Of a stretch of 64,000 bases of DNA, positions 1-64,000 are shown one piece after another. The notes under the pieces are model-generated. The model had not been told where the DNA came from, did not search any database, and saw only the letters and a program-made list of their open reading frames with translations. Position 1 is the first letter of the stretch. Every line of letters starts with the position of its first letter. Source of the DNA: Actinomadura formosensis NBRC 14204 (GTDB lineage: Bacteria > Actinomycetota > Actinomycetes > Streptosporangiales > Streptosporangiaceae); contig NZ_BCQQ01000003.1 of the NCBI RefSeq assembly GCF_001552155.1, positions 34,497 to 98,496 on the forward strand. The letters are read 5' to 3'. A program made the position numbers and the translations under genes.

Positions 1-357
1 GAGACCGGAATCCTGATCAGGTGGGGCGCACCGAGGCAGGGGCGCGAGAAGGAGTCCCTCGAGCTCTTCCGGAAGTCCGCCGACTACTACAACCGTCTCG
101 TCACGGACGGGAAGCTCACCTACTTCGAGCCCTTCATGCTCGGCAGTGGTGACTCCGAGGTCGAGGCCGGTTTCTTCATCCTCAAGGGAGAAGTGGCCAG
201 CATCTTCGAACTGCTCGACAACCAGGAGTTCCGCGACCTGCTGGCACAGGGCAGCGTGCTGGCGGAGCACTACCGCTTCGACATGCTCGCAGTCGGCGAG
301 AGCATTCAGCGGGCGCTCGAGGAGTACCAGCGGGCACTCACGACCGTGGGCGCCTAA
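1..357 (+). CDS. Hypothetical protein, 5' end outside window
   Basis: The reading frame is open from the first base and stops at TAA 355–357, giving at least 118 residues. The visible part starts ETGILIRWGAPRQGREKE and ends in a helical tail rich in E, R and A. I recall similar short actinobacterial proteins of unknown function that begin with an IxWG..xxGRE pattern and have an alpha/beta make-up, but no function can be given. There is an internal ATG at 136, but the in-frame sequence before it looks equally coding, so the true start lies upstream of the window. The next gene follows after about 140 bases on the same strand. Confidence 0.7.
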   Translation, partial: ETGILIRWGAPRQGREKESLELFRKSADYYNRLVTDGKLTYFEPFMLGSGDSEVEAGFFILKGEVASIFELLDNQEFRDLLAQGSVLAEHYRFDMLAVGESIQRALEEYQRALTTVGA

Positions 358-498
358 CCCACGACACGCTCAGGGCGGAACCCCCAGGGTTTCGCCCTCT
401 TTTCATCACTGGCGCCCCTGGGGCCGCCGAGCAGATCAAGCACCCGCAGGCGCGGACGGGCGGCTCTCCTGTCAGGGGCGGATGCCATCATCGGGCGC

Positions 499-1029
499 GT
501 GACGGACCACGACGAGTTGCTGAGGCGGGTCGCCGAGCGAGCACTCCGGGAGTCCGGTGGCGCGCTCCCACACGCCACCGCGGAACAGATCGAACAAGCC
601 GAGGCGGCGCTCGGTTTCGCGCTGCCTCCGCTGCTGTCACGGCTCTATCAGGAGGTCGGCAACGGCGGGTTCGGCCCCGACTACCGGCTCCTGCCCCTGG
701 CCGGAACCGACGGCCGCACCGCGGTCAGCGCCTACCTGGCGGAGCATGCTCCCGGCCGGTGGCCGACCGGTGTCCTTCCCATCCTCGACTGGGGCTGTGC
801 CATGTACGCGGCAGTCGACTGCACCGACGCCCGAGCACCCGTCCTGCTCTTCGAACCCAACGCCGTGGAAGACGACTGGAGCGCCGCCTGGTTCGAGGAC
901 GCCGACAGCCTCGCCGACTGGCTCCAGGCGTGGCTCTCGGAAACCGGCTGGTACGAGGAGGAAGTCATGCTGAGCGAGGACTTCGCAGGCCCACAGCCCT
1001 GGCTCCCGGCCAGGCAACGATTGGGCTGA
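499..1029 (+). CDS. SMI1/KNR4 (SUKH)-like protein
   Basis: 176 residues from a GTG start (MTDHDELLRRVAERA). Residues 27–75 carry the typical SUKH pattern: ATAEQIEQAEAALGFALPPLL followed by LYQEVGNGGFGPDYRLLPL. The C-terminal part has a tryptophan-rich segment (SAAWFEDADSLADWLQAWL) seen in family members that read a cell-surface or toxin-like partner. SUKH proteins include immunity proteins of contact-dependent toxins and regulatory proteins; no toxin gene is adjacent here, so the role is open. It is the last gene before the left inverted repeat of the transposon-like block (1041), with only 11 bases between. The family call is fairly secure; the function is not. Confidence 0.8.
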   Translation: MTDHDELLRRVAERALRESGGALPHATAEQIEQAEAALGFALPPLLSRLYQEVGNGGFGPDYRLLPLAGTDGRTAVSAYLAEHAPGRWPTGVLPILDWGCAMYAAVDCTDARAPVLLFEPNAVEDDWSAAWFEDADSLADWLQAWLSETGWYEEEVMLSEDFAGPQPWLPARQRLG

Positions 1030-1040
1030 CGGACCGAGTC

Positions 1041-1078
1041 GGCCCGCGAGGAGGATCGGACCGGATTTTGGCGGTAGC
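1041..1078 (+). repeat. Left 38-bp terminal inverted repeat
   Basis: Exact reverse complement of 5918–5955. The outer end begins GGCCCGCGAGG and the inner end is ...TTTTGGCGGTAGC, resembling the conserved inner ends of Tn3-family repeats. Confidence 0.9.
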
Positions 1079-1170
1079 GGGCTGGGAGGCTGCGTTCGGT
1101 GTGGGCGTCCGGGCGTTGGCCTGCGTGGAGGCTGAGTGCAGAAGTTAGCGGTAGGCCCCGGCACTCGACC

Positions 1171-1206
1171 GGCGATGGTCGCGGCCATCAGGCCGCGACC
1201 ATCGCC
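1171..1206 (-). terminator. Hairpin after the DHA2 transporter
   Basis: A perfect 16-bp stem (1171–1186 with 1191–1206) closes on a 4-base loop ATCA. It sits 34 bases past the stop of the minus-strand transporter. There is no T run, so it is a GC-type terminator candidate, common in actinobacteria. Confidence 0.65.
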
Positions 1207-1239
1207 ATTCCCAGGTCAGTCGTGCGGCGCGGTTGTGGA

Positions 1240-2886
1240 TTACCGCTTTTGGGTGGGCTCGGTCGTCGGCTTGTTGCGCGGGCTGAACAGGAAACACAAC
1301 AGGACAGCGGCCACCAGAACCATGGCGCACGCCACGAGGGTGGTCTGCATGGCGTGGACGAAGCCGGTGGCGAACGTGTCGGCGGTGAGGCGTTCGTACA
1401 GGCTGGTCGTGGTGGGGCTCAGGCCGCCGGGCGGCGTGGGCGGACTGTAGTGCCGCGCGGCGGCGGTGCTGTTGTCGACGAACCGGGCGCGCAGATCCTC
1501 TGGTAGCTGACCGGCGCGCTTCTCGGCCTCACTGTGCAGGGCCGCGGAGAGGCGGGCCGACAGCAGCGCGCCCAGCATGGCGGTACCGAGGACCCCTCCG
1601 ACCTGCCGGATGGTGCTGGAGACACCGGAGGCCGCCCCGGCCAGTCGGGGATCGACGCCGTTCATGGTGGCCTGCTGCAGTGGCGCGAACGTGGCGCCGC
1701 TGGCGATCCCGATGATGGTCAAACCGGGCAGCAGGTTCCACGCGCTGCTGGTGGGGCCGGTCATGGCGACCAGCACCAGGAGGCCGACGGCCAGCAGGGT
1801 CGTCCCGGCCATCAGGATGTACTTGCCGCCGAACTTGTCCGACAGCCGTCCGGCGTACGCCGAGCCGGCCGCGGTGAGCGCGGCGTTCGGCAGCACCACC
1901 AGGCCGGTCTCCAGCGCCGAGTACCCGCGGGCCATCTGCAGGTACAGCACCAGCACGAACATGATGCCGATCATGCCGAGCTGGAAGACGAACCCGACCG
2001 CGTTACCGACCGCGAAGTCGCGCACACCGAACAGGGCCAGGGGCATCAGCGGCTCGTCGCGCCGGCGGTGCTGCCACAGGACGAACACCGCCAGCAGCAC
2101 GGCGCCCAGGGCGATGACCGAGGTGATGGTGACCGGCCCGGTGATGGTGCCCCAGTCGTAGCGTTCTCCCTCGATCAGGCCGAAGACGATGCCGCCGAGC
2201 CCGGCGGTGGCCAGCGCGACGCCGACCAGGTCGAGCCGGTGGGTGCGGCCCGAGCGCAGGGGCGGCGCGAACCTCAGCGCCAGCACGACGGTGATGATTC
2301 CGATCGGGACGTTGATGAAGAAGATCCAGCGCCAGCTGAGGTGGGCGAGCAGGAAGCCGCCGGTGACCGGGCCGACGATCGGGGCGAAGCCGACGATCGG
2401 GGCGAAGCCGACGATCGCGCCGAACAGGCCGAACGCGCGGCCGCGCAGGTGCGGCGGGAAGATGGTCAGGATCGACGAGATGACCTGCGGGAACAGCAGC
2501 GCCCCGCCCAGTCCCTGCAGCAGCCGGGCGGTCAGTAGCCAGGCAGGTGAGTCGGCCGGTCCGCACAGCGCCGAGGCGATGGTGAAGGTGATGATCCCGA
2601 TCACGTACAGCCGGCGGTATCCGAAGATGTCCCCCAGCCGGCCGGTGGTGATCAGCAGCACCGAGAAGACGGGCAGGTAGCCGTCGATGACCCACAGCAC
2701 CTGGTCGTAGGAGGCGTCGATGCCGTGGATCAGCGTGGGAACGGCGACGTTGACGATGGATCCGTCGAGCAACGACATGAAGAAGCCGATGCACATGATC
2801 GCGAGAACCAGCCACGGACGCCGCGTGACCGGCCGGTCGGCGGATCGGAGAGGATCAGAAGGGCGGGCGCGTTTCGTCACCATCAC
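1240..2886 (-). CDS. DHA2 family (EmrB/QacA-type) MFS drug efflux transporter
   Basis: 548 residues, as expected for 14-helix DHA2 proton antiporters of the cell membrane. It shows the family signature LDGSIVNVAVPTL in helix 1 and the RLGDIFGYRR loop between helices 2 and 3 (motif A), followed by repeated hydrophobic segments and a large external loop before the last helix (residues ~445–510). Starts are GTG 2886 or the adjoining ATG 2883; AAAAGGG lies upstream. The gene lies inside the 38-bp inverted repeats, so it is probably transposon cargo that exports a toxic compound; the substrate cannot be read from sequence. Odd: a 6-residue tandem duplication IVGFAP at residues ~157–168, produced by an 18-bp repeat. 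Confidence 0.9.
   Translation of the reverse strand: MMVTKRARPSDPLRSADRPVTRRPWLVLAIMCIGFFMSLLDGSIVNVAVPTLIHGIDASYDQVLWVIDGYLPVFSVLLITTGRLGDIFGYRRLYVIGIITFTIASALCGPADSPAWLLTARLLQGLGGALLFPQVISSILTIFPPHLRGRAFGLFGAIVGFAPIVGFAPIVGPVTGGFLLAHLSWRWIFFINVPIGIITVVLALRFAPPLRSGRTHRLDLVGVALATAGLGGIVFGLIEGERYDWGTITGPVTITSVIALGAVLLAVFVLWQHRRRDEPLMPLALFGVRDFAVGNAVGFVFQLGMIGIMFVLVLYLQMARGYSALETGLVVLPNAALTAAGSAYAGRLSDKFGGKYILMAGTTLLAVGLLVLVAMTGPTSSAWNLLPGLTIIGIASGATFAPLQQATMNGVDPRLAGAASGVSSTIRQVGGVLGTAMLGALLSARLSAALHSEAEKRAGQLPEDLRARFVDNSTAAARHYSPPTPPGGLSPTTTSLYERLTADTFATGFVHAMQTTLVACAMVLVAAVLLCFLFSPRNKPTTEPTQKR
2372..2417. repeat. 18-bp tandem repeat inside transporter gene
   Basis: The unit CCGACGATCGGGGCGAAG occurs at 2372–2389 and 2390–2407, followed by a partial third copy. 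It is in frame and duplicates IVGFAP in the protein. Confidence 0.9.
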
Positions 2887-3204
2887 AAAACACCCTTTTC
2901 CGGGATGTGATGAGTGACCTCCACCTTTCCCGCGTCATCGGGACCCGGGAGAAGCTGGTTGGCGAGGCGGAATGCCCAACGGTGAGAAGCCGGCTCGCGG
3001 CCCAGCACAGCGCGTTCAGCCCGCGTGTAGATCGTCGAGAGGTCGACCCGGGACGCGGACTGTCGATCCGCCCACGCCGGTGTTCGTCAAACGGTCGTTT
3101 CATCTGTGACGAACAGTCGAGGCCGGCGGCCGGGAACGCCCAGGAGGAAGCGTTCATCTGACCGTTCATTTTGTGTTAGCGCCCCGGCTTGATGATGAAC
3201 ACGT
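2887..3204. promoter_or_regulatory. Intergenic region with candidate resolvase res/operator site
   Basis: Between the divergent transporter and resolvase. It contains a 9-bp inverted repeat TGTTCGTCA / TGACGAACA (3081–3089 and 3107–3115) spaced by 17 bases, 35 bp in all, which matches the size of a Tn3-type res subsite. A direct pair CGTTCAT ... CGTTCAT follows near 3151–3170. Location directly upstream of the resolvase supports the reading, but no alignment to a known res site was possible. Confidence 0.4.
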
Positions 3205-3229
3205 TTGCCGAACGCCTGGAGGCGCGAGC

Positions 3230-3822
3230 ATGGCTCTGGTCGGACTCGTCCGGTCAGCACCAAGGATCAGGAGACCGCGCGCCAGCACGACGCGCTCGAT
3301 CCGATCTGCATCAATGTCTTCTTCGAGGAGAAGCGTTCGGGCAAGTTGAAGGTCGACGAACGGCCCGGCCTGCAGGCGGCCCTGGACTACATGCGCCCGG
3401 GCGACATGCTGACCGTCCAGGAGGCCGACTGGCTCGGCCGCAACCTGCTGGAGGGGCTGATCGTCCTGAACGATCTGTTCCAGCGCGGCATCGCCGTCAA
3501 GGTGCTGGAAGGGATCGCGGCCGGTGAGCATACCGAACGCTCCCTCATCCTGGACCTGGCCCTCGCCCTGGCCGATGACCGGCGCCGCGACATCGTCCGC
3601 AAGCCCCGCAACGGCCTGGAGGCAGCCCGCAAACGGGACCGGGTCGGTGGACGGCGCCCGGTGGTCGACGACGACAAGCGCGCCGCGATCCTAGCCCGCC
3701 GCGAGCGCGGGGAGTCCATCCGCACCATTGCCGCCGGGGTCAAGGTCTCGGCCGGCGTCGTCCACAAGACCCTGACCGAGGCCCGGCCAGAAACCCGTGC
3801 AGAGGCCCAGGACGAGCAGTAG
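3230..3822 (+). pseudogene. Serine resolvase (Tn3 TnpR-type), frameshifted near the start
   Basis: ATG 3230 opens with MALVGLVR and the frame must then shift by one base to continue VSTKDQETARQHDALDP, the conserved resolvase start where the Ser of VST is the nucleophile. Bases 3251–3252 (CG) look like an Arg codon lacking its third base. The rest is continuous to 3822 in one frame: the catalytic domain (FFEEKRSGK, RPGLQAALDYMRPGD, LGRN) and a C-terminal DNA-binding helix-turn-helix (RGESIRTIAAGVKVSAGVVHKTL). An open frame from ATG 3205 also exists but reads an unrelated N-terminus. The shift could be a true mutation or a sequencing error. Family members resolve cointegrates during Tn3 transposition. 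Confidence 0.75.
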
Positions 3823-3875
3823 CTCGTGCTGGGCCCCGCTTTACCTGGTGCCTCAGGCAGCGTCGGTCGTCCATC

Positions 3876-4230
3876 ATGCAGACGATCCAGCGGATCCGCC
3901 GCCACTGGGACGACATCCTTCGGGTCGGCGCCTCCATCCATACCGGCGCGGTGCGTGCCTACAACGTCATTCGCATGCTCTCCCGAGACGGCAACCCCAC
4001 CCCGCTCGGGTTGGCCATCGCCCACTTCAGGCGCCTGCACAAGACCCTCCACGTGCTGTCCCACATCGACGACGAGTCCTACCGGCGCGGCATCAAGGGC
4101 CAGACCAGCCTGCAAGAGTCCCGCCACGCCCTGGGACGGTACGTCTTCCACGGCAAACGCGGCGAGTTGCGCCAGCGCTACATCGAAGGGATGGAGGACC
4201 AGCTCGGCAAGCTCGGCCCGGTCCTCGATT
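3876..4230 (+). pseudogene. Tn3 transposase (TnpA) C-terminal fragment
   Basis: About 118 codons match the C-terminal domain of Tn3-family transposases: IRRHWDDILRVGASIHTGAVRAYNVIRML, GLAIAHFRRLHKTLHVLSHIDDESYRRGI and EGMEDQLGKLGPVLDC. A full TnpA is close to 1000 residues, so most of the N-terminal part is missing, and the last segment that normally follows VLNC (ITLWNTVYLD) is replaced by unrelated sequence from about 4230. It lies 50 bases downstream of the resolvase on the same strand, in the tnpR–tnpA order of some Tn3 elements. Clearly non-functional. Confidence 0.85.
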
Positions 4231-4403
4231 GCAGCCACGGGCAGGCCGCACCCGGGAGCTTCGCACCGCGTTTGGTTGCACATCCCTTGGCCGGGTCAGT
4301 GTCGGCCCGGGACTCCCATAAAGAAAGAGGGGCTGCTCCTGCGGCCCGAAATCTCCTCGACGAACAGCTCTATGGGCAGGTCGGACAACGCCAGGATCCG
4401 CAC

Positions 4404-5303
4404 CTAACCAAGTGTCGGCGGGTGCTGTGCCGGACGGCGTCCCCAGGCCGAGATCAGCGGTGCGAGAGTCAGGTCGAGTTCGCCGGCGTGGATGGCGGCC
4501 AGGTGCGCGTCGATCTCGGCGTCGTCGGCCAACCCGGCCGCGAGCAGCTCGCCGCGCACGTGCCGTATGGTCGCCGCCTCCAACCGGTCACAGGCCGGCC
4601 CGCCGACCGGGAACGAGCCCACCGCGGCGACATCTACCAAGCCGGCCTCACGCAATGCCCGCGGCAGCGTCCGGCCGTAGCGCAGGTCCGCGCCGCGGCG
4701 CGTCAGCAGCTCCCGGACCGCGTCGCGCAGCCGGTTGGCCCGCCGCTGCGCAGGGCCGCTGTCGTCCAGGCAGGCCAGTGGCTGCAGAGCGGTATCGGCG
4801 TCCTCGACCAGCAGCCAACCGCCGGGCCGTAGCGCCGCCGCCATCGTGGCCAACGCTCGGGCCCGGTCGGGTACATGGACCAGCACGAGCCGGGCGTGCA
4901 CCAGATCAAACGTCCCCGGCTCCGGGGGCGGATCAGCGGCGACGTCGTGCCGGCGCACCTCGTACCCGTTGCCCGCCTCCAGCCACGACGGGTCGATGTC
5001 GGTGGCCAGCACGTGCCCGGTCGGACCGACGGCCGCCGCGAGCGCCTCCGGGATACTGCGGCCACCGGCCCCCACCTCCCAGCAGCGCGAGCCGGCCCTG
5101 ACCCCGAGCCGATCAAAGTGCGCGCGCGTCACACCGTCGAACAGCTCGGCCAGCCAGACGAATCGCTCGCCCGCCTCGGCGCGCGCGTTGTCCAGCAGAT
5201 ACCCGCGGGCGAATGCGGACTCCCCACCGGGCACGGCAGCCGCGCCGGTCGGATCCAGTCGGCCACCGACGTCAGGCAGGCGGGGCGAGGAGGTCATCAC
5301 CAC
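4404..5303 (-). CDS. Class I SAM-dependent methyltransferase
   Basis: About 299 residues. The SAM-binding motif I reads CWEVGAGGRSIPEAL; the acidic end of strand beta-2 is in ATDIDPSWL; motif IV is FDLVHARLVLVHVP; and a typical LRPGGWLLVEDAD follows. The substrate is unknown; the closest general type is the UbiE/Methyltransf_11–25 group. The start is placed at GTG 5303 because GGGGGAGG lies 8 bases upstream; ATG 5297 is a close alternative, and the frame remains open further upstream to 5357. It is inside the transposon-like block beside an efflux pump, so a self-protection cargo role is possible but only inferred. Confidence 0.85.
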   Translation of the reverse strand: MVMTSSPRLPDVGGRLDPTGAAAVPGGESAFARGYLLDNARAEAGERFVWLAELFDGVTRAHFDRLGVRAGSRCWEVGAGGRSIPEALAAAVGPTGHVLATDIDPSWLEAGNGYEVRRHDVAADPPPEPGTFDLVHARLVLVHVPDRARALATMAAALRPGGWLLVEDADTALQPLACLDDSGPAQRRANRLRDAVRELLTRRGADLRYGRTLPRALREAGLVDVAAVGSFPVGGPACDRLEAATIRHVRGELLAAGLADDAEIDAHLAAIHAGELDLTLAPLISAWGRRPAQHPPTLG

Positions 5304-5369
5304 ATTGTCAACCTCCCCCGGCCACCACGCCACGACGACGGGAGAGGGACATCTCACACAGCCGACGAA

Positions 5370-5600
5370 TTATTCGGCCGCTTCGATCTCGGTGCGGGTG
5401 GTGGGGACCTCGACGGCGCGGCGGCTGCCGGTGGTGAGTTCGGGGACGTACTTGTAGATGGTGGAGCGGGAGACGCCGAGCAGCCGGGCGATGGAGGAGA
5501 CGGTGTTCTCCGGCCGGGTGAGCAGGTCGCGGGCGTTGCGGATCTGCTCTTCGGTCATGGCCGGGGCCGGCCGAGGCGCTGGCCGCGGGCGCGGGCGGCG
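5370..5600 (-). pseudogene. Serine resolvase C-terminal fragment
   Basis: Encodes MTEEQIRNARDLLT then VSSIARLLGVSRSTIYKYVPEL, the helix-turn-helix that ends Tn3-type resolvases. Upstream in a neighbouring frame is AAARARGQRLGRPRP, the linker that normally precedes it, so the join CGGCC/ATG carries another frameshift. No catalytic domain is present on this strand. Confidence 0.8.
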
Positions 5601-5847
5601 GCGAACTCGACCACCTCCGCCGGGACTTTCAGCGGAGTGTCCGCCAGTAACGTGCCCAGCATCCGGACCGTGCCCCACTGCACCGCGCCGCCCAACCGAG
5701 CTTGGTCGCCGGGCGCCGCTTGTCCGCCACCACCGCCCGCGCCTTCGCGTCCAGGCGGAAGAACTGCTCCAGCTCGCCGACCGTCACCTCATCACGGAAC
5801 CGCCGATACCGCGCGACCTGCTCATCCGACAAGAAATCAACTGGCAT
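5600..5847 (-). pseudogene. Tn3 transposase (TnpA) N-terminal fragment
   Basis: Starts MPVDFLSDEQVARYRRF and continues through FFRLDAKARAVVADKRRPATKLGWA, the conserved beginning of Tn3-family transposases (DUF4158 region). At about 5695 the frame shifts and then reads on as VQWGTVRMLGTLLADTPLKVPAEVVEF in a second frame, again expected transposase sequence. It then runs into resolvase-like AAARARG. So it is an N-terminal stub fused to the tail of a resolvase, next to the right inverted repeat. Confidence 0.8.
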
Positions 5848-5917
5848 GCCCCAGGAACGTAGAGCCCCGCCAACCGCACCAAGCCCGCCGTCACCGAACC
5901 GTCGTCAACCCCGCCGG

Positions 5918-5955
5918 GCTACCGCCAAAATCCGGTCCGATCCTCCTCGCGGGCC
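5918..5955 (-). repeat. Right 38-bp terminal inverted repeat
   Basis: Exact reverse complement of 1041–1078. AGTC follows at 5956–5959, matching AGTC at 1037–1040. Confidence 0.9.
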
Positions 5956-6044
5956 AGTCCAAGCACGCCGCCCAGACAGCCTGGGCTGACAAGCTCCTCA
6001 CCAGCGAGAAATGGCGGAGCGGTGATCAGGGCTACGAGTTCGCG

Positions 6045-6700
6045 TCCGGCTGGGCCTGCGGCAGGGTGAGGCGCTCGGACTCCGCTGGAAGTTCATCGAC
6101 CTGGACGGCGGGTCCGTGCGGGTGTAGTGGCAGCTCTCGCGGCTGAAGTGGCGGCACGGCTGCGACGATGTCGCCGCGTGCACTGAGGGCAAGCACCGGC
6201 GCCCGTGCCCGAAGGCGCGGCGGGTGCCCGGCCGGCGGCACACCTGCGTCCCGGCGGCCACCGAGCGGCTGTGCCCGAAGCGGACCAGCGGCGGGCTGGT
6301 GTTCCGCAAGCCCAAGCGGACGGTGCCGCTCCCGCCGGAGCTGGTGCCCGTGCTGAAGGCGCACCGCAAGCGGCAGCGTGAGGGGCGTCTCGCCGCGGCG
6401 AACGCCTGGGAGGACAACGACCTGGTGTACTGCCGGCCGAACGTGCGGCCGATCGATCCGCGCAACGACTGGAAGGACATCCTTGCTGCGGCCGGAGTAC
6501 GGGACGCCCGGATGCATGATGGGCGGCACACCGCCGGGACACTGCTGATCGAACAGAGCGTTCACGTCCGCACCGTTCAGGAGATCCTCGGCCACCCCGA
6601 CATCCGGCTCACCCAGCAGTACACCCACGTCGCTACGCCGAGGGCCCAGGATGGTATGCAGCGCATGGGACGGGCCCCGGGGGGGGGCGCCGTGATCATG
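6045..6700 (+). pseudogene. Tyrosine integrase, 5'-truncated with in-frame stop
   Basis: The frame reads GLRQGEALGLRWKFIDLDGGSVRV, then a TAG stop near 6125, then WQLSRLKWRHGCDD and on through RTSGGLVFRKPKRTVPLPPEL to the catalytic core HDGRHTAGTLLIEQ and LGHPDIRLTQQYTHV. These hold the R...HxxR...LGH...Y set of tyrosine recombinases. The N-terminal SAM-like DNA-binding domain is absent: the right end of the transposon-like block is only about 90 bases upstream. The 3' end runs toward tRNA-Thr, as is usual for integrases of integrative elements that use a tRNA gene as attachment site. A long ATG frame from 6224 covers only the last part. Confidence 0.8.
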
Positions 6701-6777
6701 GGAACTGCAACACGAATTGCAACCAGGACGACGAAGGACGCCCACCGGAATCAGGTGAACGCCCTGGTCACATACCG

Positions 6778-6850
6778 AGCCGCCTGTCGGAATCGAACCG
6801 ACGACCTATTCATTACGAGTGAATCGCTCTGCCGACTGAGCTAAGGCGGC
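6778..6850 (-). tRNA. tRNA-Thr (anticodon CGT)
   Basis: On the minus strand: acceptor GCCGCCT pairing with AGGCGGC, D-arm GCTC...GAGC, anticodon stem ATTCA/TGAAT with loop CTCGTAA (anticodon CGT), T-arm GTCGG TTCGATT CCGAC. CCA is not encoded. The 3' end faces the decayed integrase. Confidence 0.93.
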
Positions 6851-6913
6851 TTGCCGTGCGGAACACGGCTAGGTGAAGTCTAGCGGGTGTCGGGGGGTGG
6901 GTGCGCACGGGTT

Positions 6914-8422
6914 TCAGCCGCAGGTGGTTCCGTCCTTGGGCGGGTCGGTGGTGATGAGGTAGTCGTCGGTGGCCTTGGTGATGCAGGGGTTGCCCTGCAG
7001 GTAGGCGGTGTGGCCGTCGCCGTTGAAGGTGAGGAGGACGCCGCTGGAGAGCTGGTCGGCCAGGTTCTGGGCCCACTTGTAGGGGGTGGCGGGGTCGCGG
7101 GTGGTTCCGATGACGACGATGGGGGCGGCGCCCTTGGCGGTGATGGGTTTGGGTTCCTGCTTGGTCTGGACGGGCCAGTAGACGCATGGGAGGCCGCCCC
7201 AGACGACGAAGGCGCCGAAGCGGGGGGCGACCTTCTTGGCCTTGTCCGCGTACTTCCCGTAGGCGGCCAGGTCAGGCGGGTTGGGCTTGTCGACGCAGTT
7301 GACGGCCATGTTGGCGTCGGTCTGGTTGCTGTAGGTGCCGTCGGGTTTGCGTTCGACCATCTCGTCCGCGAGGGCCAGGAGGATCGTGCCGTCCGAGTTC
7401 TGCATCGCCTGGGTGAGGGCCTGGCGTAGGACGGGCCAGTACTCCTTGACGTAGAGCGCCCTGGCGATGCCCATCACGGCCAGGGCCTCGGTGACCTTGC
7501 GGGAGTCGCGCGTGTTGGTGAGGGGCTTGTGGTCCGTGGCGGAGAGGAAGGACTCGACCTTGGCCACGACCGCGTCGGCGGAGCCGCCGAAGGGACATGT
7601 GCCCGGCTTGACGCAGTCGTCGGCGAACGCGCGGAGGGCGGTTTCGAACCCCTTCGCCTGCTCGATCAGCAGTTCGGTGGAGGAGAGGCGGGGGTCGACG
7701 GCACCGTCCAGGACGAAGGCGCGGATGTTCTTGGGGAACTGTTCGGCGTAGAAGGCCCCGAGATAGGTGCCGTAGGACGCGCCGTAATAGGTGAGCTTGG
7801 AGTCTCCTAGGGCGGCGCGGAGGACGTCCATGTCGCGGGCCGCGTTGATGGTGCCGACGTAAGGGAGTTCTGAGCCGACTTTGGTCTTGCAGTGCTGGGC
7901 GAACTTCTTGCCTTCGGCGGCGAGGGCGGCCGTTTCCTTCGGGTCGTCGGGGGAGGCGTCCGTGGCGAAGAACTCGTCGAGCTGGGGGCCGGTGTTGCAG
8001 CGGACGGGGTCGCTGCCGGCCACGCCGCGCGGGTCGAAGCCGACGATGTCGAAGCGGCGGCGCAGGTCTCTCCCGAACGTCCTGCCGGCCTGCCGGACGA
8101 AGTCCACACCGGACCCGCCCGGGCCGCCCGGGTTGGTGAGCAGTGAGCCGATGCGGTTGGACTTGTCCTCGGCCGGCAGCCTGATGACGTGGATGTCCAC
8201 TTTCTCGCCGGACGGCTTGGCGTAGTCCAAGGGGACCTGGACGGTCGCGCACTGGAACCCGTTGCCGCAGCCCTTCCAGGATGGTTTCTGCCCGTAGAAA
8301 GACCCGAGCCCCGCGGGGACGCTCGTCGACGGGCTCGCCTCCTGCTCGTCGCCGTCGCTGCATCCGGTGACCGTGGCCAGTGCCAGCACTGTGGCCACGC
8401 CGATGAACTTCGCTGCCCGCAC
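6914..8422 (-). CDS. Secreted alpha/beta-hydrolase, tripeptidyl aminopeptidase (TAP)-like lipoprotein
   Basis: 502 residues from GTG 8422. The N-terminus MRAAKFIGVATVLALATVTGC is a lipoprotein signal with the lipobox TVTGC (Cys21). An alpha/beta-hydrolase domain follows with the nucleophile elbow YYGASYGTYLG and oxyanion region NPGGPGGSG. The C-terminal TAP-like domain has VIGTTRDPATPYKWA (Asp) and NGDGHTAYL (His), completing a Ser-Asp-His triad. Streptomyces relatives (the SlpD/SlpE and Tap group) cleave tripeptides or dipeptides from extracellular proteins. Length matches the family. It stands alone between tRNA-Thr and a convergent-free gap of 228 bases. Confidence 0.9.
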   Translation of the reverse strand: MRAAKFIGVATVLALATVTGCSDGDEQEASPSTSVPAGLGSFYGQKPSWKGCGNGFQCATVQVPLDYAKPSGEKVDIHVIRLPAEDKSNRIGSLLTNPGGPGGSGVDFVRQAGRTFGRDLRRRFDIVGFDPRGVAGSDPVRCNTGPQLDEFFATDASPDDPKETAALAAEGKKFAQHCKTKVGSELPYVGTINAARDMDVLRAALGDSKLTYYGASYGTYLGAFYAEQFPKNIRAFVLDGAVDPRLSSTELLIEQAKGFETALRAFADDCVKPGTCPFGGSADAVVAKVESFLSATDHKPLTNTRDSRKVTEALAVMGIARALYVKEYWPVLRQALTQAMQNSDGTILLALADEMVERKPDGTYSNQTDANMAVNCVDKPNPPDLAAYGKYADKAKKVAPRFGAFVVWGGLPCVYWPVQTKQEPKPITAKGAAPIVVIGTTRDPATPYKWAQNLADQLSSGVLLTFNGDGHTAYLQGNPCITKATDDYLITTDPPKDGTTCG

Positions 8423-8650
8423 CTGGACCCCGTCTCGTCATAGCGGCACGTACGCCGCCGCCTACGCTACGTCGGCAGAGCGGCGAGGGCCACATCCCTC
8501 CATGCCCGTGTCCGACGCCGTTGACCAGCCGGTTGACCCCTGCCCACGGGAAAACACCCATCTTCCGGGCGACCGCCCCGAAGCAGCGGCATGACGGTCT
8601 GGGGCACGTCCTTGCCGGCGAGCGTTGCACAACCGCGGGTGCGATGCCTG

Positions 8651-9481
8651 TCAGCCGAGGGCCTGGGCCACGGGGAGGTAGAGGCGGGCCGGGTCGTTCG
8701 TGATGGGCTCGCCGTACTCCATGATCGTCGTGGTGAACGCGGGGCGCAGACCGTGCCGCTCCGCCCAGCCGATCAGCTCCGGGTGACGGTGGTCGATGTC
8801 GAGCCTTATCGGGCCTTCGGGGACGACTTCCTCCACCAGCGCGAGCGCGGTTTCGGTGTCCTGCGCGATGACGGGGCCGACGATGACCACGCCGTCGTTC
8901 TTCCACGCACCGCCGTAGCCCACGACCCCGGTCTCGTCCCGGACGACCCGTAGCGTCTCGCAGAACGTCGGCAGCCCTTCGACCAGCTGCGACCGGTCGG
9001 CGCCGAAGACCTCGGTGTCGAGCGCATGGATTCCAGGCATGTCGCTTGCCTCTACCGGCACGGTCACACCCCGCTTGGACGGCCCGTCCGACTCACCCTT
9101 ATACGCCGTGCACAGCCCCACGGCCCTGAACCCCAGCCGCTCGTACAGGGGGCGCCCGTACTCGGTGGCGGTCAGGCAGAGGCTGGCCGTGCCCGCGTTG
9201 TCCATCGCGTGGCGCATCAACCGGCCGCCCAGGCCACGCCGCTCGAACCGCTTGGCGACAAGCACCATGCTGATGGCCGTGACGTCCTTGCCGTATGGGG
9301 TCGACACCACCGTCCCGGCGAGTTCCCCGTTTCCGTCATCGATGCCGTAGACGTCACCGACCGAGAACAGGAACCGCCACTTGTGGTCTTCACGGCCCCA
9401 TTCGCGGTCCTCGGCGAGCCGCTGACAGGCCCCAAGGTCGTCGATCGCGAGCAACCGCACGGCTCCGTCCAGCACGCTCAT
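8651..9481 (-). CDS. GNAT family N-acetyltransferase
   Basis: 276 residues from ATG 9481. The acetyl-CoA-binding motif A is at residues ~76–93 (VLVAKRFERRGLGGRLMRHAM), followed by YERLGFRAVG (motif B). The second half (from ~130) looks like the extra C-terminal domain of YitH/HolE-type GNATs, with GYGGAWKNDGVVIVGPVIA. The acceptor is unknown. It is divergent from the next DHA2 transporter gene, with 141 bases between the start codons, so both may share a control region. Confidence 0.87.
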   Translation of the reverse strand: MSVLDGAVRLLAIDDLGACQRLAEDREWGREDHKWRFLFSVGDVYGIDDGNGELAGTVVSTPYGKDVTAISMVLVAKRFERRGLGGRLMRHAMDNAGTASLCLTATEYGRPLYERLGFRAVGLCTAYKGESDGPSKRGVTVPVEASDMPGIHALDTEVFGADRSQLVEGLPTFCETLRVVRDETGVVGYGGAWKNDGVVIVGPVIAQDTETALALVEEVVPEGPIRLDIDHRHPELIGWAERHGLRPAFTTTIMEYGEPITNDPARLYLPVAQALG

Positions 9482-9622
9482 GGCCTGGACGCTAGATCGT
9501 CCCCAACCATCTCCACAACCGAATTACACGCGGCGAAGCCGGCGGCATTACCCCACGCGTTATCGCCTTCACGACCTCCCTCACGCGATCGTCGGGGAAC
9601 GCCCGACGATCCGAGGGGGACC

Positions 9623-11032
9623 ATGTCGCACACCGCGATTCCGGAGGCGGGAAGCCGTCCCGGGGAGGCCGCGCGGCCGCACGCCGCGTCCACCGGCACG
9701 CTGCTCGTGCTGCTCACCGGCATATTCATCACCACGCTCGACTTCTTCATCGTCAATGTGGCGATTCCTGATATCCAGGCCGATCTGGGTGCGGGCACGA
9801 CCGCGATCCAGTGGGTGGTCGCCGGGTTCGGGCTGGCGCTCGGCGGCGGGCTCATCACCGGCGGACGGCTCGGTGACCTGTTCGGACGCCGCCGGATGTA
9901 CGCGCTCGGCCTGGCCGTGTTCACCGCCGCGTCGCTCGCGTGCGGGGTCGCGCCGTCCCCGGGCACGCTGATCGCCGCCAGGGTCGTACAGGGGATCGCC
10001 GCGGCGCTGCTGATGCCGCAGGTCCTCGGCATCATCAACGCCGCCTTCACCGGCGAGCGGCGCACCCGCGCGTTCACCGCCTACGGGCTGGCGCTCGGCC
10101 TCGGCGGCGTTTTCGGGCAGCTCATCGGCGGTGCGCTGATCCAGGCCGACGCGCTCGGCAGCGGGTGGCGCAGCATCTTCCTGATCAACGTCCCGGTCGG
10201 CGCGGTGACACTGGCGCTGGTCCGCCGGACGGTCCCGTCCCAGGCCGCCGCGCGGAACACCCGTCTGGACGCCGCCGGAACCGTCCTGGTCACGCTCGGC
10301 CTCGTCGCGCTCGTCCTGCCGCTGATCGAGGGACGCCGGCTCGGCTGGCCGGCGTGGACGTGGGAGTCGCTCGCGGCAGCGGCCGTCCTGCTGGCCGCGT
10401 TCGCGGTGCACCAGCGGCGCCTCGACCGGCGCGGTGGCGCACCGCTGGTCGCGCCCGCGCTGTTCCGCGAGCCCGCGTTCCGGGTCGGCAGCGGCCTCGC
10501 CCTCGTCTACACGCTGGCCATGGCGTCCTTCTTCCTCTACCTCGCCCTCTACCTCCAGCAGGGACGCGGGCTCAGCGCCCTGGAGTCGGGCCTGCTGTTC
10601 GTCGCCCTGGGCGCCGGCTACCTCGCCGCGTCCACCCGGGCCACGGCCGTCGCCGCGCGGCTGGGACGGCAGGTCCTCGCGCTCGGCGCGCTGATACAGG
10701 CGGCCGGCTGCCTGCTGCTCATGGACGCCCTGGGGCACGGCATCGCCTGGCTCATCCCGGGCTTGGCCCTGGCCGGGGCGGGCATGGGGTTCGTCGTGGC
10801 GCCGCTGTCCGCGCTCGTGCTGTCCGGGGTGACGGACCGGCACGCGGCCTCGGCCTCGGGCGTCCTGGCCACGGCCCAGCAGGTCGGCAACGCCCTGGGC
10901 GTCGCGGTGGTCGGCATCGTCTTCTACGGAGCCGCGGGCGGCGTTCCGGACGCCTTCCGGGCGTCCCTCGTCCCGCTCATTGCCTTCTGCGCGGCTACCG
11001 CGGCCCTTGCGCAGTTGCTCCCGCGCCGGTGA
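9623..11032 (+). CDS. DHA2 family MFS transporter
   Basis: 469 residues. The start at ATG 9623 is supported by GAGGGGGA seven bases upstream; the open frame extends much further 5' but that part is antisense to the GNAT gene. Helix 1 carries TTLDFFIVNVAIPDIQ and the following loop GGRLGDLFGRRRMYALG (motif A). LINVPVGAVTLAL and a total of about 14 hydrophobic segments fit the EmrB/QacA group of proton-driven multidrug exporters. Unlike the transporter at 1240, this gene sits outside the inverted-repeat block, in ordinary chromosomal context. The substrate is unknown. Confidence 0.9.
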   Translation: MSHTAIPEAGSRPGEAARPHAASTGTLLVLLTGIFITTLDFFIVNVAIPDIQADLGAGTTAIQWVVAGFGLALGGGLITGGRLGDLFGRRRMYALGLAVFTAASLACGVAPSPGTLIAARVVQGIAAALLMPQVLGIINAAFTGERRTRAFTAYGLALGLGGVFGQLIGGALIQADALGSGWRSIFLINVPVGAVTLALVRRTVPSQAAARNTRLDAAGTVLVTLGLVALVLPLIEGRRLGWPAWTWESLAAAAVLLAAFAVHQRRLDRRGGAPLVAPALFREPAFRVGSGLALVYTLAMASFFLYLALYLQQGRGLSALESGLLFVALGAGYLAASTRATAVAARLGRQVLALGALIQAAGCLLLMDALGHGIAWLIPGLALAGAGMGFVVAPLSALVLSGVTDRHAASASGVLATAQQVGNALGVAVVGIVFYGAAGGVPDAFRASLVPLIAFCAATAALAQLLPRR

Positions 11033-11177
11033 GCCGGGTCGGCACACGGTGAGCTCAGCCGGCGTCGCCGGGCCCGGTTCCGGATGAGTACGAGGCCCAC
11101 GAGATCTAGGTAGAAGGACCCATCCGGTGCGAATCAGTGCGCCGCAGGATGAGGCGATCGTTCTGTCTGGAGGGCGC

Positions 11178-12299
11178 ATGAGATTCCGCTTGCCGAAAAC
11201 CTGTGCTGTGCTGCTGCTCGTCGTCGTCGCGGGCTGCGGGAGCCCCGCCGCCGGGCCTGATCTGTGGAGGACGAAGGTCGCTCCATGGCAGGTGGAGGTC
11301 GAGGACGCGTCGGTAAGGGTCGATCCCCAGGTGGTCACGATCGGCCCCGATGACGTGTGGGTGTTCGGCGGGCGCGGCCCGGCGGACACGACGCGGTGGC
11401 CGGTGGCGAGGCACTGGAACGGCCGGAGTTGGAGCAAGGTCGACCTTCCCGGCGGACGGAGCGGCGCGATCCTGGCGGCCGGGGCGTCCTCGGCGTCCGA
11501 CGTGTGGGCGGTGACCTCCGGCGAACCGGACTCGGCCGTCCTCCACTGGGACGGTGCCCGCTGGACGGTCGCCCAGCGTCTCCCCGGCTTCACCGTGACG
11601 ACCATGGAGGTGTTCTCCCCGCAGGACGTCCGCGTCTACGGCTCCGGGCCGTCCGCCACCGGAACGGTCTGGAGCCGCACGGCGGAAGGGTGGTCGAGGA
11701 GCGGGCTGCCGTTCCTCATCTCACGCACCAGCGCCCGTTCCGCCCGGGACATCTGGGCGCTCACCTTCGAGGAAAAGCTGTACCACTACGACGGCACCGT
11801 CTGGAAGGCCGTCCCGCTGGACGGTGTCCTCCCCGCCGGCAAGACGCATCACCTCATGGAGATCACCACTACGGACACCGGGATCTGGATCACCGCCGAG
11901 GGCGGCGGCAGTCCGTTCCGGGGTGGTCCACCCCAAAGTGGTTCACCCCAAGGTGAACCTGGCGGCCCCGATCTGACGTCCCTGCTCGTTCACGGCGACC
12001 CCGAAGGCGGCCGCTGGACCGCCGAAAGCCTCATGGACAGGACGGGACGGCTCAACGAGTTCGCCGCACCGATCATCGACCCGGACGGCGGCGTATGGCT
12101 CATCGGTTCCACCGACGTCAACGCCTACGACTCCGCGCTCGCCCACCGGACCCCGGACGGCGCCTGGACCCGGACCAGGATCCGCGCCCCCCGCTTCGGC
12201 TTCTTCGAGGTGCGCGCCTTCGCCCGGATGCCGGGCGGCACACGCTTCCTCGTCGCGGGCATGAACGATGAGGACGGCGCGATCCTGTCCACCCGGTGA
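11178..12299 (+). CDS. Lipoprotein with repeated WD/kelch-like segments, function unknown
   Basis: 373 residues from ATG 11178 (GGAGGGCGC just upstream). MRFRLPKTCAVLLLVVVAGC is a lipoprotein signal (Cys20). The mature part repeats a short pattern every 50–60 residues: DDVWVFGGRG, SDVWAVTSGE, RDIWALTFEE, GVWLIGSTD, each preceded by SW/RW strands such as HWNGRSW and HWDGARW. This suggests a beta-propeller exposed on the outer face of the membrane. No enzyme motif is visible. A low-complexity stretch at ~245–265 (RGGPPQSGSPQGEPGG) lies between blades. It ends 5 bases before the stop of the convergent ricT gene. Confidence 0.75.
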   Translation: MRFRLPKTCAVLLLVVVAGCGSPAAGPDLWRTKVAPWQVEVEDASVRVDPQVVTIGPDDVWVFGGRGPADTTRWPVARHWNGRSWSKVDLPGGRSGAILAAGASSASDVWAVTSGEPDSAVLHWDGARWTVAQRLPGFTVTTMEVFSPQDVRVYGSGPSATGTVWSRTAEGWSRSGLPFLISRTSARSARDIWALTFEEKLYHYDGTVWKAVPLDGVLPAGKTHHLMEITTTDTGIWITAEGGGSPFRGGPPQSGSPQGEPGGPDLTSLLVHGDPEGGRWTAESLMDRTGRLNEFAAPIIDPDGGVWLIGSTDVNAYDSALAHRTPDGAWTRTRIRAPRFGFFEVRAFARMPGGTRFLVAGMNDEDGAILSTR

Positions 12300-12304
12300 G
12301 CCGG

Positions 12305-13141
12305 TCAGGTCGCGTGGCCGTCGCCCGGGCCGTACATGGCGTCGTGCTGCCGGCGAGGCGAGCAGACCGAGGCGGACGGGCACGAGCAGCGGCGGGACCC
12401 CACCTTCACGGTCACCCGGTCGCCGGGCACGTTGTAACCGATGACCTGCCCTTCTCCCTCCGGCGTGCTCACCCGCGCCCCGAGGCGCGGCGCCTTCTCC
12501 TTGAACTCCATGTAGAGGGGGTGCTCGTATTTGAGGCAGCACATCAGGCGGCCGCAGGCGCCGGCTATGCGGAGGGGATTGACGGGCAGGTCCTGGTCTT
12601 TCGCCATCCGGACGGAGACGGGTTCGAAGTCCTTGAGGAAGGTGGCGCAGCAGAGGTCGCGGCCGCAGGGGCCTATGCCGCCCTGGAGGCGGGCCTCGTC
12701 GCGGGGGCCGACCTGGCGGAGTTCGACGCGGGCCTTGATGCCGCGGGCCAGGTCGCGGACGAGGGCGCGGAAGTCCACGCGGTTCGGGGCGGTGAAGTAG
12801 ATCTTGAAGATGTTGTCGGCGTCGAGGTAGTCGACGCCGATGACCTTCATGGGGAGGTCGTGCTTGCGGATGAGGCGCTTGGCGATGGAGCGGCCCTCGG
12901 CGCGGCGGCGGCGGTTGGCCTCGTCCCGGGCGAGGTGCTCGTCGGTGGCAAGGCCGGCGCATTCGGGGAGGCCGCCGATGTCCTCCGGCACCCACTGCGG
13001 GGCCCAGACGCATTCGGCGACCTCGGGGCCGGAGTCGGTGGGGACGAGGACCTTGTCGCCGACGCCCGGGGAGTGCGGGCCCGGGTCGAGGTAGTAGAGC
13101 CGGCCGTAACGGGTGAAGCTGACGGCCATCACCATGCCCAT
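12305..13141 (-). CDS. ricT: RicT (YaaT/PSP1-domain) protein
   Basis: 278 residues from ATG 13141 (GGAG seven bases upstream). The central region holds KVIGVDYLDADNIFKIYFTAPNRVDFRALVRDLA, then GGIGPCGRDLCCATF and IAGACGRLMCCLKYE, the two CGR.xCC clusters that define PSP1/RicT. In Bacillus, RicT with RicA and RicF binds Fe-S clusters and helps RNase Y processing; actinobacteria keep RicT without the partners, so its role here is uncertain. In many actinobacteria it follows holB directly; here holB lies 4.5 kb upstream on the same strand with several genes in between. The extra C-terminal tail is Cys/Ser-Arg rich (SRRCSCPSASVCSPRRQ). Confidence 0.9.
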   Translation of the reverse strand: MGMVMAVSFTRYGRLYYLDPGPHSPGVGDKVLVPTDSGPEVAECVWAPQWVPEDIGGLPECAGLATDEHLARDEANRRRRAEGRSIAKRLIRKHDLPMKVIGVDYLDADNIFKIYFTAPNRVDFRALVRDLARGIKARVELRQVGPRDEARLQGGIGPCGRDLCCATFLKDFEPVSVRMAKDQDLPVNPLRIAGACGRLMCCLKYEHPLYMEFKEKAPRLGARVSTPEGEGQVIGYNVPGDRVTVKVGSRRCSCPSASVCSPRRQHDAMYGPGDGHAT

Positions 13142-13200
13142 GGTTTCGCTCCGTTCGCCCAGTTTCCTGTGGCCCCACGTTAGTCCGCCGGGCGCACGCG

Positions 13201-14181
13201 TCACCAGGTGGCGTCGGCGAGGTCCTTTCCGGGGACGGCCGGGACGCCCTGCGCGTAAAGGTCGCCGGCGGTCGCGAGGAGGGACCGGCCGGTGTCGAGG
13301 TCGGTCAGCGGGCCCGTCACCTTCTGGCGCCACAGGACCTTCGTGGGCTTGCCGGTGAGGGTGAAGCCCTGGAGGGTCAGCTCGGAGTTCGTCACCGTGC
13401 CGGCGACCACGGCGTCCTTGGTCAGGACGGCGTTAGCACTGCCCTTGGGCAGTGTCATGACGGCCTTGCTGAGCTTCAGGTCTCCGGCGGCGCCGTTGGT
13501 GTCGAGGGTGCGGAGCTGCGGCTTGGACGAGCCGGCCGGGGTCCAGACGAAGGCGAGGGTGGCCCCGGACCAGGAGAGGCTGCCGACGCGGCCGGGCGCC
13601 TTGGTCGCCCATGCCTTGTGGGCGCCGGTGCCGAGGGTGAGGACGTCCACGCGGCCGTTCTTGCCCTTGTAGGTGACGTAGGCGATGCGGTCGCGGGTGA
13701 CGGCGATGTCCGACCAGGCGGTGGAGGCGCCGGGGACGGTGGCCTTCGGGATGTCCTTGAGGTCTTGCGGACGTCCGTCGTCGCCCAGGTGGAGGCGCTG
13801 GAAGGTCACCTTGCCGCCGCCGTAGGACGCGACGATGTACGAGCCGTCCTTCGCGGCGGCGACGCGGTGGAAGCGGCGGCCCTGCGGCGGTGCGATGGGG
13901 ACGCCCACGTCGGCGCCGGTGTGCGCGTCACGGACGAGCAGCGCGGTGCCCGGCCGGGTGATCCCGACGATGAACCGCGGGTCGGTGTGCTCGGCCTTCG
14001 CGGCCGGCTTGGCCTCGTGCTCCTCCTTGGCGGCGCGCTGGTGGCGGTGCACCACATCGACGCCCCCGCCGATGAACAGCGCCGCGGTCGCGGCCGCGGT
14101 GAGCGGGATCAGGCTCTTCCACGAGCCTAGACGTGTCCCCTGGTCCTCGCGCCTGCCGTCGTCCATGGGTTCGCCCTGCAC
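13201..14181 (-). CDS. Membrane-anchored beta-propeller-like protein, unknown
   Basis: About 326 residues; the true start may be ATG 14166 (MDDGRREDQ). One N-terminal transmembrane segment (SLIPLTAAATAALFIGGGVDVV) is followed by a charged linker rich in K, E, A and H, then repeated strands such as FIVGITRPGTALLVRDAHTGADV, YIVASYGGGKVTFQRL and IAYVTYKGKNGRVDVLTL. These resemble YncE/WD-like blades, outside the cell. No catalytic residues can be identified. It lies 59 bases upstream of ricT on the same strand. Confidence 0.7.
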   Translation of the reverse strand: MQGEPMDDGRREDQGTRLGSWKSLIPLTAAATAALFIGGGVDVVHRHQRAAKEEHEAKPAAKAEHTDPRFIVGITRPGTALLVRDAHTGADVGVPIAPPQGRRFHRVAAAKDGSYIVASYGGGKVTFQRLHLGDDGRPQDLKDIPKATVPGASTAWSDIAVTRDRIAYVTYKGKNGRVDVLTLGTGAHKAWATKAPGRVGSLSWSGATLAFVWTPAGSSKPQLRTLDTNGAAGDLKLSKAVMTLPKGSANAVLTKDAVVAGTVTNSELTLQGFTLTGKPTKVLWRQKVTGPLTDLDTGRSLLATAGDLYAQGVPAVPGKDLADATW

Positions 14182-14357
14182 CTACCTGTCCACTCTCGGG
14201 GTACCGCGTCGTTTCTATCTCATCTCCATCATTTACATCGCCACAAAAGCCCATGAAGCGGGAGTTACCACATCGACGCGAACCCGCAAGCCCGGCACGA
14301 CCGCGGGCTGCGAGACGCAGGGTAACGGACGCCCACGGCTCCTCACAGCGAGCCCCC

Positions 14358-15200
14358 TCAACCGAGGGAGGCCCGGACCGCCTCCACCAGGGAGGAGCGG
14401 TAGGACGTCCCGAACAGGGCCACGTGGACGAGGAGGGGATGCAGCTGGTGCAGCGGGACGCGTGCCCGCCACCCGTCCGCCAGGGGCGCCGTCTCGTTGT
14501 AGGCGGACAGCACCGTTTCGAGGTGGGGCGTGCCGAACAGGGCCATCATGGCGAGGTCTGTTTCGCGGTGGCCGCCGTGCGCCGCGGGGTCGATGAGGAG
14601 GGCCCGGCCGTCCGTCCACTGGATGTTGCCCGACCACAGGTCACCGTGGATGCGGCTGGGCGGTTCCGGCGGCCCGGCCAGGTCTGCGATGTCCGACATG
14701 ACGCGCTCGATGAGACGGATGTCGGCGGACGGCAGGTGCCGCGCGCCGCGGCGGAGGAACGGCTCCAGGCGGCGTTCGGCGTACCAGGCCGGCCAGTCAC
14801 GGTCGTCCAGCGTGTTGTCGAGCGGGAGGTCGGCGATGAAGCCGTCCCAGGGCGCGCCGTAGGCATCCGGGCGGTTGCGGGTGTGCAGGGCGGCCAGCTC
14901 ACGGCCGAGGCGTTCGGCGGCCTGCCGGGACGGCGGCGTGGCCGGCAGCCACGGCAGGACGAGCATGTGATCGTCCGCCGCGACCACGTCCGGGACGGGC
15001 GTGCCCGGCCCCGCCTCGCCCAGCCAGCGCAGCCCGGCGGCCTCCGCCGCGAACACGCCGGCCTGGTCGGCGGCCGCCTTCACGAACACCTCGCGGCCGC
15101 CGGCCAGGGACGCCCGGTGCAGCGTCCAGGAATGGCTGGAACCGAGGTCGCGCACCTCGCCGACCCCGGTGCCGAGGAGCCGCTCCAGCCGGTCGCGCAC
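14358..15200 (-). CDS. Fructosamine kinase family protein
   Basis: 280 residues from GTG 15200. Kinase-fold signatures: FVKAAADQAG with the Lys of the ATP site, then PSRIHGDLWSGNIQW (catalytic Asp) and LLIDPAAHGGHRETDLAMM (metal Asp). These match the fructosamine-3-kinase family, which phosphorylates glycated amines so that they fall apart. The gene begins directly after the TGA of the phosphatase gene, without a spacer, so the two are translationally coupled: a kinase/phosphatase pair that could act on the same glycated compounds, an arrangement known from other bacteria. Confidence 0.9.
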   Translation of the reverse strand: MRDRLERLLGTGVGEVRDLGSSHSWTLHRASLAGGREVFVKAAADQAGVFAAEAAGLRWLGEAGPGTPVPDVVAADDHMLVLPWLPATPPSRQAAERLGRELAALHTRNRPDAYGAPWDGFIADLPLDNTLDDRDWPAWYAERRLEPFLRRGARHLPSADIRLIERVMSDIADLAGPPEPPSRIHGDLWSGNIQWTDGRALLIDPAAHGGHRETDLAMMALFGTPHLETVLSAYNETAPLADGWRARVPLHQLHPLLVHVALFGTSYRSSLVEAVRASLG

Positions 15201-15680
15201 TCAGCCCTCCTTGAGCGCGGTGCGGATCTCCTCCAGGAGGCCGGGCATCGCCGCCTCCACCTGCTCAAGGACGAGGTCGAAGTCGGCGCGGTCACCGTAG
15301 TACGGGTCGGGGACGTCGAGGTCGCCGTCCGCGTCCGGGTCGAATTCGCGCAGCAGCCGGATCCTGCCGCGCGCCCCCTCGTCCGGGGCCATCGAGCGCA
15401 GCGCCCGCAGGTGCCCCTCGTCCAGTGCCAGGATCAGGTCGTACCGCCCGAACCAGGACGGTGCGAACTGGCGGGCGATGTGCGCCGACCGGTAGCCGGC
15501 CCGCTCCAGCGTCGCGACCGTCCGCTCGTCGGCCTCGTTGCCGACGTGCCAGCCGCCGGTGCCCGAACTGTCGACCTCCACGTCCAGCCCCTCGTTCTCG
15601 ACGTGGTGGCGCAGCACCCATTCGGCAATCGGGGAGCGGCAGATGTTGCCCGTGCAGACGAACGTGACGCGGTACGACAT
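15201..15680 (-). CDS. Low-molecular-weight protein tyrosine phosphatase
   Basis: 159 residues from ATG 15680. The P-loop CTGNICRS is at residues 9–16 (nucleophile Cys9, Arg15) and the general acid is in DVPDPYYGD, typical of the family. The frame is open further upstream (to 15740), but the signature needs to be near the N-terminus, as here. It overlaps nothing and abuts the fructosamine-kinase gene, suggesting that the product may be a phosphatase for sugar phosphates or protein phosphotyrosine. Confidence 0.93.
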   Translation of the reverse strand: MSYRVTFVCTGNICRSPIAEWVLRHHVENEGLDVEVDSSGTGGWHVGNEADERTVATLERAGYRSAHIARQFAPSWFGRYDLILALDEGHLRALRSMAPDEGARGRIRLLREFDPDADGDLDVPDPYYGDRADFDLVLEQVEAAMPGLLEEIRTALKEG

Positions 15681-15756
15681 GCCCCCATCATGCCCGAGCC
15701 GGCCGAAGCTCGATGATGACGGTGCCCACGCCCGGAGCACCGTCCCGGGAAAAGGG

Positions 15757-15792
15757 GGCGGCCCCCCGACCGTGACCGGTCGGGGGGCCGCC
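15757..15792 (-). terminator. Rho-independent terminator of subtilisin gene
   Basis: A perfect 15-bp stem (15757–15771 with 15778–15792), 6-base loop, followed on the minus strand by a short T tract (CTTTTCCC). It lies 12 bases after the subtilisin stop. Confidence 0.8.
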
Positions 15793-15803
15793 TTCGGGTG
15801 GCG

Positions 15804-17510
15804 TCAGTATCGGACGGCGTTCAGCGCGTCCACGATGCCGTTGCCGAAGAAGCCGTTCTGCTCCTTCGAGCCCTCACAGGTCTGCGTCGAGGTCCGCTTG
15901 GCGCCCGACGAGGTGTACCACTCGTACACGAACGTCCGCGGGCTCGGGCATTCCTTGGGGGTCGCCGTGCCGAGCAGCGCGCGCTCCACGACGTCCGGGT
16001 TCAGGGTCAGGCCGCCGTTCCGGCGGTCCGGGTGCCCGTACCTGCTGACGATCAGCGCGGCGACGCCGGCGGCGTGCGGCGAGGCCATCGAGGTGCCCTG
16101 CAGCGACGAGTAGTAGGCGCACTTGCCGTCCTTGCAGCTGCGGATGACGTAGGACACCTTCGGCGTGCCGTCCGGGTTCAGCTCGCCGCGCTCCTTCGCG
16201 AGCCGCTCGGGGTAGGCGGCCCAGACGCCGCCGCGGTCGTCCGGCCGGCTGGCGGCGTTGTCGACCTTGTCGCCGCCGGGCGCGGCCACCGCCACGTACC
16301 CGTTGCCGAAGCTGCTGTAGTACGACTTGCGGGTGCTGGGGCCGGTCGCCGAGACCGGGATGACGTTCTCGCCCTCGGACGGCATCGACACGCAGCTCGC
16401 CGGGACCGTCCGGTCGTACGGCGCCTCACCCGGCACGGACGGGAAGTCCGGGCTGGTCGCGTCCAGGTTCGTCTTCGTGTAGTCGACGTAGTCGTTGCCC
16501 GCCGCGGAGACCAGCGTGACGCCCCGGTCGTGGGCGAAGTCCAGGGCGCGCTGCGTCGCCTCGATGATCGTGCGCTGTTCGAGCTGGTTCTCGGGGCTGT
16601 CGGCGGGGTTGTTCTCGCAGTTCCAGAGCCACGGGTCGATGTAGTACGACATGTTGACGACGTCGATGCCGTTCTTGGCCGCGTACGTCAGGCCGTCCAC
16701 GGTCGGCTGAAGGAAGAAGAGACCGGAGTCCTGGCCGACGCGCAGGTTGACGATCGACACGTTCGGCGCGACGCCCGCCATGCCGAACCCGTTGCGAGGC
16801 GAGGCGATCGTGGACGCGACGTGCGTGCCGTGGCCGCGGTCGTCCCAGTCGTTGGGGTCGACGCACGACGTGAACTCGCACGGGCCGTCGAGCTCGTTGC
16901 CGTCGGCATCCGTCGGGATGTCCTGGGTGAAGTTGCGGCTGAGCTTGCGGTTGAAGTTCGGCTTGATGTCCGGGTGGTCGCCGTCCACGCCGGTGTCGAG
17001 GATGCCGACCAGCACGCGCTTGTCGCCCGGCTCCTTCTTGTACGAGCCGTCCGGCGTCGCGTGGATCTGCTTCATGTCCCACTGCAGATCGGCCAGCGGC
17101 TCGCCGTCCTGCGACGAGGCGCTCTTGGCCGACACCGTCTTCCCGGTGCCGGTCATCTGCTCGACCTTCGAGACCTTCGCCTTCGCCTTCGCCGGCTTCG
17201 GCGCCTCGCCGATGATCCGGTTGTGCGCGACGCCCTCAAGCGCGCGCTGCTTCATCACCGCGTGGATGAACTCGGGGTTGTCGGAACGGACGGTCGCGAC
17301 GCCCACGTCACGGTTCTCGTGGACGACCTTGCCGCCGGCCGCCTGGACCGCGTGATGAGCCTGGCCGAGAGAGACGTGCTCCTTGTAAAGGACGACGTAC
17401 TCCGACACCTGACCCTTCGCCTGCGCGGGTTGTGGTTCCGCTGATGCTGGCACCGCGAGCGCCGTCATGGTGGTGACGGCGCACGCGGCGGAAATCAAGG
17501 CTCGCCGCAA
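15804..17510 (-). CDS. Secreted S8 (subtilisin-like) serine peptidase
   Basis: 568 residues if started at TTG 17510, which has a strong AGGAGGT six bases upstream and gives a clean signal peptide (MRRALISAACAVTTM, ending PASA). An open frame continues to a GTG at 17555, but this would displace the signal. An I9-type propeptide follows (EYVVLYKEHVSLGQAH). The catalytic triad is in ILDTGVDGDHPD (Asp), DRGHGTHVAS (His) and QGTSMASPHAAGVAAL (Ser), with Asn in SAAGNDY as oxyanion residue. It is an extracellular protease with no visible C-terminal anchor. A 15-bp terminator hairpin follows. Confidence 0.93.
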   Translation of the reverse strand: MRRALISAACAVTTMTALAVPASAEPQPAQAKGQVSEYVVLYKEHVSLGQAHHAVQAAGGKVVHENRDVGVATVRSDNPEFIHAVMKQRALEGVAHNRIIGEAPKPAKAKAKVSKVEQMTGTGKTVSAKSASSQDGEPLADLQWDMKQIHATPDGSYKKEPGDKRVLVGILDTGVDGDHPDIKPNFNRKLSRNFTQDIPTDADGNELDGPCEFTSCVDPNDWDDRGHGTHVASTIASPRNGFGMAGVAPNVSIVNLRVGQDSGLFFLQPTVDGLTYAAKNGIDVVNMSYYIDPWLWNCENNPADSPENQLEQRTIIEATQRALDFAHDRGVTLVSAAGNDYVDYTKTNLDATSPDFPSVPGEAPYDRTVPASCVSMPSEGENVIPVSATGPSTRKSYYSSFGNGYVAVAAPGGDKVDNAASRPDDRGGVWAAYPERLAKERGELNPDGTPKVSYVIRSCKDGKCAYYSSLQGTSMASPHAAGVAALIVSRYGHPDRRNGGLTLNPDVVERALLGTATPKECPSPRTFVYEWYTSSGAKRTSTQTCEGSKEQNGFFGNGIVDALNAVRY

Positions 17511-17636
17511 AGCTGACCTCCTGGCAGTGGGGGAGCTAGCCCGGGATTGGGGCACAAGCCTGCCGAAGGTACGGGAGCGACTGTTGAGTCTTGCGTACGG
17601 TTGTATAACGAATAGGGAGATCTCTTGTAAGCCGTG

Positions 17637-18776
17637 TCAGCCGGTGCGGAGCGCCAGGGTGAGCGCCTCGACCGCCAGCAGCGGGTTCACGTTCGCGTCC
17701 AGCCGTTTCCGGCAGGCCATGATCGCGTCCAGTCGCTTGAGGGTGTCCTCGGGGCGGCCGTTCTGCGCCGCCGTCCGCAGCTCCGGGCCCAGCTCGGTGT
17801 TGACGAGGTCGGTACCCGCCCCCATCTGGAGGGTCAGCACGTCCCGGTAATAGGACGCGAGGTCGAGGAGCGTCCGGTCGAGGGCGTCGCGCTCCAGCCG
17901 TGTGGCACGCGACTTCTGCCGGGCCTCCAGGTCCTTGAGCGCCCCGGCCGTGCCCCTCGGCATCCGTCCCTTGGCGCTCTCACCGAGGGCCTGCCGCAGC
18001 GCCGACGTCTCCGCCTCGTTCAGCTCCTCCGTCTGCACCTTCGCCTCCGCCTTCGCCGCCGAGACCAGCGCCTCCGCCGCCGCCACCGCCGGGCCCACCG
18101 CCGTCAGCCGGCGCGGCACCGCCAGCACCTCCGCGCGCCGCCGGCGCGCCCGCGGATCGGTCGCCAGCCGCCGCGCCCGGCTGATGTGGCCCTGCGCGGC
18201 CCGCGCCACCACGTCCGCCGTCTCGCGGTCCACCCCGTCGCGCAGGGTGAGGACGTCCGCGACCGCGTCGATCGGCGGCGTCCGCAGCGTCACCAGGCGG
18301 CACCGCGACCTGATCGTCACCAGCAGATCGTCCGGGGACGGCGTGCACAGCAGCCACACCGTCCGGGCAGGGGGCTCCTCGATCGCCTTCAGCAGCGCGT
18401 TCGCCGCCGCCTCCGTCGCCCGGTCCGCGTCCTCGAACAGGACGATCTGCCAGCGGCCCCCGGACGGGGACGACGACGCGCGCAGCACCAGCGCGCGGGC
18501 CTCCTTCACCCCGTACGACAGGCCCTGCGGGCGGACGACCTCCACGTCCGCGTGCGTGCCCTGCAGCACCTGGTGGCAGGACGCGCAGTGCCCGCAGCCG
18601 CGCGGCGTCTGCGCGCACTGCAGCGCCGCCGCGAACGCCCGCGCGGCGGCCGAGCGCCCCGCTCCGGGAGGACCGGTGAACAGCCACGCGTGCGCGAGCC
18701 CGCCCGTCCCCTCGGCGGCCGACGACAGCTGCGCGACGACGGGCTCCTGCCCCACCAGGTCATCCCACACGCTCAT
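17637..18776 (-). CDS. holB: DNA polymerase III subunit delta'
   Basis: 379 residues from ATG 18776. Clamp-loader AAA+ domain with GPPGAGRS (Walker A; the Lys is Arg), zinc module CGHCASCH, DEx-like box FEDADRAT and sensor/SRC motif TIRSRCRLV. In the clamp loader delta' is the stator and does not hydrolyse ATP, so the changed Walker Lys is compatible with function. It is the last gene of the topA–tmk–holB set, 18 bases after tmk, on the minus strand. The C-terminal part is the collar domain. Confidence 0.93.
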   Translation of the reverse strand: MSVWDDLVGQEPVVAQLSSAAEGTGGLAHAWLFTGPPGAGRSAAARAFAAALQCAQTPRGCGHCASCHQVLQGTHADVEVVRPQGLSYGVKEARALVLRASSSPSGGRWQIVLFEDADRATEAAANALLKAIEEPPARTVWLLCTPSPDDLLVTIRSRCRLVTLRTPPIDAVADVLTLRDGVDRETADVVARAAQGHISRARRLATDPRARRRRAEVLAVPRRLTAVGPAVAAAEALVSAAKAEAKVQTEELNEAETSALRQALGESAKGRMPRGTAGALKDLEARQKSRATRLERDALDRTLLDLASYYRDVLTLQMGAGTDLVNTELGPELRTAAQNGRPEDTLKRLDAIMACRKRLDANVNPLLAVEALTLALRTG

Positions 18777-18794
18777 GGATAGAGGCTAACGGGG

Positions 18795-20864
18795 TCAGGC
18801 GTCCCGGATGGCCGGGAAGGTGCTCGTGGCGTCCTCGGTGCCCGCCGGGACGGGGTCGGGGAGGATCTCGCGGATCCGGTACTGGATCTCGCGGCTCAGC
18901 TCGCCCTGCGGCCGGCTCGCGTCCAGGATCAGGTACCGGTCCGGGTCGGCCTCGGCGAGGGCGCGGAACCCGGCGCGGACGCGTTCGTGGAAGTCCTGCG
19001 GCTCCGACTCGATCCGGTCGGCGGGCGCGGGCAGCCGCCGCAGCCCCGCCTCCGGCGGGATCTCCAGCAGGACGGTCAGGTCCGGGACGAGACCGCCGGT
19101 CGCCCACGCGTTCACCCGGGCGATGTCCTCGACCGGCTGCCGCCGCCCGAACCCCTGGTAGGCGAGGGACGAGTCGACGTACCGGTCGCTGACGACGATC
19201 GCGCCGCGGTCCATCGCCGGCTTGATCACGTTGGCGACGTGGTCGGCGCGGTCCGCCGCGTACAGCAGGGTCTCGGCGCGGTCGGACAGCCCGGTCGTGT
19301 CGCGGTCGAGCAGCATCGCGCGCAACCTCATGCCGATCTTGGTGGCGCCGGGCTCGTGCGTGGTGACGACGTCGTAGCCGTGGTCGCGGAGCCAGATCGC
19401 GGCGAGCCGCGCCTGCGTGGTCTTGCCCGCTCCCTCGCCGCCCTCGAACGCGATGAGCACGCCGCGGTTCCGGTGGACGGGCTGGGGCTCGGCGGCGGCC
19501 TGCTCCGGCGGCGTGTAGATCTCGCCGTGCAGGGCCGCGTGCAGGTCGGGGACGAGCGGGATGCCGCGCCGGTCGTCCGCCCGCCGGTAGGCCAGCAGCC
19601 CGGACAGCAGGGCGCCGGCGGCCGCGATCAGCAGCGCCGCGCTGGAGCCCGCGAAGTCGTGGCCGCCGTCGCCGAGGTCGATGCGGTGCGTGCCGATTGC
19701 CCCGGTGACCAGCGGGGCGGCGATGAACGCGACCAGCGCGGTGACGAGCGCGACCGAGCGCAGGTAGGCGGGCGGGCGGACGTCCTCCGGCGTGTCGGGG
19801 TCGGTCACCGCGGTGGTGGCCGTCGACCAGGCGGCACCGGCGAACACGCCGAGGAACGCCGTCATGAACACGACGACGACGAGGTTCTGGACGAGGGCGA
19901 GCACGCCCAGCGCGAGCGCGGCGGCGACCACGGCGAGGCCGTTCAGCCGCCGGCGGCTGAACGGGACGAGGACGCGGGGGCCGAGGAACACCCCGAAGCC
20001 GAAGCCGATCGCCAGCCCGGCGAGGACGGTGCCGTAGCCGGCGTCTCCCCCGCCCAGCACGCCGGTGTGGACGCGGGCGACGGCGGCGACGGCGCCCCCC
20101 GCCAGGAACGCCCCGGCGATCGCGAGCCCGAGGCCGCGCGCGGCGGCCGTCCCCGGCCCCTGGAACAGCAGCCTCAGCGGGGCCGGGACCGCGGGCATCG
20201 CCCTGACCGGGATCTCCCGGACCGCGGCGACGGCCGCGGCCGAGACGGCGAAGATCCCCGCCGCCACGTAGAGGGCCAGGTCGGCGCGGGAGCCGCGGCC
20301 GAGCGTCCCGTCCGCGATGAGCGCGAGGACGGCGAACAGCACGGCGGCGGCCGGGGCCGGGCCGTAGATCACGCGGGTGGCGGTGCGGTGCGCGCCCGGC
20401 TCCCCGTCCGGGTCCGGGACGAGGGCGGGCAGCGCCGCGCGCGCCGCGCACACCCACAGCAGGCTCAGGCAGCCGACGAGGAACGCGGCGGCGAGCGTCC
20501 AGGCCGCCAGGTCCACCAGCGGCACCGTCACGATGATCACCAGCCGCAGCACGTCGGCGATCAGCAGCATGAGCCGGCGGTCGACACGGGCGGCGAGCAG
20601 GCCCGCGAGCGGGGCGAGCAGCACCGCCGGCAGCAGCATCAGCGCCAGCGTCCCGCCGATCGCCTGCGCGCGCACGGCGAGGTCCTCGTCGCGGGTCAGC
20701 ATCGCGACCATCGCGGTCAGCGCGGGGACGGTGAGCCACTGCGCGAGACCGGCCAGCGACAGCGCGGTCCGGAGCCGCCGGAACGGTCCGATCGGCGGAA
20801 GTGACGAAACGCCCGGCGGCGGTGACGCTGCGGGGTGCGGCCGGGGTGCGCCCGTTCTGGTCAT
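18795..20864 (-). CDS. tmk: MFS-like membrane domain fused to dTMP kinase
   Basis: 689 residues. Residues ~30–440 form about 12 hydrophobic segments with an MFS-like layout (LAGLLAARVDRRLMLLIADVL as loop 2–3). Residues ~470–680 are a complete thymidylate kinase: FEGGEGAGKTTQA (P-loop), THEPGATKIGMRLR, DRYVDSSLAYQGFGR and the LLEIPPEAGLRR lid region. It phosphorylates dTMP to dTDP for DNA synthesis. This fusion is known from several actinobacteria, where its purpose is unexplained. Between topA (28 bases away) and holB (18 bases), consistent with one operon. Only the kinase half has clear catalytic residues; a transport role for the membrane half is not shown. Confidence 0.92.
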   Translation of the reverse strand: MTRTGAPRPHPAASPPPGVSSLPPIGPFRRLRTALSLAGLAQWLTVPALTAMVAMLTRDEDLAVRAQAIGGTLALMLLPAVLLAPLAGLLAARVDRRLMLLIADVLRLVIIVTVPLVDLAAWTLAAAFLVGCLSLLWVCAARAALPALVPDPDGEPGAHRTATRVIYGPAPAAAVLFAVLALIADGTLGRGSRADLALYVAAGIFAVSAAAVAAVREIPVRAMPAVPAPLRLLFQGPGTAAARGLGLAIAGAFLAGGAVAAVARVHTGVLGGGDAGYGTVLAGLAIGFGFGVFLGPRVLVPFSRRRLNGLAVVAAALALGVLALVQNLVVVVFMTAFLGVFAGAAWSTATTAVTDPDTPEDVRPPAYLRSVALVTALVAFIAAPLVTGAIGTHRIDLGDGGHDFAGSSAALLIAAAGALLSGLLAYRRADDRRGIPLVPDLHAALHGEIYTPPEQAAAEPQPVHRNRGVLIAFEGGEGAGKTTQARLAAIWLRDHGYDVVTTHEPGATKIGMRLRAMLLDRDTTGLSDRAETLLYAADRADHVANVIKPAMDRGAIVVSDRYVDSSLAYQGFGRRQPVEDIARVNAWATGGLVPDLTVLLEIPPEAGLRRLPAPADRIESEPQDFHERVRAGFRALAEADPDRYLILDASRPQGELSREIQYRIREILPDPVPAGTEDATSTFPAIRDA

Positions 20865-20892
20865 GTCGGTCAGGGTATCGGCGCCGATGTCC

Positions 20893-23583
20893 TTATGAAC
20901 CGGACTTCGCGGAGGTTCGGCGGCGGGTTGCCGTCTTCTTCTTGGCGCCGCCCGCGGCCACCTTCTCCCGGCGCTCCGCGAGCAGTTCCGCGGCCCGCTG
21001 AATCGTGATCGACTCGACCTCGTCGCCCTTGCGGAGGCTCGCGTTCGTCTCGCCGTCGGTGACGTACGGGCCGAACCGCCCCTCCTTCACCACCACCGGC
21101 TTCTCGCTCGCCGGATCGACGCCCAGCTCACGCAGCGGCGCCGCCGCCGCGGCCCGGCGGCCACGCTGCTTCGGCTGCGCGAACAGCTCCTTCGCCCGCT
21201 CCAGCGTGACGGTGAACAGCTCCTCCTCCGAGCCGAGCGAACGGCTGTCGGCGCCCTTCTTGATGTACGGGCCGAACCGCCCGTTCTGCGCGGTCACCGG
21301 CTCGCCGTCCAGCTCGCCCAGCGTGCGCGGCAGCGACAGCAGCTTCAGCGCGTCGTCCAGCGTGATCGTGTCGAGCGACATCGACTTGAACAGCGAACTG
21401 GTGCGCGGCTTGGGGGCGTCCGCCTTCTTCGTCCGCTTCCTGCCCTCGGGGGCGGGGGGCTGCTCCGGCAGGATCTCGGTGACGTACGGGCCGAACCGTC
21501 CCGACTTGGCCACGATCGTGTGGCCGGTCGCCGGGTCGGTGCCGAGATCCCGGTCGCCGGACGGCTGCGCGAACAGCTCCTCCGCCTTCTCTGCGGTCAG
21601 CTCGTCCGGCGCGATGTCGTCGGGGATGTTGACGCGCGCGCCGTCCCGGTCGAGGTACGAGCCGTACCGCCCGACCCGGACCACGATGTCGGTGTCCCTG
21701 ATCGGGAACGAGCTGATGCCCTTGGCGTCGATGTCGCCGATGTCGCCGACCAGCTCCTTCAGGCCCTCGGCCCCGTTGTCGCCGTAGTAGAACCGGTTCA
21801 GCCACGGGACGCGCCCGGCGTTGCCGCGCGCGATCTCGTCGAGACCGTCCTCCATGTGCGCGGTGAAGTCGTAGTCGACCAGGTTGCCGAAGTGCCGCTC
21901 CAGCAGGTTGACCACGGCGAACGCCAGGAACGACGGGACGAGCGCCGTGCCCTTCTTGAACACGTACTCGCGCGCCAGGATCGTCCCGATGATCGAGGCG
22001 TAGGTCGACGGCCGCCCGATCTCGCGCTCCTCCAGCTCCTTGACCAGGCTGGCCTCGGTGTAGCGGGCCGGCGGGCGGGTCGAGTGGCCCTCCGCGTCCA
22101 CCGCGTTCGCGGTCAGCGCGTCGCCCTCCGCCAGGTTCGGCAGCCGCCGCTCCTGGTCGTCCCGGTCGGTGGACGGGTCGTCCGCGCTCTCCACGTACGC
22201 CTTCAGGAACCCGTGGAAGGTGATCGTCTTTCCGGTGGCGCCGAACTCGGCCCGCTCGCCGCGGGTCGACAGCCCCGCGACCCGGATCGACACCGACTGG
22301 CCCACCGCGTCCTTCATCTGGGAGGCGATCGTCCGCTTCCAGATCAGCTCGTACAGCCGGAACTGGTCGCCCTTCAGCCCCGTCTCCGCCGGGGTGCGGA
22401 ACGTGTCGCCCGCCGGGCGGATCGCCTCGTGCGCCTCCTGCGCGTTCTTGACCTTGGACGCGTAGACGCGCGGCTTGTCCGGGACGTACTCGCCGCCGAA
22501 CAGCGACGCCGCCTGCCTGCGCGCCGCCGTGATCGCCGTCTCCGACAGCGTGATCGAGTCGGTGCGCATGTAGGTGATGAAGCCGTTCTCGTACAGCTTC
22601 TGCGCGACCGACATCGTGTACTTCGCGGAGAAGTTCAGCTTGCGGCTGGCCTCCTGCTGGAGGGTCGTCGTCCGGAACGGGGGGTAGGGCTTGCGCGTGT
22701 ACGGCTTGCGCTCAACGGACGCGACCTCGTAGGGCCTGCCGCGCAGCCGCTCGGCCAGCGCGCGCGCGGCGGGCTCGTCCAGGTGCAGCACGTCCTTCGT
22801 CTTCAGGGTGCCGTCGGACGCGAAGTCGCGGCCCTGCGCGACGCGCCTGCCGTCCACGCTGACGAGCCCGGCCTTGAAGACCTTCGGCTCCTCGTCCGCA
22901 CCGGTGTCGAACTGTGCCGCGATGTCCCAGTAGTGGGCGGGGACGAACGCGATCCGCTCCCGCTCCCGCTCGACCACCAGCCGCGTCGCCACCGACTGCA
23001 CCCGGCCCGCCGACAGCTTCGGCATGACCTTCTTCCACAGGACGGGGCTGACCTCGTAGCCGTAGAGGCGGTCCAGGATGCGGCGCGTCTCCTGCGCGTC
23101 CACCAGGCGCATGTTCAGCTCGCGCGGGTTCGCGGCGGCGCGCTGGATCGCGTCCTTGGTGATCTCGTTGAAGACCATCCGGTGCACGGGGACCTTCGGC
23201 TTCAGCACGTCCTGGAGGTGCCAGGCGATCGCCTCGCCCTCCCGGTCCTCGTCCGTCGCGAGGTACAGCTCGTCGGCCTCGGCGAGAAGCTTCTTCAGCT
23301 TCTGCACCTGCTGCCGCTTGTCGGAGTTGACCACGTAGAGCGGCTCGAACTCGCGCTCCACGTTCACGCCGAGCTTCGCCCACGGCTCGCCCTTGTACTT
23401 GGCCGGCACCTCCGAGGCGCTACCCGGGAGGTCCCGGATGTGGCCGATACTGGACTCCACGATGTAGCCGCGGCCCAGGTAGCCCGCGATCGTCTTCGCC
23501 TTCGCGGGCGACTCGACGATCACCAGGCGCGTCCCCGCACCGTTGCCCCGGCCACTGTTCGCGGTGCCGTTCTTGGCTGGCAC
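20893..23583 (-). CDS. topA: DNA topoisomerase I (type IA)
   Basis: 896 residues from ATG 23583. The TOPRIM domain opens with RLVIVESPAKAKTI and includes DEDREGEAIAWHL. The active-site Tyr is residue ~338 in NGFITYMRTDSI. The C-terminal part has the actinobacterial repeat domains (GRFGPYV/GRFGPYI, about four copies between ~670 and 880) and ends in a Lys/Arg-rich tail (KKKTATRRRTSAKSGS) needed for processive supercoil removal in actinobacteria. It is the first gene of the topA–tmk–holB run; about 240 bases upstream separate it from a divergent small gene. Confidence 0.96.
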   Translation of the reverse strand: MPAKNGTANSGRGNGAGTRLVIVESPAKAKTIAGYLGRGYIVESSIGHIRDLPGSASEVPAKYKGEPWAKLGVNVEREFEPLYVVNSDKRQQVQKLKKLLAEADELYLATDEDREGEAIAWHLQDVLKPKVPVHRMVFNEITKDAIQRAAANPRELNMRLVDAQETRRILDRLYGYEVSPVLWKKVMPKLSAGRVQSVATRLVVERERERIAFVPAHYWDIAAQFDTGADEEPKVFKAGLVSVDGRRVAQGRDFASDGTLKTKDVLHLDEPAARALAERLRGRPYEVASVERKPYTRKPYPPFRTTTLQQEASRKLNFSAKYTMSVAQKLYENGFITYMRTDSITLSETAITAARRQAASLFGGEYVPDKPRVYASKVKNAQEAHEAIRPAGDTFRTPAETGLKGDQFRLYELIWKRTIASQMKDAVGQSVSIRVAGLSTRGERAEFGATGKTITFHGFLKAYVESADDPSTDRDDQERRLPNLAEGDALTANAVDAEGHSTRPPARYTEASLVKELEEREIGRPSTYASIIGTILAREYVFKKGTALVPSFLAFAVVNLLERHFGNLVDYDFTAHMEDGLDEIARGNAGRVPWLNRFYYGDNGAEGLKELVGDIGDIDAKGISSFPIRDTDIVVRVGRYGSYLDRDGARVNIPDDIAPDELTAEKAEELFAQPSGDRDLGTDPATGHTIVAKSGRFGPYVTEILPEQPPAPEGRKRTKKADAPKPRTSSLFKSMSLDTITLDDALKLLSLPRTLGELDGEPVTAQNGRFGPYIKKGADSRSLGSEEELFTVTLERAKELFAQPKQRGRRAAAAAPLRELGVDPASEKPVVVKEGRFGPYVTDGETNASLRKGDEVESITIQRAAELLAERREKVAAGGAKKKTATRRRTSAKSGS

Positions 23584-23826
23584 AGTCGCTCCAACCTCGC
23601 TGTCTTGGTCCTCTTACACAGGTTCTTTCTTACCGGCTTCCTACAACGCCGCAGGACGGCGCGTTCATGCCCGCGCGCTCCTCGATCATCGTTGCCGCCC
23701 CCATCAGGGGACGGGATCCTCACCGCTTTACGCCTCCGACAGGATGACATGCCGCCGCACACCGCGCGGACCGGGACGCCACGGTACGGTGCCGCATGCA
23801 CGGTAGACCAAGTAATAATGGTCGCA

Positions 23827-24012
23827 ATGGCGGAGTACACCTACCTCGTCCTGTCACTGCCGCGCGGCACCACGCGTGATGCGGCCCGGCAGATCCTGAC
23901 CGAGCACGCCGAACGCGGCGGCTGGGAAATCGATCGCTTGCGCCTCTACCCGGATGGCCGCCGCCGTATTCAGCTCCGCCGCAAGGTCATCCGCGCCGTC
24001 CGCACGTTCTGA
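23827..24012 (+). CDS. Small DUF5703-like protein
   Basis: 61 residues from ATG 23827 (an ATG at 23818 in the same frame is an alternative). MAEYTYLVLSLPRGTTRDAARQIL, GGWEIDRLRLYPDG and LRRKVIRAVRTF match a short family widespread in actinobacteria, of unknown function, that often sits near topA or peptidase genes. It is basic and has no membrane segment. Confidence 0.8.
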   Translation: MAEYTYLVLSLPRGTTRDAARQILTEHAERGGWEIDRLRLYPDGRRRIQLRRKVIRAVRTF

Positions 24013-24202
24013 CCGTCCCGGCGGAGCGTAGCACCAGGTACGAACGTCATGACGCATCGTCGCGTCACGCCCGCTCCAGCGGCGCCCGGCCGGACGCCTC
24101 GTCCACGACGGGCGAACCGTGCCACCCGCAGCCGAGCGACCACCGAACCGTCCTCAGCGAGCGGTAACGATAACGCCACCGAACGCATCGGCGATGGCGA
24201 AT

Positions 24203-25522
24203 TCAGGAACGATCAAGGAACTTGTCGAGAACCCGGACGCCGAAGCGCAGCCCGTCCACCGGAACGCGCTCGTCAACGCCATGGAACATTCCGGAAAAGT
24301 CCAGTTCCGGCGGCAGCCTGAGGGGCGCGAAGCCGAAGCAGCGCATTCCGAGGCGCGCGAACGCCTTGGCGTCCGTCCCGCCGCTCAGGCAGTACGGCGC
24401 CGGCAGCGCTCCCTCGTCCTCCGAGATCAGCGCCGCCTCCATCGCCGCGACGAGGGCCCCCTCGTAGTCCGTCTCGAGCGCCTGGTCGTGGTGGACGAAG
24501 TCACGCCGAACGTCCGGCCCGAGAAGTTCGTCGACGGCCGCGAAGAACTCCTCCTCGTGTCCGGGCAGGAACCGGCCGTCCACCTGGGCGGTGGCGGTCT
24601 GCGGAATCACATTCGTCTTGTACCCCGCGTCCAGCCGCGTCGGATTGAGCGTGTTCCGCAGCGTCGCCCCGATCATCCGCGCCAGCGGCCCGATCTGGTC
24701 AAGGCACTTCTCCGGACGCTCCGGATCGAACTCCACCCCGTACGCCATGCACGCCCGCTCCAGGAAGGCCCGCACCGACTTCGTCAGCCGCACCGGAAAC
24801 TCATGCGACCCCAGCCGCGCGACCGCCGCCGCCACCGCCGTGACCGCATTGTCCGGATGCACCATCGACCCGTGCCCGGCCGTCCCCCTGGCGGTCAGGT
24901 TCATCCACGCGATGCCCTTCTCCGCCGTCTCGATGAGGTACATCCGCCGGTCCCCCGGCACCGTCAGGCTGAACCCGCCGACCTCCCCCACGGCCTCGGT
25001 GCACCCCTCGAACAACTCCGGATGCTCCTTCACGAGCCAGTGCGCGCCCCACTGCCCGCCGGCCTCCTCGTCCGCCAGGAAAGCGAGCACGACGTCCCTC
25101 GGCGGCCTCCGCCCCTCCCGCAACCGCTGCCGGACGACGGCGAGGATCATCGCGTCCATGTCCTTCATGTCGACGGCCCCGCGTCCCCAGACGCAGCCGT
25201 CGGCGATCTCTCCCCCGAACGGATCCCGCGTCCAGTCCTCCTTGCGCGCCGGCACGACATCGAGGTGCCCGTGCAGGAGCAGCGCGTCCCGTCCCGGATC
25301 CTCCCCCTCGATCCGCGCGACGAGACTGGCCCGTCCCGGATGCGACTCGAAGATCCGCGTCTCCAGCCCGACCTCGTCGAGCTTCTCCGCGACGTACTCC
25401 GCCGCCACCCGCTCCCCCGGACCCGAATGATCGCCCGGGTTGCTGGTGTCGATCCGGATCAGCTCCTGGCAGAGCCTGACGACCTCGTCCTCAGCGGTCG
25501 GCTGGTGGGCCACAGTGATCAC
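24203..25522 (-). CDS. M20 family metallopeptidase / deacylase
   Basis: About 439 residues from GTG 25522 (GAGG five bases upstream); the frame is open to 25621 but a more 5' start would overlap the tRNA-Leu promoter area. Metal-binding motifs: LLHGHLDVVP, GRGAVDMKDMDA, ADEEAGG (catalytic Glu) and the last His in GMFHGVDERVPV. A dimerization domain lies between. M20 enzymes hydrolyse amide bonds in small peptides or acylated amino acids (carboxypeptidase, ArgE/DapE types); the substrate is open. It stands alone and points away from tRNA-Leu. Confidence 0.9.
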   Translation of the reverse strand: MITVAHQPTAEDEVVRLCQELIRIDTSNPGDHSGPGERVAAEYVAEKLDEVGLETRIFESHPGRASLVARIEGEDPGRDALLLHGHLDVVPARKEDWTRDPFGGEIADGCVWGRGAVDMKDMDAMILAVVRQRLREGRRPPRDVVLAFLADEEAGGQWGAHWLVKEHPELFEGCTEAVGEVGGFSLTVPGDRRMYLIETAEKGIAWMNLTARGTAGHGSMVHPDNAVTAVAAAVARLGSHEFPVRLTKSVRAFLERACMAYGVEFDPERPEKCLDQIGPLARMIGATLRNTLNPTRLDAGYKTNVIPQTATAQVDGRFLPGHEEEFFAAVDELLGPDVRRDFVHHDQALETDYEGALVAAMEAALISEDEGALPAPYCLSGGTDAKAFARLGMRCFGFAPLRLPPELDFSGMFHGVDERVPVDGLRFGVRVLDKFLDRS

Positions 25523-25637
25523 CTTCGCCTCGTGTCCTCCCCTACCCGCCCCATGGTCCCCGACGATCGACTTCGCCGCGACTCCCCACCTTTGGTACAG
25601 TGAACCCCGCCGCGGCAGCACCGCGGCCTGCGACCGA

Positions 25638-25723
25638 GTCCGGGTGGCGGAATAGGCAGACGCGCTAGCTTGAGGTGCTAGTGCCCTTTACGGGGCATGG
25701 GGGTTCAAGTCCCCCCTCGGACA
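25638..25723 (+). tRNA. tRNA-Leu (anticodon GAG)
   Basis: GTCCGGG pairs with CTCGGAC at the acceptor (one G–T pair); anticodon stem CTAGC/GCTAG with loop TTGAGGT gives GAG; a long variable arm (GTGCCCTTTACGGGGCAT) is typical of leucine tRNA; T-arm GGGGG TTCAAGT CCCCC. Discriminator A at 25723; CCA is not encoded. Confidence 0.93.
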
Positions 25724-25730
25724 CTTCACG

Positions 25731-25766
25731 ACAAAGTGGGACAGGTTCACATCTGTCCCACTTTGT
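25731..25766 (+). terminator. Hairpin downstream of tRNA-Leu
   Basis: A 14-bp perfect stem ACAAAGTGGGACAG (25731–25744) / CTGTCCCACTTTGT (25753–25766) with an 8-base loop begins 8 bases past the tRNA. There is only a short T run after it (GTGGTTTC). Confidence 0.6.
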
Positions 25767-25818
25767 GGTTTCTGCGCTTGGCGGAGTACTGGTGCCGAGT
25801 CCCAGAGCACCAGGACGT

Positions 25819-26451
25819 TCAGGAGACCCGTTGCGAGCCTTCGGGCGGAACGTCCAGTGCGCGGGCGAGGGCGGCGGCGAGCGGGGCGGCGCGGTCGGGA
25901 ACGTACCGCTCGGCCCATGAAGCGGCCAGTCGGTGGAAGGCGATCAGGTCGCGTTCCACGCCGGCCAACAGACGCCGCAGGTCGGCGGTGGGCAACTCGA
26001 TCATCGGCCTGTCATCGCGCTCGGCGTCGACGATCATGCGGACTATGTCGCCGTGAAGTTCACCGCATGGATCGGGATCGTGTCCGAGGAAGCCGCTCGA
26101 GGCATGGCCGTCGAGGACGCTCCACCATTCGCGCCAGTCCTCGATCCCGCTGCAGCAGCCGGGCAGCAGGGTGGTGCCCGTCGTAGTGTCGATGACTCGC
26201 AACCCGCCCGGCGCGAAGAGCGGCTCCATGGTGAGAAGGCCATGCAGGAAGGCCCCGAGCGGATCGGCCGGACGCCGCGGACGACCGTCCTCGGGATCGA
26301 TATCGTTGGCTTCGGCGATCCCCATCACCGCCGTGCCGACCTCGACCGGAGAGAGTGTGCCGCTGAGCGGCAGGTACCTGAACGGCTCCGACCGAGCGAC
26401 CGGCCAGAGCGTGAAGCCCTCTGACCCGTACACCTCCAAGACCGGCTGCAT
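25819..26451 (-). CDS. Hypothetical protein
   Basis: 210 residues from ATG 26451 (AAGGG upstream). No family was recognised. The sequence is acidic, with motifs such as WPVARSEPFRYLPLSGTL, LFAPGGLRVIDTTTGTTLLPGCCSGIEDWREWW and LGHDPDPCGELHGDIVRMIVD. Cys-Cys at ~115 could matter. No membrane segment or signal. It lies in an accessory stretch just after tRNA-Leu and next to an IS3-like remnant at 26572, so horizontal acquisition is plausible. Confidence 0.65.
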   Translation of the reverse strand: MQPVLEVYGSEGFTLWPVARSEPFRYLPLSGTLSPVEVGTAVMGIAEANDIDPEDGRPRRPADPLGAFLHGLLTMEPLFAPGGLRVIDTTTGTTLLPGCCSGIEDWREWWSVLDGHASSGFLGHDPDPCGELHGDIVRMIVDAERDDRPMIELPTADLRRLLAGVERDLIAFHRLAASWAERYVPDRAAPLAAALARALDVPPEGSQRVS

Positions 26452-26529
26452 CTCAATCACCCTTGAAGTCTGTCTCACATCCCTCCGGGGGCACCTCACG
26501 TTTTCCGCGGACGTGATCCTGGAGCGCCC

Positions 26530-26703
26530 CAGGTTGGGTGGAGGCCCTGATACCTGGAAAGGTGAGGGGCTATGGCACCCCCGAGGAAGTACTCCCCTGA
26601 GCTGCGTGAGCAGACGGGTGAGAGGACCGGGTCGATCGCCCGGGTGGCCGACCAGCTCGGGGTGCATCGTGAGGCGTTGCGGACCTGGATCCGGCAGGCC
26701 TAG
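26530..26703 (+). pseudogene. IS3-family OrfA remnant
   Basis: ATG 26572 encodes a 43-residue stub: MAPPRKYSPELREQTGE then GSIARVADQLGVHREALRTWIRQA and a stop. The ends match the first helix and helix-turn-helix of IS3 OrfA; the part between is shortened by an internal deletion. The preceding CTGATACCTGGAAAGGTGAGG resembles an IS end sequence. No OrfB follows. Confidence 0.7.
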
Positions 26704-26716
26704 AACACCGCCTTGC

Positions 26717-27613
26717 CTATGGTTTGCCGGCGCGGCGGCGGTGGCCGGTCAGGTCGGTTGCTTTGATCAGCTTTTCGGGTGCTGATGGCGCGCGCCACAG
26801 TTGGACTAGGTGCTGCTCGTCGGTGCCGGCGTCGCGGCCTTGGACGCTCACCCGGGTCCGGTACATGCACGTGGACGGCCAGACCCGGTCGAACTCGATC
26901 AGGGTGACGGCCTGGTGTCCGGGGGCGGCGGCCCGGAGCGTGCCCGTCGTGGGCGGGGGGCCAGGGACATCGATGGTGGGGAACGCCCAGGAGTATTCGG
27001 CGATGTCGTCCCAGGGGTCGGTCTCCAGTGGTGGGGGGCCGTCCAGGAGTTCGGCGGTGAGGTCGACGGCGCCGTTGCGGGTGCCGGTGAGGATGTGGGA
27101 GCGGACGGCGAGCCCGTTGCCTTCATCCAGCCAGGTGTTGTCGTCGAAGCGGTATGCGCTGACCGGGAAAGGGTGATCGGTGCCTGGTGCCGCGAACAGT
27201 GCGAAGCAGCCCAGTTCGTCGATGTGGACGCTGGTGGTGTGGTGTTGCGGCGCTGAGGGCTGCGGGGGCGCGGGTAGGTGGTCGCCGAGCCCTTCGCGGA
27301 TGCGGTCACGAAGGCTCCGGGCGAGCGTTGCGTCCTCGGGGTCTCGGCTGGCGAGTTGGAAGGCCGACACGTCGAGGAGTTCGGCGAGCAGCGACCAGTG
27401 GTCGGGCGTCAGTGCCACCGTGACGGTGGTTTCCTCGGGTAGCTCGATGGTGCGGTGGCTGGTGTGCTCCCACAGCTCGTGGAAGATGGCGCTGTATTCG
27501 TCGGCTTCGGCCGGGTCGCCGCCCTCACGCAGGGACTGGCTGCTGTTGTCCAGCTGACCGACTAGGCGATGACGTTCCTTGAGGCTGACATCCATCGGAT
27601 AGAGGTCATTCAT
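26717..27613 (-). CDS. Hypothetical protein
   Basis: 298 residues from ATG 27613. The N-terminal third is helical and acidic ([23 protein letters not shown]), the rest has strand-like segments ([47 protein letters not shown]). Unknown family. It overlaps no other gene and lies in the accessory stretch, 14 bases past the IS3 remnant. Confidence 0.65.
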
Positions 27614-27695
27614 GTTCTGAGATCGTATTTCTCTCGGGGCATGGCCGGCCGACGGAGTACGTGCCCCGTCGGCCGGCCGGTGTAGCGGGTTGTTG

Positions 27696-28739
27696 TCACA
27701 TGTGGTTCTGGCACTGGGTGAAGGTCGGTGGTGTGGTGGGCGCGTTGGACACCCACACCCAGTAGGAGCCCTGCGGACGCCCGGTGGTGTCGGTGACCTT
27801 GCCGGTGGGGTTGCGCCACAGCCGGTTCTCGTCGTGGAACTTGCGGATGTCGGCGCCCTGGTAGTCCTGTTCGGCCTTGGGGACGAACCGGCAGCTCCAC
27901 TGGTCGGCCGGTACCCATTCGGCGCCCTGCCAGGTCGAGGCGAAGGGGTACTCGTCGCAGGTCTGACCCTCCGGCCTGGGGAGGCTACTGGGGCAGGAGA
28001 CGCTGCGGCTGAGGTAGTCGAAGTTCTTCACCACACCGTCCTTGGGGTCAGCGATCCGCGCCGGGCCGCGGATCAGGGGCTGACCGCCTGGGATGATGCC
28101 CGTGCCGGGAAAGCCGGGGCGGCTGCGCAGCGCCAGCTGCGCGAACAGGATGTTCTCCGCGATGGTCGGCATCCGCTCATCCGCACCGTACTCGACTGTG
28201 TAGGTGGGGGTGTACCAGTAACACGCAGCCCGGCTTCCCGGTGGAGATGGCGTCGGTGAGGCTGTCGCAGTGGACACCGGTGGGCGGGCCCAGGTGCGTC
28301 GCCTTCCCGTCCGAGCCCTGGATGATGGCGCCCGGGTAGGCGAACTGGATCTTGGTTTGCGGCTGCGGGAAGGTGATCGACGACCCGGTCGATTCCATGA
28401 AGTGCTCGTGCTGTTGCACCACGCCCTTCTGGGCGATGAAGGTCTTGGGCAGGGGGTGCCGCACGCCCCGTCGCAGTCGATCGAGAATGTCGCGGTGAGC
28501 AGGCTCTCGATCAGCTTGCCGGTCACGAAGTTGGTCCGGAAGTAGACGGTGCGTTTCCACTGGCGGGAGGCCGGGTCCAGTTGCTCCTCGAACGCCGAGT
28601 CGGTGTTCGCGGTGCCGAGGATCTCCGGTGTGTTGTCGGCCTCCACGAAGACGCCGATCTGATTCACGTGCGAGCACGAGTAGGTCCGCACGTAGTGGAT
28701 CGCGTCCTTGTTGGCCGGTGCCGGGCAGTCGGGCCACCC
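27696..28739 (-). pseudogene. NucA/NucB-type secreted nuclease, frameshifted and 5'-truncated
   Basis: The C-terminal part reads CDEYPFASTWQGAEW and GADIRKFHDENRLWRN, the deoxyribonuclease NucA/NucB pattern (Asp-Glu-Tyr-Pro-Phe-Ala-Ser-Thr). Upstream the frame shifts twice: from about 28458 to 28228 the expected sequence (LPKTFIAQKGVVQQHEHFMES, TKIQFAYPGAIIQGSDG) is in another frame, then YWYTPTYTVEYGADE returns to the first. The two shifts compensate. The 5' end stops at about 28740, where it meets the headless XRE-type fragment. Related proteins are secreted or wall-associated nucleases; no signal peptide survives. Sequencing error cannot be excluded for the shifts. Confidence 0.72.
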
Positions 28740-28740
28740 G

Positions 28741-28941
28741 GCGGCTGTAGCGACCGCAGCCTGCCAACGCGGCGAAACCGACGAGGCGTTCGCCCTCGCC
28801 CTCGACGCCCTCAACACCGGCATCACCTACGGCTCCGAACGCATCATCAGACAAGCCCGCCAGTTCCGCTACAGCAACGCCCCCACGACCGCACCCACCG
28901 TCACCCGCTTCGACGACCGCCTCAGGACAACCCTGCTCTAG
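28741..28941 (+). pseudogene. XRE-type regulator C-terminal fragment
   Basis: 67 codons: ACQRGETDEAFALALDALNTGITYGSERIIRQARQFR then RFDDRLRTTLL. This is the last segment of actinobacterial XRE-type regulators with a TPR-like C-terminus. No helix-turn-helix or earlier part exists upstream; the sequence is broken at about 28740 by the nuclease fragment. The following gene starts 9 bases after its stop, as in intact copies of this pair. Confidence 0.75.
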
Positions 28942-28950
28942 GAGAACCCA

Positions 28951-29424
28951 TTGCGCATCGCCATCTCCGGCCGCCGCCTCCTGCCTCCCGCCACCGAAAC
29001 CCTGGTAGCCGAAGCACTCGACGAAGCCCTCTCCCCCATCACCGCGGACATCACCGGCCTGACCTGCCTCGCCGACGGCGCCGACACCCTTTTCGCCCGC
29101 GCCGTCCTCGCACACGGCGGCCAGATCGAGGTCATCGTCCCAGCCGAGCAATACCTCGCCGGCCTACCCGAAGAGCACCACGCCGAATACCGCAAGCTCC
29201 TCGCCCAAGCCACGCAGGTGCACCGCATGCCCTTCACCGAGTCCACCAGCGAAGCCCACATGTCCGCGAGCCAGCACATGCTGACCCTCGCCGACGAGAT
29301 CTGGGCCGTCTGGGACGGCCAACCCGCACGCGGCTACGGCGGGACCGCCGACGTCGTCCAAGCCGCCCACGACCTCAATAGACCCGTCCGAGCCATCTGG
29401 CCGACTGGCGCCACAAGGGATTGA
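28951..29424 (+). CDS. SLOG/Rossmann-like protein of the XRE-linked family
   Basis: 157 residues from TTG 28951 (TAGGAGAACCCA upstream). It opens MRIAISGRRLLPPATETLV and continues GLTCLADGADTLFARAVLAHG, VIVPAEQYLAGLPEEH, with ADEIWAVWDGQPARGYGGTADVVQAA near the end. The GxRxLP and ADGADxLFA motifs are those of a nucleotide-binding SLOG-type fold (compare DprA/LOG). Such genes typically follow a helix-turn-helix regulator in actinobacteria; the regulator here is only the fragment at 28741. Function unknown. Confidence 0.75.
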   Translation: MRIAISGRRLLPPATETLVAEALDEALSPITADITGLTCLADGADTLFARAVLAHGGQIEVIVPAEQYLAGLPEEHHAEYRKLLAQATQVHRMPFTESTSEAHMSASQHMLTLADEIWAVWDGQPARGYGGTADVVQAAHDLNRPVRAIWPTGATRD

Positions 29425-29559
29425 GCGCTCCGTCGAACATTTGACCTTACGAGCCCTCGAAGGCGATCCGTCTCGCCGAGAGCGCCAACTCAATCTTCCC
29501 CAACCATTCACAAACCAACTGGTCCAAGCCCGAGCGCAAGACATGAATGACTCTGCGCT

Positions 29560-29815
29560 CAAGCCAGCACAGGTCTGAACACACAGGAAGTTGGTTACCT
29601 ACCTGTCGCATCAGAGGTCGATGACACCTCAAGGCCCTTCCTCGATCTGTGTCATGTCCCCGCCCCGCAGGCAGGTCGGGCGCGACGGCGGTGAACGGCC
29701 GGCGCACCAGGTCGGGAGCCGCCGCCCGTGTGCCCTGGCGAGTCAGCAACCGCCGTTTGCGCGGACCGGACCGCCCCGCCAGGCTCAGCCATGGCGCGTC
29801 CACGATTTTGAACCT
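29560..29815 (-). pseudogene. IS3-family OrfB remnant
   Basis: Minus-strand reading WLSLAGRSGPRKRRLLTRQGTRAAAPDLVRRPFTAVAPDL is the linker before the integrase domain of IS3 OrfB. The frame then shifts, after which GDMTQIEEGP continues before a stop. The catalytic DDE part is missing. The remaining bases of the gap 29425–29906 show no gene. Confidence 0.65.
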
Positions 29816-29906
29816 CCTGCGTTCTCAGGGGAATCGCAGTATGGGCCATGAGCTCGGTTCAATGTGCCTGCGGTAAGAGGGCAGTTGCCGGGGCCTGTCG
29901 GGTTTT

Positions 29907-31019
29907 TCAGCCGCCCCGCAGGGTGACCCCGTAGAGGATCCGCAGCCGGTGGATCTCCCACCACGAGATGGCGATCACCAAGCCCGGGCCGCAGAGAAGT
30001 AGCAGGCATGTGATCGGCCATGGCCCGCTGGGCAGTCCGAAAAGAGCAGCGCACTCCAAGGTCAGAACACTGGCCAACACGGGCGGGAGGACGGGGTGTA
30101 CCGCGCCCAGGCCGAAGCCGGTCCGCATCACCCTGGGCGTGGCGAACAGAAGCACCGACAGGGCCCACACGAACGCCGCTACTCTCACCAGGAGCGCCCA
30201 GCCGGCATCATCCAGGTCCACGTCGCTGGGCAAGGCGGCGAAGAGGGTGAAGGCGAGGGCCACTGTGCCGAGGTAGCAGAGTAGTTTGCACAGCGGGGTG
30301 CGCACAGCCGTCCGCATGGCCGAGCGCGCATCGCGCTGCGCGCAGCCGATGACGATCATGACAACAAGCGGCGCGCTAAGCACAAACAGCGCGGGGGACA
30401 CGGAATAGATCAATAGGTGTTTGGCGAGTTGCCCGGCCACCCCACTTCCAGTGACCGCAGCAATCACGAGCGGCACTAGGAGCGCTGTCCACACCCGCAA
30501 CTTCTTGACTATCCCCAAAGGCCGGTCGTCAATCTGCGCGGCTCCCTTGAGAAAGAGAAACCAGGTCACGAGGCGGGCGCTGCGGAAGATGTAGTACGCC
30601 CCGATCGGATAAAGGGGCCACCGGGCGAATACGGCGAAGTACCCCAGGCCCAGCAGGGGATAAATCCTGTTGGGAAAGAGGGAGGGCCTGTCGGGGAAGA
30701 ACCTCCTCTGAAAAAAGGGCATGTTCCAGAAGGGAGGGGGCCGGTTAGAATGCTCCGGAGGCCACAGAGTCCGTCGCAGCACACGAAAAGCAAGCGAGTC
30801 GGGTGCGCGATGCGAACCTGTCAACGCGTTCCCCCTTCCGTCAACCTGACGGCTACGGAGATAGCCTATATCCCCGGCCATAAAAGAACTGTAAAGAAGC
30901 CATCCCGTGCTCAGCATCTTTCCCAGCAGCACTGATGGGTAGATGATCACGTCCTGATCGCGGGCGGTGCGGCTTGGTCTGGAAACATGAAGGTCGGGTA
31001 GCCGGGAGGAGTTCCCCAC
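29907..31019 (-). CDS. Multi-pass membrane protein, unknown
   Basis: Up to 370 residues. From residue ~110 there are about seven hydrophobic segments (YPLLGLGYFAVFARWPLYPIGAYYIF, LLVPLVIAAVTGSGV, LFVLSAPLVVMIVIG, LLCYLGTVALAFTLFAAL, LVRVAAFVWALSVLLFA, LTLECAALFGLP, CLLLLCGPGLVIAISWW). The first ~105 residues are atypical and Arg-rich, and a later ATG such as 30723 (MPFFQRR) is a possible start. No known transporter motif is seen. The base composition is lower in GC than the surroundings. Confidence 0.5.
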   Translation of the reverse strand: MGNSSRLPDLHVSRPSRTARDQDVIIYPSVLLGKMLSTGWLLYSSFMAGDIGYLRSRQVDGRGNALTGSHRAPDSLAFRVLRRTLWPPEHSNRPPPFWNMPFFQRRFFPDRPSLFPNRIYPLLGLGYFAVFARWPLYPIGAYYIFRSARLVTWFLFLKGAAQIDDRPLGIVKKLRVWTALLVPLVIAAVTGSGVAGQLAKHLLIYSVSPALFVLSAPLVVMIVIGCAQRDARSAMRTAVRTPLCKLLCYLGTVALAFTLFAALPSDVDLDDAGWALLVRVAAFVWALSVLLFATPRVMRTGFGLGAVHPVLPPVLASVLTLECAALFGLPSGPWPITCLLLLCGPGLVIAISWWEIHRLRILYGVTLRGG

Positions 31020-31152
31020 TCAGGCTTTCACCTAGCTGTCTCCGATAGCTCCCAAGGAACCAAGGTGGACTTCAAGATATGACGCCGCCGCGTATGACGG
31101 TGTTACAGTGCCACTGAAAACGGTAGAGCGACACGCAGAGGGTATCTGACTA

Positions 31153-31175
31153 GGGAGGACGGGCTTGATCCGTCC
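31153..31175 (+). repeat. Copy A of 23-bp direct repeat
   Basis: GGGAGGACGGGCTTGATCCG... is identical to 31376–31398. Stem GGACGG / CCGTCC with loop GCTTGAT. The 15–20 bases before the two copies are also partly alike. Confidence 0.85.
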
Positions 31176-31375
31176 GCCCAGACCGCCCGAAATGGGTGGC
31201 TCTTGTAGCCGGTCCGCGTTATTGACAGCGGGGACCAGGAGCCGGGCAAAGCCGCAAACCGTACAGTCCCCCGCCCCGCGAGATGTCCCGACGTGGAGAC
31301 ACGGCGTCCCCGGGGTACAGCGACGTTATGGCGCCGCCCGGAACGGCAGGGTGGCGTGTAGGGGGTAGCGGATTT

Positions 31376-31398
31376 GGGAGGACGGGCTTGATCCGTCC
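31376..31398 (+). repeat. Copy B of 23-bp direct repeat
   Basis: Identical to copy A, 223 bases downstream, but followed by TCGGACAC instead of GCCCAGAC. Confidence 0.85.
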
Positions 31399-31421
31399 TC
31401 GGACACAAACACATGTCGAAG

Positions 31422-31447
31422 CGCCAGGTCTCTGACCTGGCGTTTTT
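31422..31447 (+). terminator. Strong Rho-independent terminator
   Basis: CGCCAGGTC (31422–31430), loop TCT, GACCTGGCG (31434–31442), then TTTTT. A textbook terminator for plus-strand transcription, yet no gene is seen directly upstream; it may end a lost tRNA or a small RNA transcript. Confidence 0.85.
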
Positions 31448-31825
31448 GCGTTTGCATGGGTTTGGCTTCTGATGTCGGAGGCTAAACCGCAGGTCAGAGC
31501 GATCGGGGTTCGGGTCCCTGGTATGTCCCGGTCTTCACTGGCTTCGTCGTGCTCTGTAGTTATCGTGCAAGTGATGGCCACGACAACCGGCGACGAGCGA
31601 GCCGCGTCGATCCGTGGCGCCGTAGGTCGAGACGGTGCGGCGGGCGATCTTCAAGGTGTCGTTGGTGCCCATGAAGTCGACGACCGTCTGCCCGGAGCCA
31701 ACCTCGGGCTTTCACCGGGCGGCGGGTCGGGAGTGACCGTTTAGACAAGAAAAATGCCCCCGAGCTGGGAGGATAGGGCTTGTCTAAGGTCCTGTCCGCG
31801 CCAGTCCAGAAGGCACTTTTCACGT

Positions 31826-32364
31826 GAAGACTACAGGTCGTCATGCCGAGCTCGCGGTGTCTTCGGACGGGGGGATCGTCGGGCAGGCTGGCGGGGGTGC
31901 TGCTGACCGAGACGCTCCGTGCGACCGGGCTCGACCGGGCGCTTTCCGCGGGGTTGGAGCGGTGGCGCAAGCCGCGGGCGACCCATGATCCGGGCAAGGT
32001 CGTCGCGGACCTGGCGGTGACGCTGGCGCTGGGCGGGGACTGCCCGTCCGACATCGCGATCCTGCGTTCCGAGCCGGAGTTGTTCGGGCCGGTGCCGTCC
32101 GATCCGACGGTGTCGCGGCTGGTCGCCACCCTCGCCCAGGCCGGGCCGCCACTGGCCCCGGGCCGATCTGGCCGCCTCCGCAATCGGGCGCCTGCAGATG
32201 CTCCCGGCGCCCTGACCAAGCCGAACCGCCCCGTCAACACCAGGAAGGAGAACACCCGGGCCCGTGGAATCCCGCCCACCCGACGCGACAGCCGGGCATC
32301 ACGGCTGATCAACCGCCGAGAACAAAGGTGGGTTGGCCACTCCGCGGCCCAACCCACCCCATGA
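31826..32364 (+). pseudogene. IS1380-family transposase remnant
   Basis: The sequence reads GVLLTETLRATGLDRALSAGLERWRKPRATHDPGKVVADLAVTLALGGDCPSDIAIL, the N-terminal region of IS1380 transposases. The usual start (AELAVSSDGGIVGQAGG) is present in a different frame just before, so one base has been gained near 31897. After about 100 residues the protein is cut; a short piece similar to the usual C-terminus (AIGRLQMLPAP) follows in another frame near 32186, so the middle, including the DDE core, was deleted. Confidence 0.72.
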
Positions 32365-32924
32365 AAGATCGAGGCCAGTCGACCGCATCGTCTGCTGATC
32401 AATCGGGTCTGTACGTTTTTGGGCGCCTCTCTGTGTCAAGCGGCAGCGAGCAGAGAGGTGTCCAACCTGTTGGACCGATGGCGTTGGCCGCGGTCTGCAG
32501 CCAAGGTCAACAAGGCTGTGGCCGGGGTCGCTCTAGTTGCACCTGCCGCCCTCCGGCTGGCTCATTCAACGGCGTGCGGGCCGGCCACCGCCGCTGGCGA
32601 GAGTGGCTGGTCTGCACCGCCCCAAGCTGGTTTGCCCTCCTCGCCGGTCAACTCCTGCCCGGACCTTCCAGGAGCACCATGCCGTCATTCCCCCGGCTCA
32701 CCGACACCGCTGGTCAGGTCGCCGTCCAGGTCGGCCACTTCGGCCCGGCCAAGCCCAGTCGCCCTGGAAGGCCGGCACGCCGCCTCACCCGCGGGGGGTC
32801 GGCTGCTGGAGCGCAGCACGCACCATGTCGCGCTGACCGCCGCCGTCGCGGGCGGGGCGGCGCCCGCAGGTTCCCGACGCGACTCGCCGCCGGTCACCGG
32901 GAGGGCGTCGGTCCCGAGCGCGGA
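32365..32924. other. Gene-free stretch with trace of a LysR gene
   Basis: No intact gene is seen. At 32795–32850 the plus strand encodes RLLERSTHHVALTAA, which resembles the end of a LysR helix-turn-helix region (compare LLDRTTHYVALTAAG in the gene at 36111). It is too short to count as a gene. Confidence 0.4.
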
Positions 32925-33410
32925 TCAGGCGCGGACGGTGGAGATGCCGCAGGACGCCAGGATCTCCTGTGGCATCGCATCGCCGGTCCCGGCGGCGGAT
33001 CCGGCCAGGGCGGCCTCCGCCGCGGACGGCACCGCCCCGGGCGGGATGAGGAGAAGCAGGATCGGGTCCGCGCGCCCGCAGGTGATCGAGACCATGTGGT
33101 CGAGGTGGGCCAGCCAGCCCACCCTGACCTCCTGCCCCAGGACGGTGATGCGGAGCGGGACGCCGTCCCAGTCGTCGAAGTCGATGGCCACGCGGGTGGC
33201 CGGTTCCGGAGCGTCGCCCATGCCGGCCAGAGCGGTCAGCAGTTCGGTGAGTTCAGCGCCGGTGTCGCGGGATCGGGGCCACCAGCCGCCGTCCATGACC
33301 CCGCGTCCCGCACCGCCGGGGGCCAGGCGCAGGCGCGGGGCCGGCGGAGTGGGTTCGGCCGGCGCGGCCGTGGCCGGAGGGGGGTCAAGCTGCGTGGTGT
33401 CGCGGGCCAT
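32925..33410 (-). CDS. DUF5994-like protein
   Basis: 161 residues from ATG 33410. After a Pro/Ala-rich leader comes the family signature GGWWPRSRDTGAELTELLTAL, then TRVAIDFDDWDGVPLRITVLGQEVRVGWLAHLD and ILLLLIPPGAVPSAAEAAL. A second member lies at 41603. The family is soluble, of unknown role, and is often found near stress-signalling genes in actinobacteria. It is the first gene of the signalling-rich neighbourhood that runs to about 44 kb. Confidence 0.8.
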   Translation of the reverse strand: MARDTTQLDPPPATAAPAEPTPPAPRLRLAPGGAGRGVMDGGWWPRSRDTGAELTELLTALAGMGDAPEPATRVAIDFDDWDGVPLRITVLGQEVRVGWLAHLDHMVSITCGRADPILLLLIPPGAVPSAAEAALAGSAAGTGDAMPQEILASCGISTVRA

Positions 33411-33659
33411 GGAGGGGGCCCCATTCTCGGTCCGTGCGGAACCGGTTCGCGTATCGCCGGGGACGGCGCCGGCATGGTGGCCCGCGCGCGAAAAGCCCTC
33501 GGTAACGCCGAGTGTACGTCAGGGGATGTGCACGTCACGGGCTGTGCGCGTTCGGACGCGTAGACACGCGGCATCCGGCACCGGCAACACCGTCCGGGCT
33601 TCCCGGATGAGTCTCGCCGGACCCGGGTCGGCCACCGCGGTCTCGCCCGATCCGGCGTC

Positions 33660-33947
33660 TCAGAGCGATTCGCCGCCCCAGCGCCATTCGTCGTTCTCAT
33701 GCCGGGCGCGGATCAGGTGCGCACCGCTGGAGTCGGCGAGCTCGGCGATCATCCGGATCAGCTCGCGGTGGAAGTCGGCGGGCGGGTGGCCGCCGCCTGA
33801 CGAGCCTTCCAGGAGCGTCACGTTGACTTTCGCCTCGTCGCGGAGCTGCGCGGTCAACCGGCCGGTCTTGTCCAAGCGGAGTATCACGATCGCATCGGCA
33901 CGGATCATGTCGCAGCCGTCGGCGGCCGAGATCCACACTTCGCCCAT
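33660..33947 (-). CDS. Small protein, paralogue of 37087–37383
   Basis: 95 residues from ATG 33947 (GGAG nine bases upstream). MGEVWISAADGCDMIRADAIVILRLDKTGRLTAQLRDEAKVNVTLLEGSSGG is nearly the same as the protein at 37087 (EVWIETGGGHDMVRADAIVMLRLDETGRLTAQLRDDAKVSVTLLKGSSG), with the shared ending ARHENDEWRW / ARHEGDGWRW. The fold looks like small beta strands. I recognise no function. The two copies bracket the STAS, GAF and LysR genes. Confidence 0.75.
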   Translation of the reverse strand: MGEVWISAADGCDMIRADAIVILRLDKTGRLTAQLRDEAKVNVTLLEGSSGGGHPPADFHRELIRMIAELADSSGAHLIRARHENDEWRWGGESL

Positions 33948-34404
33948 GCGCCTCATCTCCAAGGATCGGAAGCCGCATGCCCCACCACTCCAACATAAGC
34001 GCCCTCCGCGCCCCAGCGGCGTCACCGACGGGTGCGTGGAGTCGTGACCCGCCCTGCATCGCGCGAACGTGATCGCACGGGGCCAGGGCGTATACTTGTT
34101 GTGACACGGGTTACTCGATGCGGGCGGCCAAGCTCACGTCCCCCTGGTCTCTCGATACTCGGCCCTCTCGGGGCCAGACAGGTCCGGCGCTATGACGCCG
34201 CAACACCAGCCCACCCGAACCGCTGAAACCGATCTGCGCACCGGGATCGCCACGGGCACCGCCTGTGAGGCTGAGACGCCGGCATCCGAGCCCTGTGGCC
34301 ATGGGGTCACGCGATGCCTCCGCAGGCGCTGACCTGCCGTGCAACCACCTCGCCCCGGCTCCGGCCATGAGCGGCGTTCACAGACCTCGGATCGGAGATC
34401 CCCC

Positions 34405-34788
34405 ATGCCCACCGGTACCGCCTCGCCCGAGGCCGGGCTGACCCGCGAACGGCTCGCCGACCACACCGTCATCGCCATCAGCGGCGAACTCGACATCGCC
34501 TCCACCCCGTCCCTCCGGGAACGTCTGCACGTCGCGCTGCGGGACGTCGGCGCGTACGTGATCATCGACCTGTCGGGCGTGACGTTCTGCGACGCGTCGG
34601 GGCTGGCGATGCTCGTCGGCGCACGCCGCCGGACGCAGCCGAACGGCGCGCCCGTGATCCTCGCCGGCCCGCGCCGTCAACCCGCCAAGCTGCTGGAGGT
34701 CACCGGGCTGCTCCATGCCTTCACCGTCCGTTCCTCCATTCCCGGGGCACGGACCGCCGACCCCGGTCCCCGATCGGCCGCGGCCTGA
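34405..34788 (+). CDS. STAS-domain anti-sigma factor antagonist
   Basis: 127 residues from ATG 34405 (GGAGATCCCCC before it). STAS features: TVIAISGELDIASTPSLRERL, YVIIDLSGVTFCDASGLAMLVGARRR. The phosphorylatable Ser/Thr site is the DASGL segment. Such proteins (RsbV/SpoIIAA type) bind an anti-sigma kinase when unphosphorylated and so free a sigma factor. A HATPase kinase and a SpoIIE phosphatase that could act on it are at 40812 and 39242, several kilobases away. A terminator hairpin follows at 34801. Confidence 0.88.
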   Translation: MPTGTASPEAGLTRERLADHTVIAISGELDIASTPSLRERLHVALRDVGAYVIIDLSGVTFCDASGLAMLVGARRRTQPNGAPVILAGPRRQPAKLLEVTGLLHAFTVRSSIPGARTADPGPRSAAA

Positions 34789-34800
34789 CCGCGGCGGGAC

Positions 34801-34820
34801 ACGGGCGGAACCCCGCCCGT
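34801..34820 (+). terminator. Hairpin between STAS and GAF genes
   Basis: ACGGGCGG (34801–34808), loop AACC, CCGCCCGT (34813–34820). No T run. Confidence 0.6.
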
Positions 34821-34872
34821 TGCCGAGCCGGGACCGGGCAGGCGCCAGGCCGGAGGAGAGCGGGATGACGAC

Positions 34873-35478
34873 ATGACCGGACACGATCTGCCGGTGAGCG
34901 CCTGGGGGCCGGACGAATCCGGGAGCGCGGAGAACGACCGGCGCCTGACCGCGTCGTTCGACCTGATGACGGCGGTCCTGGACGGGGCCGCCCTGCCCCG
35001 TCTGCTGATCCTCGTGGCCGAACGAGCCCGCGCCATGGCGGGCGTTCCGCTGGCGTTCATCGCCCTCCCCGACGAAGACGGCCACACATTGCGGATCGAT
35101 GTCGCGGTCGGCGCCGGCAGCGACCGGATACGCGGGCTGACCGTGCGGCGCGGCCGGTCGATGCTCGGCCGGGCGTTCGGCTCCCGCCGGGCCCTGTCCG
35201 CACGGATCGTCGCCGACCAGACGCTCAGCGCCCTGCCGGCCGGCCCGATCCTGATCCTGCCGCTGGACACCGGCGAGGCCACGCGCGCAGTGCTCGCCGT
35301 CCTCGGGCAACCGGGCGCGCAGCCGTTCAGCCCGGCCACCGCCCGCCAGCTGCTGCTGTTCGCCGACACCTCCGCCCGCCTGGTCCAGCTCGCCGAGGAC
35401 CGGCGCGCGACCGCCCAGCCGGACCGCGCGGCCGCACAGATCATCGCTCTCCGCCCGCCGCGGCCCACGCAAATGTGA
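34873..35478 (+). CDS. GAF-domain protein
   Basis: 201 residues from ATG 34873 (GGAGGAGAGCGGGATGACGAC upstream). The core LLILVAERARAMAGVPLAFIALPDEDGHTLRIDVAVG, LTVRRGRSMLGRAFGSRRAL and GPILILPLDTGEATRAVLAVLG is a GAF ligand-binding domain. No output domain is attached; it may bind a partner protein of the neighbouring phosphorelay. The last residues ALRPPRPTQM and the DNA that follows are found again at 55618–55706. Confidence 0.8.
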   Translation: MTGHDLPVSAWGPDESGSAENDRRLTASFDLMTAVLDGAALPRLLILVAERARAMAGVPLAFIALPDEDGHTLRIDVAVGAGSDRIRGLTVRRGRSMLGRAFGSRRALSARIVADQTLSALPAGPILILPLDTGEATRAVLAVLGQPGAQPFSPATARQLLLFADTSARLVQLAEDRRATAQPDRAAAQIIALRPPRPTQM

Positions 35479-35510
35479 CACGACCGAGCGGGAAATCACG
35501 GCGAGTGAAC
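35421..35510 (+). repeat. Repeat shared with 55618–55706
   Basis: End of the GAF gene and 32 bases downstream, nearly identical to a stretch 20 kb away that has no gene around it. Confidence 0.85.
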
Positions 35511-35539
35511 AACGGCCTCTCCGGGGTCCGCTTGTAAGG

Positions 35540-35720
35540 TCAGGGGCGGACGGATGGGGGGCGTGCCCATTGGCCGTTGGTGTTGTCGATCCAGGTTCCG
35601 TTGCCCTTGTAGGCGTAGAACCGGGAGCCGAACGAGCCGATGGCGGGCAGTGCCGGGTTCTGGCCGGAGGCGGTCTTCGGCGCGCCCCCGAAGACGGGGC
35701 CGGTGAACTCCTTGGGCCGA
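35540..35720 (-). pseudogene. C-terminal fragment of an unrecognised protein
   Basis: In one minus-strand frame: EFTGPVFGGAPKTASGQNPALPAIGS, FGSRFYAYKGNGTWIDNTNGQWARPPSVRP and a stop at about 35547. Codon choice and aromatic spacing look like a real C-terminus, perhaps of a secreted protein. No start or upstream part remains. Confidence 0.5.
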
Positions 35721-35799
35721 TCGCCTGACTTCCGCGGCGCTCACGTTGGTCGTTCGGAAGACCGTTGCCTGGCGGCCATCGACTCACGGCTCGTCCAGG

Positions 35800-36008
35800 A
35801 GTCCGGTCATGGGCGCGTCCACGCTGACGTTGTCGCGGGTGATGATGCCCTGCGGCTGGATCGGCATCGTGACGATCCGCACCGCCGGCGCGAGCAGCAA
35901 CAGCACGAGCGACGCCACGATCACGACGACAACGACCAAGGTTCCCCTCGGACGCTCCACTCCCTGGAGGCCCGAGCCCGAACAGGCCATCTGGAAGACC
36001 CGGCCCAA
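35800..36008 (-). pseudogene. Slipin/stomatin (SPFH) N-terminal fragment
   Basis: A hydrophobic segment (TLVVVVVIVASLVLLLLAPAVRIV) is followed by VTMPIQPQGIITRDNVSVDA, the conserved beginning of the SPFH domain (compare TIPPQEVITRDNVSV in slipins). The rest of the roughly 250-residue protein is missing after DAPMTGLLDEP. Confidence 0.7.
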
Positions 36009-36110
36009 GCCAAGCCCATGCGGCCATCGGAGGGATACCGCCGATACGGGCTGAACCGATCATCGCGACCGATCACCGCACGGGGGGCCGGGTGGATCGG
36101 TGGTCTGCGG

Positions 36111-37025
36111 TCAGCCGGTCGCCTGGTCGGCGGTGACCAGCCAGCCGAGCCGTTCGGACATGCCGCGGGCGCAGGCGACGACGGCGCGTACATGGTCGGA
36201 GTCGTCGGCGGCGCGCCACAGGATCGACCAGGGGTAGAACGAGGCGGGTTCGGTGAGCGGGCGCCAGATCGTTCCCGGGAGGGCGGAGATGCAGGAGGAG
36301 GGCACGCAGTACAGGCAGCGGCCCTGGGCGACCAGAGCCGATGCGGCGCGGATGCTGTCGACGGTGCCCTTGTACACCGTCGGGGTGAAGCCGGCGGCCC
36401 GGCACATCTCGACGGTGAACTGGTTGAACTCCGGCGCCTTCATCTCCTCGGCCAGCAGCAGCGGCTCCCGGGCCAGGGCCTCGACCGGCACCGCGTCCAG
36501 GTCGGCGAACCGGTGCCCGCGAGGGACCAGGACCCCGAGACGATCCCGGCGGAACAGATGCGAGGCGATCCCGCTCGGCGCCAGTGCGGCACGGCCGATG
36601 CCCACATCGAGACGCCCGTCCACGAGCTGCTGGTACTGCTCGGGGACCCCGACCTCCACCTGGTGGATCACCAGGTCCGGATAGCGCGCCTGGGCCTCAT
36701 GCAGGATCTGCGGCATCGAGTCGTAGCTCGCGTCGATGATGCCCACCCGCAACGCCGGGGAGGTGCCCTGCGCGGTCCGGGCGACCTGGGCGGCGCGCTC
36801 CACGTGAGCGAGGATCTGCCGCGCCTCGACCAGGAACGCCGCCCCCGCCGCGGTCAGGGCGACGTAGTGCGTGGTGCGGTCCAGCAGACGCACCCCCAGC
36901 TCCCGCTCCAGCCGCTGTACCTGCTGGCTCAGCGCCGACTGCACGATGTGCTCACGGGCCGCCGCGCGCCCGAAGTTGAGCTCCTCGGAGACGGCGATGA
37001 AATAGCGGAGCTGGCGCAGTTCCAC
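36111..37025 (-). CDS. LysR family transcriptional regulator
   Basis: 304 residues from GTG 37025 (GGAAGG eight bases upstream). The helix-turn-helix spans residues 1–60: VELRQLRYFIAVSEELNFGRAAAREHIVQSALSQQVQRLERELG then LLDRTTHYVALTAAG. A periplasmic-binding-protein-like effector domain follows (LRVGIIDASYDSMPQIL, PEQYQQLVDGRLDVGIGRAA). The true target is unknown; it lies beside the small paralogue gene at 37087 and the desaturase region. The frame is open farther upstream to 37205 but that part overlaps gene 37087. Confidence 0.88.
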   Translation of the reverse strand: MELRQLRYFIAVSEELNFGRAAAREHIVQSALSQQVQRLERELGVRLLDRTTHYVALTAAGAAFLVEARQILAHVERAAQVARTAQGTSPALRVGIIDASYDSMPQILHEAQARYPDLVIHQVEVGVPEQYQQLVDGRLDVGIGRAALAPSGIASHLFRRDRLGVLVPRGHRFADLDAVPVEALAREPLLLAEEMKAPEFNQFTVEMCRAAGFTPTVYKGTVDSIRAASALVAQGRCLYCVPSSCISALPGTIWRPLTEPASFYPWSILWRAADDSDHVRAVVACARGMSERLGWLVTADQATG

Positions 37026-37086
37026 ATCTCCCGCCTTCCGGGCCGAAACAGCGAGCCCCCTCAGCAGCGTACATCGCGGCGTGCGC

Positions 37087-37383
37087 CTAGAGAGGTTCAC
37101 TGACCCAGCGCCAGCCGTCCCCCTCGTGCCGTGCGCGGACGAGTTGCGCGCCGCTGGTGTCGGAGAGCTCGGCGACCGCCCGGAGCAGCTGACGATGGAA
37201 GTCATCGGGCGGCGGGGAGCCGGACGAGCCTTTCAAGAGAGTCACACTGACCTTCGCATCGTCGCGGAGCTGCGCGGTCAACCGTCCGGTCTCATCCAAA
37301 CGGAGCATCACGATCGCATCAGCACGGACCATGTCATGGCCGCCACCGGTCTCGATCCAGACCTCGGGCACCGTTTTGCTCAT
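37087..37383 (-). CDS. Small protein, paralogue of 33660–33947
   Basis: 98 residues from ATG 37383 (GAGGAG nine bases upstream). Conserved core EVWIETGGGHDMVRADAIVMLRLDETGRLTAQLRDDAKVSVTLL. Unknown function. It lies upstream of the lysR gene on the same strand, 61 bases away. Confidence 0.75.
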   Translation of the reverse strand: MSKTVPEVWIETGGGHDMVRADAIVMLRLDETGRLTAQLRDDAKVSVTLLKGSSGSPPPDDFHRQLLRAVAELSDTSGAQLVRARHEGDGWRWVSEPL

Positions 37384-37671
37384 GGACATCATCTCCTCGG
37401 CTCCGACAGTTCGCCCCACCGCTCAACATAGAGGGCTCGGCATGACGTCCGTCAGAACCGGGGCGGCGGCCTGTGCCCCCGCGCGACGCGGGGTATGACC
37501 ACCGCCGACGGTTATCACCCCCGCTGATGGCTCTTGCCAGGATTGCGCGGTTCGGTCCGGCCGAAGGCCGAGTTCAACTGGTAGTGGGCGCCATCCCGTA
37601 CCCGAGTTCGGCCGGTCGCGTCCAAGCCGGCCCCGCACCCGCCAGAGGGCCTCCCCTCGGAATGGAAGACC

Positions 37672-38769
37672 ATGACCACGATCGTCCCCGGAGGCAACAC
37701 CCATCGGGGCGCACCGGACCGGCGTGACGCCGGAGGGTGCGTGCGGGGCAGTGACTACGCGGTGCTGTCGCGGCAGGTGAAACGGGCCGGCCTGCTGGCC
37801 CGCCGTCCCGGCTACTACTGGGTGAAGGCCGCGACGAACCTGCTGCTTCTCGCCGCGGGATGGGCGGCCTTCGTGCTGATCGGCCCGTCCTGGTGGCAGC
37901 TCGCGGTGGCGGCGTTCCTGGCGGCCGCGTTCACCCAGACCGCGTTCCTCGGCCACGACGCGGGCCACCAGCAGATCTCCGGCTCCAGGCGGGTCAACGT
38001 CCTGCTCGGACGGCTGCACGGCAACCTGCTGGTCGGTCTCGGCTACGGCTGGTGGGTCGCCAAGCACAACCGGCATCACGCCCACCCCAACCAGGTCGAC
38101 CGCGATCCCGACATCGCCACCGGCGCGATCGCCTTCACCCGCCAGAGCGCGCGAGCACGACGCGCTCCCGGTGCGTGGCTGGCCCGCCACCAGGCCTGGC
38201 TGTTCTTCCCCATGCTGCTCCTGGAGGGGTTCCACCTGCACCTGGCGGGGGTCCGGGCACTGGTCGGCCGTGGCGCGACATCACGGGCGAACACCTCGGG
38301 AACGACCCGGCTGGTCGAGGGCGGCCTGCTGCTCGCCCATGCCGCCGGATACCTCACCGTCCTGTTCTGGGTACTGGCTCCCGTCCAGGCCGTGGGCTTC
38401 CTCCTGCTCCAGCAAGGGCTCTTCGGGCTCTACCTGGGCTGCTCGTTCGCCCCCAACCACAAGGGCATGCCGATCTTCGGCAAGGACCACAAGTCCGACT
38501 TCCTGCGCCGCCAGGTGCTGACCGCGCGCAACATCCGCGGCGGCCGGATCACCGACTTCGCGCTCGGCGGACTGAACTACCAGATCGAACACCACCTCTT
38601 CCCCTCCATGCCGCGCCCCAACCTGCGCCGCGCCCAAGCCCTCGTGCGCGCGTTCTGCACCCGCAACGACATCGCCTACTGCGAGACGAGCCTCACCGGC
38701 TCCTACGCCCAGGTACTGCGGCACCTGCACGCGGTCGGCGGTCCCCTGCGCCCGGAACTGGAGTACTGA
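37672..38769 (+). CDS. Membrane fatty acid desaturase
   Basis: 365 residues from ATG 37672. Three histidine boxes bind a di-iron centre: HDAGH (residues 95–99), HNRHH (132–136) and QIEHH (304–308). Hydrophobic pairs flank them (NLLLLAAGWAAFVLIG; LLAHAAGYLTVLFWVLAPVQAVGFLLLQQGLFGLYLG). The Gln in QIEHH marks the acyl-lipid front-end group (delta-6-like/linoleoyl-CoA desaturases). It inserts a cis double bond in membrane lipid acyl chains with ferredoxin or cytochrome electrons. It sits in a stress-signalling neighbourhood, so a role in membrane adaptation is a reasonable inference. Confidence 0.92.
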   Translation: MTTIVPGGNTHRGAPDRRDAGGCVRGSDYAVLSRQVKRAGLLARRPGYYWVKAATNLLLLAAGWAAFVLIGPSWWQLAVAAFLAAAFTQTAFLGHDAGHQQISGSRRVNVLLGRLHGNLLVGLGYGWWVAKHNRHHAHPNQVDRDPDIATGAIAFTRQSARARRAPGAWLARHQAWLFFPMLLLEGFHLHLAGVRALVGRGATSRANTSGTTRLVEGGLLLAHAAGYLTVLFWVLAPVQAVGFLLLQQGLFGLYLGCSFAPNHKGMPIFGKDHKSDFLRRQVLTARNIRGGRITDFALGGLNYQIEHHLFPSMPRPNLRRAQALVRAFCTRNDIAYCETSLTGSYAQVLRHLHAVGGPLRPELEY

Positions 38770-38810
38770 CCCGGCGGCAACGCAACACGACGCCCGGAAG
38801 GGGAGGTTCG

Positions 38811-39128
38811 ATGAACCACGAGATGAGGATCCACGCCATGGCCTCGGGCGTGCCGTCCAGCCCGAACGGATCGGCACCGCGCTGCGGCCACGTGGACGCC
38901 CTGGCGCCCGTCACGCCACGATCACGCGGCTGCACGGCATGTGAGACACGGGGCGCCCGGTGGACGGCACTACGGCTCTGCCTGACCTGCGGCTGGGTGG
39001 CCTGCTCCGACGACTCGCCCCACCGGCACGCACGAGCGCACTACCAGGAGACCGACCATCCGGTCGCCGCCGCCGTGGAACCGGAATCCACCTGGAGATG
39101 GTGCTACGTCCACGAACGTCTGGTCTGA
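38811..39128 (+). CDS. UBP-type zinc-finger protein
   Basis: 105 residues from ATG 38811 (GGGAGG four bases upstream). Zinc ligands in CGHVDALAPV, GCTACETRG, LCLTCGWVACSDDSPHRHARAHYQETDHPVAAAV follow the UBP-type pattern. In bacteria this small family is of unknown role and often lies next to desaturases or redox proteins. It lies 41 bases after the desaturase and is likely cotranscribed. Confidence 0.85.
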   Translation: MNHEMRIHAMASGVPSSPNGSAPRCGHVDALAPVTPRSRGCTACETRGARWTALRLCLTCGWVACSDDSPHRHARAHYQETDHPVAAAVEPESTWRWCYVHERLV

Positions 39129-39241
39129 CGAACCCGGCCAGGCACCTCTTTCCATCAGCCGCCCGCCACGCCAGTCCACTCGCGGATCGAACATGTCCGG
39201 ATACCTAGAGTCATTGATGTGGCAACGGGCATATAGACGCG

Positions 39242-40480
39242 GTGGGGGAACGGATCGGACGCGAAGACCCGGTGGATCGGAGTGAAGGCTTCGGTGAGCG
39301 GCTGCTAGGGCAGTTGCTGGACCGGGCGCACGAGATGCCACCCCAGCTCATCGCCCCGCTGGTGGCCGAAGAAATACACGCGATCGGCGGCCGGGACATC
39401 TCGATCCTGCTGCAGGACTACGCCCAGCTGACACTGGTGCCGCTGCCGGGCCGGGGCCTCACCGACAGTGAACCACTGCCCCTTGCAGGATCCCTGGCCG
39501 GACGCGCGTTCCTGTCGGAGACCATCGTCGAACACCCGCAAGCCGACGGCGTGCGCATGTTCCTGCCCCTGCTGGACGGCAGCGACGAGATCGGCGTGAT
39601 GGTCCTGACCCTCGACAGCGTCAACGACGACGACCGCCGGCTGCTGCGACGGCTCGCGGGCCTGGTCGCCGACATGCTGGTCACCAAGAACAACTACACC
39701 GACCAGTTCCTGCGGACACGACGACGCGAACCGATGAGCGTGCCCGCGGAGATCCAATGGTCACTGCTGCCCCCGCTCACCATGACGACACCGCAGGTCG
39801 CCGTCGCCGGAATACTGGAACCCGCCTACGACGTCGCCGGCGACAGCCTCGACTACGCCCTCAACGACGACGTCCTGCACCTGGCCATGATCGACGCGAT
39901 GGGCCACGGCCTGAACGCCGCGGTACTGGCCACCGTCGCCGTGGGCGCCTACCGGCACGCCAGACGCGCCGACGCCGGCCTCGCCGAACTGTACGCGTTC
40001 ATGGACACCGCCATCGACGCCCAGTTCGGCCCCGACCACTTCGTCACCGCGCAGATGATGCGCCTCAACATCGGGACGGGCCACCTGGAATGGGTCAACG
40101 CCGGCCACCCGGCACCCATGCTGATCCGTGACCACCACGTCATCGGCACGCTGGAAGGCCACGGCACGCTGCCCGTCGGCTTCGGCGGCTCGTCACCCCA
40201 GATCAACAACGAACGGCTACGCCCCGGCGACCGGGTTCTGGCCTACACCGACGGCCTCATCGAAGAGCACATCACCGGCGGGGAACAGTTCGGCGAGGAA
40301 CGCCTGATCGCCACCATCGAACGCGTCGGACCCGCCAGCGCGACCGTGCAGCAGATGGTGCGGCACCTCTCCCACACCCTCATGCGGGAAAGAGGCGGGA
40401 TCACCAGCGACGACGCCACCCTCTTCCTCATCGAATGGCGCGGCGGCACCGCCGACCACCTCACCAGACCATTCCTGTGA
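39242..40480 (+). CDS. GAF-like/SpoIIE-type PP2C serine phosphatase
   Basis: 412 residues from GTG 39242. The N-terminal ~150 residues resemble a GAF sensor (PLAGSLAGRAFLSETIVEH, MFLPLLDGSDEIGVMVLTLDS). From ~165 the SpoIIE/PP2C domain starts: SVPAEIQWSLLPPLTMTTPQ, DVAGDSLDY, AMIDAMGHGLNAAVLA, WVNAGHPAPMLI and LAYTDGLIEE, with the expected metal Asp residues. Such phosphatases dephosphorylate STAS proteins and so switch on sigma factors. The target is plausibly the STAS protein at 34405 or the broken one at 41351. Confidence 0.9.
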   Translation: MGERIGREDPVDRSEGFGERLLGQLLDRAHEMPPQLIAPLVAEEIHAIGGRDISILLQDYAQLTLVPLPGRGLTDSEPLPLAGSLAGRAFLSETIVEHPQADGVRMFLPLLDGSDEIGVMVLTLDSVNDDDRRLLRRLAGLVADMLVTKNNYTDQFLRTRRREPMSVPAEIQWSLLPPLTMTTPQVAVAGILEPAYDVAGDSLDYALNDDVLHLAMIDAMGHGLNAAVLATVAVGAYRHARRADAGLAELYAFMDTAIDAQFGPDHFVTAQMMRLNIGTGHLEWVNAGHPAPMLIRDHHVIGTLEGHGTLPVGFGGSSPQINNERLRPGDRVLAYTDGLIEEHITGGEQFGEERLIATIERVGPASATVQQMVRHLSHTLMRERGGITSDDATLFLIEWRGGTADHLTRPFL

Positions 40481-40811
40481 CCGCGAGATCCGGGCCGGGC
40501 GGGCGGCCGGGCGGGCGGAGGTGAGGCGGTGAGGCGGTGAGGCGGTGAGGCGGTGAGGGACGGTACAGACGATGACGTCGGTGCTGGCGCGCAGGACGGC
40601 CGCCAGGAGTAGACCTCGCTGGTTCCGCAGGATCCGGTAGCGCCATCGTTTTCGCCGTCATCGGGTCCCCAAGCGGTATCGATCTGCACGCGGTGGGCAC
40701 CGTCTTCATGGTCGCCGTCGTCGTTTCCTGACGGGGCCTGAGAGCGAGGAACCACGGCGTGAGGACGGCCACCGGGCCGGTCGCGCAGGGCTTCGTGTCC
40801 GGTGACGGTGA
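40481..40811. other. Intergenic region with 8-bp tandem repeat
   Basis: No gene is seen. It begins with CGGGCGGGCGG-type repeats and the GTGAGGCG array at 40521–40560. Confidence 0.6.
40521..40560. repeat. Five copies of an 8-bp unit
   Basis: GTGAGGCG four times, then GTGAGGGA. Located 40 bases after the phosphatase stop. Confidence 0.9.
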
Positions 40812-41237
40812 TTACTGGTCGGCGATGGCGTCCTGTTGCCACCAGGCGAAGGAGTGGATGTACCGGACGCGCTTGCGGGAGGGCCGGCGTCCATACGTCA
40901 GGGCAATGATGCCGTGGCCGTCCGCGTGGTCGGACGGCCGGCCGGCGGCCCCGGACGGGGCGGGTGCGGCGTCGCGGATCTCACCCAGCAGCAGGCGGGC
41001 GGATGCGCGTAGTTCCAGCCGCAGATCGACCGGGCCGCGCGCGGCGGCACGGGTGAGAAGGTCCTGGACGAGTGCCGTCAACTGGTCACTGAGGTCGCCT
41101 GCGGCCGGCCCCAGCCCCCACGTTCGCAGAGCATCGTGAACCGCCCGGCGGACCTGTCCGGCGGGCAACCGCCACCGGCCGGTGCGCAGACCGGGATACG
41201 CGGCGGCATCGGCGTCGTTCTCGGCGGGAGCGGCCAC
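40812..41237 (-). CDS. Short HATPase (RsbW-like) protein
   Basis: 141 residues from GTG 41237 (GGAGAGCACC before it). The sequence AVHDALRTWGLGPAAGDLSDQLTALVQDLLTRAAARGPVDLRLEL and LLLGEIRDAAPAPSG follows the N- and G1-box region of anti-sigma-factor kinases, but the usual Asn of the N-box and the later GxGL glycine motif are weak (GHGIIALTYG). Likely an anti-sigma or regulatory ATPase-like partner of the STAS/SpoIIE proteins nearby; activity is uncertain. Confidence 0.7.
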   Translation of the reverse strand: MAAPAENDADAAAYPGLRTGRWRLPAGQVRRAVHDALRTWGLGPAAGDLSDQLTALVQDLLTRAAARGPVDLRLELRASARLLLGEIRDAAPAPSGAAGRPSDHADGHGIIALTYGRRPSRKRVRYIHSFAWWQQDAIADQ

Positions 41238-41350
41238 GGTGCTCTCCGATCAGAAACGAGCCCGGACCGGGACGCGCGCCGTAGGGCCGGCGTCGCGGAA
41301 CCGAGCGCGGTTTGGTCACATGGCCCCTCTTGTGCCCGGCGCGCATGCGG

Positions 41351-41530
41351 TCATGCGGCGAGCTCGGCGCGGACTTGCCGAGGGGGTTGGACGATGAGCG
41401 CGCGGTCGAGCCCCGTGACGCGGAGCAGCGCGGCGACCGGCGGGCTGCGGGCGGCCAGGCGCAGGGTGATGCCGAGTCCGGCGGCGCGGCGCCAGGCGCC
41501 GATCAGCACGGCCGGGTGGTCATGGCGATC
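41351..41530 (-). pseudogene. STAS-domain protein, C-terminal fragment
   Basis: HPAVLIGAWRRAAGLGITLRLAARSPPVAALLRVTGLDRALIV matches the last half of STAS anti-anti-sigma proteins (LVGAWRRAA..LRITGLDRAL). The first half, with the phosphorylation site, is missing; the open frame upstream (to 41593) reads unrelated residues. It lies just upstream of a gene-free stretch, so a deletion is likely. Confidence 0.7.
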
Positions 41531-41602
41531 TCCGATCGCAGATGGGGCCGGAAGCTCCGTGCCCGGACGGCCGCATGACGGCCGGCCGGGCAACGGGTCG
41601 GA

Positions 41603-42181
41603 TCAACGCGTCGTGAGGTCTCCGCGAAGTCGTCCGCCCTCAGATTCCCAGGCGTCCTCTGAGTCGTTCTGGGCGCCGGCCCGGTCCGTCCGGCCAGGTG
41701 CTGCGGTGAGGGCGGCCAGCAGGCCGGGGGTGTGCAGGTGGTTGGCGGGGTGGGATGCCAGTTCCATCACCGCCTCGGCTTCGGCGCGGGTCGTGGAGAC
41801 CGGGACGGTGAGCAGGTCGACGCGTCGGCCGTCGGCGTGGATCGCCGTGAGCAGCCCTGTGGGAAGGGAGTCGAACCAGCTCAGCCGCACCACCCGGGTG
41901 TCGGCCGGGCCGTCGATCCGCAGCCGCCGCGGACGGCTGTCCCAGTCGCCCACCCGGAGCAGGACGTGGGTGATGGGCCGGTGGTCGTCGATGGGCCCGT
42001 GGTCCTGCAGGGCCAGGATCAGGCCCGGCAGCTCCGCGACCGGGTCGGCCGAGCGGGGCCACCAGGCGCCGTCGAGCGCCGTCCGCGCCGAGCCGGGAGA
42101 AGCCGCGGGGCGCAACCGCAGCCGTGGAGTCGAGGGCGGTGACAGGCTGGTCGTTGTGCGGCGTTCGGTGGTGGTCCACAT
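41603..42181 (-). CDS. DUF5994-like protein
   Basis: 192 residues from ATG 42181 (AAGAAGG eight bases upstream). DGAWWPRSADPVAELPGLILALQDHG, RVGDWDSRPRRLRIDGPADTRVVRLSWFDSLPTG and VDLLTVPVSTTRAEAEAVMELASHP follow the family pattern seen at 32925. It carries an additional tail after ~150. Function unknown; co-occurs with stress-signalling genes. Confidence 0.8.
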   Translation of the reverse strand: MWTTTERRTTTSLSPPSTPRLRLRPAASPGSARTALDGAWWPRSADPVAELPGLILALQDHGPIDDHRPITHVLLRVGDWDSRPRRLRIDGPADTRVVRLSWFDSLPTGLLTAIHADGRRVDLLTVPVSTTRAEAEAVMELASHPANHLHTPGLLAALTAAPGRTDRAGAQNDSEDAWESEGGRLRGDLTTR

Positions 42182-43026
42182 GACCGGCACCTTCTTTTGA
42201 ATTTCGATTGATGCGGCAAGTCGGTTTCTCATCGGAGGCGCTTGCGGGTCAGCGGGCGCAGTTGGGTGAGGCGGGCGGTGCCCAGGATCAGGGTCACCGC
42301 CTGCGGCGCGGGCCGGGTCTTGTGTCGACCGGGCGAGCCGGGGCCGGGCTGGAAGCCCGCACCTGGGCGTCCACTCGTACGAGGTCGCCATGGCTCCCCC
42401 TCTCCGGGGGCGAGCCGGTGTAACGAAACAACCCTCAGAACAAGAGTGTCGTTATTTCCGGATAACTTGATTCTACCCGACAAATCGCCAATATTCGCAA
42501 TTTTTGAAAATGATTCCCCCGGGAGGTGCGCAGGAGTGCGGGACCAGGATCCATTGCCCTCCGAGTGACGGTCATCGGCGCGAGTGATGGCGTGTGCACG
42601 CATTGCCTGTTTCCGTCATCAGGCCGTCCGGCTCAAATGAGAAGTGGCCAGTCACTGCTGGGGACTGCGCCGGCTGGTCCAGGGCCGTCCACTCCTCACC
42701 CGAGCCGGGCGGCCCTGGACCGCAGCCCACCCGTTGTGAACGAGGACATTGGCAGGGTCGGTGAACCGGAAGTGAGCCCCATGACCACCCCAGACCGGGT
42801 CCCCGCGATCCGAACCTCGAAATGCCGCCCCCCTACCGGCGCCCCGGACCGAGCCGACCACGAACGGCAGCCCTCAAGCGCGGACGCCGTTTCCTGCTCG
42901 CCGGTGGTCGTGTCAGTTGGCCTGCCCGCGCCCACACCCCAGACCGTCCAGCAGGCGCGGGCCTACCTGACCCCCCGCCACGCGACCGGCGTGGACGGAT
43001 TCCTCTGGCAGTCCAAGGAACGGCCG
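42182..43026. other. Intergenic region with AT-rich core
   Basis: No convincing gene. Between 42420 and 42520 the DNA is clearly richer in A+T than the surroundings, with TTATTTCCGGATAA and AATATTCGCAATTTTTG, likely promoters for the divergent genes on either side. Longer frames running into the gene at 43027 have no coding look in their first half. Confidence 0.5.
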
Positions 43027-43425
43027 ATGCCCGACCGCGACGCCATCAACGCGGTCATCACCGCCGGCGACCGAGCCCAGCACGGAACCGGCGACCACCC
43101 CGAGCCGGTCGAGGTCGCCGCGGCACTGCTGGTACTGAGCGCGGTCCGCCTGGGCCTGGACCAGACCGAGGCCCGCCTGCTCAACACCGCGCAAGCCTCG
43201 GGCATGGGCTTCGAACAGATCGCCGCCGTCCTCGACCTCAGCGTCGAGGAAGCCGAAGAACGCTACCGGCAACTCAAACCCCGCCTGGACGAACCCGCCG
43301 CCACACCGTCCCCACCGCCGCCTCGCCGCGCCGGCACTCCCGGCAGATCACCCCGCCAGCCGGGCACACGGACCAGGGATCAGCCGACCTGGGACGAATT
43401 GGATGACGAAGACTGGGGAAACTGA
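43027..43425 (+). CDS. Small helix-turn-helix-like protein
   Basis: 132 residues from ATG 43027 (AAGGA seven bases upstream). VEVAAALLVLSAVRLGLDQTEARLLNTAQASGMGFEQIAAVLDLSVEEAEERYRQL resembles the DNA-binding-like segment of a short actinobacterial family. The tail is Pro/Arg-rich and ends acidic (WDELDDEDWGN). The frame continues upstream to 42526, but the segment shows no recognisable domain, and the ribosome site favours 43027. Confidence 0.7.
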   Translation: MPDRDAINAVITAGDRAQHGTGDHPEPVEVAAALLVLSAVRLGLDQTEARLLNTAQASGMGFEQIAAVLDLSVEEAEERYRQLKPRLDEPAATPSPPPPRRAGTPGRSPRQPGTRTRDQPTWDELDDEDWGN

Positions 43426-43452
43426 TCCCACCGGAGAATGGAGGGAGTCCCG

Positions 43453-43809
43453 ATGATCCAGATGGCCGACATCAGGGAATGGCGCGCCCACGCCATCCTC
43501 GACTCAGCCGGACACAAGATCGGCACGCTGGAATCGGTCTACGTCGACACCAGCACCGACGAACCCGCCATGGCCACCGTGCGGATCGGCCTGCCCACCC
43601 GGCACCGCCTGGCCTTCGTCCCCCTGGAAGGTGCGACCGTCGGGCCCGGCTACGTGCGGGTCGCCCACGACAGGTCGCTGGTCAAGCACAGCCCCGCGAT
43701 CGGCACCGACGACGTCCTGCCCGCCGAGGACGAGGAAGCCGTCTTCCGGCACTACGGCCTGCCCTACGAACCCGGCGCCGGCGGCGAGCGCCAACTCGCC
43801 CGCCGCTGA
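43453..43809 (+). CDS. PRC-barrel domain protein
   Basis: 118 residues from ATG 43453 (GGAGGGAG upstream). Core: ILDSAGHKIGTLESVYVDTSTDEPAMATVRIG, RLAFVPLEGATVGPGYVRVAHDRSLVKHSPAI and DVLPAEDEEAVFRHYGL. PRC-barrels occur in RNA-processing and in photosynthetic and stress proteins; actinobacterial stand-alone copies are of unknown role and are often found with stress sigma regulons. It follows gene 43027 by 27 bases. Confidence 0.85.
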   Translation: MIQMADIREWRAHAILDSAGHKIGTLESVYVDTSTDEPAMATVRIGLPTRHRLAFVPLEGATVGPGYVRVAHDRSLVKHSPAIGTDDVLPAEDEEAVFRHYGLPYEPGAGGERQLARR

Positions 43810-43842
43810 GCGCTCGGACCCCGGCCGAAGGAGTGAAGGCAC

Positions 43843-43997
43843 ATGATGGTCTTCGTCCTCGTGGTGATCACCGCGCTGGTGCCGGGCATCCTCGGCATCT
43901 CATCCACGGTCTGTTCTACCTGCTGATCATCGTTCCCATCGCCGATCTGGCTTTCCTCGCCGTGCGCTCGACCAGGCGCGAACGGCCGCTTCGCTGA
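43843..43997 (+). pseudogene. Small membrane protein, frameshifted
   Basis: ATG 43843 reads MMVFVLVVITALVPGILGI, then the expected continuation LIHGLFYLLIIVPIADLAFLAVRSTRRERPLR is in the next frame: one base appears to be missing near 43898. Without the shift the protein stops after 27 residues. Intact members of this type are short, two-helix membrane proteins found after PRC-barrel genes. Real mutation or sequencing error. Confidence 0.65.
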
Positions 43998-44023
43998 CCG
44001 CCCGCACGGAACCGGTCCCGGCG

Positions 44024-45007
44024 TCAGTCCGGGGGGTCGTCGCCTGCGGGCGGGTCGAAGTCGACGTCGACGTTCTCGAACCCTTTGTGGCGTTCGGTCT
44101 CGGCGTAGGAGGAGTAGGCGCGCCGGTCCCCGGCGGTCAACTCGACATTGTCGGTGAAGGGCGTCAGGAGGCTGCGGGGCCACAGCCGCCGCTCGCGGAC
44201 GACGTTGATCTCCGCACCGGCCACGAAGGTGATCGCGCCCAGGTAGATCCACGTCAGCAGGCCGAGCACCAGGCCGAACATCCCGTAGGTGGCGGTCGCG
44301 CCCTTGAGCATGTGGCCGAGCAGGAACGCGCCGGCCCACTGCAGGGCCTGCCAGACCAGCGCCGAGACGATCGCGCCCGTCCGGACCTGCGCGACGGTGA
44401 GCGGCCTCGCGGTCAGCACCCGGAACGCCACCGTGAACAGCACGACGTTGATGGCGACGGCCACCACGATGGCCCCCGCCCGCACACCGGCACCGAAGAC
44501 GCCGCCGGACGCGGTCACCGCCGACAGCAAGGTGGTCGCCAGGATCACCCCGCCGCCGACCGCCAGCAACGCCAGGCTGCGCACCCTGGCGGCGATCGGG
44601 TTCGGCCGGGAGTTGCGCGGCACGCCCCAGATCTTGTTCAAGGCGTTCTGGACGGCCTGCACGACGCCCAAACCGCCGTACAGACTGCCCGCCACGCCCG
44701 TCACCAGAGCCAGGATGCTGCCGTGGAAGGAATGGATGTTCGCACCGATCTGGTCCCCGATGACCGGGAACTGGGCTAGCGCCGAATCCAGCACACGCTG
44801 CTGCAACCCCGGACTGCCCTGCAACGCGAACCCCAGACCGGTGACCAACAGCAGCAGCAACGGAAACAGCGACACGAACCCGTAATAGGTGATCAACGCC
44901 GTGAGGTACGCGCCCTGGTCGTCCACGAACTTGTACACCACCGCCAGCGGCAGCCCCGCCCAACGATGCCGCCTCTGATAGGCGTCCACGCGGCCGACCA
45001 CTCCCAC
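44024..45007 (-). CDS. YihY/BrkB-family membrane protein
   Basis: 327 residues from GTG 45007 (GGAAGAAGGATC upstream). About six hydrophobic helices: ALITYYGFVSLFPLLLLLVTGLGFAL, ILALVTGVAGSLYGGLGVVQAVQNALNKIW, SLALLAVGGGVILATTLLSAV, GAIVVAVAINVVLFTVAFRVL, GAIVSALVWQALQWAGAFLLG and YGMFGLVLGLLTWIYLGAITFVAGAEINV. This is the UPF0761 family, once called ribonuclease BN by mistake. Its role, perhaps transport or membrane integrity, is not established. Confidence 0.92.
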   Translation of the reverse strand: MGVVGRVDAYQRRHRWAGLPLAVVYKFVDDQGAYLTALITYYGFVSLFPLLLLLVTGLGFALQGSPGLQQRVLDSALAQFPVIGDQIGANIHSFHGSILALVTGVAGSLYGGLGVVQAVQNALNKIWGVPRNSRPNPIAARVRSLALLAVGGGVILATTLLSAVTASGGVFGAGVRAGAIVVAVAINVVLFTVAFRVLTARPLTVAQVRTGAIVSALVWQALQWAGAFLLGHMLKGATATYGMFGLVLGLLTWIYLGAITFVAGAEINVVRERRLWPRSLLTPFTDNVELTAGDRRAYSSYAETERHKGFENVDVDFDPPAGDDPPD

Positions 45008-45025
45008 ACGATCCTTCTTCCCTCC

Positions 45026-45400
45026 TCACCCCCGGCCAACGCCCCCGCGACCGGCTCGCGACTGACCGCACCGGTCCTGCTCACCAGGAAGCTGCATGCG
45101 AGCCGATAGTCGAGCCCCGCGTCGGGGCTGCCGCGCGGCCAGGTCCACGTGCCGCACCATATTGCGAATCGTCAGGCCCAGCTGCTGGTAGAGGTCGGCT
45201 TTGTCTTCGGGCTCGGCATTGCTGGCCGGCTGCGCCAGGTCTCCGCTCCGCTGGAGCAGGTCGGCAATCTCGTCCCGGGAGATGCCCGAGCCGCGCGGAG
45301 CGGCCTTCACCTCGCGTTCCAGGTGGGCACGTTCCTGCGTGACGTCGTTAAGACGAATACCGGCGGCTGCGCGGCACGGTGGGCGGCACCCACATCGCCC
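45026..45400 (-). pseudogene. Large serine recombinase C-terminal fragment
   Basis: RLNDVTQERAHLEREVKAAPRGSGISRDEIADLLQRSGDLAQPASNAEPEDKADLYQQLGLTI is the typical end part of actinobacterial large serine recombinases (LSxxEIxxLV...ADPxDKAEVYxQLGL). No resolvase core or zinc ribbon is present. It may mark the border of an old integrated element. Confidence 0.7.
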
Positions 45401-45470
45401 TCGGCGGGCCCGGGTCACAGCCTCCGGCACCGTGTCCGGCGCCGAACCGGGTTGTCGGCCACTGCGGCTG

Positions 45471-45848
45471 TCACGTGACCCACGACGGGACGATCTGGTC
45501 CAGCCGGGCCGGGGCGGTCAGCCCGCGGATCGCGGTGACGGCGCCGCCGGCGACCGTGAAGGCCAGGACCGTGACCGGCCGTCCGCCGACGGTGATGAGC
45601 GCACCCGGGACGCCGTCCACGAGCGCCGGATGCGCCCGCCCGTCGGAGCGTGCGAACGTCGTCGCCTGGGCCGCGACCTCGCCCGCGCCGCGGATGACGA
45701 CGGTCCCCCAGGGGCCCTGCGTCCGCAACTCGACCTCGGGGGCGAGCACGGCCAGCAGTCCGGCGATGTCGCCCCTGCCGACCGCCGCCAAGAACGCGTC
45801 GATGACCTCCCGGACGTGCGGCGGTGTCACCATCAGGACGCATCGCAC
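45471..45848 (-). CDS. SnoaL-like domain of the ECF41 sigma-factor type, without sigma regions
   Basis: 125 residues from ATG 45848; ATG 45833 is another option. VREVIDAFLAAVGRGDIAGLLAVLAPEVELRT, GTVVIRGAGEVAAQATTFARSDGRAHPALVDGVPGALITVGGRPVTVLAFTV match the C-terminal domain that ECF41/SigJ sigma factors carry after sigma-2 and sigma-4. Those two regions are absent: the next gene starts on the other strand 96 bases away. It may be a stand-alone remnant that still could sense a ligand. Confidence 0.72.
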   Translation of the reverse strand: MRCVLMVTPPHVREVIDAFLAAVGRGDIAGLLAVLAPEVELRTQGPWGTVVIRGAGEVAAQATTFARSDGRAHPALVDGVPGALITVGGRPVTVLAFTVAGGAVTAIRGLTAPARLDQIVPSWVT

Positions 45849-45944
45849 GCCGGTCAGGTAACCCCCGGCCCGGCGTTACCTCCCGCCGCGGCCGGACGTC
45901 GTAGTGCCGTCCACCGGTCCACCGGCCCGCTCCCCGGAGGAGAG

Positions 45945-46400
45945 ATGACGGCACGCATCCAGAACACCGCAAGCCAACCCGACATCACCAAAGGCGTCCA
46001 GCACCTCTTCAAGGAGGTGTACGCCGGCGGCGTACCGCGTCAGACACTGGAGCCGGTGCATCTGCGCGCGAGCCAGATCAACGGCTGCAGCGCCTGCGTC
46101 GACGCCGGCGCCAAGAGCGCGGCCAGGGCCGGCGCCGACCCCGAGAAGCTGCTCACCCTGGCCGCCTGGTACGAGAACCCGCTCTTCGACGACGCCGAGC
46201 GGGCCGCGCTCGCGCTCACCGAGGCCGCGACCCGGCTCTGCGACCGGCCCGGCGCGGTCACCGACGAGATCTGGGCCGAGGCCGCAAGGCACCACGACGA
46301 ACGGCAACTGGGAGCCCCGGTGCTGAGGGTGGCGATCACCAACTTCCTCAACCGCATCAACACCACCCTCCGGGTGCCCGCCGGAACCAGCTGGCACTGA
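45945..46400 (+). CDS. Carboxymuconolactone decarboxylase/AhpD-like protein
   Basis: 151 residues from ATG 45945 (GGAGGAGAG just upstream). The motif INGCSACVDAGAKSAAR holds the CxxC disulfide pair; in many AhpD relatives a His follows, but here it is Ala-Gly, so peroxidase activity is not certain. ECF41 sigma factors often control such genes, which supports a functional link with the divergent SnoaL domain at 45471. A 13-bp hairpin at 46526–46562 follows as terminator. Confidence 0.88.
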   Translation: MTARIQNTASQPDITKGVQHLFKEVYAGGVPRQTLEPVHLRASQINGCSACVDAGAKSAARAGADPEKLLTLAAWYENPLFDDAERAALALTEAATRLCDRPGAVTDEIWAEAARHHDERQLGAPVLRVAITNFLNRINTTLRVPAGTSWH

Positions 46401-46525
46401 CACCAGACCCGCGACCCGCCACACCTGCGGCACACGAAGCGACAGCAGTCGGCCCACCCCAGACGTCGGTGCACCGGGCAGTGACCGGACGCCGGCGATC
46501 CGCGCCGACGAACGACATCGCGCAG

Positions 46526-46562
46526 CCCGCCCGCTGCCTCTTACTCAGGGGCAGCGGGCGGG
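46526..46562 (+). terminator. Hairpin after the AhpD-like gene
   Basis: CCCGCCCGCTGCC (46526–46538) pairs exactly with GGCAGCGGGCGGG (46550–46562); loop 11 bases. No strong T run. Confidence 0.7.
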
Positions 46563-46956
46563 TTGCATCCCCTTCCCCACCGGCACGGCGCACGCGGGAT
46601 GGATCCAGCAGCTCCCGCCGGGACAGCCGCCGGAGCTTGGACAGGGTGGGAACCTGCCGGCCGTCGAGCCAGGGGCAAGGGGGCGCAGGGGCACAGATGT
46701 GGTCAGTTCGTGCAGCCGGCAATCGCGCAGGGCGGTGTCGATACAGCCGACGCTGGACGCGTGGGAAGGCAGGCGAATGGCCGCGACCGCCTTGCGATCG
46801 CTCTCGGAGCGAGCGGGGGCGGCGGCGACCCGGCCGGCAGGGGCGGGGACGTACTGCTCGGCCTGCGTCACGGCCGGCCGCTGGAAGGCGACCGGATCGC
46901 GTTCCGCTCTGCCGGCAGGTGACGCGGCACCTGCCTTCCCGGAGGAGGTGGAGCTG
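46563..46956. other. Gene-free stretch
   Basis: No good gene. A minus-strand frame (46545–46871) contains IRLPSHASSVGCIDTALRDCRLHELT, which faintly recalls the first helix of an RsbW-like HATPase, but no nucleotide-binding motifs follow. Confidence 0.4.
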
Positions 46957-47355
46957 CTACGCCCGGTCCTGGGACGGATCTTGCGACTTTCGGTCCCGCT
47001 GTAACCGGGCGTTGATGCGCTGGGCTTCGGCGAGCTGGTCTTCCAGGATGATGATGCGGCAGGCCGCGTCCAGCGCGGTGCCCTGGTTGACCAGGTCGCG
47101 GGCGCGCTGTGCCAGCCGCAGCTGGTAGCGGGAGTAGCGGCGGTGCCCGCCGGCCGAGCGTTGCGGGACGATCAGCCGAGTGGTGTCCAGGCTGCGCAGG
47201 AACGCCGGGGTGACGCCCAGCATCTCCGCGGCGCGGCCCATGCTGTAGGCCGGGTAGTCCTCGTCGTCGAACTTGTCTTCAAGCTCGCCGGAGTCGTCCT
47301 GCGCATGGTGCTGGTCTAGCGGGTCGCCGGCCCGGGCCGGCTGGGATGCCTTCAC
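46957..47355 (-). CDS. MerR-type transcriptional regulator
   Basis: 132 residues from GTG 47355 (GGAAGG four bases upstream). The helix-turn-helix with wing: AYSMGRAAEMLGVTPAFLRSLDTTRLIVPQRSAGGHRRYSRYQL, followed by a short coiled-coil (IIILEDQLAEAQRINARLQR). The helix signature is close to HspR, but no dnaK operon is nearby. An acidic leader (~residues 1–40) precedes it. A longer frame up to 47445 is open but crosses the 13-bp GC hairpin at 47397–47429, which would be better placed in the leader. Confidence 0.85.
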   Translation of the reverse strand: MKASQPARAGDPLDQHHAQDDSGELEDKFDDEDYPAYSMGRAAEMLGVTPAFLRSLDTTRLIVPQRSAGGHRRYSRYQLRLAQRARDLVNQGTALDAACRIIILEDQLAEAQRINARLQRDRKSQDPSQDRA

Positions 47356-48018
47356 TGAACCTTCCGTACTGCCTCGGTCGGCAGCGACGACAACAGGGGC
47401 CCCGGCGCCAGACTGCGGCGCCGGGGCCCAGAGGTGCAACACCACCTACCGGCCCTGAAGAGCCGGTCTTCCGCGTGCGCCCCCCAGACGGGAGCGGGAA
47501 CGCGGGGATCGCGGATGCGTGACCGTAGACCACCGTCCAATCCGTGGAACTGCGGTACCCGCGCGTGGCTGGAGCCTGCAGCGGGCGATCCCGATGGCGT
47601 CGAACCCTCCTTTCCTCGACATCACTACCGGTACTGCGTGTTTCCTTGCGTACTGCGTTTTCGTGCGTTGTTCCGCTCCCGGCGACTCGCCTGCCGCCGG
47701 GCCGGCCGACTGCCGGAGCCCCTTGCACTGCGCTGGCCCCGGCACGTCCGGCCGGTGTCATCCGTACCTGCCGGCAGTTCGTCCACTGCCGCTTCTCATG
47801 GACTTGTCTCTCTTCGATGACAGGAACAGTACCCGCTGCTCTCCCGAAAATCTACTTCGAGCACTACAGAGTTTCGTAGATCACATTGCTTGGTTCTCTT
47901 CATCCATCGCGAGTGCTCCGGCTGGGCACGGGCAGGCGGGAGCGGACGGCCGAACCCGCCCCCCGGCCGCCGGCCCGGAATCCCGGGTGGAGGCCGTGGA
48001 GGACCCCTGGACGCTCGT
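47356..48018. other. Gene-free stretch with leader hairpin
   Basis: Contains the hairpin at 47397–47429. The remainder (47430–48018) shows no protein-coding signal I trust, despite several open frames. Confidence 0.5.
47397..47429 (-). promoter_or_regulatory. 13-bp GC hairpin upstream of merR-type gene
   Basis: GGGCCCCGGCGCC (47397–47409) pairs with GGCGCCGGGGCCC (47417–47429) around a 7-base loop. It lies 42 bases before the gene's GTG start and could be a terminator of upstream transcription or an attenuator in the leader. Confidence 0.6.
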
Positions 48019-49008
48019 TCAGCGGTCGGTGACGATGAGCAGGCGGGGGCTCTGGTTCAGGCGGCGGGCTCCGATGTCGGTGCAGACGACGACGTCCTCG
48101 ATCCGCGCACCGTACAGTCCCGGAAGGTAGATGGCGGGCTGGACGGACACGGTCATGCCGGGTTCGAAGACCGTCTGGTCCTCCGATGTCAGGTAGGGCG
48201 GTTCGAACTGGTCGAGGCCGACCCCGTGGCCCGTCCGGTGGACGAAGAACCTCCCGTACCCGCTGGCCGCGATGGCGTCACGGCAGACCTTGTCGATCTC
48301 GGCGGCGGTGACACCGGGGCGCACCGCCTCGCAGGCGGCGCTCTGGACGGCGAGCACGACGGAGTACATGGCCTCGAAGTCCTCGGGCGGCTCGGCCACG
48401 ACGAACATCCGGGTGATGTCGGAGCAGTAGTCCTCGTGCCGCCCGCCGATGTTGATCAGGACCGCGTCGCCCGGGTTGATCACCCGTTCGGTGGGCCGGT
48501 GATAGGGGGCGGCGGAGTGCTCCCCCGCCGCGACGGTGACGAGCGTGACCTCCTCATGGCCGGTCTCCAGCAGCAGCCGCCGCAGCAGCCGCGCCATCTC
48601 CCGTTCGGTGGCGCCGGACCAGCGCAGTTCAGCGGCCATCGCCACGGCCCGGTCGGCGGCGAGGGCCGCGCGTTCCATGGCCGCGATCTCCGCGTCGGAC
48701 TTGCGCATCCGCAGCGGTGCGAGGAGCGGCTCGGCCGAGGCGAACAGGGTCTGCGGGCCGAGCCGCTCCTGGATGGACAGCAGTTCATGCGCGGGCATCT
48801 GGGGGTCGATGGCGACCCGCGCGCCCACCGGGATGAGGGACGAGGCGTCGGGAACGTGTGCGGGCGGGCCGTCCGGCGTGATGACGAGGAAGCCGTGCCG
48901 CACCGAGCCGGCCAGGTACCGCAGGTTCGAGGAAGGGCGCAGGACGAGGACGTCCACCCCGTGCTCGATCATGCGGGCCCGCACCCGCTCCATGCGGTCG
49001 TCGCTCAT
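48019..49008 (-). CDS. M24-family (Xaa-Pro peptidase-like) protein with altered metal site
   Basis: 329 residues from ATG 49008, which overlaps the oppF stop (ATGA). The C-terminal pita-bread domain is clear: INIGGRHEDYCSDITRMF, GHGVGLDQFEPPYL, MTVSVQPAIYLPGLYGARIEDVVV. The usual metal ligands D, D, H, E, E appear as N (INIG), D (SDIT), H (GHG), Q (SVQP) and E (RIED). A further substrate-binding His (HEPP) is Phe. So two of five ligands are lost and normal peptidase activity is doubtful. The N-terminal domain is short. As the last gene of a peptide transporter operon it may act in peptide binding or metabolism. Confidence 0.88.
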   Translation of the reverse strand: MSDDRMERVRARMIEHGVDVLVLRPSSNLRYLAGSVRHGFLVITPDGPPAHVPDASSLIPVGARVAIDPQMPAHELLSIQERLGPQTLFASAEPLLAPLRMRKSDAEIAAMERAALAADRAVAMAAELRWSGATEREMARLLRRLLLETGHEEVTLVTVAAGEHSAAPYHRPTERVINPGDAVLINIGGRHEDYCSDITRMFVVAEPPEDFEAMYSVVLAVQSAACEAVRPGVTAAEIDKVCRDAIAASGYGRFFVHRTGHGVGLDQFEPPYLTSEDQTVFEPGMTVSVQPAIYLPGLYGARIEDVVVCTDIGARRLNQSPRLLIVTDR

Positions 49009-49952
49009 TTCGGCGCCGGATCGTGGAGCCAGCAGGCCACCCCGCGTTCCCGCACCGGTTCCCGCGTCGAGCAGATCTCCATGGCGTGGGGACAGCGCGG
49101 GTGGAACCGGCAGCCGGACGGCGGCGACACCGGGTCCGGCACGTCGCCGGGCAACTCGGCGGGCAGCGTACCCGCCCCGTCCGGCGCGGGGATGGCGGCG
49201 AGCAGGGCCCGGGTGTAGGGGTGTCGCGGGTCGGCCCAGACCTCAGCGGTACGGCCGATCTCGACGATCTTGCCCAGGTACATGACCGCGATCCGGTCCG
49301 CGATCATCCGGACGACCGACAGGTCGTGGCTGATGAACAGCAGCCCCGCCCCCGACTCCACGGTCAGCGACCGCATCAGCCCCGCGACCTGCGCCTGGGC
49401 GGAGGCGTCCAGCGCGGAGATCGGCTCGTCGCCGATCAGCAGGGAGGGCTGGGCGGCCAGCGCGCGGGCGATGGCGATGCGCTGCCGCTGCCCGCCGGAG
49501 AACTCGTGCGGGTAGCGGGTGGCCATGTCGGCCGACAGCCCGACCCGCTCCAGCAGCTCACCCGGGGTCGGGCCGCCGCGCCGGCCGTCGGCGATCTGGC
49601 TGCCGACCCGGCGGCGCGGGTTCAGCGACGCGAACGGGTCCTGGAACACCATCTGGATCCGGGTCAGCGCGGGATCGCGGCGGCGCAGGCCGAGCGGCGG
49701 CACCGGGCGGCCCTCGAACCCGATGGAACCGCCGGACGGGCGGATGATCCCGCAGATGGCGCGGGCCAGCGTGGACTTTCCGCAGCCCGACTCGCCCACC
49801 AGGCCGACGACCTCTCCGGGCGCGACGGACAGGTCGACACCCGCCACCGCCCGTACCGGGGGCCGGTCCGGGCTGTGATGGTCGACCACCAGGTTCTCGA
49901 CGGCCAGCAGCGATGTGGCGGGCGCCGGCTCGGCGCCGTCCAGCAGTTTCAT
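49005..49952 (-). CDS. Peptide/nickel-type ABC transporter ATP-binding protein (OppF-like)
   Basis: 315 residues from ATG 49952, overlapping the previous stop by ATGA. Walker [14 protein letters not shown]-loop [11 protein letters not shown], signature [18 protein letters not shown], Walker [13 protein letters not shown] and H-loop ISHDLSVV are all present. The Cys-containing end ([20 protein letters not shown]) is typical of the oligopeptide/dipeptide OppF group. It powers the importer formed with the two permeases and the solute-binding lipoprotein. Confidence 0.93.
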
Positions 49953-50725
49953 GAAGTGCTCCGCTCCGGCAGCGCGTCCAGCAGCATCCGGGTGTACTGG
50001 TCGGCGGGCTCGCGCATGACCTGGGCGCGTGCGCCGGTCTCGACCAGCAGGCCCGCCCGCATCACGCTGATCGTGTCGGCCACCGCGGACATGACGCCGA
50101 GGTCGTGGGTGACCAGCAGGACGGCGAGCCCGAGCTCGTCGCACAGGCCGCGCAGCAGGCGCAGTATGCCGGCCTGGACGGTCACGTCGAGCGCGGTGGT
50201 CGGCTCGTCGGCGATCAGGACCTTCGGGTCGCAGGCCAGCGCGATCGCGATCGCGATGCGCTGCCGCATGCCGCCGGAGAACTGGTGGGGGTACCGCCGG
50301 AGCGCGCCGCCGGCGTCCGGGATGCGCACCCTGGCCAGCAGTTCGACCGCGCGGCGGCGCGCCTCGGCCTTGTCCAGCTCCAGATGGTGCCGCATGTGGT
50401 CGGTGAGCTGGCGGCCGATCGGGAGCATGGGGTGCAGGCTCGTCGACTGGTCCTGGAAGACCATGCCGATCTCGCTGCCGCGCAGCGCGTTCATCTTCTT
50501 GGGCGGGAGGGTCAGCAGGTCGGTCCCGTCGTACCGGATCCGCCCGCCGGTACGCGCGCCGTGCGGAAGCAGTCCCATGACGCCCAGCCCGGTCATGGTC
50601 TTCCCGGAGCCGCTCTCGCCCGCCAGCCCGTGGATCCGGCCCGGTTCCAGCACGAGGTCGATCCCCTGGATGATCTGCCGGCTCCCCAGCTCGACGGTGA
50701 GCCGCTCGATGTTCAGCACGGTCAC
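49949..50725 (-). CDS. Peptide/nickel-type ABC transporter ATP-binding protein (OppD-like)
   Basis: 258 residues from GTG 50725, overlapping dppC by GTGA. Walker [16 protein letters not shown]-loop [11 protein letters not shown], signature [18 protein letters not shown], Walker [14 protein letters not shown]-loop THDLGVMS. It is shorter at the C-terminus than most OppD proteins (usually ~320–330), lacking the peptide-type zinc-cluster tail, which is present in the partner at 49005. Confidence 0.93.
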
Positions 50726-51567
50726 AGCGCCCGCTCCTTGATCGCCCGTGCGGTCCGCGGGTCGAGCGCGTCGCGCATCGTGTCACCGAGGAAGTTGAAG
50801 GCCAGCACCACCGTCAGGATGGCCAGGCCGGGGAACACCCCGACCCACCATTTGTCGAACACGTGCGTGGCCGACGCCACCATCGTGCCCCATTCGGCGG
50901 TCGGCGGCTTGGCGCCGAGCCCCAGGAACGACAGTCCCGACAGCAGCAGGAGCTGGGTGCCGATGTCGAGGGTGGCCAGGACCAGGACCGGGCCGGTCAC
51001 GTTCGGCAGCACGTCGGTGCGCAGCGAGCGCCACGAGGAGAACCCGAGCAGCCGCCCGCTGATCACGAATTCGCGGGACCGGACGCCGAGCACCAGGCCG
51101 CGGGTGACCCGGGCGTACGCGGGCCAGGACACGACGAGGACGGCGAGCACCGCGTTGCGCAGGCTGGCGCCGAGCGAGGCGGCCACGACCATCGCGAGGA
51201 TGATGGTGGGGAACGCGAACACCAGGTCCGCCACCCGCATGATCGTCTCGTCCAGCCAGCGGCCGAAGTAGCCGGCGCAGGCCCCCAGCAGCCCGCCGAT
51301 GACGACGGACATCACGACCAGCAGCAGGGTGAGCGGGATGGACAGGCGTGCGCCGTACAGCACCCGGCTGAGGACATCGCGGCCGAGTTCGTCGGTGCCG
51401 AACCAGTGCGCTCCGCTCGGCGCCTGGAGCCGCGGGAATGCCTGGCTCAGCGGGTCGTGCGGCGCGAGCAGCGGCGCGGCGAGCACCACGACCAGCCATC
51501 CCGCCGCGATGACCAGGCCGGCGACGGCGAGCGGCTTGCGCCATGCCTCCGGCAACCTGCGGCTCAC
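50722..51567 (-). CDS. Peptide ABC transporter permease (DppC/OppC-like)
   Basis: 281 residues from GTG 51567, overlapping dppB's stop by GTGA. Five to six helices, an OppC leader (HDPLSQAFPRLQAPSGAHWFGTDELGRDVLSRVLYGARLS) and the EAA loop region (GRLLGFSSWRSLRTDVLPNV, GLSFLGLGAKPPTAEWGTM). It forms the channel with DppB. Confidence 0.93.
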   Translation of the reverse strand: MSRRLPEAWRKPLAVAGLVIAAGWLVVVLAAPLLAPHDPLSQAFPRLQAPSGAHWFGTDELGRDVLSRVLYGARLSIPLTLLLVVMSVVIGGLLGACAGYFGRWLDETIMRVADLVFAFPTIILAMVVAASLGASLRNAVLAVLVVSWPAYARVTRGLVLGVRSREFVISGRLLGFSSWRSLRTDVLPNVTGPVLVLATLDIGTQLLLLSGLSFLGLGAKPPTAEWGTMVASATHVFDKWWVGVFPGLAILTVVLAFNFLGDTMRDALDPRTARAIKERAL

Positions 51568-52658
51568 GTGTGCCTCACTCTCGGGTCGATGACGCCGTAC
51601 AGCATGTCCACCACGAGATTGACCACCACGTAGATCACGCCCACCACGAGACCGACGCCCATCACCGCGGGCAGGTCGAGGTTGGTCGCGCTCTTGTACG
51701 CGTACTCGCCGATGCCGGGCCAGGCGTAGATCGCCTCGACGAGCACGGTGCCGGACAGCAGGCTGCCGAAGGCCAGCCCCGCCACCGTGATCACCGGCAC
51801 CAGCGCGGCGCGCAGCGTGTACCGGAGGAGGACGGTACGGCCGGGCAGCCCCTTGGCCCTGGCGGCCCGCACGTAGTCCTGGCCGAGCACCTCCAGCACG
51901 GCCGACCGCGTGAACCTGGTGAGCAGGCCGATCGTGTACGCGGCGAGCACCAGCGCGGGCAGCATGAGGTGGCCGACGGCGCTGGCGAAGACGTCCCACT
52001 GGCCGGCGATCGCCGCGTCCACCGTGTACAGGCCGGTGGTGTGCGGCGGAGGCGCCAGGGCCGGGGAGAGCCTGCCGGAGCCCGGCGCCAGCTCGAATTT
52101 GTAGAAGAAGAGGTAGAAGGCCAGCAGCGCCAGCCAGAACGTCGGCACCGAGACGCCGGCCAGGCTGGTCACCCGCAGGAACTGGTCCACGAGCCGGTCC
52201 CGGCGCAACGCCGCGATCACTCCGAACGCGACGCCGACCAGCAGCGACACCAGCAGCGCCGTGCCGGCCAGCTCGAACGTCGCGGGGACGAACTCCCGCA
52301 GGTCGTCGGCGACCGGCCGGTGACTCTGCTGCGACTCGCCGAGGTCCCCGCGGACGAGGTCGCCCATGTAGGTCGCGTACTGCACGGGCAACGGCTTGTC
52401 GAGGCCGTGCTCCTTCCGGAACTGCTGGACGATCGCCGGGTTGCCGAGCGCCTGCTGGCCGAGGTTCGCGGTGGCCGGGTCGCCGGGCACCATGTTGGTG
52501 AGGATGAAGGTGACGAGGGTGACCCCGACGGCCAGCAGTACGGAGACCGCCAGCCGCCGGGTCAGGAACCGCATCAGCGGATGCCGTGACCACCACCGGG
52601 CGCCGGGTGGCCGGCGGCCCTTGAGCGTCCGCGCGTCCGACGGGGGATGGGACTTCAT
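51564..52658 (-). CDS. Peptide ABC transporter permease (DppB/OppB-like)
   Basis: 364 residues from ATG 52658, overlapping the binding-protein stop by ATGA. N-terminal FLTRRLAVSVLLAVGVTLVTFILTNMVPGDPA is the OppB start; DYVRAARAKGLPGRTVLLRYTLRAALVPVITVAGL is the EAA-type loop facing the ATPases. About six helices. An Arg-rich 30-residue leader precedes the first helix. Confidence 0.93.
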   Translation of the reverse strand: MKSHPPSDARTLKGRRPPGARWWSRHPLMRFLTRRLAVSVLLAVGVTLVTFILTNMVPGDPATANLGQQALGNPAIVQQFRKEHGLDKPLPVQYATYMGDLVRGDLGESQQSHRPVADDLREFVPATFELAGTALLVSLLVGVAFGVIAALRRDRLVDQFLRVTSLAGVSVPTFWLALLAFYLFFYKFELAPGSGRLSPALAPPPHTTGLYTVDAAIAGQWDVFASAVGHLMLPALVLAAYTIGLLTRFTRSAVLEVLGQDYVRAARAKGLPGRTVLLRYTLRAALVPVITVAGLAFGSLLSGTVLVEAIYAWPGIGEYAYKSATNLDLPAVMGVGLVVGVIYVVVNLVVDMLYGVIDPRVRHT

Positions 52659-54238
52659 TTGCTGCCGAGCGCCGCGATCTCGAAGTTCCACACCGGGTTG
52701 ACCGCCAGGCCGGTCAGCGATCCGGCGGTGACCAGGCGCAGGCTCGGCTGCATCAGCGGCACGATCGGGCCGCGCGCGTTGAGCTGCTCCTGGATCTGGT
52801 GGTACTGGGTGAACCTGTCATCGCCGCTGGTGGCCGCGGCCTTGGCGCCGGCGTCCTCCAGCGCCTTGTCGGCGCCCTTCTTCCAGCCCGCGCGCTCGCC
52901 GACCAGGCCGCCGGGCAGGAAGGCGAGGTAGTTGCTGGCGTCCGGGTAGTCCGGGCCCCACCACCACAGGCCCATCTCCTCCTTGCCGTCGCGGTAGCTC
53001 TCCAGCGCGGTCGCGATCGGCGCGGGGGCGAGGTCGACGGTGATGCCGACCTCCTTCAGGTTGGCCTGGATGCGCTCGGCCAGCGGCTGGAACGACAGGC
53101 CGTTGAGCGTGAAGTCGCTCGGGAATTCCAGCTTGACCCTGGGGTTGGTGATCCCGCCGGCGGCGAGCGCCGCCTTGGCGCCGGCGACGTCGCGCTTGGG
53201 CGCCTGCGCCGCGGGAAGCGACCCGTTGATCATGGACGGCACGATGCCGGCCGCCTGCACGGAGCCCTCGCCGGCGAGTTCCAGCAGCCCCGCGTAGTCC
53301 ACGCCCTTGCGGACGGCCTCGGCGAACCGGGGATTGGACGTGATCTTGCTGACGGACGGGTTCCGGTTGGTCAGCAGGAAGAACACGTTGGCGGACGCGC
53401 CCTTGACGATCTGCTTGTCGCCGCCGATGCCCTGGGCCTGGTCGGCCGTCAGGTCCACCGCGATCTGGCTGTCCCCGCGCTGCACGTTCAGCTTCTGGGT
53501 CTGCGACTGGACGTTGCGCAGCACGACCCGCTTGTAGACCGGTTTGGTGGCACCCCAGTACTTGGGGTTGGCCTTCAGCACGACCTGCGTGGCGACGTTG
53601 AAGGACTCCAGCATGTACGGCCCGGATCCGGCCGACTGGCCGTTCAGGTACTTCTCCGCCTTGTCGGCGGGGCCCGCGGCACCGCCGTTGGCCTTGACGA
53701 CCTTGGAGTTGAGGATGCCGAGCGCCGGGTTCGGCAGGATGAACGGCAGCGACGGGTTGGGCTTGTCCGACACCAGGGTGATGGTCTTGTCGTCGGTCTT
53801 CTCGACCTTCACGCCTTCGAGCAGGAACGACGGGTTGCCCTTGAGAGCGCGGACCCGGTCGAGCGAGAACACCACGTCGTCGGCGGTGACGGGGCTGCCG
53901 TCGGAGAAGACCGCGTCCTGGCGGAGCTTGAGGGTGAGCTTCTTGCCGTCCTTGGACAGTTCGTACGATTCCGCCAGCGCCGGCACCGGCTTGCTCACGT
54001 CGGAGCCTTTGAAGCCGAGCAGCGTGTCGTAGAGGGCCCGGTCGATGAGCAGGCCGGTCTGCTCGTACATCCGTCCCGGGTCCACGGTCTTGAGGTTGAA
54101 CGAGGTGTCGATGACCAGGGCCTTGCCGCCCCCGGACGAGGACGTTCCGTCCCCGCCCGAGCAGGCGGTCAGGCTGAGCGCTGCGGCCACGAGGACGGAC
54201 AACGCCGCCCGCCGTGTGGTTCCACTCGTGATCGGCAT
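52655..54238 (-). CDS. Solute-binding lipoprotein, peptide/nickel family 5
   Basis: 527 residues from ATG 54238 (GGAGG six bases upstream). Lipoprotein signal MPITSGTTRRAALSVLVAAALSLTAC (Cys26). Family 5 features: RMYEQTGLLIDRALYDTLLGF, LRQDAVFSDGSPVTADDVVFSLDRV, and YPDASNYLAFLPGG in the C-terminal lobe. It captures the ligand at the cell surface and passes it to the permeases. The first gene of a five- to six-gene operon divergent from an Lrp-type regulator. The ligand (peptide, metal complex or other) cannot be read. Confidence 0.93.
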   Translation of the reverse strand: MPITSGTTRRAALSVLVAAALSLTACSGGDGTSSSGGGKALVIDTSFNLKTVDPGRMYEQTGLLIDRALYDTLLGFKGSDVSKPVPALAESYELSKDGKKLTLKLRQDAVFSDGSPVTADDVVFSLDRVRALKGNPSFLLEGVKVEKTDDKTITLVSDKPNPSLPFILPNPALGILNSKVVKANGGAAGPADKAEKYLNGQSAGSGPYMLESFNVATQVVLKANPKYWGATKPVYKRVVLRNVQSQTQKLNVQRGDSQIAVDLTADQAQGIGGDKQIVKGASANVFFLLTNRNPSVSKITSNPRFAEAVRKGVDYAGLLELAGEGSVQAAGIVPSMINGSLPAAQAPKRDVAGAKAALAAGGITNPRVKLEFPSDFTLNGLSFQPLAERIQANLKEVGITVDLAPAPIATALESYRDGKEEMGLWWWGPDYPDASNYLAFLPGGLVGERAGWKKGADKALEDAGAKAAATSGDDRFTQYHQIQEQLNARGPIVPLMQPSLRLVTAGSLTGLAVNPVWNFEIAALGSK

Positions 54239-54369
54239 CAGCGGCCTCCGGGGCTCCGTCAGGTCAATTCTTTGCTTCTGGACGAGGAGGTCCCATGGTG
54301 CGAGACTTCCGACTGACCGTCTATGAAGCAAGCAAAAGTCAAGACAAAGCGAAAGAAGGACACGGATCT
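54239..54369. promoter_or_regulatory. Divergent promoter region, transporter operon and Lrp-type gene
   Basis: 131 bases between the two starts. It is comparatively A-rich (AAGCAAGCAAAAGTCAAGACAAAGCGAAAG at 54325–54354). Lrp-type regulators usually bind such shared regions; no palindrome is obvious. Confidence 0.5.
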
Positions 54370-54990
54370 ATGGTCAGACCGTCGCACGGACCACCTCATA
54401 GGGGGACCGAGCCTGGACAGATCCGCACCGGGCCGGACTTGATCGACCTCAAGATGCTGGAGGTGCTGCGCCAGGACGGCCGGATCTCCATCGCGGCCCT
54501 CGCCCAGCAGGTCGGGATCTCCCGGGCCAACGCCTACACGCGCCTTGAGGCACTCCGCACCGGCGGCGTGATCAGCCGGTTCACCGTGCAGATCGACCCC
54601 GTCCGCACCGGCCTCGGCATCTGCGCGCTGATCTTCGTCACCGTCCGGCAGCAGATGTGGCCGCAGTTCCGCGCCCAGCTCTCGCTGATGCCCGAGGTCG
54701 AGTACTGCGCGATCACCACCGGCCAGCACGACGCGATGATCCAGGTCCGGGCCGTCGACGTCGCCGCCGTGCATCGCCTGGTCTCCGAACGCCTGGCCGG
54801 CATCCCGGCCGTGAAGGCGACCGAGACGGTGCTCATCCTCGACGAGGTGATCCGCCGGCCGTTCGTGCTGCCGTCCGACTGCGTCCCGGCGAAGGTCGAG
54901 ACGGAGCCCGGCCCCGGCCCGGTCGCCCTGGGACGGATGCGCTTCATCCGCGCGGACGCGGGGCGGGCCAAGCTCAAAGACCTCCCCTGA
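54370..54990 (+). CDS. Lrp/AsnC family transcriptional regulator
   Basis: 206 residues from ATG 54370; AAGGA ten bases upstream. Helix-turn-helix LEVLRQDGRISIAALAQQVGISRANAYTRLEALRTGGVISRF, then an RAM effector-binding domain (PEVEYCAITTGQHDAMIQVRAVD, VKATETVLILDEVI). It probably controls the divergent transporter operon in response to an amino acid or peptide. It is ~50 residues longer than typical Lrp proteins, with extra sequence at both ends. Its stop overlaps the convergent gene at 54974. Confidence 0.9.
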   Translation: MVRPSHGPPHRGTEPGQIRTGPDLIDLKMLEVLRQDGRISIAALAQQVGISRANAYTRLEALRTGGVISRFTVQIDPVRTGLGICALIFVTVRQQMWPQFRAQLSLMPEVEYCAITTGQHDAMIQVRAVDVAAVHRLVSERLAGIPAVKATETVLILDEVIRRPFVLPSDCVPAKVETEPGPGPVALGRMRFIRADAGRAKLKDLP

Positions 54991-55342
54991 CGATCTCCTC
55001 GCAGATGCTGACCTGGGGCGTATCGTCCCCGTCGAACCGGAACTCCTCCACCAGCCTGATCCGGCCGTCCCGCAGCAGCTCGATCCGGTTCGTGCTGGAC
55101 CCGGCGACCGGCTCCGCGCTCTGCTTGGTCAGATGCACATAGTTCAGCCGGACCTCGGCCCCGCGCCGGGCCCCCACGAACCGGCCGTGGACCACGGTGT
55201 CGCCTTCGTAACTGCCCCACACCACGCCGCCGGACTCGGTGTAGGCGAATCGTGTGGGCGCGGCAGGGTCCACACGGCTCGCGGTCGAGCTGACCATCGC
55301 GAACCGCCGGCCATCCAGATTGAAAAGATCATTCTCATGCAC
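54974..55342 (-). CDS. Small beta-barrel protein (family mis-named N-acetylglutamate synthase)
   Basis: 122 residues if started at GTG 55342; the frame is open to 55513 and no strong ribosome site decides. The pattern FNLDGRRFAMVSSTASRVD, FAYTESGGVVWGSYEGDTVVHGRFVGARRGAEVRLNYVHLT and IRLVEEFRFDGDD...EEIVRG is a small family annotated as N-acetylglutamate synthase without biochemical support. Converges on and overlaps the lrp-type gene by 17 bases. Function unknown. Confidence 0.72.
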   Translation of the reverse strand: MHENDLFNLDGRRFAMVSSTASRVDPAAPTRFAYTESGGVVWGSYEGDTVVHGRFVGARRGAEVRLNYVHLTKQSAEPVAGSSTNRIELLRDGRIRLVEEFRFDGDDTPQVSICEEIVRGGL

Positions 55343-55530
55343 GGTGCCATCGTGCCGGGTTCCGCATCTCGCGCAATCGCGCCTGAACGCATCGTAGCGG
55401 AGCCGCCCGCCTCCTGGACGAACCGTCCGCGATACGCGGCCTTCACGCCAATCCGTCTCGGACCGCCCCGTCCAGGCCGCGAAGCCCGCGGGGTGAAGGA
55501 GTCCGTCCAGCATCCGTGCCGATCACCGGG

Positions 55531-55706
55531 GCCGATCCCCGCACCGGGATCGCCACGGTCACCGCCTGTGACACCGAGGCACGAACCACCGGCCCCGGTA
55601 CCCGATCGGCCGCGGCCGGACCGCGCGGCCACACTGATCATCGCTCACCGCCCGCCGCGGCCCACGCAAATGTGACACGACCGAGCGGGAATCACGGCGG
55701 GTGAAC
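55531..55706. repeat. Shortened copy of the 34228–35510 region
   Basis: Three blocks match, in order: 55531–55578 with 34228–34275, 55584–55617 with about 34753–34790, and 55618–55706 with 35421–35510. The parts between are missing. The last block includes the end of the GAF gene (codons for PPRPTQM then TGA). There is no gene here. Confidence 0.85.
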
Positions 55707-55762
55707 TGCGGGGGGACGTCCAAGCCCTGGTTCCCACCGCCGTTGCAGGCCCGGCGCGGGTT

Positions 55763-55987
55763 TCAGAGTTTGAAAAGTTTCATGTACGGGGCGGGAATCC
55801 TGACCTTCCCCGTCCCGAAATCGACCAGGACGGAGCCTCCGGACTCCGCCTCCACCACGCGCCCCAGCCCGTACTTGTCGTGAGTGACCAGGTCCTGGGG
55901 CGCGAACTTCTTGGTGGGCGGAGCAGCGGACGGAGGCGGGAAAGGGCTCGTGGGCAGGTGCCGCCTGGTGGATCCGGAGGATTTCAT
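55763..55987 (-). CDS. Small CarD-like/barrel protein
   Basis: 74 residues from ATG 55987. [47 protein letters not shown] looks like the small beta-barrel domain shared by CarD and TRCF RNA-polymerase-interacting proteins, here alone. Residues 1–25 are Ser/Pro-rich. Short stand-alone members are common in actinobacteria; role unknown. Confidence 0.75.
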
Positions 55988-56144
55988 AACCGCAGTATGC
56001 GCCGCGGCAAAGCATTACGGATAGCCTTCGCGGCAGCTGACGGGAAAATCACAACCGCGCCCGGCCGGCCGCCGCCCCGATCCCGTTCCGTCCGCCCGGC
56101 CATGTGGTACCGTCCGAGTAGTTGCGGTTCCCATAGACATGTTC

Positions 56145-56179
56145 ATGCGCCTGTTGGGTCTGACCTCAGGCGCATTTTT
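56145..56179 (+). terminator. Terminator-like hairpin in the cold-shock gene leader
   Basis: ATGCGCCTG (56145–56153) pairs with CAGGCGCAT (56167–56175), loop 13 bases, then TTTT. It lies 85 bases before the start of the cold-shock gene on the same strand, so it may end upstream transcription, or act as a temperature-responsive attenuator. Confidence 0.75.
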
Positions 56180-56263
56180 GTTGTTCTGGATCTTCCGGAT
56201 GGGCCATCGCGGCGTCCTCGACGCACACGGTGTGCGGCGGGACCCACCAAGAAGGAGACAACC

Positions 56264-56467
56264 ATGGCCACCGGTACGGTCAAGTGGTTCAACGCCGAAA
56301 AGGGTTTCGGCTTCATCGAGCAGGACGGCGGCGGCCCCGACGTCTTCGCCCACTACACCAACATCGCGGCGCAGGGCTTCCGCGAGCTCCAGGAGGGCCA
56401 GAAGGTGTCCTTCGACGTCGCCCAGGGCCAGAAGGGCCTGCAGGCGGAGAACATCGTCCCCGCCTGA
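56264..56467 (+). CDS. Cold-shock protein (CspA family)
   Basis: 67 residues from ATG 56264 (AAGGAGACAACC upstream). [34 protein letters not shown] contains both RNP motifs (KGFGFI, VFAHY). It binds single-stranded RNA and DNA and serves as an RNA chaperone. Adjacent to a DEAD-box helicase, a common pair for RNA unfolding in the cold. Confidence 0.95.
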
Positions 56468-56705
56468 TCACCGACCCGCGCGGCGGGCGACCGCTTCGGC
56501 GCCGCCCGCCGCGCGTGTCGCCCGGCCGCCCGTCGCTCCGGGCGCCCAGCCCCCCGCGACCACCGTTTCTTCTCACCCCGGCCCGTGGCCCGAGCTCCGC
56601 CGGCCGCCACCCGGTTCGTTCTTGAGAGCCCTCCGCACCCCTCGGGGTCCGCGACCAGCGCGGCGGAGCACTTCCACGACACGCACCGCTTCGAGGAAGG
56701 CTCCC

Positions 56706-58124
56706 ATGCCCCGCAACTCCCAGCAGACCGCCCGCAGACGCTCCCCCGGCCCCCGCCCCGGCTCCGGCCGGCGCCGGCCGGCGCAAGAGCAGCGCCCCGG
56801 CGCGGATTTCGCCCGCCCAGAGGCGTCCACCCCGCCGCTGCCCCCGGTCGAGTCGTTCGCGCACCTGCGGATGCCCAGGCCGCTCCTGACGGAACTGGCC
56901 CGTCAGGGAGTGACGGCCCCGTTCCCCATCCAGGCCGCGGCCCTGCCGAACGCCCTCACCGGCCGGGACGTCCTCGCCCGCGGCCGCACCGGCTCGGGCA
57001 AGACCCTCGCCTTCGGCCTGGCACTGCTCGCCCGCACCGCCGGCCACCGCGCCGAACCCCGCAGCCCCCTCGCCCTGGTGCTGGTCCCCACCCGGGAACT
57101 CGCCCAGCAGGTCAGCGCCGCGCTCACCCCGTACGCCGACGCCGTGGACCTGCGGCTCACCACCGTGGTCGGCGGCATGCCGATCTCCCGCCAGGCGAAC
57201 GCCCTGAAACGGGGCGCGGACGTCCTGATCGCCACCCCCGGCCGCCTCGCCGACCTGATCGAACGCGGCGACTGCCGGCTCACCCGGGTGCGGACCACCG
57301 TGCTGGACGAGGCCGATCAGATGACCGACATGGGATTCCTGCCCCAGGTCACCCGGCTTCTGGAGCAGACACCGCGCGACGGGCAGCGGATGCTGTTCTC
57401 CGCGACCCTGGACCGCAACGTCGACCAGCTCGTCCGCAGGTTCCTCAGCGACCCGGCCACCCACTCGGTCGACCCGCCCGCCGGCGCCGTCACCACCATG
57501 GAACACCACCTGCTCCACCTCGCCGACGCCGACAAGCACGAGATCACCGTGCACATCGCCGCCCGCGACGACCGGGTGATCATGTTCGTCGGCAAGAAGC
57601 ACGCCGCGGACCGTCTCGTCCGCAAGCTCACGTCCCGCGGCGTACGCGCCGCCGCGCTGCACGGCGGCAAGAGCCAGTCGCAACGCAACCGCGCGCTGGA
57701 CGGCTTCCACGCCGGGGACGTCACCGTGCTGGTCGCCACCAACGTCGCCGCCCGGGGCATCCACATCGACGACCTCGACCTCGTCGTCAACGTCGATCCG
57801 CCCGCCGATCACAAGGACTACCTGCACCGCGGTGGACGCACCGCCCGCGCAGGGCGCCGGGGAACCGTGGTCAGCCTCGTCCTCCCCGACCAGCGCCGCG
57901 AGATGAACGACCTGATGGCCAAGGCCGGTATCACCCCGCGCACCACCCGCGTCCGGCCCGGCGACCACGACCTGGCCCGCATCACCGGCGCCCGCACACC
58001 GGACCGCCCCGCCCCCCTGCCGTCCGGGCGACCGCACCCCGCCGCCCCGCCCCCTCATCGCGAGGACGCGCAACCGTCCCGCAAACGCAGGCCGCGCCGT
58101 CGCACCTCCCCTTCGAACACCTGA
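56706..58124 (+). CDS. DEAD-box RNA helicase
   Basis: 472 residues from ATG 56706 (GAGGAAGG upstream). Motifs: FPIQAAALP (Q), ARGRTGSGKT (I), PTRELAQQ (Ia), TPGRLADL, LDEADQM (II), SATL (III), VATNVAARGIHIDDLDLVVNVDPP (V) and HRGGRTARAGRRG (VI). The N-terminal 55 residues and the C-terminal 70 are Arg/Pro-rich, probably for RNA contact. It lies 240 bases after the cold-shock gene on the same strand. Confidence 0.95.
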   Translation: MPRNSQQTARRRSPGPRPGSGRRRPAQEQRPGADFARPEASTPPLPPVESFAHLRMPRPLLTELARQGVTAPFPIQAAALPNALTGRDVLARGRTGSGKTLAFGLALLARTAGHRAEPRSPLALVLVPTRELAQQVSAALTPYADAVDLRLTTVVGGMPISRQANALKRGADVLIATPGRLADLIERGDCRLTRVRTTVLDEADQMTDMGFLPQVTRLLEQTPRDGQRMLFSATLDRNVDQLVRRFLSDPATHSVDPPAGAVTTMEHHLLHLADADKHEITVHIAARDDRVIMFVGKKHAADRLVRKLTSRGVRAAALHGGKSQSQRNRALDGFHAGDVTVLVATNVAARGIHIDDLDLVVNVDPPADHKDYLHRGGRTARAGRRGTVVSLVLPDQRREMNDLMAKAGITPRTTRVRPGDHDLARITGARTPDRPAPLPSGRPHPAAPPPHREDAQPSRKRRPRRRTSPSNT

Positions 58125-58163
58125 CGCCCCCACCCGCGGAGCCGGCCAGCCGACCTGGCGGGG

Positions 58164-58592
58164 CTATTTGACGGGGGCGAGGCAGAGCACGTAGCCCTTG
58201 CCGCCCTGCTCGCCCTTCCAGAAGGCGCTCTTGGCGGTCGGGAACGGGTCGCAGATGCTCCTCGAACTGATGCTGAACTGGACCTGCGTCTTGTCCGGCA
58301 CCTTGCCGACGACCTTGTAGGCGCTGGCGGGGTCCGTGCACTTGACCACCTTGACGCTGGAGTCGCTCTGGCGGGCGACGCAGTCGCCCACGGCGGCGTT
58401 GTCCGGGTCGCTCTTGCGGGCCAGGTAGCCGGCGACACCGATGAATCCGACGATGAGGACCAGCACGACGAGCACGATCACCGTCCCGCGCATGCTCCGC
58501 TTTTTGGGCGGCGGCTGCGGCGGAGTCCACGGCTGTGCCGGACCGCCGGTGTACGGGGGGCGCTGCGGATCCTGGATGTATGGATCACTCAT
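58164..58592 (-). CDS. Single-pass membrane protein, LppU/SCO3897-like
   Basis: 142 residues from ATG 58592 (GAGGGAAACC upstream); ATG 58619 is less likely. A Pro-rich cytoplasmic leader (PPYTGGPAQPWTPPQPPPKKR) is followed by one helix (GTVIVLVVLVLIVGFIGVAGYLA) and an extracellular domain with four Cys (GDCVARQ, VKCTDP, SICDPF, VLCLAP), likely two disulfides. The role of the family is unknown. Confidence 0.82.
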   Translation of the reverse strand: MSDPYIQDPQRPPYTGGPAQPWTPPQPPPKKRSMRGTVIVLVVLVLIVGFIGVAGYLARKSDPDNAAVGDCVARQSDSSVKVVKCTDPASAYKVVGKVPDKTQVQFSISSRSICDPFPTAKSAFWKGEQGGKGYVLCLAPVK

Positions 58593-58824
58593 GGTTTCCC
58601 TCAATGGGTCTTCGGTCATGGACGAAATCGCTCCTTGATACCGAGTTCCTGTTGCCGCACGGTTGCCGCTCCGCCCGGTCGGCGAGAACCCGCCCGCAAC
58701 GCTCCAACCGCCGGGCCGCGGGCCTTGCCGGCGGGTGCGCGGCCGGCCGCCGGCATGGCCGGGTCCACGGCCTGTTCCAGAGGCGTTTCAGTGGGCTTTC
58801 AGCCGGTCCCGGCATGGTGGCCGG

Positions 58825-59976
58825 GTGAAGTTCTCGCTGCTGTACCCCGTGACGGTCGGATCGGCGGATCGGCTCGGGACCGGGCTGCTCGGGCTGGAGC
58901 CGCAGTTGTACGGTTCGGCGATCGCCGAGTTGCGCGAGCAGGCGGTCGCCGCCGACCGGGCCGGCTGGACCTCGCTCATGCTGGCCGAGCAGCACTTCGA
59001 GGTCGAGGGCTACCAGGTGACGCCCAATCCCCTGCTGGTGAACGTCTATCTGGCCCAGCACACGTCGAGGCTGCGGCAGGGGCAGCTGGGGCTGGCGGTG
59101 CCGTCCTGGAATCCGCTGCGGCTGGCCGAGGACATCGCGGTCGCCGACCACCTCACCGGGGGACGGCTGGACGTGGGGCTGAGCTTCGCCCGCAGGTCCC
59201 GGTCGGCCGGGATACTGGGGCAGCACTTCGCGGCACACGCCGACGGCCGCGCGCTCTTCGAGGAGTGGTTCGAGATCATGCGGCTGGCGTGGACGCAGGA
59301 GCTGTGGGCCCATGACGGCGCGTTCATCCAGGTTCCGCCGCCGGGTCTGGCCTGGCGCCACCCGGTTTCCGAACGGCTCGGCGCGAGCGGCGAGGACGGT
59401 GCGCTCACCCGGATCGGGGCTGTGCCGAAGCCCCTCCAGTCCCCGCACCCGCCGCTCTACACGGTGCTGACCGGAGGACTGCGGACCGTCGAGTGGGCCG
59501 CCCGCGTGGGCAGCAACCTGGTGACGGCGGAAACCGAGCCGGGCCGGATCCGGGAGGTGACCGAGTCCTACGCGCGGGCGGCCACCCGGCACGGCCGCAA
59601 CATCTACCTGAACCGCTGGGAGCCGGGCGGCGGGATCGCGCTCTGCCGTTTCCTCGCCGTCGCCGCGACCCACGAGGAGGCGCTGCGCACCGGCGGGCAG
59701 GCCATGCCCTACATCGGTGACTGGCTCGCCGAGTTCGGCCTCTTCGACGATCGGACGGCCGCCGTTCCCCGTACCCTCGACGAGCTCGTCTCCACCGGCG
59801 CGATGCTGCTGGGGACTCCCGACGGCGTGGGCGAGCAGGTGGCGGGGCTGATCGACGACTACGGCATCGACCACCTGGTCTTCGTGGCCTGCGCCGGTGC
59901 CGTCGACCACGACCGCATGCTGGAGACGATCGTCCGGTTCGGGGACGAGGTCATCGGGCGGCTGAGCCGAGCCTGA
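58825..59976 (+). CDS. LLM-class flavin-dependent oxidoreductase
   Basis: 383 residues from GTG 58825 (GGTGG upstream). FSLLYPVTVGSADRLG, TSLMLAEQHFEVEGYQVTPNPLLVNVYLAQHTSRL, ADHLTGGRLDVGLSFARRS and TLDELVSTGAMLLGTPDGVGEQV fit the bacterial luciferase-like TIM-barrel. It oxidises a substrate with reduced flavin (FMN or F420). Close to AfsR/SARP regulators, so it may belong to secondary metabolism. It overlaps the convergent regulator by 26 bases (59951–59976). Confidence 0.9.
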   Translation: MKFSLLYPVTVGSADRLGTGLLGLEPQLYGSAIAELREQAVAADRAGWTSLMLAEQHFEVEGYQVTPNPLLVNVYLAQHTSRLRQGQLGLAVPSWNPLRLAEDIAVADHLTGGRLDVGLSFARRSRSAGILGQHFAAHADGRALFEEWFEIMRLAWTQELWAHDGAFIQVPPPGLAWRHPVSERLGASGEDGALTRIGAVPKPLQSPHPPLYTVLTGGLRTVEWAARVGSNLVTAETEPGRIREVTESYARAATRHGRNIYLNRWEPGGGIALCRFLAVAATHEEALRTGGQAMPYIGDWLAEFGLFDDRTAAVPRTLDELVSTGAMLLGTPDGVGEQVAGLIDDYGIDHLVFVACAGAVDHDRMLETIVRFGDEVIGRLSRA

Positions 59977-62900
59977 TCCGCTCGACCAGGGCCGTCACGT
60001 CCTGCCACCACCCCAGGGCGGACGCCCGCTCGAAGACCTCGGCGCCGACGCGGTCCACGATCTGCGCCCGGATCGCCGCGAGCTGCGCGCGTTCGCAGGC
60101 CGGGACCAGCGCGCCCATCTCGTCCCGGAGCCTGCCGGCCGTTCCGAGCAGTTCCGCCGCCAACGGCGCGTCGTCCACGGCGAACACGCCCGCGAGCGCG
60201 TCCAGCACGCTGGACAGCCGCCACCGGTCGCCCAGTTCGTGATGCAGTTCCAGGCTGGTGACCAGCCGGCGCAGCGCCTGCCGTCTGCGGCCTTGGCGCA
60301 GGTCGATCAGGGCGAGCAGGTTCTCGCTCCAGGCGATGCCCTCCCGGAACCGGATCCCGAACGACTCCACCAGGGACCGGTGCAGGTGGCGGGCTGCGGT
60401 GTCGAGGTCGCCCGCGTAGTAGGCGGCCGCGCCGAGGTCGATCCGGCACCAGGCCAGCCGCTCACCGTCGCCGATCGGCCGGAAGCAGTGCATGGCCTGC
60501 CCGGAGTACCGGACGGCGGAGTCCCCGTCGCCGGAGAGCCAGGACACGAACCCCAGCAGTTGCAGCGCGTGGCCCGTCGCCCACCGGTCGCCGCCGCGTT
60601 CGGCCGCGGCCAGCGACTGGCGGGCGTACTCCAGCGCCCGGTCGTAGTGCCCCAGCTCGCGGGCGATCGCGCCGAGCAGCTCCCGGGCCCGTGCCACTCC
60701 GGCGCCGTCGCCGTCCCGCGTGTAAAGCTCCAGGACGCGCCGGGCGTGATCGTCGGCCTCCCGGTAGTCGCATTCGAGCGCGGCGAGTTTGGCCAGCGCC
60801 CACAGCGCCTTGGCCTGTGCGCCGGACGGCACGTCCGGGGTGCGGGCCGCGAGCGCCGCCGCAAGCCAGGCCCGGCCCTCGGCGTAGCCGCCGCGCAGGT
60901 AGTGGTAGCGCCACAGCGAGGAGGCCAGTCGCAGCGCCCCGTCCGGGTCGTTCTCGGTCAGCCAGGTGAGCGCGGCTCGGACGTCCTCGTGGCATTCGGC
61001 GATCTGCACCACCTGGGAGCCCAGTTGCGGGCCCCGCAACCGCCGTTCGATCTCCTCCGCCTGACGCTGGTGGTGCCGCGCGTGGCCCTGTCGCGTCCGG
61101 GCGTGCTCGTCCGGGTGGGCCCGCAGCCGGTCGAGCGCGAAGGCGCGGATGGTGGCGACAAGCCGATAGCGCGTGTCCGCGGCCGTCCGCACCACCTTCA
61201 CCAGCGACTTGTCCACCAGCCGGCCCAGCATCTCCAGCGGCGCCGTCTCCGGGTGCACGGCCCCGGCCGCCTCCAGCGTGAAGGCGCCGTTGAACACGCT
61301 GAACCGGCACAGCGCCCGGCGTTCCTCGGCGGTGAGCAGCCGGTAGCTCCACTCGACCGTCGCCCGCAGCGCCCGATGCTGGGGCCGCGTTCCGCGGGGG
61401 CCCTCGGTCAGCACCGAGAACGGATCCCGGAGCCGCCGCGCCATCTCCGGCAGGGTGAACATCCGGGCTCGCGCGGCCGCCAGTTCGATGGCCAGCGGCA
61501 GCCCGTGGCAGCGGGCGCAGATGGTGGCGACGGCCCGGGCGTCCCGTGCCGGCAGCGTCTCCGGCCTCCCGATCCCGGCCCGGTCGGCGAACAGGACGGC
61601 CGCGTCATACCCGGCCAGGTCCGCACCCGACCGCACCAGGGCGGGCGGCGGGGCGCGCAGCTCCGGCACCGGTCTGAGCACCTCCCCCGGCACCCGCAGC
61701 GCCTCCTGGCTGGTGGCGAGGACGCGCAGGTGCGGGCAGCGCCCGAGGAGCTCCCGGACGATCGGCGCGCAGGCTTCGACGAGGTGTTCGCAGTTGTCGA
61801 CGACCAGGAGGATCCGGTCGCAGGAGATCCGCCGGGCGATCTCGGCCAGGAGCCGGTCGCCGCGGGGATGCGCGCCCAGCGCCTCGGCGATCGCCGCCGC
61901 GATGCCCGCCCCGTCGCCGCAGGGGGCGAGGTCGACGAACGCGATGTCCGCGAAGTCGGCGGCGGCGGCTCGCGAGGCCGCGACCGCCAGGCTGGTCTTG
62001 CCGATGCCGCCGAGACCGGTGAGGGTCACCAGCCGGGCGGTGCGCAGCGACTCCCGGACCCCGGCGATCTCGGCCTCCCGCCCGATGAGCGTGGTGACCT
62101 GCTGCGGAACGGCCAGCGGCCCGGTTCCGGCGGGGGTCCTGCCGGCCGGCAGCCGCAGCAGCTCACGCGGGTCGGCCACTCCTTGCAGGACGCCCGCCTC
62201 GACATGGCGCAGCCCTTCTCCCGGGTCCAGGCCGAGTTCGCCGGCCAGTTCGCGGCGCACCCGGTGATAGGTGTTCAGCGCATCGCCCGTCCGTCCGCCG
62301 AGGTGCAGCGCGACGATCAGCAGTTCCCACAGGCGTTCCCGGAACGGGTGCTGCGCCGCCAGGCGCTCGATCTCCCCGACACTGGCCTCCGGGAGGCCGC
62401 CCAGGGCCAGTCTGGAGGCGAACAACCCTTCGTAAGCCTGGAGCCGCGTTTCGCGGAGGTGGTCCACCTCGGTGAACGCCCATCCGTGCACCGGGCAGTC
62501 GGCGAGGGCCTCCCCCCGCCACAGCGCCAGCGCTCTTGACAGCATTCGAGTCGATTCGGTGAAACGGCCATCGGCGACATGCCGCAATCCGTCGGTGATG
62601 AGCTCCTCGAACCGGACCCGATCGACCCGTACCATTTCCGCGTTCAGCAGATATCCCGGGTCCTTCCGCTGGATGAGCCGGTCATCCCCGTCCCCCGGCA
62701 GCAGTGCGGCCAGCTTGGCGATATGGGCGTGCAGGGTGCGTACCGCGGTGGCCGGGGGGTCTTCGCCCCACAGGGCGTCCACCAGCCCGTCGACCGTGAC
62801 CATCGTGCCCACCCGCAGCGCGAGCAGGGCGAGCAGGCTCCGGCGCCGCGGCGGCAGCTCGACGGCCCGCCCGGCCCGGCGCACATCGAGCGGCCCGAGC

Positions 62901-62977
62901 ACGTCGATGTTCCATCCGCCGAGCAGAATTCCGTTGCCCCCGTGAACGGCGGGCTGCACCATCGGCGACCCGTTCAT
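59951..62977 (-). CDS. AfsR/SARP-type regulator (BTAD, NB-ARC, TPR)
   Basis: 1008 residues from ATG 62977. Residues ~22–110: winged helix (IDVLGPLDVRRAGRAVELPPRRRSLLALLALRVG, LVDALWGEDPPATAVRTLHAHIAKLAALLPG). ~115–260: BTAD. ~290–590: STAND/NB-ARC ATPase with GLGGIGKTSLAVAA (P-loop), ILLVVDNCEHLVEA (Walker B) and HGLPLAIELAAARA. The rest is TPR-like repeats to the end. SARPs activate secondary-metabolite genes in response to a ligand or phosphorylation. Downstream is the LLM enzyme on the opposite strand. Confidence 0.94.
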   Translation of the reverse strand: MNGSPMVQPAVHGGNGILLGGWNIDVLGPLDVRRAGRAVELPPRRRSLLALLALRVGTMVTVDGLVDALWGEDPPATAVRTLHAHIAKLAALLPGDGDDRLIQRKDPGYLLNAEMVRVDRVRFEELITDGLRHVADGRFTESTRMLSRALALWRGEALADCPVHGWAFTEVDHLRETRLQAYEGLFASRLALGGLPEASVGEIERLAAQHPFRERLWELLIVALHLGGRTGDALNTYHRVRRELAGELGLDPGEGLRHVEAGVLQGVADPRELLRLPAGRTPAGTGPLAVPQQVTTLIGREAEIAGVRESLRTARLVTLTGLGGIGKTSLAVAASRAAAADFADIAFVDLAPCGDGAGIAAAIAEALGAHPRGDRLLAEIARRISCDRILLVVDNCEHLVEACAPIVRELLGRCPHLRVLATSQEALRVPGEVLRPVPELRAPPPALVRSGADLAGYDAAVLFADRAGIGRPETLPARDARAVATICARCHGLPLAIELAAARARMFTLPEMARRLRDPFSVLTEGPRGTRPQHRALRATVEWSYRLLTAEERRALCRFSVFNGAFTLEAAGAVHPETAPLEMLGRLVDKSLVKVVRTAADTRYRLVATIRAFALDRLRAHPDEHARTRQGHARHHQRQAEEIERRLRGPQLGSQVVQIAECHEDVRAALTWLTENDPDGALRLASSLWRYHYLRGGYAEGRAWLAAALAARTPDVPSGAQAKALWALAKLAALECDYREADDHARRVLELYTRDGDGAGVARARELLGAIARELGHYDRALEYARQSLAAAERGGDRWATGHALQLLGFVSWLSGDGDSAVRYSGQAMHCFRPIGDGERLAWCRIDLGAAAYYAGDLDTAARHLHRSLVESFGIRFREGIAWSENLLALIDLRQGRRRQALRRLVTSLELHHELGDRWRLSSVLDALAGVFAVDDAPLAAELLGTAGRLRDEMGALVPACERAQLAAIRAQIVDRVGAEVFERASALGWWQDVTALVERIRLGSAAR

Positions 62978-63302
62978 CCCGTTAGCGTAGCCTGACGGAC
63001 AACGACAATTCCGGCCGATTCAGCGCGATATCAGCACCGTTTCAGCGGCTTTCCGAGAATAGAGGCTGGAGTACTGTCGGCCTTCGTCGGCACGGGTACG
63101 GGAATCGCCCCGCCCGGCCGCACCGGCGAGCGTTTCTGGGCACCCGGGACGGCCGCGGCCCCGCCACTGCCGGCGTGCCGGCGTGGTCCGAGCCGCGCTC
63201 GTGTCCGGTACCGGCAAGGGCCCGCGCCGACATCCAGAACTCTCGATGGACCAATGAGGCGGTAACCTCTCAGCAGTTCCGTAGCCGGCTGCTGGGGAAG
63301 AC
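62978..63302. promoter_or_regulatory. Shared region between two divergent SARP-type genes
   Basis: 325 bases with no gene. It is the control region of both regulators; SARPs usually bind direct heptamer repeats upstream of their target genes, but none was certain here. Confidence 0.5.
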
Positions 63303-64000
63303 ATGTCGGTCGTTGTGCGGCTGCTGGGGCCGGTGGATGTGGCGGTGGCCGACGAGATCCGGCCGGTGCCCGGGTTGCGGCGCAAGGCGGTCCTGGCCCG
63401 GCTGGCGCTGCGGCCGGGGAACGTGGTGGGAGTCGACCAGCTCATCGACGCGGTGTGGGACGGGGAGCCGCCCGCCACGGCGGTGAACTCGCTGCAGAGC
63501 CACGTCTCCTACCTGCGTCGCCTCCTCGGGACCGCGGAGGCCGTCGTCGCCCGGCCCCCGGGCTATGTCCTGGACGTCCCGGCGACCGATCTCCGGCTGG
63601 CCGAGGAGCTGATCGAACGGGGCCGGGGCCCAGGGGCGCCCGCCGAGCGCCTGTCGGCGCTGGAACAGGCGCTGGCGCTGTGGCGCGGGCGGTCCCTGGC
63701 GGACGTGGCGGAGCTGCCGTGGTTCGGGCAGGAGGCCGAACGGCTGGAGCGGATGCGCCGGGCCGCCGAGCACGCCGCCCTGGAGTGCCGGCTGGCGCTG
63801 GGGCGGCACGCGGAGCTGGTGCCGGAGCTGGAGGAGCTGACCGTACGGCATCCGTTCGACGAGGACCTGCACGGCCAGCTGATGGTCGCGTTGTACCGGA
63901 GCGGCAGGCAGGCCGACGCGCTGGCGGTCTTCCGCAGGCTGCGGGCGCGGCTGCGGCAGGAGCTCGGCATCGACCCGAGCGGCCCGCTGCGCGATCTCGA
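63303..64000 (+). CDS. AfsR/SARP-type regulator, 3' end outside window
   Basis: At least 232 residues from ATG 63303. Winged helix VVRLLGPVDVAVADEIRPVPGLRRKAVLARLALRPGNVVGVDQLIDAVWDGEPPATAVNSLQSHVSYLRRLLG followed by BTAD (ALALWRGRSLADVAELPWFGQEAERLERMRRAAEHAALE, LVPELEELTVRHPFDEDLHGQLMVALYRSGRQADALAVFRRLRARLRQELGIDPSG). It is open at the right border, so an NB-ARC part may follow. A paralogue of the divergent regulator next door. Confidence 0.93.
   Translation, partial: MSVVVRLLGPVDVAVADEIRPVPGLRRKAVLARLALRPGNVVGVDQLIDAVWDGEPPATAVNSLQSHVSYLRRLLGTAEAVVARPPGYVLDVPATDLRLAEELIERGRGPGAPAERLSALEQALALWRGRSLADVAELPWFGQEAERLERMRRAAEHAALECRLALGRHAELVPELEELTVRHPFDEDLHGQLMVALYRSGRQADALAVFRRLRARLRQELGIDPSGPLRDL

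Follow-up and report, generated by a model that had tools for sequence, protein, structure and literature searches.

The 64,000-nt stretch of Actinomadura formosensis DNA that we analysed (the window) contains a 4.9-kb mosaic with Tn3-type ends. In our preferred reading, to which we give a probability of roughly 0.6, this mosaic moved as one unit by the action of a transposase supplied in trans. Such a supply is likely because the transposase gene of the element itself, tnpA, survives only as fragments of two lineages. From left to right, the element holds an efflux pump gene, a resolvase remnant, a C-terminal tnpA fragment, a methyltransferase gene, a resolvase HTH remnant and an N-terminal tnpA fragment.

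Terminal repeats and target duplication

The left terminal inverted repeat (IRL) lies at positions 1041-1078 on the forward strand, and the right one (IRR) at 5918-5955 on the reverse strand. The two arms are 100% complementary over 38 nt, and 4,839 nt stand in between. Directly outside them, at 1037-1040 and 5956-5959, the sequence reads AGTC on both sides. The exact 38-bp inverted repeat with AGTC outside, which a preliminary description of this DNA had reported, is thus confirmed. Elements of the Tn3 family have long terminal inverted repeats, commonly of 38 bp, a resolvase (TnpR, TnpI or TnpS+T) with a resolution site, and replicative transposition that passes through a cointegrate. The long terminal inverted repeat is present in the window at 38 bp.

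The left subterminal segment (1079-1172) follows IRL, and positions 1041-1117 are 83% identical in DNA to the left end of an element of A. kijaniata (locus L048). Within this segment, positions 1118-1155 form a degenerate copy of the repeat with 12 mismatches. A degenerate copy just inside one end also occurs at the right repeat of L050 (15370-15407), and its core is found in L096, L109, L110 and L135 too, where it lies thousands of bases from the repeat.

The preliminary description had proposed that the repeat be searched for in actinobacterial genomes. In our search, the repeat was recurrent: a 27-base core with at most 3 mismatches was found in 46 of 345 genomes of the order, the own genome included, and the reversed pattern in none. 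A similar 28-base pattern was found in 10 of 394 genomes sampled from the class, and six of these ten (again including the own genome) belong to the same family. In the assembly of A. formosensis, three copies of the 38-nt repeat were found at 3 mismatches or fewer (reversed control pattern, 0), namely the two window arms and one copy with 3 mismatches on contig C77. This assembly consists of 339 contigs, so that a copy of the repeat may be missing from it. The copy on contig C77 (1208-1245; locus L003) is single, and by reading it is adjoined by a tyrosine-recombinase-like fragment.

We built a family consensus and a weight matrix from 72 distinct repeat copies and scanned 75 sequences with the matrix, that is, the window and 74 loci, 73 of which had been fetched because they hold a repeat copy. 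The scan gave 12 convergent repeat pairs. An exact 4-bp target duplication was present in six of them (AGTC in the window, TACT in L045, AGAA in L049, TATC in L050, TCCA in L051 and GGTT in L090), and a 5-bp duplication in none. In a chance control, ends taken from different loci agreed over 4 bp in only 25 of 1873 combinations (~1.3% per pair). Six duplications in 12 pairs are therefore far beyond chance (binomial 5e-9, if the pairs are independent). On these counts, the 38-bp repeat is to be regarded as a real transposon end.

The other six pairs, which lack an exact 4-bp duplication, are a caveat to the reading of movement in trans. In L046, the sequence TGCA is shifted by one base; L102 has 3 bp, and L047 and L048 show no duplication. 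The last two pairs, L133 (210 bp) and L136 (174 bp), are tiny and may not be elements.

The same data bear on the idea that the ends of two different elements came to frame these genes through recombination and that the unit never moved as a whole. Such framing would agree with the patchwork content and with the solitary state of most repeat copies in the loci scanned. However, only ~1.3% of random pairs should agree over the 4 bp adjoining their two ends, and the two window repeats are identical, with 0 mismatches between IRL and IRR as against 3-9 in nine other pairs compared. We therefore consider such framing very improbable.

Two kinds of observation which, according to the preliminary description, would speak against a mobile element were partly seen. 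First, most repeat copies have no partner in the DNA fetched around them, partly because a contig or the fetched stretch ends there, yet the 4-bp duplications recur at six elements. Second, the repeat is absent from those relatives of the cargo genes that we fetched and scanned. Because the 4-bp duplications recur, we read the repeat-free cargo relatives as captured modules and the solitary repeats as decayed or diverged copies, and not as signs of a false element.

Relatives with the same ends

The relatives with the same ends differ in how much of the transposition machinery they retain. L051 (8.5 kb) is complete and contains, between its repeats, an inward TnpA, an ArsR-like protein, a CDF-like protein, an MFS protein, a methyltransferase and a tyrosine recombinase, of which the ArsR-like and CDF-like proteins were assigned by reading. 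Its TnpA has 1013 residues with DUF4158 (PF13700) and the Tn3 DDE domain (PF01526), and is related to the Tn4430 transposase of solved structure (E 1.8e-89). L048, which probably lies on NZ_BCQR01000130.1 and comes from a genome of the same genus as the window, has a simple layout of repeat, serine resolvase, TnpA and repeat; its TnpA has 910 residues and lacks an internal stretch compared to that of L051. Thus TnpA with the Tn3 DDE domain is seen between the ends of L051 and L048, and the window holds only fragments of it.

The remaining relatives are more reduced. L047 has a near full-length TnpA that is split over two frames. Broken transposases together with other genes are found in L046, L049, L050, L090 and L102, where the other genes include, by reading, TetR-like regulators, an SDR enzyme or a second MFS pump. 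L090 keeps only the C-terminus of tnpA, and L049, L050 and the window keep broken pieces. Tyrosine recombinases are present in L050 and L051. L045, at 1,187 bp, has no tnpA match at E 1e-4 and still shows the duplication TACT; that is, it is a cargo-only unit. Among the six elements that show a 4-bp duplication, L051 alone has an unbroken full-length TnpA.

The spread of the ends, the six 4-bp duplications and the Tn3 transposases in same-ended relatives bear out the earlier proposal of a Tn3-type mobile element with cargo.

Remnants of two Tn3 lineages

In amino acids, the serine resolvase (tnpR) remnant (3205-3822, forward strand; PF00239) is 74% identical to the L048 resolvase over residues 43-230 of the latter, and with respect to the ends the two are oriented alike. 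Its first conserved codons are in a different frame from the rest, as read from the sequence and the open reading frames. Beside it, the tnpA C-terminal fragment (3885-4232, forward strand) covers positions 230-338 of the 389 positions of the PF01526 profile. This fragment is 84.5% identical to the Tn3 transposase of a Nocardiopsis flavescens plasmid (CP054934.1), compared to 56-59% for the transposases of the repeat's own family, and the Nocardiopsis transposase is 48% identical to the TnpA of L048. No terminal ends of the Nocardiopsis relative (L191) were found at the thresholds used.

Near the right end, a resolvase C-terminal HTH remnant (5370-5588, reverse strand; PF02796 in the open reading frame 5370-5678, with the right boundary placed by reading) adjoins the N-terminus of tnpA. 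This tnpA N-terminal fragment (5597-5847, reverse strand) is itself in two frames, which have 91% and 82% amino acid identity to residues 1-55 and 49-82, respectively, of the L048 tnpA product. The right 360 bp of the element (5596-5955) are 91% identical in DNA to L048 and L049, so that the N-terminal fragment and the ends are of one family. The preliminary description had spoken of broken Tn3-family transposition genes, and the tnpA fragments and the serine resolvase that is out of frame at its start agree with it.

By its sequence, the window element is a mosaic with tnpA pieces of two lineages. Since the tnpA N-terminus and the resolvase match L048, its backbone is probably L048-like, the pump having been added beside the left end and the tnpA body replaced. 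A search of the own assembly for a full-length tnpA of this family found none, and beyond the pieces in the window there were only fragments; the best own-genome match to the family TnpA was the window's own 116-residue fragment. From this and from the two-lineage tnpA pieces, it is very likely that the element is immobile by itself.

A different course of events can be considered, in which a complete, self-moving Tn3-type transposon with cargo was inserted and then lost its transposition genes in place. The remnants keep the L048 layout, with the resolvase inward from the left and tnpA inward from the right, and L051 alone among the ten larger pairs has an unbroken full-length TnpA, which means that decay is common. 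Similar remains would result if an ordinary insertion had been followed by decay, and the succession of events is undated, which is a further caveat to movement in trans. However, IRL equals IRR and the duplication is intact, yet tnpA is a patchwork of two lineages, for which recombination and not mere decay is needed. The cargo-only L045 with its clean duplication also speaks against loss in place. We consider such loss unlikely, although clearly more probable than the framing of the genes by recombination.

We therefore prefer movement by a transposase supplied in trans, which may have taken place as follows. An ancestor would have been laid out like L048, that is, repeat, inward tnpR, tnpA inward from the other end, and repeat. 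This ancestor would have gained the pump beside its left repeat, and the methyltransferase module, together with part of a different Tn3 element, may have displaced the body of its tnpA. A foreign TnpA could still have acted on the repeats that remained and so have copied the package to the present site by replicative transposition of the Tn3 type.

Insertion site

The left repeat begins 11 bases past the stop codon of a SUKH-type gene (499-1029). On the right side, a tyrosine integrase remnant extends from about position 6049 and lies beside a tRNA-Thr gene (6777-6850); together (6049-6850) they probably mark where an older element had integrated beside the insertion. The preliminary description had suggested looking for an empty site in a close relative. 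We searched each flank in 64 genomes of the genus, and no empty site was found: among the matches listed, no genome had both flanks adjacent in the order of the window. A query of the joined flanks against 19 loci (L064-L082) likewise matched one flank or the other only, apart from short matches. For the right flank, the four best matches are similar only from window base 6049 onwards, and no match listed starts before 6040.

Cargo genes

The pump module (1173-2998, reverse strand) consists of a DHA2 efflux MFS gene (1240-2886; PF07690, TIGR00711) and its upstream region, and it includes an inverted repeat at about 1173-1206 that is terminator-like by reading. The pump scored 313.1 bits against TIGR00711, whose cut-off is 230.2, and among the best 25 of its 47 NCBIfam matches only this general DHA2 model reached its cut-off. 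The pump is predicted to export a toxic small molecule. In DNA, the module is 84-90% identical to four genomes of the order, and the window repeat was absent from five long pump loci that include these four nearest genomes.

The pump gene contains an 18-bp in-frame tandem duplication (2371-2417, reverse strand; copies 2371-2399 and 2389-2417, spacing 18). This duplication adds six residues to the pump and is absent from all eight aligned relatives. The extra residues presumably sit in the motif-C segment. The dN/dS values of the pump were 0.35-0.68 against all eight relatives and 0.40-0.57 against the four nearest ones, which is little above the 0.30-0.51 found among those four, so that the window pump is not clearly set apart. 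The idea of a faster-decaying pump in the window was rejected, because the pairwise dN/dS gives no clear singling-out.

The methyltransferase module (4315-5369, reverse strand) contains an open frame at 4404-5357 for a class I SAM methyltransferase, the conserved protein being of about 298 amino acids. Its dN/dS against 11 relatives was 0.11-0.29, and it is thus under constraint. The matches to solved structures were weak, the best being MitM at E 1.3e-8. The enzyme is predicted to act on a small molecule.

Matches to the methyltransferase at E 1e-20 occur in 65 of 342 genomes of the order. In 28 of these 65 (own genome not counted), the DNA is 89-93% identical over at least 800 bases, and three Streptomycetaceae plasmids carry the gene at 90-93% identity. 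The gene recurs with little flanking DNA in mostly unrelated surroundings in the 28 genomes and the three plasmids. We compared 23 methyltransferase loci, from 20 genomes and the 3 plasmids (L009-L011, L154-L173), and found the flanks mostly unrelated, with up to about 350 further flanking bases shared by some of them. The window repeat was not found near the methyltransferase in any of these 20 genome loci and 3 plasmid loci. In four of the 23 loci (L155, L157, L161 and L162), a second Tn3-like end, GGGG-type on its outer and CGCTAAG-type on its inner side, lies near the methyltransferase module.

Cargo bracketed by the window repeat was not found elsewhere among the 20 methyltransferase, 8 pump, 3 plasmid and 5 long pump loci. 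The pump and the methyltransferase are, as far as these loci tell, modules that occur elsewhere without the repeats.

The preliminary description had counted two intact cargo genes. Both frames are indeed open, but the pump has six residues that are absent from all eight relatives, so that "intact" is true of it only formally. The resistance role proposed earlier is putative for both genes. A rival reading concerns function and not mobility. The cargo may be no resistance pair at all; the pump would then be impaired or have another export role, and the methyltransferase would be metabolic or a selfish passenger. The private duplication in the pump, the general model TIGR00711 as its only match over the cut-off, and the mostly unrelated neighbours of the methyltransferase relatives agree with this. 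On the other hand, both frames are open, the methyltransferase is constrained, and the dN/dS of the pump is close to that among its nearest relatives. We put this view of the cargo at somewhat below even odds.

Comparison with known elements

Tn4556 of Streptomyces fradiae has 38-bp repeats, tnpA near one end and directed inward, a tyrosine-recombinase-type resolvase near the other end, passengers that include a methyltransferase, and 5-bp target duplications (PMC6403206). Its layout, so described, is that of the relative L051. In contrast, the window element has no whole tnpA and has a serine resolvase remnant, and the described Tn4556 layout is not readable in it. The 4-bp duplications of the family of the window element also differ from the 5-bp ones given for Tn4556; the comparison is one of published layout and duplication length. 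Since a 5-bp duplication was seen in none of our 12 pairs, we do not file the window's family as a member of the Tn4556 group.

In PMC4133298, Tn3-type duplications are of 5-6 bp, a usual trait and not a strictly defining one, and in PMC7157771 the Tn3 family is grouped by TnpA phylogeny. The window's family departs from the typical 5 bp, with 4 bp in six of 12 pairs and 5 bp in none. We came across no account of these repeats, or of a Tn3-type element that makes 4-bp duplications, in the literature searched, which does not prove that none exists.

Two Streptomyces plasmid elements of the Tn3 type (NZ_CP043961.1 and NZ_CP109010.1) come close to the family. Their TnpA is 64-65% identical to that of L048, their ends are GGCC-type, and they have annotated tnpA, cargo and recombinase genes, as in the window's family. 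Their cargo is unlike that of the window, namely a peptide deformylase and an IPT/TIG protein, respectively, and by reading no 4-bp duplication was seen at their flanks. The former, on a Streptomyces tendae plasmid (locus L187), thus combines the same end type with a gene annotated as peptide deformylase.

Mobile insertion cassettes (MICs) are cargo between transposon ends with no transposase. L045 fits a MIC fully, whereas the window element still holds relics of a transposase and a resolvase. MICs are named in PMC4133298, which also describes the TIMEs of Pseudomonas as transposase-less, mobile units with Tn3-type 38-bp ends that form mosaics with captured DNA. These TIMEs are of 262 bp, their ends are conserved in Tn5563a, and their duplications are of 5 or 6 bp (PMC4133298). 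As described there, they are like the window element in having Tn3-type 38-bp ends and no transposase gene, and unlike it in host group, end sequence and duplication length. MIC- or TIME-like traits of the window element are the ends around cargo, the missing whole transposase gene and the clean duplication, with fragments remaining. In its make-up, it is a derived MIC/TIME-like case, with predicted mobility, of a family that is laid out like Tn4556.

We tentatively propose, as a possibility that we consider doubtful at present, that a Tn3 subgroup with GGCC-type ends and 4-bp duplications runs a gene-exchange system in Streptosporangiales. In such a system, a few full transposons would feed many transposase-less carriers, which would pick up efflux pumps, TetR-type regulators and oxidoreductases, and also the methyltransferase gene that travels beside a second Tn3-type end as well.

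In actinobacteria, genes for export and modification are often suspected to pass from genome to genome. To our knowledge, few vehicles for such movement have been described in Streptosporangiales. The recurrent end core (46 of 345 genomes), the duplication length unlike that of Tn4556 and the cargo-only member together give a search key for such vehicles. In addition, the repeat family would make it easy to test mobilisation in trans and the spacing at which a Tn3-type transposase cuts.
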